Source: a virus
Reading direction: 5' to 3' (one strand)
Virus record (IMG/VR): IMGVR_UViG_3300028027_000300
Span: 1-20,149 of that record
Length of the DNA: 20,149 bases
Shown: positions 1 through 20,149 of the stretch, piece by piece
How the letters are laid out: every line of letters begins with the position of its first letter
How positions within the stretch are numbered: position 1 is the stretch's first letter
Position numbers and translations under genes: made by a program
Notes under the pieces: model-generated
Databases searched by the model: none
What the model saw: the letters and a program-made list of their open reading frames with translations, nothing else
What the model was told of the DNA's origin: nothing

Positions 1-14
1 ATTTTATTAGTCAT
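1..14 (-). CDS. Start of a further gene, cut by window edge
   Basis: An ATG at position 14 on the minus strand follows a good Shine-Dalgarno sequence (AAGGGAAG, about 4-7 nt upstream) and opens a frame reading M-T-N-K before the window ends. It sits 40 bases after the stop of the preceding fibre gene and continues the same direction, so a further late gene is likely. Nothing can be said about the product. Confidence 0.4.
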
Positions 15-54
15 ATGACTTCCCTTAAATGCTATGTAGCAGGGTGAATTTTAT

Positions 55-1149
55 TTAGTATGTGCCGCCATCAACATTAATATCGTATGTATTTGCCGCA
101 GTCAATTGGCCTTGCGCGTTTACAGTAAACGAAACAGTTTTTTGGCCTGTATTGTTGCCGTAAGAAGCCGCGCTAACACCAGTGTTGGTAATGCTGAATG
201 TAGTGCCTGTAAGTGTCAATCCTGTGCCTGCACTGTATGTGCCTGCACCTGAGAATTGAACCCAAGTAATAGCAGTAACACCCAAAGTGCCGCCTGCGTT
301 AATTGTACAAACCCAGCCAGTATCAGCAAGGGTTGAACCATCTTCGACAAAGGTGAAAGCAGAAACCAATTCGTTCCATGTGTTTGCATCAGAACTGCGC
401 GACCATGCTGTTGCAGAAGCAACATAAATGCCGTTCTCCGCAGGCGCATTTTGGCTTCTAACCAAAACCCTGTCGCCATCTGCAACTGTGTAGCCATCAA
501 TTGTTAACAAGCCTGAAAGCGTGATGTTGCCTGTAGTGCCAACAACGCAAGAAGCCTTAACATCTAAACCTTGCGCTACATTGTCAACATAGCTTTTGGT
601 TGTTGCATCTTGCGCGCTTACGGGGTCTGCCAAGTTGGTTAACAGTTGGCCTCCAAAGCCAAAAGCGGATGTAGGCGCAGATAAATCACTTAGGCTTGCT
701 TGCGTTCCCGCTGTAGCCAAGCCCTTGGCGTTAATTGTGATCTTTGTATAAGCACCAATATTGGTGTTAACAGTCGCCAATGTAGTTGTGATATTTGCGT
801 TAGCAGAACCATCAAACGATGCTGAACCAGTTGCATCACCATTTAAAGCAATATCACGGGCAGTGGCAAGTTTGGTTGCAGTCCCAGAATTGCCTGTTAC
901 AGAACCAATGATCGGGTTGCTGAATGTCTTATTGCCACCAATAGTTTGGTCTGTAGAGTTATCAACAAAAGCGCCATTACCCGCAATTGGGATAATTGAA
1001 GTTGCTGTGCCGCCTGCACCGCCTGTGCCTGTGCCGTAATAAAGAACATTTGTTTGTTCGTTAAACGCCAACTCAGCATTTGCCAAAGTTGTTGGTGCGC
1101 CTGCACCACCACCATTTGCCCTGCGTTTAATGCGAATAGTATTGCTCAT
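55..1149 (-). CDS. Tail fibre / receptor-binding-type protein
   Basis: 364 aa. The first 45 residues (IRIKRR, then ELAFNEQTNVLYYGTG) match the short N-terminal attachment domain seen in many phage fibres and in the Mtd_N family. Residues about 60-150 are a Gly/Ser/Thr/Ala-rich stalk with a KTFSNPI element (G-NKTF) and fibre-like ALNGDATGSASFDGSANANI. Residues about 180-195 carry the DATTKSYVDN motif common in trimeric fibres. A domain around residues 195-300 (IDGYTVADGDRVLV, AENGIYVASA-AWSRSSDANTW) recurs in phage tail fibres. The protein ends in VDGGTY. An AAGGAA ribosome site lies 6 nt before the ATG. Likely role: a trimeric distal fibre that contacts the host. The receptor is unknown and the sequence shows no enzymatic motif. 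Confidence 0.75.
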   Translation of the reverse strand: MSNTIRIKRRANGGGAGAPTTLANAELAFNEQTNVLYYGTGTGGAGGTATSIIPIAGNGAFVDNSTDQTIGGNKTFSNPIIGSVTGNSGTATKLATARDIALNGDATGSASFDGSANANITTTLATVNTNIGAYTKITINAKGLATAGTQASLSDLSAPTSAFGFGGQLLTNLADPVSAQDATTKSYVDNVAQGLDVKASCVVGTTGNITLSGLLTIDGYTVADGDRVLVRSQNAPAENGIYVASATAWSRSSDANTWNELVSAFTFVEDGSTLADTGWVCTINAGGTLGVTAITWVQFSGAGTYSAGTGLTLTGTTFSITNTGVSAASYGNNTGQKTVSFTVNAQGQLTAANTYDINVDGGTY

Positions 1150-1158
1150 GTCAATTCC

Positions 1159-1464
1159 TTAAAAATTTCCACCATCAGTGACTTCAGTTTGTGGGACATT
1201 GACCCAATCGCCATCCATCCACATAAGAACATCGCGGTTATTTGCGTCTGTAATGACGATTGGATAGCCACCAATGTTTGATTCACCGGGGGGGCCAACA
1301 GGACCAACAATGCCACGATTTAACTGAATGACATTGTCGGGTAACTGTGTAATAACTGCGTTAATGGCAGAAGGATTTTGAACAACAAGTTTTAAGTTGT
1401 TTGAATCTTGAACCTGAACATTTACGCCATTAGTATTCCCAACATTAACTTTAATGTTTGGCAT
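1159..1464 (-). CDS. Small fibre-associated protein with collagen-like linker
   Basis: 101 aa. The N-terminal half is beta-rich and Asn/Val-rich. Around residues 53-62 is a short Gly-X-Y stretch (GPVGPPGES) of the kind used as a collagen-like hinge in phage fibres. A compact C-terminal piece follows (YPIVITDANNRDVLMWMDGDWVNV in two parts), ending TDGGNF, which resembles the VDGGTY end of the next gene. The ATG directly follows the stop of the upstream gene (TAAATG), so translation is probably coupled. It is probably a structural connector or short fibre in the tail tip. No named family is recognised with confidence. Confidence 0.6.
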   Translation of the reverse strand: MPNIKVNVGNTNGVNVQVQDSNNLKLVVQNPSAINAVITQLPDNVIQLNRGIVGPVGPPGESNIGGYPIVITDANNRDVLMWMDGDWVNVPQTEVTDGGNF

Positions 1465-1953
1465 TTAGACCACCACGATTCCGTCTGAACGAACCAAGAA
1501 CAACAAGAAAATTATTGAATCATCTTGTGGGTTTGTTGAATTGGCAGGGAAACCAATTTTGATCCTTCCAGAAAAGCCAACGCAATCAACAGCGTTAATT
1601 TTTAACTCTGGATCAGAATTAATTAAATCCCATGTGTAGTCATTAATAACAAGCGTAAAAAAGCCAGTGGCATCGCTACGATTGGTAATGCTTAAAGGAA
1701 TAGGCGTTGGCGTGGGTTCATAGTTTGCAATATCAAAAGACAAACCATTTCGGGTATCTTGAATGTTAGATACAGCCCTGCGAACGATTTGGGCATCAAT
1801 GGAGGCCCCGCCAAGGTCGATGGGCGTTACGCCATCTGCCGCTGTCATTGTCATGTTCCAGTAGGTTTTTTGCTGCCAAACCAACTCGCCTGCAATGATT
1901 TCGTTATCGAAACCGCTAACTTGAAGTAGCGTGTTCTTATTAAAAATAGCCAT
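1465..1953 (-). CDS. Baseplate/fibre-type structural protein, BppU N-terminus-like
   Basis: 162 aa from the ATG at 1953, chosen because GCAGGGA lies about 7 nt upstream; a GTG at 1992 would add 13 residues but has no comparable ribosome site. The sequence is beta-rich, with W-x-MTMTAADGVTPIDL-GGASIDAQIVRR near residues 30-55. That is the layout of the immunoglobulin-like N-terminal domain of baseplate upper proteins (BppU, PF10651): a polarisation of dG-x-P-x-DLtGa followed by a strand with R. It is the first gene after the promoter-like gap at 1954-2072, so it may head a separately transcribed fibre unit. Family assignment is by eye and tentative; a structural role is more secure than the name. 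Confidence 0.6.
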   Translation of the reverse strand: MAIFNKNTLLQVSGFDNEIIAGELVWQQKTYWNMTMTAADGVTPIDLGGASIDAQIVRRAVSNIQDTRNGLSFDIANYEPTPTPIPLSITNRSDATGFFTLVINDYTWDLINSDPELKINAVDCVGFSGRIKIGFPANSTNPQDDSIIFLLFLVRSDGIVVV

Positions 1954-1982
1954 TTTATTCCCTGCACTCAGGTTGTGACGAT

Positions 1983-2001
1983 CCCCGCGCACTCGCAGGG
2001 G
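1983..2001 (-). other. GC-rich hairpin in 5' leader of fibre unit
   Basis: The minus strand can form a 4-bp CCCC/GGGG stem plus a 3-bp GCG/CGC stem across a one-base bulge, with an AGTG loop. It is strikingly GC-rich against an AT-rich gap and lies between the candidate promoter and the ATG at 1953. There is no U-tract, so it is not a standard terminator. It might stabilise the transcript or affect translation, which is inference. Confidence 0.35.
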
Positions 2002-2033
2002 TACGGATGCTATCTTGTGTTTTCTTAATTTTA

Positions 2034-2050
2034 CTGTTTAAATTAAACAG
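2034..2050. repeat. Perfect palindrome (8-bp arms, 1-nt centre), candidate operator
   Basis: The plus-strand sequence ctgtttaaattaaacag is a perfect inverted repeat. It covers the -10 box and start region of the candidate minus-strand promoter, the usual place for a repressor operator. It is not followed by a U-run on either strand, so a terminator is less likely. A second perfect palindrome, ataaatatttat, lies at 2056-2067 in the promoter spacer and overlaps the -35 box. That one is pure A/T and may be chance. Confidence 0.4.
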
Positions 2051-2070
2051 GCGCAATAAATATTTATCAA
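2042..2070 (-). promoter_or_regulatory. Candidate sigma70-type promoter
   Basis: On the minus strand TTGATA (2065-2070) and TTTAAT (2042-2047) are separated by exactly 17 bases. Each hexamer matches five of six consensus positions. The element lies in one of the longest non-coding gaps of the window (1954-2072, 119 bases) and faces the three fibre-type genes, with an expected start near 2035. AT-rich DNA yields such matches by chance, so the location and spacing are the main support. Confidence 0.45.
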
Positions 2071-2072
2071 AT

Positions 2073-2285
2073 TTACTGCGGGTAATCTGGGCTTGGCTTC
2101 CCATTTGGGTTGTAAACAATCACCCCGTCAACATACTCATAGAGATATGCATCACCAAAATATTCGGTCAAAACAAACAAAGAAGTTGGTTTTGTAGTTT
2201 TTAAGTATTCAAGAACTTGTGGGCTTGAGAAATCTAGCATTTGAACTACTAGCCCGTTGGAATCAACTTCAGCATATCTAGGCAT
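2073..2285 (-). CDS. Small conserved-looking phage protein, function unknown
   Basis: 70 aa from the ATG at 2285 (MPRYAEVDSNGLVVQMLDF). This start is chosen because a near-perfect GGAAGGAG lies 6 nt before it, and because the frame upstream would run into the end of the tail tip gene, whose stop is one base away. The protein opens like many short phage proteins that begin M-x-RYA-x-VD-x-x-G-x-VV, often found behind tail tip or fibre genes. No catalytic motif, signal peptide or membrane segment is visible. It may be a tail tip accessory or fibre assembly protein, from position only. Confidence 0.7.
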   Translation of the reverse strand: MPRYAEVDSNGLVVQMLDFSSPQVLEYLKTTKPTSLFVLTEYFGDAYLYEYVDGVIVYNPNGKPSPDYPQ

Positions 2286-2286
2286 T

Positions 2287-5200
2287 TTATCTCCTTCCAA
2301 TAAAAGCATTAACCAATAAATTACGCATACCAAATGCTTGCGTTCCACTGAAGTTATTGATTTGAGTATTTGTGTTTAAGGTAATTGTTTGCGTTCCTGT
2401 AGATGGGGCAGTGTACAAACCTTTAATTGATTGTGTAAAGTTTTGTGATGATTGGATTTGGCTCCAAGGTAAAGAATAGCCATTAAAAACCAATGTTCCA
2501 TTACAGAAAATTTGCGGTGTCAAAACCCAAGGTTGATTTGCTTCTGCTTCAACTCGATAATAGTATGTGCAATCAATCAAAATCTGATCGCCTGCATTTG
2601 CATAAATATAAGATGTTGCAAAGGTATCATCTACAGTAACAATAATAGAACCAGATGCAAACCTTTGGAAGCCGTTAGAACCCGCAAATGATGAAGATGT
2701 GATAGCCTCATTTGCAACTTTCAATGTAGTGATTTGTGCCGTGCCAATCAGGGCTGTTGTGATGGCGGCATTTTGAATATATGCCGTGCCAATTGCAGCC
2801 GCGCCAATGTAGGTTGAAACATTTGCGGATGTGATTGGATTGGCAGATCGAACAATACTATTGTCCAGTCCCGGAACAGTAACAGCACCACCTCCTGCGC
2901 CCGACAATGTGCCATTAGAGTTAATAGAAATATTGTTATTTAACCAACCTGATGCAGGCGTAATATTCCCAAAGTTCAAGGGCGTTCCATTGCCCAAGAT
3001 AACATTGCCAGAACCATCTTTTAATGTCAGATTATTTGAGTTAATGTTAGCCGGGAAAACAACAGTTCCGTTCAGCGTAATTGCTGAACCGTTATATGTG
3101 ATGTTATTGCTTGCATTACCAACTGCAAATTGACCGTTGGAATAAATAACAGCACCCGAACCCGTCATTGTTGTGCCGCTTAAATTTGCAGTATTAGATT
3201 GAATTGTTCCAGAAACAGTTAAATTACCTGTGTTTGTGCTAATAGCAGAAAGGCTACCAACTTTCAATGCAGACAAATACGGCACATTCCAAACTGTTAC
3301 ACCTGTTGCAGGGTTATAAATGCCATCTGACTGATAAACAGACTCTCCTGCACCAATTACTGGTGGAGTATCTTGCCAAACAGTATCCCCTCCCCAAGAG
3401 CCATTTGGCGGGAATGAACTTGAGCCAGATGTTGTAATTGTTGTAGGCGTTGAAGCCAGTGAAGTTAGCGTTGTTTTGGAATAACAAATTCGTGCAGAAG
3501 CACCTTGATTTCCTGTGGGGCCAGTGCCTCCAGTTGGTCCTGTAGCGCCAGTAGGACCAGTAGGACCGGTAGGACCAGTGGCTCCGTTAGTTCCTGCATA
3601 TCCAGCAGCAACAATACTTGCCAAACTCCAATTAATTGAAGTAGTTGTCGCTGTAGCAGTATCAGAAATATTGACAGAAGCAGCCCACAATGTATATCCC
3701 GCACTTGGGGCAGCAGTAATTGATGTATTCCAGCCAGAAGGCACAGGGGTAAATGAGGAATTGGACCATGTGTAAGTAGAACTACCTGTTGGTCCTGCGG
3801 GAATAGTTATTGCCCATTGATAGACAACTGGCCTTGCAGTTTGCAAACCATTTAAACCATTAGTGCCGTTTGTGCCGTTTGCGCCATTCTGTCCATTTAA
3901 AGTAACAGAAGCAATTGAATAGCCGCTTGTCCAACTAATTGTTGAAGTTACAGTGCCAACAACGGCAACAACAGGTTTGGTTGCTGTCCATAATTGAATT
4001 AATGGAACACCGGGATTCGCAGGAATTGTTGTTGTCCATCCACCACCACCCGTGTAACTTGCATTTGTAGCAGTCGCCCAAGTGTATGTAGACTGCCCAC
4101 TAGGATTGGATGGAGTTGCAGTTGACCATTGGTATAGCGTTGGAGTTGCTGATTGATTTCCATCAGTGCCGGGATTTCCTGTTGCGCCTTGATCAACAAA
4201 AACAAATTGCAAAATTGCAGATGCACCTTGCGAAACAAACCCCAAAGCAGATTTGTACCTAACTGGAACAGTAAGGGTTGCAGGAGATGCACTCATTGCA
4301 CTTGGTGCAGCCCATTGTGCAAATGTTCCACCATCAGTCAATGAACCCATCACCAAACCATTGGTAGTGGTGATATCTGCATAGCCAGTAGTTGATGACC
4401 CGCCAATTCGCCAAGTGTTATCTAAAAAAGAAGCATCACTATCTGATTGTGCAGGAACAAAATCAATTGAACCGCCTGCGGCAGAGCCGTACAGTTGTGA
4501 AATTAAACCAGTGAATGATGGAACAAAGGAAGAGTTCCTTGGTACTTGCATAACCACTGGCGAAAATGTAGCCAAGAAAGTACCAGCAACAGCAGTCACC
4601 GTTGGATTAGGCGACCAACTAAAACTAGTTGATATCGGTGAAAGCGCAGAACCACCTAATTCGTTTGCAACTTTATATGAGAAATAATAAGTGCTAGTTG
4701 GTAAATTAATGTTTGAGAAAACAAGATTTGTAGAAGGTGCAAATGGTTGCGAGTTGGATAATGTTTGAACACTCCAGACTTCCCAATCAGTTGTTGTTGG
4801 ACTGCTGACTGTTGTGTAAAACAAAGTCATTTCAGTTACGCGACCTGTTGAAGGAACTAAACAAACAACATCGAAATGCGGAATAGTTGCAGTAGTGTTT
4901 ATATTGGCAACTGTTGGCGCTGTCAGATTGCTAAAGAAATTAGGGTTTGACAGGTTGCTATTTGGTGAAGGCGAAAACTCAGTGATGTCTTTGTCATCAT
5001 AAACTTGCGCGTTGTATTCGTTTAGTTCTAGAGCGGCCCCCAAGTTTCCATCAGGCAATGAAATCTCAGAAACTTTCATTACCCTAAATAACTTATCGTC
5101 CCAACCATAGGCAGAATTGGTTACGCTAATTACATCTCCAGCATCGACTTGAATGCCGTTGTAGGTGGTAGAAAAATTGACAATTAAGTCTTCCCTAGCT

Positions 5201-6432
5201 TGCTCAAGCATTCTGTTAGCAAGGTACTGCGCTTGCACAGAATCATTGACCATACTTAGATCAACGGTGTACTTGTTAACTGGCTCATTAGCAAACAACA
5301 ATTCTTCAGGCGTGTTTAGATAAACATAATCTGATTGGTCACGGTTTAGCTTGCTTGGGAATTGCGCTTGAATTTGGTTAATGCTTGCAGAAATGTCAAA
5401 AGCACTAACTCGAATTTCACCAATAATATTTGAGTCATCAAAATAGAAATTAGTGGCTTGAGCTTTATTAATAACAATTGCCCATTTACCCTTGGTAGCG
5501 TTGTATTGATTCCAAGAATCACAAGCCATCATAATTTGGTCTAGATTAGACAATACATTTTGCCCTGTGTCCAAAACGCCATTAATTCGATAACGAGGCT
5601 GTGTGGCACTACCACCGGCAGCAGGGGTGTAAGTAATCAGTTCATCAGAATAAGTGTTTAGGGCTGTGGCTGTATCAGCGTCAACAATGGTCGCATCCAT
5701 AGCACAACCATATTTCTGATTTGTAATGTAGTCGTACCAAACATCTCCGGGCTTTGCAACACCTTGATTGTTCAAATAATGAGATGCTCTAAATGTCACA
5801 GTTTGCATCTGAGTTGTGCCAGCATCCCTGTTATAGATCATCTTGACAATTGCAAACGCCAAACCATTCATTTGACGGCCCGTAGAAGGCCATCTTTGTG
5901 CTTCGGCTATGTCACTACCACCCATCACAGAATTAGGCAACGCAGAGCCGTTTAAGGCCGTTATAACGCCTGCTTCATTTGATCTGTATAGATGAATGTA
6001 AAGATTGCCAGAAATCTTAGTTTGAACATTGCCTGCGCCATCAGTTAAGCTGACAACTTTGGCTGTATCTGATCCATCAAATCCAATGGTTTGATCCTGC
6101 CAGTACATTTTTGTCGTATCAAAAGAGAATTGACCATTTGGGCTAATCTGAGAAATAGCCAAAACATAGTACATAGTCTTTTGATCTGTTGACAAAACAG
6201 CATCAACAAATGTGCCTCCCAAATAAGCGTCACCATAAACAATTGGCAAGCTATTGGTGGTGGCTGGGGGAACTTGTTGGCGAACTCCATTGTCAATACT
6301 TTGATTAGCACCAGAAGAACCAAATGCTCTCGAAATAACCATCGATAAAGCAAAGTTAACAGCAAACACAGTTGCCGCATAAGCAAAAGTTCCTGCGGCA
6401 AAATATGCCGCTGCAATCATTGTTGCAACCAT
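2287..6432 (-). CDS. TipJ-like central tail tip / host specificity protein
   Basis: 1381 aa, the largest gene here, comparable with lambda gpJ (about 1130 aa) plus extra C-terminal repeats. Residues 1-38 are strongly hydrophobic (AAAYFAAGTFAYAATVFAV), a feature of many TipJ-type proteins. NSLPIVYGDAYLGG at about 60-73 is the typical entry to the tip domain. Residues about 345-450 (INQIQAQFPSKLN, then NRMLEQAREDLIVNFSTTYNG, DAGDVISVTN) match the putative tail protein region of gpJ relatives (PF13550-like). A fibronectin-III-like segment lies near 500-610. Three collagen-like Gly-X-Y hinges near 747-758, 844-862 and 945-975 bound repeated domains of about 100 aa. The beta-rich spike with KVGSLSAISTNTGNLTVSGT starts near 1054, and a separate C-terminal domain (about 1260-1381) probably binds the host. 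AGGGAA precedes the ATG. It overlaps nothing but sits only 2 bases after the acetyltransferase stop. Confidence 0.88.
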   Translation of the reverse strand: MVATMIAAAYFAAGTFAYAATVFAVNFALSMVISRAFGSSGANQSIDNGVRQQVPPATTNSLPIVYGDAYLGGTFVDAVLSTDQKTMYYVLAISQISPNGQFSFDTTKMYWQDQTIGFDGSDTAKVVSLTDGAGNVQTKISGNLYIHLYRSNEAGVITALNGSALPNSVMGGSDIAEAQRWPSTGRQMNGLAFAIVKMIYNRDAGTTQMQTVTFRASHYLNNQGVAKPGDVWYDYITNQKYGCAMDATIVDADTATALNTYSDELITYTPAAGGSATQPRYRINGVLDTGQNVLSNLDQIMMACDSWNQYNATKGKWAIVINKAQATNFYFDDSNIIGEIRVSAFDISASINQIQAQFPSKLNRDQSDYVYLNTPEELLFANEPVNKYTVDLSMVNDSVQAQYLANRMLEQAREDLIVNFSTTYNGIQVDAGDVISVTNSAYGWDDKLFRVMKVSEISLPDGNLGAALELNEYNAQVYDDKDITEFSPSPNSNLSNPNFFSNLTAPTVANINTTATIPHFDVVCLVPSTGRVTEMTLFYTTVSSPTTTDWEVWSVQTLSNSQPFAPSTNLVFSNINLPTSTYYFSYKVANELGGSALSPISTSFSWSPNPTVTAVAGTFLATFSPVVMQVPRNSSFVPSFTGLISQLYGSAAGGSIDFVPAQSDSDASFLDNTWRIGGSSTTGYADITTTNGLVMGSLTDGGTFAQWAAPSAMSASPATLTVPVRYKSALGFVSQGASAILQFVFVDQGATGNPGTDGNQSATPTLYQWSTATPSNPSGQSTYTWATATNASYTGGGGWTTTIPANPGVPLIQLWTATKPVVAVVGTVTSTISWTSGYSIASVTLNGQNGANGTNGTNGLNGLQTARPVVYQWAITIPAGPTGSSTYTWSNSSFTPVPSGWNTSITAAPSAGYTLWAASVNISDTATATTTSINWSLASIVAAGYAGTNGATGPTGPTGPTGATGPTGGTGPTGNQGASARICYSKTTLTSLASTPTTITTSGSSSFPPNGSWGGDTVWQDTPPVIGAGESVYQSDGIYNPATGVTVWNVPYLSALKVGSLSAISTNTGNLTVSGTIQSNTANLSGTTMTGSGAVIYSNGQFAVGNASNNITYNGSAITLNGTVVFPANINSNNLTLKDGSGNVILGNGTPLNFGNITPASGWLNNNISINSNGTLSGAGGGAVTVPGLDNSIVRSANPITSANVSTYIGAAAIGTAYIQNAAITTALIGTAQITTLKVANEAITSSSFAGSNGFQRFASGSIIVTVDDTFATSYIYANAGDQILIDCTYYYRVEAEANQPWVLTPQIFCNGTLVFNGYSLPWSQIQSSQNFTQSIKGLYTAPSTGTQTITLNTNTQINNFSGTQAFGMRNLLVNAFIGRR
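3512..4190 (-). repeat. Collagen-hinged tandem repeat modules within tail tip gene
   Basis: Within the tip protein a unit of about 100 aa recurs. A Gly-X-Y run is followed by (T/V)-x-YQW, about 15 residues later STYTW, then GW-(N/T)-T-x-I-x-A-x-P, an LW and a TxSxxW strand. The next Gly-X-Y run follows. Hinge 1 is at about 4160-4190, hinge 2 at 3845-3900 and hinge 3 at 3512-3600. The third hinge is the purest, a run of Gly-Pro/Ala-Thr triplets encoded by near-identical 9-base units. The unit after hinge 3 is divergent and appears to be only a remnant. Confidence 0.65.
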
Positions 6433-6434
6433 TT

Positions 6435-6881
6435 TTATTCCCTAACAAAAGTTGCGCCAACAGGCTTATAGCCTCTGCGCGTGTAATCAATCAATGGACC
6501 ATTAGCAGAAATTGATGTGTATATTAAATCAATACTTCCAACTTCTAACATCTTTTTTGCCTGTGTATCAAACTCTTTCCAAAGTCTGCCACCAATGGTC
6601 CCATCTCTATGTTCTGGCTCTACCCACCACAATAGTTCATGCAATTCGCGAACCTTTGGCGACCATATATTGTTTTGTCTTATGGCAATGATTGCACCGC
6701 GCATATTGTTATCAATGTAAATAAATCCTCTACCTTGTATGATTCCAAACAAAAGTTCTTCAACATACTTTGGAAAATGATTGCTGCTGTCTCCAAGTTT
6801 TGCAATTGTGTTTTCTAAAGCGTAAGCCTCAACAATTTCTAGTAATCTTGGTATGTCATATCTTGTTGCAAGTCTTATCAT
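6435..6881 (-). CDS. GNAT-family N-acetyltransferase
   Basis: 148 aa, full length for a single GNAT domain. It starts MIRLATRYDIPRLLEIVEAY, the usual beta1-alpha1 opening. The acetyl-CoA loop is at residues 92-100 (RDGTIGGRL), matching R-x-x-G-x-G-x-x-L except that the first Gly is Thr95. The beta4 strand before it (ELLWWVEPEHR) and the late IDYTRRGYKPVGATFVRE element also fit. GNAT enzymes transfer acetyl from acetyl-CoA to an amine; the substrate here cannot be read. It lies between tail hub and tail tip genes, so a virion protein target or a host target expressed late are both possible. No good Shine-Dalgarno is seen before the ATG, and the stop is 8 bases after the previous gene, so translation may depend on coupling. 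Confidence 0.85.
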   Translation of the reverse strand: MIRLATRYDIPRLLEIVEAYALENTIAKLGDSSNHFPKYVEELLFGIIQGRGFIYIDNNMRGAIIAIRQNNIWSPKVRELHELLWWVEPEHRDGTIGGRLWKEFDTQAKKMLEVGSIDLIYTSISANGPLIDYTRRGYKPVGATFVRE

Positions 6882-6889
6882 TTTTTAAT

Positions 6890-7537
6890 TTATGCGTCTT
6901 GGAATTGTGATGTGCCGTTGTCTGAAGGAGCTGAAGTACTTGATTGACTTCCCTGCAAAGGTGGTGAGCCAAAGTCAAAAAAGGTTGCTGCAATCACAGG
7001 CACTCTATTCATGCTTGTATCGTTAGGGTAAAAGTTTTTCCATACAGTTGGATTAGTTTTTAATCCGCTAATACGATTTTGCAAAATCATTCTGAATGAT
7101 GCACAACTTATAGAGCAAGTGGCAATTCGCGTTCTTACTTGTTCGTTCCAATCTTCAGTGACAGAAAAGTTATTTACATAACCTTGATATCGTTTAAAGA
7201 ATTGCAGTGTTGGTGTTGTAATGATTTGGTTGTTTGAATCAAAGAAACCTCGCCAAACTTCTACCAAAGAACCCTTGATATCAGAATCAAGAATGACCGC
7301 CACATTAGCGCCATCAACACCAGTTAACGCAATCGTTAAATCACCACTAGTGGCTTTTGTTTCACGCTTAATTTCGCCAATACTTAATAGACTTCCTAAG
7401 TTGCTGTAAGTTGTTCCATCAACCGTAATAGGTGCGGCTGCGTTACAGAAGGTATAGGTGTCGCTGGCAGTAGTGAGTTTAATAAACTCAGCATAGTTAA
7501 TTGATGGGCTTGAAAGAGCCGCTATTGTTGTACTCAT
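6890..7537 (-). CDS. Minor tail protein, probable hub/tip component
   Basis: 215 aa. Residues about 12-60 (YAEFIKLTTASDTYTFCNAAAP, then VDGTTYSNLGSLLSIGEI) and 60-130 (SGDLTIALTGVD, GSLVEVWRGFFDSNNQI, YQGYVNNFSVTEDW) follow the pattern of the phage tail hub family related to lambda gpL and DUF2163-type proteins: a query-strand, an sg-x-d motif, the G-x-V-x-V-W-R-x-F strand and the GYV-x-x-F strand. The late stretch LKTNPTVWKNFYPNDTSMNR resembles the Y/FP-x-D motif of this group. Cysteines 31, 139 and 143 (approximate) do not form a clear metal site. Its ATG overlaps the upstream stop by 4 bases (ATGA), a sign of coupled translation. It probably forms the ring between distal tail protein and the TipJ-like tip. 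Confidence 0.65.
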   Translation of the reverse strand: MSTTIAALSSPSINYAEFIKLTTASDTYTFCNAAAPITVDGTTYSNLGSLLSIGEIKRETKATSGDLTIALTGVDGANVAVILDSDIKGSLVEVWRGFFDSNNQIITTPTLQFFKRYQGYVNNFSVTEDWNEQVRTRIATCSISCASFRMILQNRISGLKTNPTVWKNFYPNDTSMNRVPVIAATFFDFGSPPLQGSQSSTSAPSDNGTSQFQDA

Positions 7538-8184
7538 CCTGTAATGTCCTCTCTAAATACAAATGGTTCGTCCCATTGAACAAATGCGCCATTTGGAGCA
7601 GGGTTAAGTGTATAGGTTGGACACTTTTCTGCCAACATATAAAAAGAGCAACCAGTACCAACACCAGACAATGGGCCAACAGTTGGTGTTCCAATAACAG
7701 GCCGATGCAAATTAACAGTTACTGTTGAACCAGAACCCCTAACAACATCTTGTGTAACCTTGTATGGGTAAATGCCTAACTGTAAAAAATCACCCGCTTT
7801 AAAAATATAAGCAGAAGCAGAAATGCTTGGTAAACCGCCAACGGTGATTGTTTGAGAGTTAGCCACAGGCAAACTTGCCAAAGTTAATGCGGCCTGTTGC
7901 AAAGTTGATAAATCGCCTTGGTATCTAATAAACCAAGAAAGATTATTGCTTGCAAACGAAATGCTTTCAGGCAATTGTCTATCTTTGTTGTCAATGGCTT
8001 GAATTACATTTCGAACTCGCGGATAGTACAAATACGAATGTGGCTCGACAACAAAAACCCAAGGCACAGAAGTTAGGTATTGAGCAACTCGCACCTGTCC
8101 TGAACGGCTATATTGCTGACCAACAGTCCTGCGGTTTTGCACTGTCATTGACTGCTGAATTTCAAATATGGTCTGAAACGACAT
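7534..8184 (-). CDS. Minor tail protein, distal-tail-like
   Basis: 216 aa, the first gene after the tape measure, where distal tail proteins usually lie. The N-terminus (F-x-I-x-QSMTVQNRRTVGQQYSRSG) is followed by a beta-rich body. At residues 129-147 is KAGDFLQLGIYPYKVTQDV, the conserved GD-x-x-Q-x-G strand pair seen in many siphophage distal tail proteins, followed by VNLHRPV. GGGAGAAC precedes the ATG and only two bases separate it from the tape measure stop. Its probable role is to cap the tail tube and hold the tip complex. The name rests on position and this motif, not on a recognised full-length match. Confidence 0.65.
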   Translation of the reverse strand: MSFQTIFEIQQSMTVQNRRTVGQQYSRSGQVRVAQYLTSVPWVFVVEPHSYLYYPRVRNVIQAIDNKDRQLPESISFASNNLSWFIRYQGDLSTLQQAALTLASLPVANSQTITVGGLPSISASAYIFKAGDFLQLGIYPYKVTQDVVRGSGSTVTVNLHRPVIGTPTVGPLSGVGTGCSFYMLAEKCPTYTLNPAPNGAFVQWDEPFVFREDITG

Positions 8185-8186
8185 TC

Positions 8187-10625
8187 TTAGGTTCTCCCGT
8201 AATTTGTGGCTAAGTTCTTCTCGCCATATTTGTTAGCCGCCCAAATAGCTTTTGAACTACTAAGCAATCTATCTTCAAATGATTTAGTATCAATTGCATT
8301 GATGTAATTGTTAGTCACATTAGTAGTGTTGCCCATTTGATTCATTTGGCTATTAGGAACAATTGTTCCTACGCCAGAAGGCATAAACAATTCTGGCCCT
8401 TTTTCACCAACAATAGTTGGACCTGTAATTGTTCCACCATAAGCAGCTTTAGGGGCAAGGTATTGATTAAAACTAGATGGCAATGCGCCACTATCCATTG
8501 ACGGACCCATTGAAGGAGCAAAAAACATTCGCAAGAATGAAAGAGCAGCAGCTTTCATTTGAATAGCAATCAAGTCCTGAATGATGCTACGGGCCAAATC
8601 TTTCATAGACAATTTGCCTGTTCTAACAAAAGTGTCAATAGCAGAAGACATGTTGCTCCAAATCGTATCGTTGATTTGTTGCGTCTTTCTCATGCTATCT
8701 TGCAGAGAAATAAAAGTTTCTTTCAATGCTTCTGTATCGCGTATTTGCTTTTCAAATAATTGTTTATCTGCTTCATCTAAATTAAGTTTTCTCAGATTAG
8801 CTATTTCTCTTTCAGTTTCTAATCGCAATTTAGAAAGTGCTAATTCTTTCTCTGTTGAGAAAACCATTTGCATTTCTAAGTTTGCTAATTTGGTGCTGTA
8901 TTCCAACTCTTCTCTTTTAGAAGTTGTTTCATTAGCCAATCGTTTGCGGATTTCGTAGATTTCATTTTGACGAGCAACTTCACCCGCTGCAAGCTCTTCT
9001 TGCATTTGGGTAAATTGCTCATTTTCTTTAATAGTAGCTTTCAGTTTAATTTCACGAATCTTGTTGACTCTATCTGCTTCAATTTCTGCAAGTTTAGCTG
9101 TAAGCAATTCTGCATTTCTTGTTGCAAATACATAGCGTTCATCTTCATTGCGCTTTGCCATTTCGCGCTTTAATTCAAAAATTTTGTTGTCTGCTTCTAG
9201 ATCAACTTTTTGCATATCGCTGGCTGTTGCCATTGCAACAACCATTTTTACTTTAGCTTGTGCTTTAGCAACCTCATCAGCATATTGACGAGCTTTTGAA
9301 ATTCCACCGGCAGTGGCGTAATCATCAATTTCTTTCTTTGCATCACCTACATCATTTGCAGCTTTAGACCTAGCTTCAAGTCGGGAAGTTTCAAGCAATG
9401 CTTCTCTTTTTTCTTTAAGAGCTTGCAACTCTTTTCGCTGCGTCTTTGCAAAAGGACTGTCGCCACCTTGTAAGTTTGCTTGAACGGCAGCAATTTGTTT
9501 ATCAAGTGCATCAATAACTTGGTTTGTTGATTCTGGTCTTCCAATAGCTTTAAGCAAATCCCAGAACTCACTAACAGCATTCTTAGTAGACTGCCATGCA
9601 CTTTCAAGATACCCAAGCTCGCGCCTTTGTCTTGCTAATTGAGTATTAAGTGCATCAGATGCAATCTTTGCTGCTTCTTGCTGTTTACCAGCTTTATCAA
9701 GGGCTTCAATTTGCTTGTATTGCGCCAGCGTCAAGAAATTCATTTGTTGGTTTAATGATTTGGCGCCAGAAGCACTACCATCTAAACCAGACATTAATTT
9801 ATCAGCAGCAACCTTTGCATCAACACCAGCAATTTGAGCGTATTGCAAAATAGCCTGAGTTACAGAACTAACAGCATTTTCTGCAAACTTGCCAGAACCA
9901 ACAACAGCATTCAAAGCCTCTCTAGCCGCACCAATTGTCATATTGGTAGCTTTGGCTAATTGATTGGACATTTCAATAAACTTATTGGCAGTAATGCCGG
10001 CATAGTTTCCTGTTAATGCCAATGTGTCGTTAAATTTATCAATTTCATCTCGGCCTTGATATACCGCAAGAGCCAAAGTTCCAAAACCGGCAGCAACAGA
10101 ACCAATGCCCAATACCATTGGAGTAAAGAGTGTTCCAATGGCTCTGAACATATTTCCAACGCCACCCATGACATCCTTTAATTGACCACCTTGCTGAATG
10201 ATGGCAATCAATGGATTTTGTCCAGAAGCAATTTGAGTAAATAAGTCAGTTGTCTGATATGTCAGTTGAATCTTTTGCTGTTCATTTAATTTAAATTGAG
10301 AAGCAGTAGCTTTTGCTGTTGAGGCCGCTACAGCGTCATAAGCTTTGGCTTTTTCTAACAATAATTGCTTCATCTCTTTAGTCGCATTCATAAAGCGACC
10401 AGAAGTAGATTCACGCTCAATTATTTGCACTCTAGTAAGAGTTTTGCCGTAATCATCTGTTGCGTGTTTTAAGGCTGTAATTTCAGCAGCCGCTGCATTG
10501 TTATCTCTACGAATAGCATTCTTTAGCTTGGCATTTTCAGAAATAGCCTTGTCAATAGAAGCGGTAAATTCAGCAGTGTCCAATCCAAGGACAACGCCTA
10601 ATCGGGCAATATTTTGTGAAGCCAT
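8187..10625 (-). CDS. Tail tape measure protein, lambda gpH-type
   Basis: 812 aa. Residues about 121-165 (LTYQTTDLFTQIASGQNP, IIQQGGQLKDVMGGVG) are the hallmark of the prophage tail length tape measure family (TMP_2). A hydrophobic segment at about 160-190 is the likely membrane-active part. Residues about 390-650 are charged coiled coil (LEADNKIFELKREMAKRN, LETEREIANLRKLNLDEADK). The C-terminus has TGKLSMKDLARSIIQDL (near 669-685) and GGTITGPTIVGEKGPELFMP (near 730-749), typical of lambda-family tape measures. The protein sets tail length and is ejected with DNA. At the commonly cited 0.15 nm per residue the tail would be roughly 120 nm, an inference. GAGGAAA precedes the start, which overlaps the upstream stop (TAATG). 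Confidence 0.93.
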   Translation of the reverse strand: MASQNIARLGVVLGLDTAEFTASIDKAISENAKLKNAIRRDNNAAAAEITALKHATDDYGKTLTRVQIIERESTSGRFMNATKEMKQLLLEKAKAYDAVAASTAKATASQFKLNEQQKIQLTYQTTDLFTQIASGQNPLIAIIQQGGQLKDVMGGVGNMFRAIGTLFTPMVLGIGSVAAGFGTLALAVYQGRDEIDKFNDTLALTGNYAGITANKFIEMSNQLAKATNMTIGAAREALNAVVGSGKFAENAVSSVTQAILQYAQIAGVDAKVAADKLMSGLDGSASGAKSLNQQMNFLTLAQYKQIEALDKAGKQQEAAKIASDALNTQLARQRRELGYLESAWQSTKNAVSEFWDLLKAIGRPESTNQVIDALDKQIAAVQANLQGGDSPFAKTQRKELQALKEKREALLETSRLEARSKAANDVGDAKKEIDDYATAGGISKARQYADEVAKAQAKVKMVVAMATASDMQKVDLEADNKIFELKREMAKRNEDERYVFATRNAELLTAKLAEIEADRVNKIREIKLKATIKENEQFTQMQEELAAGEVARQNEIYEIRKRLANETTSKREELEYSTKLANLEMQMVFSTEKELALSKLRLETEREIANLRKLNLDEADKQLFEKQIRDTEALKETFISLQDSMRKTQQINDTIWSNMSSAIDTFVRTGKLSMKDLARSIIQDLIAIQMKAAALSFLRMFFAPSMGPSMDSGALPSSFNQYLAPKAAYGGTITGPTIVGEKGPELFMPSGVGTIVPNSQMNQMGNTTNVTNNYINAIDTKSFEDRLLSSSKAIWAANKYGEKNLATNYGRT

Positions 10626-11116
10626 TATTTCCTCTTTCTAGCCAGCTTGGCAGCGTAATCTGGAATGCGCGAAGCCAGTTGAGATTTTAGAACGGTTAAG
10701 ACCGTTCCAGCATTTTGTTGCAATGCTATACGCATAAAAGGGTTCCCTGCTATTTTGGAAGTGCCAAATTCTTGAGCAAGAGAAACCGCACTTTTCTTGA
10801 CAGAAACCACAGCAATGGCTGCATCAGTTTCATTAACATATTCGCTTTTTTTATCCCTTTCGTTAGGGATACGGGCATCCAAACGAATGGTGTCTCGCAT
10901 ATGAAAAGGATTTTTGGCATCCCTAGGCTTATCACCTACGGGCGCTCTGCTTTGTGCGGAATTTAAAACAGATTCCATAGCGATTTTGGCTGATGGAACT
11001 AGCGTGTTACGGGCCACTAAATCGCCCCGAAAGCCTTCAGCTATTTGTTTTAGCTGCTGCTCAAACTCTTCAAACCCTTCTAGGTCAAAGGTAAGCTTTT
11101 CAGGGACATAGGCCAT
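10625..11116 (-). CDS. HK97-gp10-like head-tail / tail completion protein
   Basis: 163 aa. Features of the HK97 gp10 family (PF04883) are visible. It opens with LEGFEEFEQQLKQIAEGF. APVGDKPRDAKNPFHMRDTI at about residues 58-77 corresponds to the aPv...G.Lr.si motif. AQEFGTSKIAGNPFMRIAL at about 114-132 corresponds to EfGTs...a.PFlrpAl. The C-terminus is very basic (AAKLARKRK). In most relatives this gene lies between head closure and tail terminator genes; here it lies between the tail chaperone and the tape measure. The ATG starts one base after the G-T stop. Function: completion or stabilisation of the head-tail connection or the tail end, known for the family only in outline. Confidence 0.8.
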   Translation of the reverse strand: MAYVPEKLTFDLEGFEEFEQQLKQIAEGFRGDLVARNTLVPSAKIAMESVLNSAQSRAPVGDKPRDAKNPFHMRDTIRLDARIPNERDKKSEYVNETDAAIAVVSVKKSAVSLAQEFGTSKIAGNPFMRIALQQNAGTVLTVLKSQLASRIPDYAAKLARKRK

Positions 11117-11117
11117 T

Positions 11118-11923
11118 TCACACTTTCAAGAACGCCTCCGAACCCGGCATCATACTAATGAAGGCTGACAGCTTGTTATTCACTTCTGCTTTCATCTCTT
11201 CCTCAGTAGGAGGCGGGACAATATATTCATGCGTTGATGGCAACACATCTTTCATTTGAAATGGTGTTGCCGTCTTGGCTATTTTCGAGTTTAAATTGCC
11301 TGTGGTCAAGGAGCTTAAAGCTACCAGAATAGCTTTATTTCCTATCATGCCATCAGACAACATAATCTCTATGTTGACCATATCGTCCACAGGAACATCA
11401 TCAGGACACCCTCCGTGAGCATAAATATACGCCCTAGCCTGCCGGTGGATGTCCTGTATTAGTTTCCCCGTGAAACCTTGTATCCGGGCTGAATGGCTTC
11501 AGTAATCTTGGCTAAAAGCTCAAGCTGCACCTGAATAGGCCATTCAGAATCTACATCTGCATAAGTCAATTCATCAAGCGTACCTTCTTCAGGCACAAGC
11601 AACTTGATAAATGCAACAATTTGGTTTTCTGTGATGAGCGTAGTTTTGACAAGCTCTTTGGTCGGACGACCATCAACTATGACATCATCTTCAGTAATGA
11701 CAATGCCTTCAACAGGCTCACCAGTTCTAAAGCTTGCAGTCATTTTTTCAAATCGACTTTGCAATTCTGCTTCGTCAAATTTGGTGACTCGCTCTTGAAT
11801 CTCATCCATCTCTTTTGTCAGAGGGATGCGAACTTTAAATATGTGACCAGCAAGCTCAAATGTTTTTGTTCTTAGAGCTTCTGTGTTGTATTTACTGCCA
11901 AAGGCAGAACCTAGTCTTGTCAT
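11118..11923 (-). CDS. Tail assembly chaperone G-T fusion (programmed -1 frameshift product)
   Basis: A 268-residue product is predicted: all 154 residues of the G-like protein, then a slip of -1 at GGGAAAC (11462-11468) and 114 residues in the -1 frame. The shifted frame is open right from the slip site (LIQDIHRQARAYIYAHGG) to the stop at 11118. A free-standing start for this second part would have to be a GTG at 11390 with poor spacing, and would lose the RARAYIY segment. By analogy with lambda gpG/gpGT, the T part recruits tail tube subunits to the tape measure coated with G. The ratio of G to G-T is set by shift efficiency. Its place just upstream of gp10-like and tape measure genes fits. 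Confidence 0.85.
11402..11456 (-). promoter_or_regulatory. Frameshift-stimulating stem-loop
   Basis: On the minus strand CAGGACATCC (11447-11456) can pair with GGGTGTCCTG (11402-11411): 10 bp with one U-G pair. After an A-A mismatch CCG/CGG adds 3 bp. An inner GGCGUA/UAUGCU hairpin may sit in the loop. The stem starts 5 nt after the slippery heptamer, the spacing usually needed to stimulate -1 frameshifting. A pseudoknot was not evaluated. Confidence 0.75.
11459..11923 (-). CDS. Tail assembly chaperone, lambda gpG-like
   Basis: 154 aa. The N-terminal part (KYNTEALRTKTFELAGHIFKVRIPLTKEMDEI split over about residues 12-42) has the beta-strand F-x-L-x-G-x-x-F-x-V-x-x-P pattern of tail chaperones, followed by an acidic helical region and a C-terminal QVQLELLAKITEAIQPGY. 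It contains the frameshift site in its last three codons (R-G-N-stop). It lies between tail tube and tape measure, the standard position. The short form is expected to be the abundant product that coats the tape measure during tail assembly and is absent from the mature virion. AAGG precedes the ATG by about 8 nt. Confidence 0.8.
   Translation of the reverse strand: MTRLGSAFGSKYNTEALRTKTFELAGHIFKVRIPLTKEMDEIQERVTKFDEAELQSRFEKMTASFRTGEPVEGIVITEDDVIVDGRPTKELVKTTLITENQIVAFIKLLVPEEGTLDELTYADVDSEWPIQVQLELLAKITEAIQPGYKVSRGN
11462..11468 (-). promoter_or_regulatory. Slippery heptamer GGGAAAC for -1 frameshift
   Basis: In the zero frame the site reads G GGA AAC followed directly by TAA, the exact X-XXY-YYZ form. 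After a one-base backward slip the two tRNAs pair with GGG and AAA and the next codon is CTA in the long open -1 frame. Lambda uses GGGAAAG at the same position in G/GT. Confidence 0.88.
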
Positions 11924-11932
11924 GTTTTTACC

Positions 11933-12160
11933 TTATTTTGCTGTCTTGATAATCTTGTGATAAATAGCCTCATTCAGTTCAATGGCGTATTGCACCGCTT
12001 GATCTGGAGTGAGTTTGTCAGCATGATGCCGAGCAATGTCATGCGCTAACGCAATAGCAGTGATTCGTTGTTGAGTGAACCCAAACCAATTCTTAGAAGA
12101 ATCGGATTGGGCTACTAGGAAACTCAACAGGTCTGTGTTGTCTTTTACTGTCGTAGTCAT
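11933..12160 (-). CDS. Small tail-module protein, function unknown
   Basis: 75 aa between the tail tube and the chaperone genes. The sequence is mostly helical and soluble: FLVAQSDSSKNWFGFTQQRI, then ALAHDIARHHADKLTPDQAV and a basic end. No signal peptide or membrane segment is seen. The Shine-Dalgarno is weak and the ATG lies 3 bases after the tail tube stop, which suggests coupling. It could be a further small chaperone or tube-associated protein, from position alone. I recognise no family. Confidence 0.6.
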   Translation of the reverse strand: MTTTVKDNTDLLSFLVAQSDSSKNWFGFTQQRITAIALAHDIARHHADKLTPDQAVQYAIELNEAIYHKIIKTAK

Positions 12161-12163
12161 ATC

Positions 12164-12688
12164 TTAGGTGTTGTTAGACCAGCCGTAGCTATTTCCACCT
12201 ACTGGGTGAATAGTAAAGATGAATTTGCCTTCTGCAGAAGGAGACATGTCCCACTGCAATCCACCAACGCGACCGTTGAAGGCGTAAGCAACAGTGTCTT
12301 CACCGTCATAAACAGCAATAACATAGGTGCGAATAATTGTGCCGTTATAGCCGTCATCACGGATCAACAACTGAGCAGTGTCAGCAGGATTCCATGCAGC
12401 GGTAATAGTCAGCGAAGTCACTTGGTTTTGTGTAGTGATTTTCGCGCCTGTACGAGCGCCAGCTACTGAGTAAGCAGCAAAAGCGTCATCAGCACCGAAA
12501 GCTGGAACAGCTTCCACAGGGACCAAGATACCAGCAGTGCCAGTGCCGCCAGCAGCAGTACCAACAATGGTTGCAACTTGAGCAGTCCAAGTAGAAAGTT
12601 GAGTATCAGTCAAAGCTACTGGATTAGCGTCATCTTGACACCAGAGAGTCGCGGTATAACCGGGAAGAATTTTGTTAATTAAAGCCAT
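12164..12688 (-). CDS. Major tail tube protein
   Basis: 174 aa. The protein begins MALINKILPGYTATLWCQDD and has alternating beta-strands throughout, Ala/Gly/Thr-rich as usual for tube subunits. The late segment VYDGEDTVAYAFNGRVGGLQWDMSPSAEGKFIFTI (read in parts: TVAYAFNGRVGGLQW, EGKFIFTI) fits the end of a tail tube fold, where a G-x-V strand is followed by a hairpin. It has a strong AAGGAAA ribosome site, matching a highly made protein. Position between the tail terminator and the chaperone pair is the usual one. Hexamers of this protein stack to form the tail tube. Confidence 0.78.
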   Translation of the reverse strand: MALINKILPGYTATLWCQDDANPVALTDTQLSTWTAQVATIVGTAAGGTGTAGILVPVEAVPAFGADDAFAAYSVAGARTGAKITTQNQVTSLTITAAWNPADTAQLLIRDDGYNGTIIRTYVIAVYDGEDTVAYAFNGRVGGLQWDMSPSAEGKFIFTIHPVGGNSYGWSNNT

Positions 12689-12721
12689 TTTGAGTTTCCT
12701 TCAAAGAGTTAAGAAATTGTC

Positions 12722-13144
12722 TTATGCTGGAATATCAATAGTGCAATCTAAAAAGATTTGCGCCATATTTTCTTCGTTGTTATAGCTGTTGTAAAGCCAA
12801 TACACATCAGCTTTGGCAATAAAGAAACCGCCATCCAATGGATTACCAAACATACCGCTATAACCGTGTAACGATTCTAATACCTGTTGGGATATTGTGA
12901 AACCGTCTTCAATCTTCTGAGAGAAGATAGAAATCTGAAAAACAGGGCGATCAATGCCCTTATTAGACTGCTGTTGACCCGTGTACACCGGTTGGTGGAC
13001 ATTTCTGAGCATCCAAGTAATAAACTTTGGCTCATTGGCAAAATTGCGGTCAAACGCAGCATACACAGGGATAGGCGACACAATTCCAGCCAACTGGTAT
13101 TGGATCGCTTTTCCATATTGAACGACATTGTTTTGTGTTGCCAT
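12722..13144 (-). CDS. Tail terminator (DUF3168/gp17-like)
   Basis: 140 aa. The pattern is that of tail terminator proteins: an N-terminal helix with AIQYQLAG-IVSPIPVYAAFD, a central beta region RPVFQISIFSQKIEDGFTIS, then a helix with VLESLHGYSG and a C-terminal strand IFLDCTIDIP. These proteins cap the tube at the head-proximal end and meet the head closure ring. It follows the head closure gene with 2 bases between, as expected for this role. Confidence 0.7.
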   Translation of the reverse strand: MATQNNVVQYGKAIQYQLAGIVSPIPVYAAFDRNFANEPKFITWMLRNVHQPVYTGQQQSNKGIDRPVFQISIFSQKIEDGFTISQQVLESLHGYSGMFGNPLDGGFFIAKADVYWLYNSYNNEENMAQIFLDCTIDIPA

Positions 13145-13146
13145 TT

Positions 13147-13491
13147 TTAAACCGCAGTAACAGGGTCAGAACGGTAGCACATAAATGTCACGCGCATTCT
13201 GTCATTAGATTCGCGCGCGTCAGTAATACGCCAACTATGGTTACGCCATTTAATTGAATAGGATTGCTGATTATCAACAATCGCTTTCATGTTTGGCGTG
13301 TAGTTCAAAGTTAAATTAACCAAGTCTTGATACAAACGATATTTGTCAGCAATCTTTACGCTGTTGGAAACATCTCCAACAAGAGCGCGAGTTGCAAACC
13401 ATTTTGTTTCAGTTGTGCTTTGCTCACCAAAGCTTGACTGCCCAAAAGTCAGGTTATTAACTTCAATGGTTTCATATCTTGTGATTGCCAT
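13147..13491 (-). CDS. Head closure / head-tail joining protein (gp16-like)
   Basis: 114 aa. Short, beta-barrel-like sequence: TKWFATRALVGDVSNSVKIADKYRLYQDL in the first half and SYSIKWRNHSWRITDARESN near residues 77-96, the W-R/I-x-D strand pattern of SPP1 gp16 / phage head-tail joining (PF05521) proteins. The start overlaps the connector stop by one base (TAATG). The protein would close the connector ring below the portal and offer the surface for tail docking. Confidence 0.68.
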   Translation of the reverse strand: MAITRYETIEVNNLTFGQSSFGEQSTTETKWFATRALVGDVSNSVKIADKYRLYQDLVNLTLNYTPNMKAIVDNQQSYSIKWRNHSWRITDARESNDRMRVTFMCYRSDPVTAV

Positions 13492-14162
13492 TACATCACC
13501 AGAGGTTTGTAATTACGAAGCAATGTGGTAACGCCAAATGGGATGTCTTTCAACTTTACTTCAGTGGCGTTAGCACGATTGTTATACAAGTGAGTCAGCA
13601 GCAACAAGCCAGCTTGCTTAATTACAGGATAAGCAGAGATTGGATTAGAAACAGTACTGTATTGAATCACAATTGGCGCAGTCATCACAGTATTAATTGA
13701 TGTTGGCAATGAAGACACAATGATCTTGTTGCCAGAAGCATCATAATAATACTGAGATGGATCAACTACCTCAAAAACAGGAGGGAACGCATCTGTCCAA
13801 TAACCAACTGAACCAATAGTGATTTCAGGCTGTCCTTGATTAATGTTTTGGCTTACTTCAGGCAAGTCAAAGCAAACAGGTGAGGCAGCAAGGCTTGATG
13901 TGCCGTACCAGACGCGATAAGTTACTGGGAAGATACTCAGCCCTAGGTAGTCTTCAATTGCTTGCCTTGTAGCCAATGATAGGCTGGTTATGTAGGAGTC
14001 TTGACTCTCATCATCGTACAAATTCAAATGCTGGGTAACTTCTTCAAGAGTTAACCAAGTTGTTGTATTGTCACGGTTAATCTGCTCAAACTTTTCATAG
14101 TTGAACGGATTGCGCGTTTGCGCCCCGAAGGGCGAACCGTACTGATAATTGTCAACTGCCAT
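13491..14162 (-). CDS. Head-tail connector (gp6/gp15-like)
   Basis: 223 aa. Residues about 35-75 carry WLTLEEVTQHLNLYDDESQD, YITSLSLATRQAIEDYLGLS, the diagnostic start of gp6-like connectors (PF05135: L-x-x-x-K/T-x-HL-x-x-D-x-x-x-D-x-x-I ... A-x-x-x-IE-x-x-x-G). A beta-rich middle (about 80-170) precedes a C-terminal helix with IKQAGLLLLTHLYNNRANAT and the typical GVTTLLRNYKPLVM ending, close to the family's P-x-G-V-x-x-LL-x-x-YR. AAGGG precedes the ATG. Twelve copies would form the ring under the portal. Confidence 0.85.
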   Translation of the reverse strand: MAVDNYQYGSPFGAQTRNPFNYEKFEQINRDNTTTWLTLEEVTQHLNLYDDESQDSYITSLSLATRQAIEDYLGLSIFPVTYRVWYGTSSLAASPVCFDLPEVSQNINQGQPEITIGSVGYWTDAFPPVFEVVDPSQYYYDASGNKIIVSSLPTSINTVMTAPIVIQYSTVSNPISAYPVIKQAGLLLLTHLYNNRANATEVKLKDIPFGVTTLLRNYKPLVM

Positions 14163-14173
14163 TTTTAACCCTT

Positions 14174-15187
14174 TCAGGCGCTCATTCGCACACCAGCGAA
14201 TGGGTCACGAACTGAGCTTACCACACGCTTTTCAGCATAGATGGTAACAAAGCCGGGGCTAGTTTGTTCAAACATCTGAATGGACATTTCTTCATTGTCG
14301 CCAATGGTCAAGAAACGGGGCCAGTTAGCCAAATAGATTGGGAATGAAGTAGACAGGTATGGGTTAGGAATCACAGGGAAACCAAACATACGGCCTACAG
14401 CAGCACCATCTTCATCGCCAATTTCCAAGAACAATGGAAGACCTTGCGTGTCTTTCAAACTACGCAGTGAATCAATCATTGATGGACGGATGTACCAAGC
14501 ATTGCCGGGCAAAGACCAGTACTGGCTTGGGAACGCATTAACAACATCAACAATATCGTTATACACAACACCACCGCTTGTTTGTGCAACAGTAGCAATA
14601 GAGTGAATGCCGTTTGTAATTGCAGTGCCACTTGTGCCATAAGCAGAAGCAGAAGCAGAGACATACATGTCCAAACCACGCAAACCTGATGTAGCACCGG
14701 TTGATGTGGTTGTTGAACCAGCTTGATCGCTGTTGATTGCCATCGATGCGCCTTCAACTTGAGCAAACTCAAGCATCAAGTCGTTAACAATGGAGGCTTC
14801 CAAACCATTCACATCTGACATAACAGCAGAACGGATTGGCAATTGAGCAGTAACAACACGAACAGGCAGTTGCCAGATTGATGTGTTGATATTTGGGCTA
14901 CCTGTGTTGTTTTGAACAGGATAACCCCAAGGGTTTGTTTGATATGTCGCGTTACCAGTTTTAGCAACGAACTGCATATCAGAACCAGACGCTGGAACAA
15001 TACGAGCGCCCAATCGGAATGGGTTAGCGTAACGCAGTGCTGCGAAAGCTTCATCAAAAATCACGCGACCACCAACACCAGAACCAGAGCCAGTGATTGC
15101 AGAGGCTTCTTTCAGGTCGATGTTGACTTTGCCGCCCTCAGTAATGGCCTGTTTGATTCCAGAGAGAATTTTTTCGGTGATGGTCAT
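14174..15187 (-). CDS. Second HK97-fold major capsid-type protein (no delta domain)
   Basis: 337 aa. Clearly paralogous to the upstream capsid protein: from residue 27 (EASAITGSG) on, the two align nearly end to end, with about half the positions identical over the first 125 by hand. Shared blocks include FAALR-ANP, KTGNA, TSIWQL, DGLEA/NGLEA, EFAQ-E and the C-terminal EKR...SVRDP-AGVR. The 100-residue N-terminal scaffolding part of the first protein is replaced by only about 26 residues (MTITEKILSGIKQAITEGGK). It could be a vertex (penton) or minor capsid subunit, as T4 gp24 is to gp23, or a mixed shell component. An AGGAAA site precedes it, and an intrinsic terminator stands between the two genes. 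Confidence 0.85.
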   Translation of the reverse strand: MTITEKILSGIKQAITEGGKVNIDLKEASAITGSGSGVGGRVIFDEAFAALRYANPFRLGARIVPASGSDMQFVAKTGNATYQTNPWGYPVQNNTGSPNINTSIWQLPVRVVTAQLPIRSAVMSDVNGLEASIVNDLMLEFAQVEGASMAINSDQAGSTTTSTGATSGLRGLDMYVSASASAYGTSGTAITNGIHSIATVAQTSGGVVYNDIVDVVNAFPSQYWSLPGNAWYIRPSMIDSLRSLKDTQGLPLFLEIGDEDGAAVGRMFGFPVIPNPYLSTSFPIYLANWPRFLTIGDNEEMSIQMFEQTSPGFVTIYAEKRVVSSVRDPFAGVRMSA

Positions 15188-15206
15188 GGCTATTTCCTAA
15201 ATTATT

Positions 15207-15238
15207 AAAACAAAAAGGAGGGGGAATTACCCCCCTCC
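15207..15238 (-). terminator. Rho-independent terminator after capsid gene 1
   Basis: On the minus strand an 8-bp GGAGGGGG/CCCCCTCC stem with a six-base loop is followed by TTTTTGTTTT. It starts 6 bases after the stop of the first capsid gene and ends 19 bases before the start of the second. The canonical form makes function likely. Partial read-through must occur unless a promoter lies at its end. It would make the first capsid mRNA the most abundant and guard its 3' end. Confidence 0.88.
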
Positions 15239-15244
15239 GTTTTA

Positions 15245-16588
15245 TCAGGCTGCTGTGCCTGTAGAACGATAGCGAACACCAGCGTTAGGATCACGCACAG
15301 ATGTTGCCAAACGCTTCTCACCGAAGAAGGTGATGTAACCGGGCAATGTCTGGTCGTATCTACGCATAACCATGTTCAGACGGTCGATGATTGTGTGGAA
15401 GCGGCTCCAGTCAGCGAAGTACATTGGATACAAGCTGTTAGTGCCGGCAGAAGCCACAGTAGTTTGTGAAGGAGTATCGCAATACTTGTTCACAACAACA
15501 TCGAAGCCCAACAAGTTGCCAACAATACCGTCAACAGACAAACCTTCATTACGATTGAAGATAGGTGCGCCATTGTCATCTTTCAATGCACGAATAGCAT
15601 TCAACAGGATTGGGCTGATAACGAACTTAGCGCTTTCGGTCCAATATTGTTGCGGGAGGCTATATACGAAATTGACCACATCGGTATAGGTGATGTTGTT
15701 GGCGCCAACAGTATTAGCGTTAGTTGTCAATTGGTCGTATGTTGCCAAGCTGTGCAAGCCGCTGGTAGAACCAGTGCCAGAAGAGCCGAAGGCAGCAGTA
15801 GTGCAAACACCACCAGCATAAGTTGACGCAGCACCAGCGTATTGGTCAAGGCCACGCAATCCGTTGCTTCCACCGTATGGCAAAGAAGTCAAACCTTGGT
15901 CGTTATTTTGCATCATGCTGAGAGCTTCAGCTTGAGCAAATTCAGCCAACATGTCATCAACGACATTGGCTTCCAAACCATCGATGTCATCCAATGCAGC
16001 AGTACGGATTGGGAACTGAACATTCAAGTCTTGCAAAACGAGTTGCCAGATAGAAGTGTCTTCAGTTGTAGCAGCACCGTTGTTCTGAATGCCATAGCCC
16101 CAAGCAGCGCCAGCGTTGCCGGTCTTGACACGGAACTGGTAGCTTGAACCATCGGTAGCAACAGTGCGTGAAACACCGCGCAATGGATTAGCCAAACGCA
16201 GTGCAGCAAACACTGGGTCATAAGCGGTACGACCACCTTGATTGTTACCAGAACCTGTCAAAGCAGAAGCTTCGTTCAGGTAAGCTTGCATTTGTGATTC
16301 GTCAGCAAAAATTTGCAGTTCTTTTTCTACACGGTTGTTACCTTTGTAGAAAGAAGACAGTTGCTCGCGAACGCTGCGGTTCACATCTTGACGAATAGTC
16401 TTGGCAACAGGCTTGTGCAGAGCAGGAGCTTCAATAGAAGACACTTTGGCTTCCAGAGCAGCAACCATTTCGCTGAATTCAGCTTTAACAGCTTCAACAG
16501 CAGCGGGGATTTTGGCCTCAACAGCCGCAACGCTCTCAGCTTGTTTAGCTTCGATAGCGTCCAATTTTTCAATGATTTCTTTTGACAT
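15245..16588 (-). CDS. Major capsid protein, HK97 family, with delta domain
   Basis: 447 aa. Residues 1-55 are an Ala/Glu/Lys coiled coil (EKLDAIEAKQAESVAAVEAK), the scaffolding delta domain, followed by a linker and then the HK97 fold from about residue 107 (EASALTGSG). FAALRLANPLRG, KTGNAGAAWGYG, TSIWQL and the C-terminal GEKRLATSVRDPNAGVRY are conserved features of this capsid family. The prohead protease encoded next door would be expected to remove the delta domain before expansion, cutting near residue 100-107, an inference. Protease and capsid genes are 2 bases apart. The gene is followed by a strong terminator, consistent with high expression. Confidence 0.93.
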   Translation of the reverse strand: MSKEIIEKLDAIEAKQAESVAAVEAKIPAAVEAVKAEFSEMVAALEAKVSSIEAPALHKPVAKTIRQDVNRSVREQLSSFYKGNNRVEKELQIFADESQMQAYLNEASALTGSGNNQGGRTAYDPVFAALRLANPLRGVSRTVATDGSSYQFRVKTGNAGAAWGYGIQNNGAATTEDTSIWQLVLQDLNVQFPIRTAALDDIDGLEANVVDDMLAEFAQAEALSMMQNNDQGLTSLPYGGSNGLRGLDQYAGAASTYAGGVCTTAAFGSSGTGSTSGLHSLATYDQLTTNANTVGANNITYTDVVNFVYSLPQQYWTESAKFVISPILLNAIRALKDDNGAPIFNRNEGLSVDGIVGNLLGFDVVVNKYCDTPSQTTVASAGTNSLYPMYFADWSRFHTIIDRLNMVMRRYDQTLPGYITFFGEKRLATSVRDPNAGVRYRSTGTAA

Positions 16589-16590
16589 GA

Positions 16591-17391
16591 TTAACCTTTA
16601 AGTCGTTTGTCTAGGAGTTTAAGAAGTTCGCGTTGCTCAAGAGCAGCGAGAATTTCAGCTTCGGTCGCTTCCGCACCAGAGTCACTCTGTTGAGGCGCAA
16701 TTTCAATTGCTTCAGTTGCAGCATCACGCTGCTCCAGAACTTTCTTGAATGTTGATGCGGCAGCGACCGCATCGCTTTTGGACAACCCAGCATCCCGCAA
16801 GGCTTCTTCCAAAACTTTTAAATCAGCAGAGCCATCAGCGCGGAAATATTCCAGCTTCTTAACTTCTGCTTTAGGATTATTTGGGTACATCACAACGCTA
16901 GTCTCGCGCAAACCACCTTTAGTGATTTGGAAGTAGCCTTTTTCCCAATAGTCATCAGACCCTGCTGGAAAAACTTCGCCACCTTCAGTGACCCACTGAT
17001 ATTCGTCAGCATAAGCGCCAACAGACACGCCACCGAACATGTTTGGTGACTCACACATAACTTGATAAAGGTCTGAACCAACACTGGTGTTCAGGAACAA
17101 GCGACCGCTGGCGCTCATGCCTTCATCATCCATTTCAATGCTTGTCCACTCGCCAACAGGCATAGACTCAGCATTGTGGTTCAAGAACATTGGAAGTGGT
17201 CTGCCAGAAGCGGCAAACTCTTTGGCCCACTCCATAAAGCCTTCAGGCTTATAGAAGAATTTGCGACCATCAGCGCCTTCGCGAGCGCCCCAAGTGGTAA
17301 TGCGAGCTTCAATCTTGCCTGTTGGTTCTCCGCTTGCGGATTTTTCCGTTAGGTTTAACCTTGCTTCGCAGATTAGATTCATTTGCTTCAT
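16591..17391 (-). CDS. Prohead maturation protease (S78 family)
   Basis: 266 aa. The catalytic core follows HK97 gp4 relatives. KIEARITTWG at about residues 26-35 is the first strand. PMFLNHNAESMPVGEW at 67-82 contains the likely catalytic His72. MFGGVSVGAY at 118-127 contains Ser123. RETSVVMYPNNPKAEV at 162-177 matches the E-x-SvV-x-x-PaN-x-A motif. A C-terminal extension of about 80 residues is Glu/Ala-rich and helical and may act as a scaffold-like tail. AGGGG lies 6 nt before the ATG. It cleaves the capsid delta domain and itself during maturation. Confidence 0.9.
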   Translation of the reverse strand: MKQMNLICEARLNLTEKSASGEPTGKIEARITTWGAREGADGRKFFYKPEGFMEWAKEFAASGRPLPMFLNHNAESMPVGEWTSIEMDDEGMSASGRLFLNTSVGSDLYQVMCESPNMFGGVSVGAYADEYQWVTEGGEVFPAGSDDYWEKGYFQITKGGLRETSVVMYPNNPKAEVKKLEYFRADGSADLKVLEEALRDAGLSKSDAVAAASTFKKVLEQRDAATEAIEIAPQQSDSGAEATEAEILAALEQRELLKLLDKRLKG

Positions 17392-17524
17392 TAATAGCCC
17401 CTAAAGCCATAGATTGGTTGTTATCTTGTATTTTAGGGGGTTGCCCTAAAAGTACAGGCAACTGTATTACAGGTTGACGAACCTGTTTCGCTAATGCTAC
17501 CAGATATTTTGAATCAGTTTGCAT
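17309..17524 (-). CDS. Possible small overlapping gene between portal and protease
   Basis: 71 aa (MQTDSKYLVALAKQVRQPVI at the start). The ATG is 6 bases after the portal stop and has an AGGAAAG ribosome site about 12 nt upstream within the last portal codons. The first 44 codons fill an otherwise empty 139-base gap, and the composition (Gln, Pro, Asn, Lys) looks like protein rather than shadow. The last 28 codons overlap the protease in another frame and are basic, which weakens the case. No family is recognised. It may be a real accessory gene or chance. Confidence 0.4.
   Translation of the reverse strand: MQTDSKYLVALAKQVRQPVIQLPVLLGQPPKIQDNNQSMALGAINEANESNLRSKVKPNGKIRKRRTNRQD
17431..17451 (-). 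other. Inverted repeat in portal-protease gap
   Basis: TTTTAGGG and CCCTAAAA are perfectly complementary around a five-base loop (8 bp). No U-run follows, so this is not a standard terminator. A second perfect hairpin (ACAGGTT/AACCTGT, 7 bp, 4-base loop) lies at 17469-17486. Together they could form processing or translation-control structures ahead of the protease start. They also fall inside the possible small ORF. Confidence 0.4.
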
Positions 17525-17530
17525 TATTTA

Positions 17531-18931
17531 TCAAGTCTTTCCTATATTCATTTTCTTCTTTTGGTTTCCACCACCGCCACCAGTATCTTGGGGGCTAGAA
17601 CCAGAAATAGAATCAGCCGGTTTATTAGGTTGGACCAACTCATCGCCACCTTCAATATTAGGCATGCCCATATACTCACGCGCTTCGTTGGGAGTCATAA
17701 TTCCATTGGTCACACCCGCTGTCGCAAAGTTCATTTGGTCAAGTGGTGCGCCCTTCAAGAAGTCGCTGGTGTCAAACTCAACACAAAGTGATGGATAACC
17801 AACAAATAAATGCTGCTTGAGTTTTTCTTGGATGTTTACCAGCATTGGGTACATAGTCCCTTTGTAGAACTCATCCATTTGCGTTTGACTGTTATTAAAC
17901 TTGCCATCAATAATGCCGATCATTTGTGGAGGCACACCAAATAAGCCGCAAATCCTACGCATGGTCTGCATCTTCAGGTTAGCAGCGTCAGCATCTTGCA
18001 AGTTGAGCATTTCCAATGGCGTGTACTTCATGCCTTGGTCCAGCAGCATGCCTTGACCGGGCTTAGATGGGTCAGATTGGCGTGAGCCAACCATATTGCT
18101 CCAAGCTTCTTTTAAACGGGCAGCAATTTCTTTATATTTGGCATCAGGTACAACAGCATCGGTCGAGAACATGCCAGATGGCTTTGCACCGTTCTGCATC
18201 ACATAGTTTGCGTACAGGTCAATGTCTTGGTCTAAGGCTACCAACTCAGCAGCCAAGATACCTTTGTTGAAACCGGCAGAACCTTGCCACGCCATCTCTT
18301 TGCAGTGCATGATTTGATGCGCTTTGAGTGGCTGGTCACGGCTAAAGCCGTATGCCGGTGTAGACAGGCGATACGATGGATATCGTGCAGGATTGATTGT
18401 TACAGCAATCAATGTGCTATCCATAATATACATTTCCAGAGGAGTCTCGGTTGCAGACTCTTGGTCTTTTCGCCACCACAGAGTAAACGCTTCACCAGCA
18501 AGCTCATACCACATGAGCCACTGATACCAGAACTCATATTTGCTCTGGAAGTTATTAGGATTATTCAAAAGCTTGGCAACTTGCTTGGCTTTTGTCTTAT
18601 CTCGTGTGCCAACTGACGGGTCTTTAATGGCATTTACATATTCGCCATCTTCGCCTTCGCAACAAATGTTAATTGGCAACTGTGCAAGCGCCCTAGCTTT
18701 AATCGCAATACAGGACATCACTGTGCTGTTGCGTGTAAGCATTGACATGTCAACAGGGCGACCAGCATTGGTCGTGCTGGCTGTCGTGACATAGAGTATC
18801 TGGGTATTTACATTTGGCTGCTGTTTATTGCTTTGGTAAACAATATTGTTGCCCAATGCAGTCTGACCAAACAACGAGTTGCTCTCATTATTTGTTGCTT
18901 TTTTACTGCTAAAAACATCCAAAATGCCCAT
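17531..18931 (-). CDS. Portal protein, HK97 family
   Basis: 466 aa, typical length for the HK97 portal family (PF04860). MLTRNSTVMSCIAIKARALA at about residues 64-83 is the V-x-aCI-x-x-iA-x-x-iA-x-lP helix. LLNNPNNFQSKYEFW at 121-135 and MWYELAGEAFTLWWR at 140-154 match the P-N-x-x-x-x-x-x-F and L-x-GNAy blocks. RRICGLFGVPPQMIG at 325-339 is the conserved IA-x-x-F-gVPp-x-x-lg motif. GIMTPNEAREYMGMP at 410-424 is the usual C-terminal N-G-x-x-x-x-NE-x-R-x-x-x-g-x-p. The C-terminus is Gly-rich, then Lys-rich. An AGGAGA ribosome site precedes the ATG. Twelve copies form the DNA channel. Confidence 0.94.
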   Translation of the reverse strand: MGILDVFSSKKATNNESNSLFGQTALGNNIVYQSNKQQPNVNTQILYVTTASTTNAGRPVDMSMLTRNSTVMSCIAIKARALAQLPINICCEGEDGEYVNAIKDPSVGTRDKTKAKQVAKLLNNPNNFQSKYEFWYQWLMWYELAGEAFTLWWRKDQESATETPLEMYIMDSTLIAVTINPARYPSYRLSTPAYGFSRDQPLKAHQIMHCKEMAWQGSAGFNKGILAAELVALDQDIDLYANYVMQNGAKPSGMFSTDAVVPDAKYKEIAARLKEAWSNMVGSRQSDPSKPGQGMLLDQGMKYTPLEMLNLQDADAANLKMQTMRRICGLFGVPPQMIGIIDGKFNNSQTQMDEFYKGTMYPMLVNIQEKLKQHLFVGYPSLCVEFDTSDFLKGAPLDQMNFATAGVTNGIMTPNEAREYMGMPNIEGGDELVQPNKPADSISGSSPQDTGGGGGNQKKKMNIGKT

Positions 18932-18955
18932 GATTTTCTCCTAATTCATTACATT

Positions 18956-19936
18956 CTACCAATCTAATGACCTGAAGCCAAATGATTCCGTAACGAAAAC
19001 ATTATCTAGGTGGCAGTGTAACGCCATAATCATAGAAATAATACCGTCAACTTTGGCAGATGGGTCTGCCTCATTCTTACGCACCTTCACATTGCCGTTG
19101 ACATCGGTATAAACCTCGCAGTTTCCAAGCTGCCACCCAACAAATGGGTTGCCATCGTGCTTTATGGCTTTCTTGAGAATAAGCTGCTCAGTCGTTTTAG
19201 ATGGGTTGGAAAGTACAGCCATACCTTGACCCACCTTTTTGACAGGTAGCCCGTGGCTGTATAAGTTTGCAACCAAAGCAGCAGCGTTGTAAGGGTCGAA
19301 CGCAATTTCTTTAACATCATGGAAAATACACTCCGCTTTAATGTAGGTTTCAATCTCATTCAGGTCTGTCACATTGCCTTGAGTAAGCTTAAGGATGCCT
19401 GAAGCTTGGGCTTGAAGGTAGATTGGCTTGTAATGGTTTGGCACAAAATCCATCGACTCTTCTGGCAGGAAGAATTGGAACTTAGCATAAAAGTCTTCTT
19501 CGCCATACCTGTGCAAAGTGCAGACAGCGTTCAAGTCACGGCTGTGCGCCAAGTCAAATGCAATAAATGTTGACTCAGGTTTATCCTGTGGTTTTTCAGC
19601 AACAGACTCATCCCAGAAGCGCCTGTCAACCCATGCGGCATTGGCAGATACATAAATGTTTAATTGTTTGCACAGGAACTCATTCAAGCTGGCTGGCTTG
19701 GCAGAAGCCTCTTCAGCCATGTGCCGGATATGGTCAACAGTAACTGAAATGCCAAGCATAGGGTTTGCCTTACCCCAGACATCAGGATTGCTCCATTCAT
19801 CTCCGGGATCGATGCTGTACAGCAGTCCAAACCACCTAAAGTTGTCAGCAGCAGCGCCACGAAGCACAGACCGGAAATGATTCAAATCTTCGTAAAACTT
19901 TGTATCTTTGGTAAAACTTGCAGTTGTCAGATACAT
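18956..19936 (-). CDS. terL: Terminase large subunit, C-terminal (nuclease) part, 5' end displaced
   Basis: The minus frame is open to 20011, but only the part from about 19936 down (MYLTTASFTKDTKFYEDL) looks like terminase. TTAS is the usual motif after the ATPase domain, and YSIDPGDEWSNPDVWGKANP follows as in HK97 TerL (PF03354). The RNase-H-like nuclease acids can be seen, numbered from the ATG at 20011: Asp153 (IAFDLAHSRDLNAV), Asp239 (EIAFDPYNAA) and Asp322 (AKVDGIISMIMAL). The ATPase half with Walker A and B is missing from this strand. The first 25 or so residues of the open frame are the antisense of plus-strand terminase and should not be taken as real. Function when intact: ATP-driven DNA packaging and cutting. 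Confidence 0.9.
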   Translation of the reverse strand: MYLTTASFTKDTKFYEDLNHFRSVLRGAAADNFRWFGLLYSIDPGDEWSNPDVWGKANPMLGISVTVDHIRHMAEEASAKPASLNEFLCKQLNIYVSANAAWVDRRFWDESVAEKPQDKPESTFIAFDLAHSRDLNAVCTLHRYGEEDFYAKFQFFLPEESMDFVPNHYKPIYLQAQASGILKLTQGNVTDLNEIETYIKAECIFHDVKEIAFDPYNAAALVANLYSHGLPVKKVGQGMAVLSNPSKTTEQLILKKAIKHDGNPFVGWQLGNCEVYTDVNGNVKVRKNEADPSAKVDGIISMIMALHCHLDNVFVTESFGFRSLDW

Positions 19937-19940
19937 CCGC
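19925..19940. other. Inverted junction inside terL
   Basis: Left of this zone the minus strand reads as terminase C-terminal part; right of it the plus strand reads as terminase N-terminal part. The central ATPase section, including Walker B, is absent. Both readings remain plausible through about 16 bases, so the break cannot be placed exactly. A chimeric inverted join in amplification or assembly is the simplest cause; a real inversion is possible. Confidence 0.8.
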
Positions 19941-20149
19941 CATGTGAAGGGGCCAGAGGCTGGCAAAGCTATTGAGTTGGCGCCATTCCAGATTTTGCTA
20001 CTGGCTGGCATCTACGGCTTTCGGGCAAAGAATGATGTGAACACCCGCTGGGTGACAGATGTGATTTTGTTCGTGCCGCGCAAGTCAGGCAAGACAACAT
20101 TGGCCTCCATCATTGCCCTGTACGAATTGCAGTTTGGCGATGCTGGCGC
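19932..20149 (+). CDS. terL: Terminase large subunit, N-terminal ATPase fragment, opposite strand
   Basis: In the plus frame starting at 19932 the sequence reads YIRHVKGPEAGKAIELAPFQ, then a hydrophobic helix LLLAGIYGF and VILFVPRKSGKTTLASIIAL up to the window end. This is the N-terminal pattern of HK97-type TerL: h-x-kG-x-x-aG-x-x-x-x-L-x-p-Q, then iyG(w/f), then the R-K-x-GKT/S Walker A loop (PRKSGKTTLA at about 20077-20106). The true start and the rest of the ATPase lie outside or are lost. It probably comes from the same terminase gene as the minus-strand part, since exactly the N-terminal section is missing there. Confidence 0.85.

Follow-up and report, generated by a model that had tools for sequence, protein, structure and literature searches.

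When a reading frame in the late region of a virus stops and another opens at the same point in the −1 frame, are two proteins made there, or would some ribosomes change frame and extend the first protein with the second? This question is raised by a 20,149-base virus record, called here the window, the late genes of which lie on the minus strand (Table 1). The frame of its G-like protein (11923-11459, −) ends with ...AAG GTT TCA CGG GGA AAC TAA, so that the heptamer is read in the phase G_GGA_AAC and touches the stop codon, as a preliminary description of this DNA had claimed. The same description was right that, starting with the final heptamer base (11462), 114 codons can be read in the −1 frame before a stop. 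This frame, T, opens with CTA ATA CAG GAC and runs to a TGA at 11120-11118; the predicted G-T fusion is about 268 amino acids long, with the junction ...VSRGN-LIQDIHR.... An open-reading-frame check agreed that a standard gene caller would begin T at GTG 11390. Since GGGAAAC occurs three times in the window against 1.8 expected, the heptamer alone has little meaning, and a signal beyond chance comes not from its presence but from its conservation at the junction together with a covarying hairpin.

Table 1. Coordinates of the features at the G-T junction and of the neighbouring tail genes in the window
Feature	Coordinates	Strand	Remarks
Tail tape measure protein	8187-10625	−	phrog_24, E 8.4e-89
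HK97-gp10/Neck1-like gene	10625-11116	−	phrog_5, E 5.4e-8; TIGR01725, E 5.3e-7, just under its cut-off
T domain, −1 frame, 114 codons (CTA ... TGA)	11118-11462	−	predicted C-terminal extension of G
RNA hairpin	11402-11456	−	outer stem 11456-11444 with 11414-11402; inner 7 bp; loop 11427-11424
Zero-frame stop TAA	11459-11461	−	directly 3' of slip site
G-like tail assembly chaperone, zero frame, 154 aa	11459-11923	−	ends G GGA AAC TAA
Slip site GGGAAAC (G_GGA_AAC)	11462-11468	−	GGGAAAC or AAAAAAC here in every distinct window-clade junction
Probable tail tube protein	12164-12688	−	from position upstream of G only; no family match

Relatives were gathered by scans with the T frame, and then with an alignment query and divergent members as queries. 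In total, 148 distinct homologous junctions were collected, which belong to the clade of the window and to a sister clade that contains Methylophilaceae phage P19250A. The T-frame scans gave 80 relatives, 63-100% identical, in which the match begins at residue 1, with the base right after GGGAAA. Junctions of the window clade carry GGGAAAC or AAAAAAC exclusively, always in phase, and AAAAAAC is the slip site of most close relatives. The arginine codon that precedes the heptamer always supplies the fitting first base: CGG or AGG before GGA AAC, and CGA or AGA before AAA AAC. The slip sites of the sister clade are of the A_AAG type (NTCAAAG-TAG/TAA or similar), with a single tRNA. In 147 of the 148 distinct junctions the slip site is followed at once by a stop codon; in the sole exception, L082 of the window clade, the stop comes one codon later. 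An insertion or deletion, introduced by assembly error or by decay of the gene, would also put one protein in two frames, but the frame is broken at one and the same place in all these junctions, which come from many metagenomes and from an isolated phage. This refutes the explanation and leaves it a negligible probability.

A 10-bp stem had been described as beginning 5 nt past the heptamer. It is present in the window (CAGGACATCC, 11456-11447, with GGGTGTCCTG, 11411-11402), but the stem that the relatives keep differs slightly from it. Their consensus stem begins 6 nt past the heptamer and has 12 pairs (11455-11444 with 11414-11403), of which the window replaces one with an A.A mismatch (11446/11412), and the C11456-G11402 pair is not conserved across relatives. 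The further inner pairing mentioned in the same description turned out to be a 7-bp hairpin, GGGCGTA (11434-11428) with TATGCTC (11423-11417). The window stem folds with −27.6 kcal/mol (z = −4.4 against dinucleotide shuffles, 0/200 as stable).

In 49 distinct window-clade junctions, the 12 outer and 7 inner pairs show 99.0% standard pairing, compared with 33-51% when the structure is slid by 1-3 columns, and the cells in which both sides have changed number 42, against 16.6 after shuffling (0/500). RNAalifold recovered the same window-clade structure unaided. Among 80 sequences, 96.1% of positions were paired, as opposed to 72.1 ± 0.9% with random synonymous codons that keep the protein. Shuffling codons within columns among sequences with the same amino acid gave a pairing null of 93.3 ± 0.25%, and here the double-change cells were 55 observed against 21.6 expected (0/500). 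A tree of the window clade, computed only with codons that are not part of the hairpin, gave a count of 26 two-sided changes that preserve a pair. In the sister clade the 6-nt spacing recurs, but the 10-bp stem is another one; its pairing is 99.8%, and 8 of the 10 changes mapped on the tree are two-sided. The preliminary description had suggested that a strong downstream stem may make up for the absent Lys-AAG anticodon advantage. This suggestion is speculative, and relatives in the sister clade with A_AAG also retain a strong hairpin. As pairing and two-sided changes are found in each clade and the stem sequences are unrelated, the hairpin is, as judged from these alignments, maintained by selection in both clades despite completely different sequence. 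The heptamer, as GGGAAAC or AAAAAAC, and the pairing of the stem, the conservation of which the preliminary description had left to be checked, are both kept in the window clade, the stem with many compensatory changes. A downstream structure of this kind is a usual though not universal part of G/GT frameshift signals.

Support is better for the outer stem than for the inner hairpin (P2), since the latter becomes weaker or changes its register among the most divergent relatives. A pseudoknot, also raised in the preliminary description, did not emerge as a conserved element: neither the internal nor the terminal loop has a downstream partner of at least 5 pairs in more than 40% of the sequences. 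No Rfam family matched at the frameshift site.

The spacing of the hairpin also bears on whether the T frame could be reached through transcriptional slippage on an A-run, which would yield mRNAs already in that frame. The AAAAAAC relatives do offer six consecutive A's, but a run of this length is short for polymerase slippage. In the window the sequence is GGGGAAAC, members of the P19250A clade have AAA or AAAA only, and the fixed 6-nt distance to the hairpin and the adjacent stop are features of a ribosomal event. We therefore consider slippage of the polymerase highly improbable.

How T is translated can be judged from its codons. Homology of T starts at codon 1 in all relatives among the matches listed. 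The amino acids of codons 8-17 (QARAYIYAHG) hardly change while synonymous variation is present, and the synonymous variation ratio is 0.31 in the codons of the hairpin arms, 0.81 in loop codons 8-16 and 0.75 in the rest of T. T is, on this codon evidence, under protein-level selection from its first codon. A different reading would make T a separate protein, produced from an internal start such as GTG 11390 by termination-reinitiation, with the hairpin controlling the coupling and with no fusion formed. The GTG is indeed present, T is listed in the P19250A record as a gene of its own that begins at an internal ATG, possible starts inside T occur in some relatives, and the absence of an own start is weaker in the P19250A clade, most members of which have an ATG at codon 13. 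However, conservation of T begins well upstream of GTG 11390, which is codon 25 and is replaced by GTT, GCG or ACG in most relatives. Moreover, 77 of the 99 distinct window-clade junctions lack any ATG, GTG or TTG between the nearest upstream stop of the T frame and codon 24, and the exact phase of the slip site would be left unexplained by reinitiation. We regard reinitiation as very unlikely; frameshift entry is the simplest explanation, because the T protein is conserved from the junction, most relatives lack a start there and GTG 11390 is unconserved. Farther into T, codons 51-63 (about 11312-11274, −) show lowered synonymous variation and contain a TTGACC...TTAAACTCGAAAATA-like sequence. 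No RNA fold is conserved there, and the stretch may hold an internal promoter (TTGACC, 17-nt spacer, GAAAAT) or some other element.

The protein encoded by G and its neighbourhood were compared with those of known tail chaperones. Tail assembly chaperone proteins are highly diverged, and neither G nor T gave a significant sequence match to tail-chaperone families; one homologue weakly matches the phrog_344 tail assembly chaperone (E 0.0029). When G was modelled with AlphaFold on an alignment of 33 homologues, pLDDT reached 82, as compared with 35 for the single-sequence fold. The best PDB match of the alignment-based model was the HK97 tail assembly chaperone 2OB9, weak by E-value (Foldseek E 0.23, probability 0.84), which was also the top match by VIA-align (Z 5.9, rmsd 3.8 Å over 101 residues). 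This match of a predicted model is suggestive of a chaperone fold for G, below firm significance. G and T lie upstream of the tape measure gene, with the one gp10-like gene intervening between them and it.

A 75-aa frame with no family match (12160-11934, −) separates the probable tail tube gene from G; P19250A has two extra genes in this interval. Upstream, the window carries tandem HK97-type major capsid genes, one of 447 aa (15245-16588, −) and one of 337 aa (14174-15187, −), the products of which are 42% identical, the shorter one being without the N-terminal part. P19250A has two matching places for these genes too, and they possibly encode a two-component capsid shell.

Frameshifting of the G/GT type is a textbook case (PMC5009743). 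In λ, T is added to G by a −1 shift close to the G terminus (Levin 1993 and Xu 2004, as cited in PMC5009743); the λ sequence has the GGGAAAG that the preliminary description mentioned, but it lies 15 nt before the G stop and no gene stands between T and H. HK97 gp13/gp14 resemble the window in that a −1 frameshift, in the window a predicted one, precedes the tape measure gene, and HK97 also provides the best fold match for G, but the HK97 site is GGGAAAA, 16 nt before the stop, and no sequence similarity was found. The preliminary description had considered GGGAAAC a less usual variant. In tail genes it is not especially rare: the heptamer has been reported in those of KL1, Colossus and HCTV-1. 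The tail chaperone slip sites are G_GGA_AAC and A_AAA_AAC in haloviruses HCTV-1/-2 (PMC5009743), and AAAAAAC and GGGAAAC in Caulobacter phages phiCbK/Colossus (PMC3556154); all of these belong to phage groups different from that of the window and share the slip sites of its clade.

The closest arrangements are found in two other phages. In Burkholderia phage KL1 (gp18/gp19, JF939047), GGGAAAC lies immediately upstream of a stop, here TGA, and a tail gene intervenes before the tape measure gene (PMC3483164); unlike the window, KL1 has a weak near hairpin and a strong stem from about 30 nt downstream, and homology of G is not detectable. In Acinetobacter phage vB_AbaS_Loki (gp12/gp13, LN890663), the heptamer is directly followed by TAA and a gp10-like gene stands between the chaperones and the tape measure gene, as in the window, but the slip bases are AAAAAAC (PMC5313236). 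The hairpin in the Loki sequence, which we checked, begins 8 nt past the slip site, protein homology with the window is not detectable, and the Loki frameshift is a predicted one too. Sequence and profile comparison of G and T with the Loki, KL1 and HK97 chaperones gave nothing significant. Thus, GGGAAAC or AAAAAAC touching the stop and an extra gene before the tape measure have already been described in KL1 and Loki, and the comparison with these two phages, λ and HK97 places the window in a known class by architecture, not by detectable homology.

The only cultured relative that we found is Methylophilaceae phage P19250A (KX815270), in which genes 0013 and 0014, annotated as two hypothetical proteins, are homologous to G (39% identity) and T (27%). 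It has the same −1 arrangement, adjacent stop and hairpin at 6-nt spacing, and differs from the window in its A_AAG-type site (NTCAAAG-TAG/TAA) and in the unrelated sequence of its stem.

Taken together, the conservation of the slip site, the compensatory changes in the hairpin, the codon-level conservation of T before any start, the gene order and the fold make it very probable that the locus is a λ/HK97-type G/GT tail-chaperone programmed −1 frameshift of a siphovirus-like phage. The central claim of the preliminary description is therefore upheld by sequence layout, conservation, RNA structure, gene order and fold. From these features we infer that slippage occurs, that it proceeds with some efficiency, and, by analogy, that G and T function as chaperones. 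Most ribosomes would translate G and terminate at the TAA; a minority would pause at the hairpin, the base of which lies about 6 nt past the slip site, and perhaps also at the stop codon as it enters the A site, would slip back one base on G_GGA_AAC and would continue with CTA ATA CAG to complete the fusion. In λ and HK97 terms, G would form a coat on the tape measure protein, and G-T, the less abundant of the two, would link the G-coated tape measure complex to the tail tube subunit, so that the shift rate would set the G:GT ratio. A point against this reading is that in E. coli A_AAA_AAC is reported to be much less shift-prone than A_AAA_AAG (PMC5009743).

The one less usual point of the locus is a possible role of the adjacent stop, as if slow termination, with the stop codon in the A site, let the P-site tRNA slip by −1 (a 'shifty stop'). 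The Leu-1 codon of T, which supplies bases of the stop, is CTA in 70 of 80 sequences, against 35 of 845 leucine codons elsewhere in T, and the Val-1 codon of the sister clade is GTA in 42 of 43. For most members of the P19250A clade, good re-pairing is possible for the last tRNA alone (Lys on AAG), as the preceding UCA codon does not allow it, and between the clades the hairpin sequence differs while the spacing and the adjacent stop are kept. The adjacency of the stop and the bias of these first codons fit a stop-assisted shift. However, selection on where G ends would produce the same pattern of adjacency, and L082 is also an exception to it; we put this role forward only tentatively, as a rather doubtful possibility.

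The T family has hundreds of matches in viral contigs, but the species genomes of bacteria and archaea, 84,980 in number, gave none. This distribution points to lytic phages of little-sampled aquatic hosts as its carriers, and the phage of the window is a tailed phage of freshwater type. The analysis names the likely tail chaperones of an uncultured aquatic phage group, in which annotation otherwise leaves G and T as unknown proteins, and it provides a deep natural alignment, with more than 120 distinct hairpins in two clades, which lets one ask which parts of a bacterial −1 signal persist: the type of slip site, the 6-nt spacing, the hairpin or the adjacent stop.

Follow-up and report, generated by a model that had tools for sequence, protein, structure and literature searches.

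HK97-type siphophages are, by the textbook account, built from one capsid protein that forms both pentamers and hexamers, with the vertex protein of T4 as the known exception. What role, then, does a second capsid gene play when it lies directly beside the first in a small tailed phage? The question is raised by a 20,149-nucleotide stretch of viral DNA (IMG/VR record IMGVR_UViG_3300028027_000300, positions 1 to 20,149), which was analysed as a whole and is referred to here as the window. A first-pass annotation had described two tandem, paralogous HK97-fold capsid proteins that align almost end to end, only the first of which has an N-terminal scaffolding domain. It proposed that the short copy, which we call MCP2, joins a shell nucleated by the long copy, MCP1, perhaps at vertices or as a specialised subunit, and that it is born close to its mature length.

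Two HK97-fold capsid proteins encoded in tandem

Both open reading frames were found where they had been placed, on the minus strand, and the description of the pair was right (Table 1). In transcription order the window encodes the terminase large subunit, portal, S78 prohead protease, MCP1, MCP2, head-tail adaptor and tail genes, with the protease (PF04586) directly upstream of MCP1. Among the tail genes are those for a tape measure of the lambda type and for a J-like tip protein (window 2287-6432, 1381 aa), which has collagen-like Gly-X-Y repeats near residues 944-977 (a weak Pfam match, below the cut-off).

Table 1. Head genes and capsid-related features of the window, in transcription order.
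Feature	Position	Strand	Basis
Terminase large subunit, nuclease part; window end possibly cuts the gene	18956..20011	-	PF20441 8e-41
Portal protein	17531..18931	-	PF04860 9e-63
Prohead protease, peptidase S78 family	16591..17391	-	PF04586 1.4e-7; PHROG head maturation protease
MCP1, 447-aa major capsid protein, HK97 fold, N-terminal helical prodomain (predicted)	15245..16588	-	PF05065 1e-29, TIGR01554, AlphaFold, PDB fold matches led by RcGTA capsid
MCP1 N-terminal helical region, residues 1 to ~105, likely delta/scaffolding-type	16274..16588	-	AlphaFold helices; outside the part shared with MCP2
Terminator-like GC-rich hairpin and T-tract between MCP1 and MCP2	15215..15240	-	GGAGGGGGGTAATTCCCCCTCC-TTTTTGTTTT; MFE -23.1 kcal/mol, z -3.3
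MCP2, 337-aa HK97-fold paralogue without long prodomain	14174..15187	-	42% identity to MCP1, PF05065 2e-20, AlphaFold, PDB matches
MCP2 short N-terminal region, residues 1-26, one helix and one strand, precedes MCP1/MCP2 homology	15110..15187	-	BLASTP, AlphaFold
Head-tail connector/adaptor	13491..14162	-	PF05135 9e-8, PHROG_40 adaptor Ad1

The paralogy was borne out by BLASTP, which aligned the two proteins with 143 identities over 341 positions (42%, E = 2e-77), from residue 104 of MCP1 and residue 25 of MCP2 to the C-terminal SVRDP-AGVR. Both proteins exceeded the curated cut-offs for PF05065 (Phage_capsid, 24.2 bits) and TIGR01554 (27.5 bits), MCP1 scoring 104 and 102 bits and MCP2 scoring 74 and 68 bits.

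Structure prediction, which had been suggested for both copies, gave an HK97 fold in each. The AlphaFold models were built on 83 MCP1 and 94 MCP2 family sequences (those below 93% identity after near-duplicates were collapsed), and had a mean pLDDT of 65 for MCP1, which is moderate confidence only, and 77 for MCP2. Both matched solved HK97-fold capsids, with the RcGTA capsid at the top for each (VIA Z ~21) and HK97 at 15-18. A sequence search of the PDB with MCP1 retrieved the RcGTA and EcCI2 capsids, and the same direct search with MCP2 gave no meaningful match. T4 gp23 and gp24 were absent from the top fold matches of the two models, and no T4 chain was among the matches in a profile search of solved structures. 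As the short copy is predicted to have the full HK97 fold, MCP2 is most likely a shell subunit.

N-terminal regions of the two proteins

The MCP1 model has helices at residues 2-50 and 65-83, a region that MCP2 does not have; the N-terminus of MCP2 is predicted to form a short helix (residues 3-17) and a strand (21-24). Wherever the core motif could be matched, it is preceded by 104-123 residues in MCP1 and by 28-47 in MCP2. The helical region of MCP1 ends about where the register of HK97 and RcGTA puts the start of the mature N-arm, so residues 1 to ~105 are likely a delta-type prodomain that is removed at maturation, the domain boundaries on both proteins having been set by analogy. It is plausible, if uncertain, that MCP2 is born near its mature length, with 26 residues still ahead of the expected start of its N-arm.

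The restriction of an N-terminal domain to the first copy held for the window and most of its relatives. It did not hold for 11 loci (L071-L074, L078, L081, L187, L196, L197, L206 and L295), in which MCP2 has an alternative domain of ~100 aa in frame upstream (fused frames L072:4671-6005 and L206:5931-7253, for example), starting with its own ATG where read. With 72-73% identity, L071-L081 are closely related to the window, and L197 and L206 lie far from its clade in the MCP2 tree. The additional N-terminal segment matches PHROG_2859 (E 2e-26 and 3e-29), which in records of cyanophages, roseophages and actinophages stands at the head of proteins annotated as capsid protein or protease: it is N-terminal in the annotated 'major capsid protein' (~800 aa) of Synechococcus S-CBS1 and Roseobacter CRP-406, and lies near the N-terminus of the annotated capsid maturation protease of DSL-LC01. 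It was found in none of the MCP1 frames of the family loci. The fusions indicate that MCP2 can acquire an N-terminal domain of an assembly type, and they would fit an MCP2 N-terminus that faces the procapsid interior.

PHROG_2859 heads morphogenesis proteins of other phages as well as these 11 MCP2s, which could also mean that MCP2 is an assembly factor (a procapsid chaperone or a decoy) that stays outside the mature shell. We consider this very improbable, as the E-loop, N-arm and C-terminal EKR..SVRDPFAGVR motif are as well conserved in MCP2 as in MCP1.

An old and obligatory pair

IMG/VR was scanned five times and the GTDB genomes once, which yielded ~300 loci, with more than 570 matching stretches confirmed in each of two scans. 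MCP1 followed by MCP2, both intact, was found in 286 of the fetched loci, a number that counts loci and not independent phages, since several scans retrieved some of the same contigs. The order was constant wherever the sequence sufficed, and at the single-copy loci that were inspected the contig ended at or beside the missing gene. The sole annotated and cultured phage with the pair is P19250A (KX815270), which infects a freshwater bacterium of the Methylophilaceae; there MCP1 and MCP2 correspond, without a change of order, to genes 5 and 6 (62% and 57% identity), and gene 6, the MCP2 counterpart, is annotated as 'hypothetical protein'. One contig of 75,987 bases (L241) is about twice the length of the P19250A genome, and is possibly a head-to-tail dimer assembly. 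MCP1 is broken by a stop in L068 and MCP2 is split in L242, which may reflect assembly error or real decay.

Pairwise dN/dS had a median of 0.14 for MCP1 and 0.09 for MCP2. The first-pass annotation had staked its reading on the pair recurring in related phage contigs and on the second copy not evolving at a dN/dS near 1; the 286 loci and the value of 0.09, which indicates purifying selection, agree with it on both counts. It had also asked, by way of a tree, whether the duplication is old and conserved. MCP1 and MCP2 were each monophyletic (support 100/100), and with an outgroup of nine prophage capsids, each from a genome that had one match only, they formed one clade (100/100). On this topology, the duplication predates the radiation of the family. 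The stem of MCP2 was longer than that of MCP1 in the outgroup tree (0.69 and 0.44), as expected if MCP2 took on a new role. The open frames of the outgroup are 412-503 aa long, which makes it the simpler reading that MCP2 lost its N-terminal domain.

MCP1 and MCP2 are thus an old, obligatory pair of paralogues under purifying selection, in a large family of small tailed phages of a freshwater type. The proposition that MCP2 is a recent duplicate in decay, or an incipient pseudogene, has practically no chance of being correct. No support for it was found, the broken genes of L068 and L242 being single loci, and it is refuted by the dN/dS of MCP2, the age of the duplication and the finding of both genes at every locus long enough to hold them.

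We also considered gene conversion as the cause of the similarity between MCP1 and MCP2, and rejected it: codon identity within the same genome was raised evenly along the genes, as codon usage would do, so there is no clear conversion tract. The clearest same-genome excess of MCP1/MCP2 identity was in the N-arm (z 5.3), and this small excess (0.59 vs 0.57, uncorrected for phylogeny) faintly hints at co-adaptation in one shell.

A putative terminator between the capsid genes

The spacer between MCP1 and MCP2 contains an element that is new here and was absent from the first-pass annotation, a GC-rich hairpin followed by a T-tract, which is the strongest site of a terminator-like kind anywhere on the window's coding strand. 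Terminator-like sites were present in 138 of 164 distinct MCP1-MCP2 spacers, compared to 1-3 in shuffled sequences, and in 80-nt controls they were found in 1/175 after MCP2 and 0/160 before MCP1. The median folding z of the spacers was -2.9 (control, -0.2). The stems vary in sequence with many paired changes, and the loops are often UUCG, GAAA or GCAA (UUCG/GNRA tetraloops). The spacers outside the 138, where read, also have GC-rich hairpins, mostly with weaker T-tracts. The element has the features of an intrinsic (Rho-independent) terminator, namely a GC-rich hairpin, a T-tract and conservation of structure over sequence, and from these we regard it as a putative transcription terminator. 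Its conservation between the genes suggests that MCP2 is probably made in a smaller amount than MCP1. A comparable terminator follows capsid gene 10 of T7.

In two loci (L026:4462-5001 and L032:4462-5001) MCP1 and MCP2 are separated by an ORF of 180 aa, and L027 has a gap of the same size, 552 nt. The ORF resembles, by eye, a homing endonuclease of the GIY-YIG/NUMOD3 type; it had no significant Pfam match.

Dosage controlled by a terminator could tune capsid size, and MCP2 might accordingly be an alternative capsid protein, altering the size of the capsid or used under specific conditions, and missing from some virions. This seems very improbable to us, given that MCP2 was present in every locus examined, is under stronger purifying selection than MCP1 and in most cases has no prodomain of its own.

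A proposed two-component shell

How might two capsid proteins share one shell? The explanation that we favour, and think reasonably probable, is that MCP1 forms the hexamers and MCP2 is a minor subunit, limited by the terminator and most likely forming the vertex pentamers, in convergence with T4 gp23/gp24. A duplicated HK97-type capsid gene would have split into two obligate shell proteins. MCP1 would have retained the N-terminal delta-type assembly domain and, as the bulk product, would build the hexameric lattice with the portal and protease. The terminator immediately after MCP1 would leave MCP2 and the downstream genes to be expressed by read-through, in a smaller amount. Without the long domain MCP2 would probably be unable to nucleate a shell alone; it would enter the MCP1-scaffolded procapsid through shared N-arm, E-loop and P-domain surfaces, and occupy the positions that are in the minority, with the pentameric vertices as the likeliest place (~55 copies, should the shell be T=7). 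Termination in vivo, the lower copy number, co-assembly, the vertex position and the points of cleavage are all steps that we infer.

Several lines of reasoning favour the vertices: the precedent of T4 gp24, its shorter propeptide, the position of the mutations that bypass it, and the length differences between MCP1 and MCP2. In T4 the N-terminal propeptides that are removed comprise 65 residues in gp23 and 10 in gp24, and gp24-bypass mutations in gp23 map to the A domain (PMC9958956). The larger length differences between MCP1 and MCP2 come after the long helix (MCP1 residues 257-264, 287-294 and 375-383), where by analogy the A domain, around the capsomer axis, is expected. A dedicated vertex subunit is not required, since most HK97-type siphophages build pentamers and hexamers from one protein.

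A minor shell subunit could also sit elsewhere, at specific hexamer positions (in mixed capsomers) or around the portal vertex. A full fold and a conserved N-arm would permit incorporation anywhere, and the Family 2B encapsulins, whose chains were among the fold matches, are mixed, irregularly tiled HK97-fold shells (PMC12407261). We nevertheless consider such a placement unlikely, if worth serious thought, because T4, the known phage precedent, has its paralogue at the pentamers and because the length differences fall at the expected A domain. It is distinctly unlikely, in our estimation, that the pair forms an obligate two-component shell in which MCP2 occupies mixed capsomers or specific hexamer positions, and not simply vertices, in a ratio set by the terminator. 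Such an HK97 architecture is, to our knowledge, known from no phage.

If the vertex arrangement is a second independent origin, a ~38 kb phage with a cultured member, P19250A, would be a small model of the split in duties between hexamer and pentamer. It would also be a model for how the loss of a scaffolding domain follows, and for dosage set by a terminator. A likely function would be given to a 'hypothetical' gene that is kept in hundreds of environmental phage contigs.

Comparison with known systems

The tandem pair had been judged little described. This agrees with the label of its second gene in P19250A and with the open-access papers searched, which gave no account of tandem capsid genes in any small siphophage (the original description of P19250A lies outside this scope) and only one siphophage, Colossus, with capsid paralogues. 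Venkman (MT375522; L223), reported as a relative of P19250A (PMC8163748), was rejected as a second cultured member, as its annotated head module contains a single capsid gene together with a distinct gene for a scaffolding protein, and none of its ORFs matches either MCP profile. The 'two major capsid proteins' of JBD30, SU10 and Patience were also rejected, being one protein in two positions; the Rosebush/Patience structure paper mentions no second capsid protein.

The Caulobacter siphophage Colossus has a capsid protein, gp81, and a diverged paralogue, gene 36; unlike MCP2, this paralogue is translocated ~21 kb away, and is described in one phage of its set (PMC3556154). In the Family 2B encapsulin of Streptomyces lydicus two HK97-fold proteins co-assemble in one shell (PMC12407261). 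This shell differs in being a cellular compartment with irregular tiling, and not a phage head. The RcGTA capsid protein (Rcc01687) and HK97 gp5 share the fold that is common to both MCPs, and in each of these systems one capsid protein serves for both capsomers.

T4 has the gene order portal, protease, capsid, paralogue, and its gp23 and gp24, ~20% identical, build a large prolate head with a separate scaffold. The MCP1/MCP2 locus differs in the 42% identity of its two proteins, in the small genome (38.7 kb in P19250A), in the terminator-like element between the genes and in having no separate scaffold gene between the protease and MCP1. It resembles T4 in the order of the four genes, and in keeping paralogous HK97-fold genes together, the minor one with a shorter N-terminal region. 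By analogy, MCP1 and MCP2 may work as gp23 and gp24 do, a likeness that we draw in arrangement and not as membership.

Follow-up and report, generated by a model that had tools for sequence, protein, structure and literature searches.

A terminase gene split head-to-head at the end of a viral contig is very probably an inverted chimera

INTRODUCTION

The terminase gene (terL) at the end of the viral contig studied here lies in two pieces on opposite strands, which raises the question of whether the virus carries such a gene or whether the contig end was joined wrongly. Herein, the window, meaning the whole stretch of DNA analyzed, is the entire IMG/VR virus record IMGVR_UViG_3300028027_000300 (20,149 bases, classed as linear), and its right edge is therefore the edge of the contig. 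All of its genes with family matches are on the minus strand, namely tail genes, two capsid-like genes, a protease gene, a portal gene, and then the 3' part of terL.

RESULTS

Two pieces of terL lie on opposite strands at the contig end

The minus-strand reading frame 18956-20011 contained the motifs TTAS, FDLAHSRD, FDPYN, and KVDG and matched the Pfam family TerL_nuclease (PF20441, 8e-41). The plus-strand frame 19908-20147 contained LAPFQ and PRKSGKTT. It matched profile positions 1-49 of TerL_ATPase (PF03354) weakly (E value 1.3e-4), as a hit just under the curated cut-off, and it also matched PHROG terminase families, down to 4.5e-14. An earlier note on this DNA had claimed from these motifs that terL is split head-to-head, and this description holds: the minus strand carries the nuclease half as far as ~19940, and the Walker A end begins on the plus strand at ~19937. 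The pieces and their join were as follows, as read against L002 (IMGVR_UViG_3300010374_000116, 5,983 bases), which is 99.6% identical to the window and the nearest of the 80 related loci described below.

18956..19940, minus strand: 3' part of terL, codons ~233-559, covering the nuclease domain and the last part of the ATPase domain (PF20441, 8e-41; matches L002 2269-1285 without mismatch)
19937..19940, no strand assigned: putative chimeric join with four shared bases, CCGC (column-by-column comparison with both L002 segments)
19937..20149, plus strand: inverted segment with Walker A (VPRKSGKTT), corresponding to terL codons ~64-133 and running to the contig end (100% identical to L002 778-990)
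19940..20011, minus strand: 24 N-terminal codons (MPASS...GPFTW), apparently spurious, in the open reading frame 18956-20011 of 351 aa (comparison with the intact L002 frame)

The minus-strand piece was colinear with the remainder of the contig. The plus-strand piece, in contrast, appears to be misplaced relative to it, as had been suspected of the last ~200 bases, because 19937-20149 corresponds to L002 778-990 on the plus strand. Each apparent N-terminus, MPASSKIWNGANSIALPASGPFTW for the minus frame and LVKLAVVRYI for the plus frame, reads as a false antisense translation of the other segment. A second terL inside the window was considered and rejected, since the terL of L002 matched no further stretch of it.

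Two other features of the window were observed. Phage_capsid (PF05065) was matched by both of the neighboring minus-strand genes 14174-15187 and 15245-16588, which shared 42% identity across 341 aligned columns and are read as a major capsid gene duplicated in tandem; phage P19250A has two similarly sized genes at the equivalent position. Collagen-like G-x-y repeats (GATGPTGPTGPTG...) were located at 3502-3603, inside the large tail protein gene 2287-6432 on the minus strand.

A near-identical record carries both pieces in one intact gene

Alignment to close relatives had been named in the earlier note as a check, and L002 supplied the answer. It is nearly the same virus as the window, and it holds both window pieces in a single intact terL of 559 codons (590-2269), in normal order and orientation. 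The pair of domains PF03354 and PF20441 in one reading frame, by which a phage TerL is recognized, was present in L002, whereas no frame of the window contained both. Window 15242-19940 corresponded to L002 5983-1285 (minus strand), a stretch of 4.7 kb that contained 20 differences, and window 19937-20149 corresponded to L002 778-990 (plus strand) with 100% identity across 213 bases. Absent from the window were L002 991-1284, that is, codons ~134-232 with the MIDEA Walker B region in the middle of the ATPase, and all sequence upstream of L002 778 (terL codons 1-63 and L002 1-777). A missing stretch of 300-400 bases had been predicted; the gap exists, but at 294 bases it is slightly smaller.

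According to the column comparison, the match of the left partner to L002 ends at 19940 and that of the right partner begins at 19937, which places the join at the top of the range 19925-19940 that had been estimated from the window itself. The overlap consists of the four exact bases CCGC and can be extended to CCGC[A/C]ATG, eight bases with one mismatch. An 8-base overlap at 19937-19944 reported by BLAST was dropped in favor of the four exact bases. When inverted joins were placed at random in L002, 1.8% had four or more shared bases. In the intact L002 gene, the two partners of the join lie ~504 bases apart and on one strand; in the window they are joined in opposite orientation. The junction sequence was absent from all other viral_contigs and from the bacterial/archaeal genome_contigs scanned, an absence that is incomplete because records very near the window may fall outside the scan.

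The differences between the window and L002 were themselves clustered, as 19 of the 20 were located in a 268-base patch of the portal gene (17621-17888), with one residue changed in the portal protein. Local recombination and a mixed-strain assembly patch are candidate readings of this patch.

Related loci carry terL on one strand

The 80 related loci were the matches of the plus-strand terL piece in a viral contig scan, and the continuity and strand of terL were judged by protein comparison. In 75 of the 80 loci, terL was one continuous match on a single strand. The other five were also one-stranded, four of them reaching a contig end and one (L012) stopping early at residue 533. A head-to-head split, whose recurrence in related genomes the earlier note had named as part of what would refute a chimera, was looked for and found in 0/80 relatives; terL lay on both strands only in the window's own copy. 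Other inverted joins of at least 80 bases were likewise absent from the 80 relatives. Three records were fetched through the intact breakpoint sequence, of which two were already among the 80 and one (L083) was new, and in each terL was whole and on one strand. In ten of the larger relatives, the structural genes aligned with those in the remainder of the window and followed one another in an unchanged order.

A more distant comparison was provided by Methylophilaceae phage P19250A (KX815270; TerL APC43887.1), in which one terminase coding sequence of 1659 bases is followed by the portal gene. Its gene order is similar to that of the window (terL, portal, then structural and tail genes), and across the 32% of the query that was matched, its terL DNA shows 63.6% identity. 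Unlike that of the window, the terL of P19250A is intact on a single strand.

Several observations concerned the ends and flanks of the related contigs. The first ~96 bases of L016 (2-97) were an 88.5% copy of L016 3824-3919 in the same orientation, probably a direct-type chimera or a misassembly at the contig end. Contigs of varied lengths, including L004, L006, L008, L009, L014, L016, L018, and L019 among others, started or ended ~570-780 bases upstream of the terL match, and these common endpoints could reflect either a fixed end of the genome or a shared break or linearization point. In L081, tandem repeats with a period of ~80 were found upstream of terL (1143-1577).

DISCUSSION

The end of the window is read here as an inverted chimera that formed in vitro and then entered the assembly, a reading to which we assign a probability of about 93%, because the near-identical L002 and ~75 relatives have terL whole on one strand. 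The real virus would then carry a single, ordinary terL that is codirectional with its structural genes. An inverted chimera arising by multiple displacement amplification (MDA) or in assembly had already been proposed, and the short shared bases, the distance of ~0.5 kb, the opposite strands, the terminal position, and the intact gene in relatives all agree with it. Against the chimera, four shared bases are modest, and the junction had to reach a frequency among the reads that sufficed for assembly.

The join, the bases shared at it, and an intact terL in relatives are observed; we infer an in vitro origin of the join and a polymerase step, which might have run as follows. In strand-displacement amplification, or where a polymerase switches template in a similar way, the growing 3' end would have copied the minus sense of terL up to the equivalent of L002 1285. 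Once freed, this end would have re-annealed through CCGC to a displaced same-sense strand at L002 778-781, ~0.5 kb further along, and would then have been extended on that strand, in the opposite sense, as far as the template reached. In the product, the nuclease half and the Walker A end would be joined on opposite strands. In the MDA chimera model, the freed 3' end is said to copy the displaced 5' flap and to stop at the flap end, which is expected before the point already reached. The copied piece ends at L002 990, inside the allowed interval 778-1284, which would fit the flap model, although it could also be an assembler stop.

Within the figure given above, a join made by the assembler or in library preparation (end-repair fold-back or PCR template switching) without MDA is a possible but less favored origin. 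The apparent direct-orientation misjoin at the start of L016 means that faulty contig ends do occur in the collection. However, with its short shared bases and a separation of ~0.5 kb the join is a good fit to published MDA joins, and from the assembled sequence alone amplification, library preparation, and assembler origins cannot be told apart.

A real inversion in a minority of genomes, in which a fold-back template switch in the cell during phage replication yields defective genomes beside intact ones, is very unlikely. The same chemistry of short shared bases, opposite strands, and closeness could operate in vivo, and the sequence by itself would look alike in both cases. However, such an inversion breaks an essential packaging gene, is found in no relative, and is located at the contig end, as artefacts are. 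A phage subpopulation with an inverted, packaging-defective genome end produced by fold-back replication, akin to defective interfering genomes, is likewise very unlikely. The chance of a fixed functional arrangement, in which terL is split or inverted or a further intact copy is present elsewhere in the genome, is close to negligible: the record is a fragment of a genome of probably ~38 kb, judged from P19250A (38,749 bases), which leaves space for a second copy, but L002 has a single intact gene at exactly that place, which bears out the low rank given to this option in the earlier note, and both apparent N-termini read as antisense of the other segment.

The chimeric reading matters for annotation, and its importance is limited to that. 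Gene prediction on this contig would yield a TerL of 351 aa whose 24 N-terminal residues are false, together with a second, false partial TerL. Positions 19937-20149 should be trimmed or flagged; otherwise TerL trees, gene counts, and end-of-genome inferences drawn from this contig would be wrong. The window end thus appears to be an ordinary contig-end artefact rather than a real feature, and a close relative can suffice to diagnose such a join without reads.

Among published MDA chimeras, 85% were inverted, partners were mostly less than 10 kb apart, and priming was by short complementary stretches, with 2-21 bases shared in most of the joins (PMC1855051); a larger MDA read set showed a distance peak at ~250-300 and an overlap peak at 6 (PMC4595205). 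The single-read chimeras of Lasken and Stockwell (2007, PMC1855051) differ from the window in that its join is known from an assembled contig. In form, the join resembles their inverted chimeras, with partners from one locus on opposite strands relative to L002, ~504 bases apart and so within 10 kb, a few shared bases (CCGC), and the intervening sequence missing, and on this comparison it would fit the MDA-chimera type.
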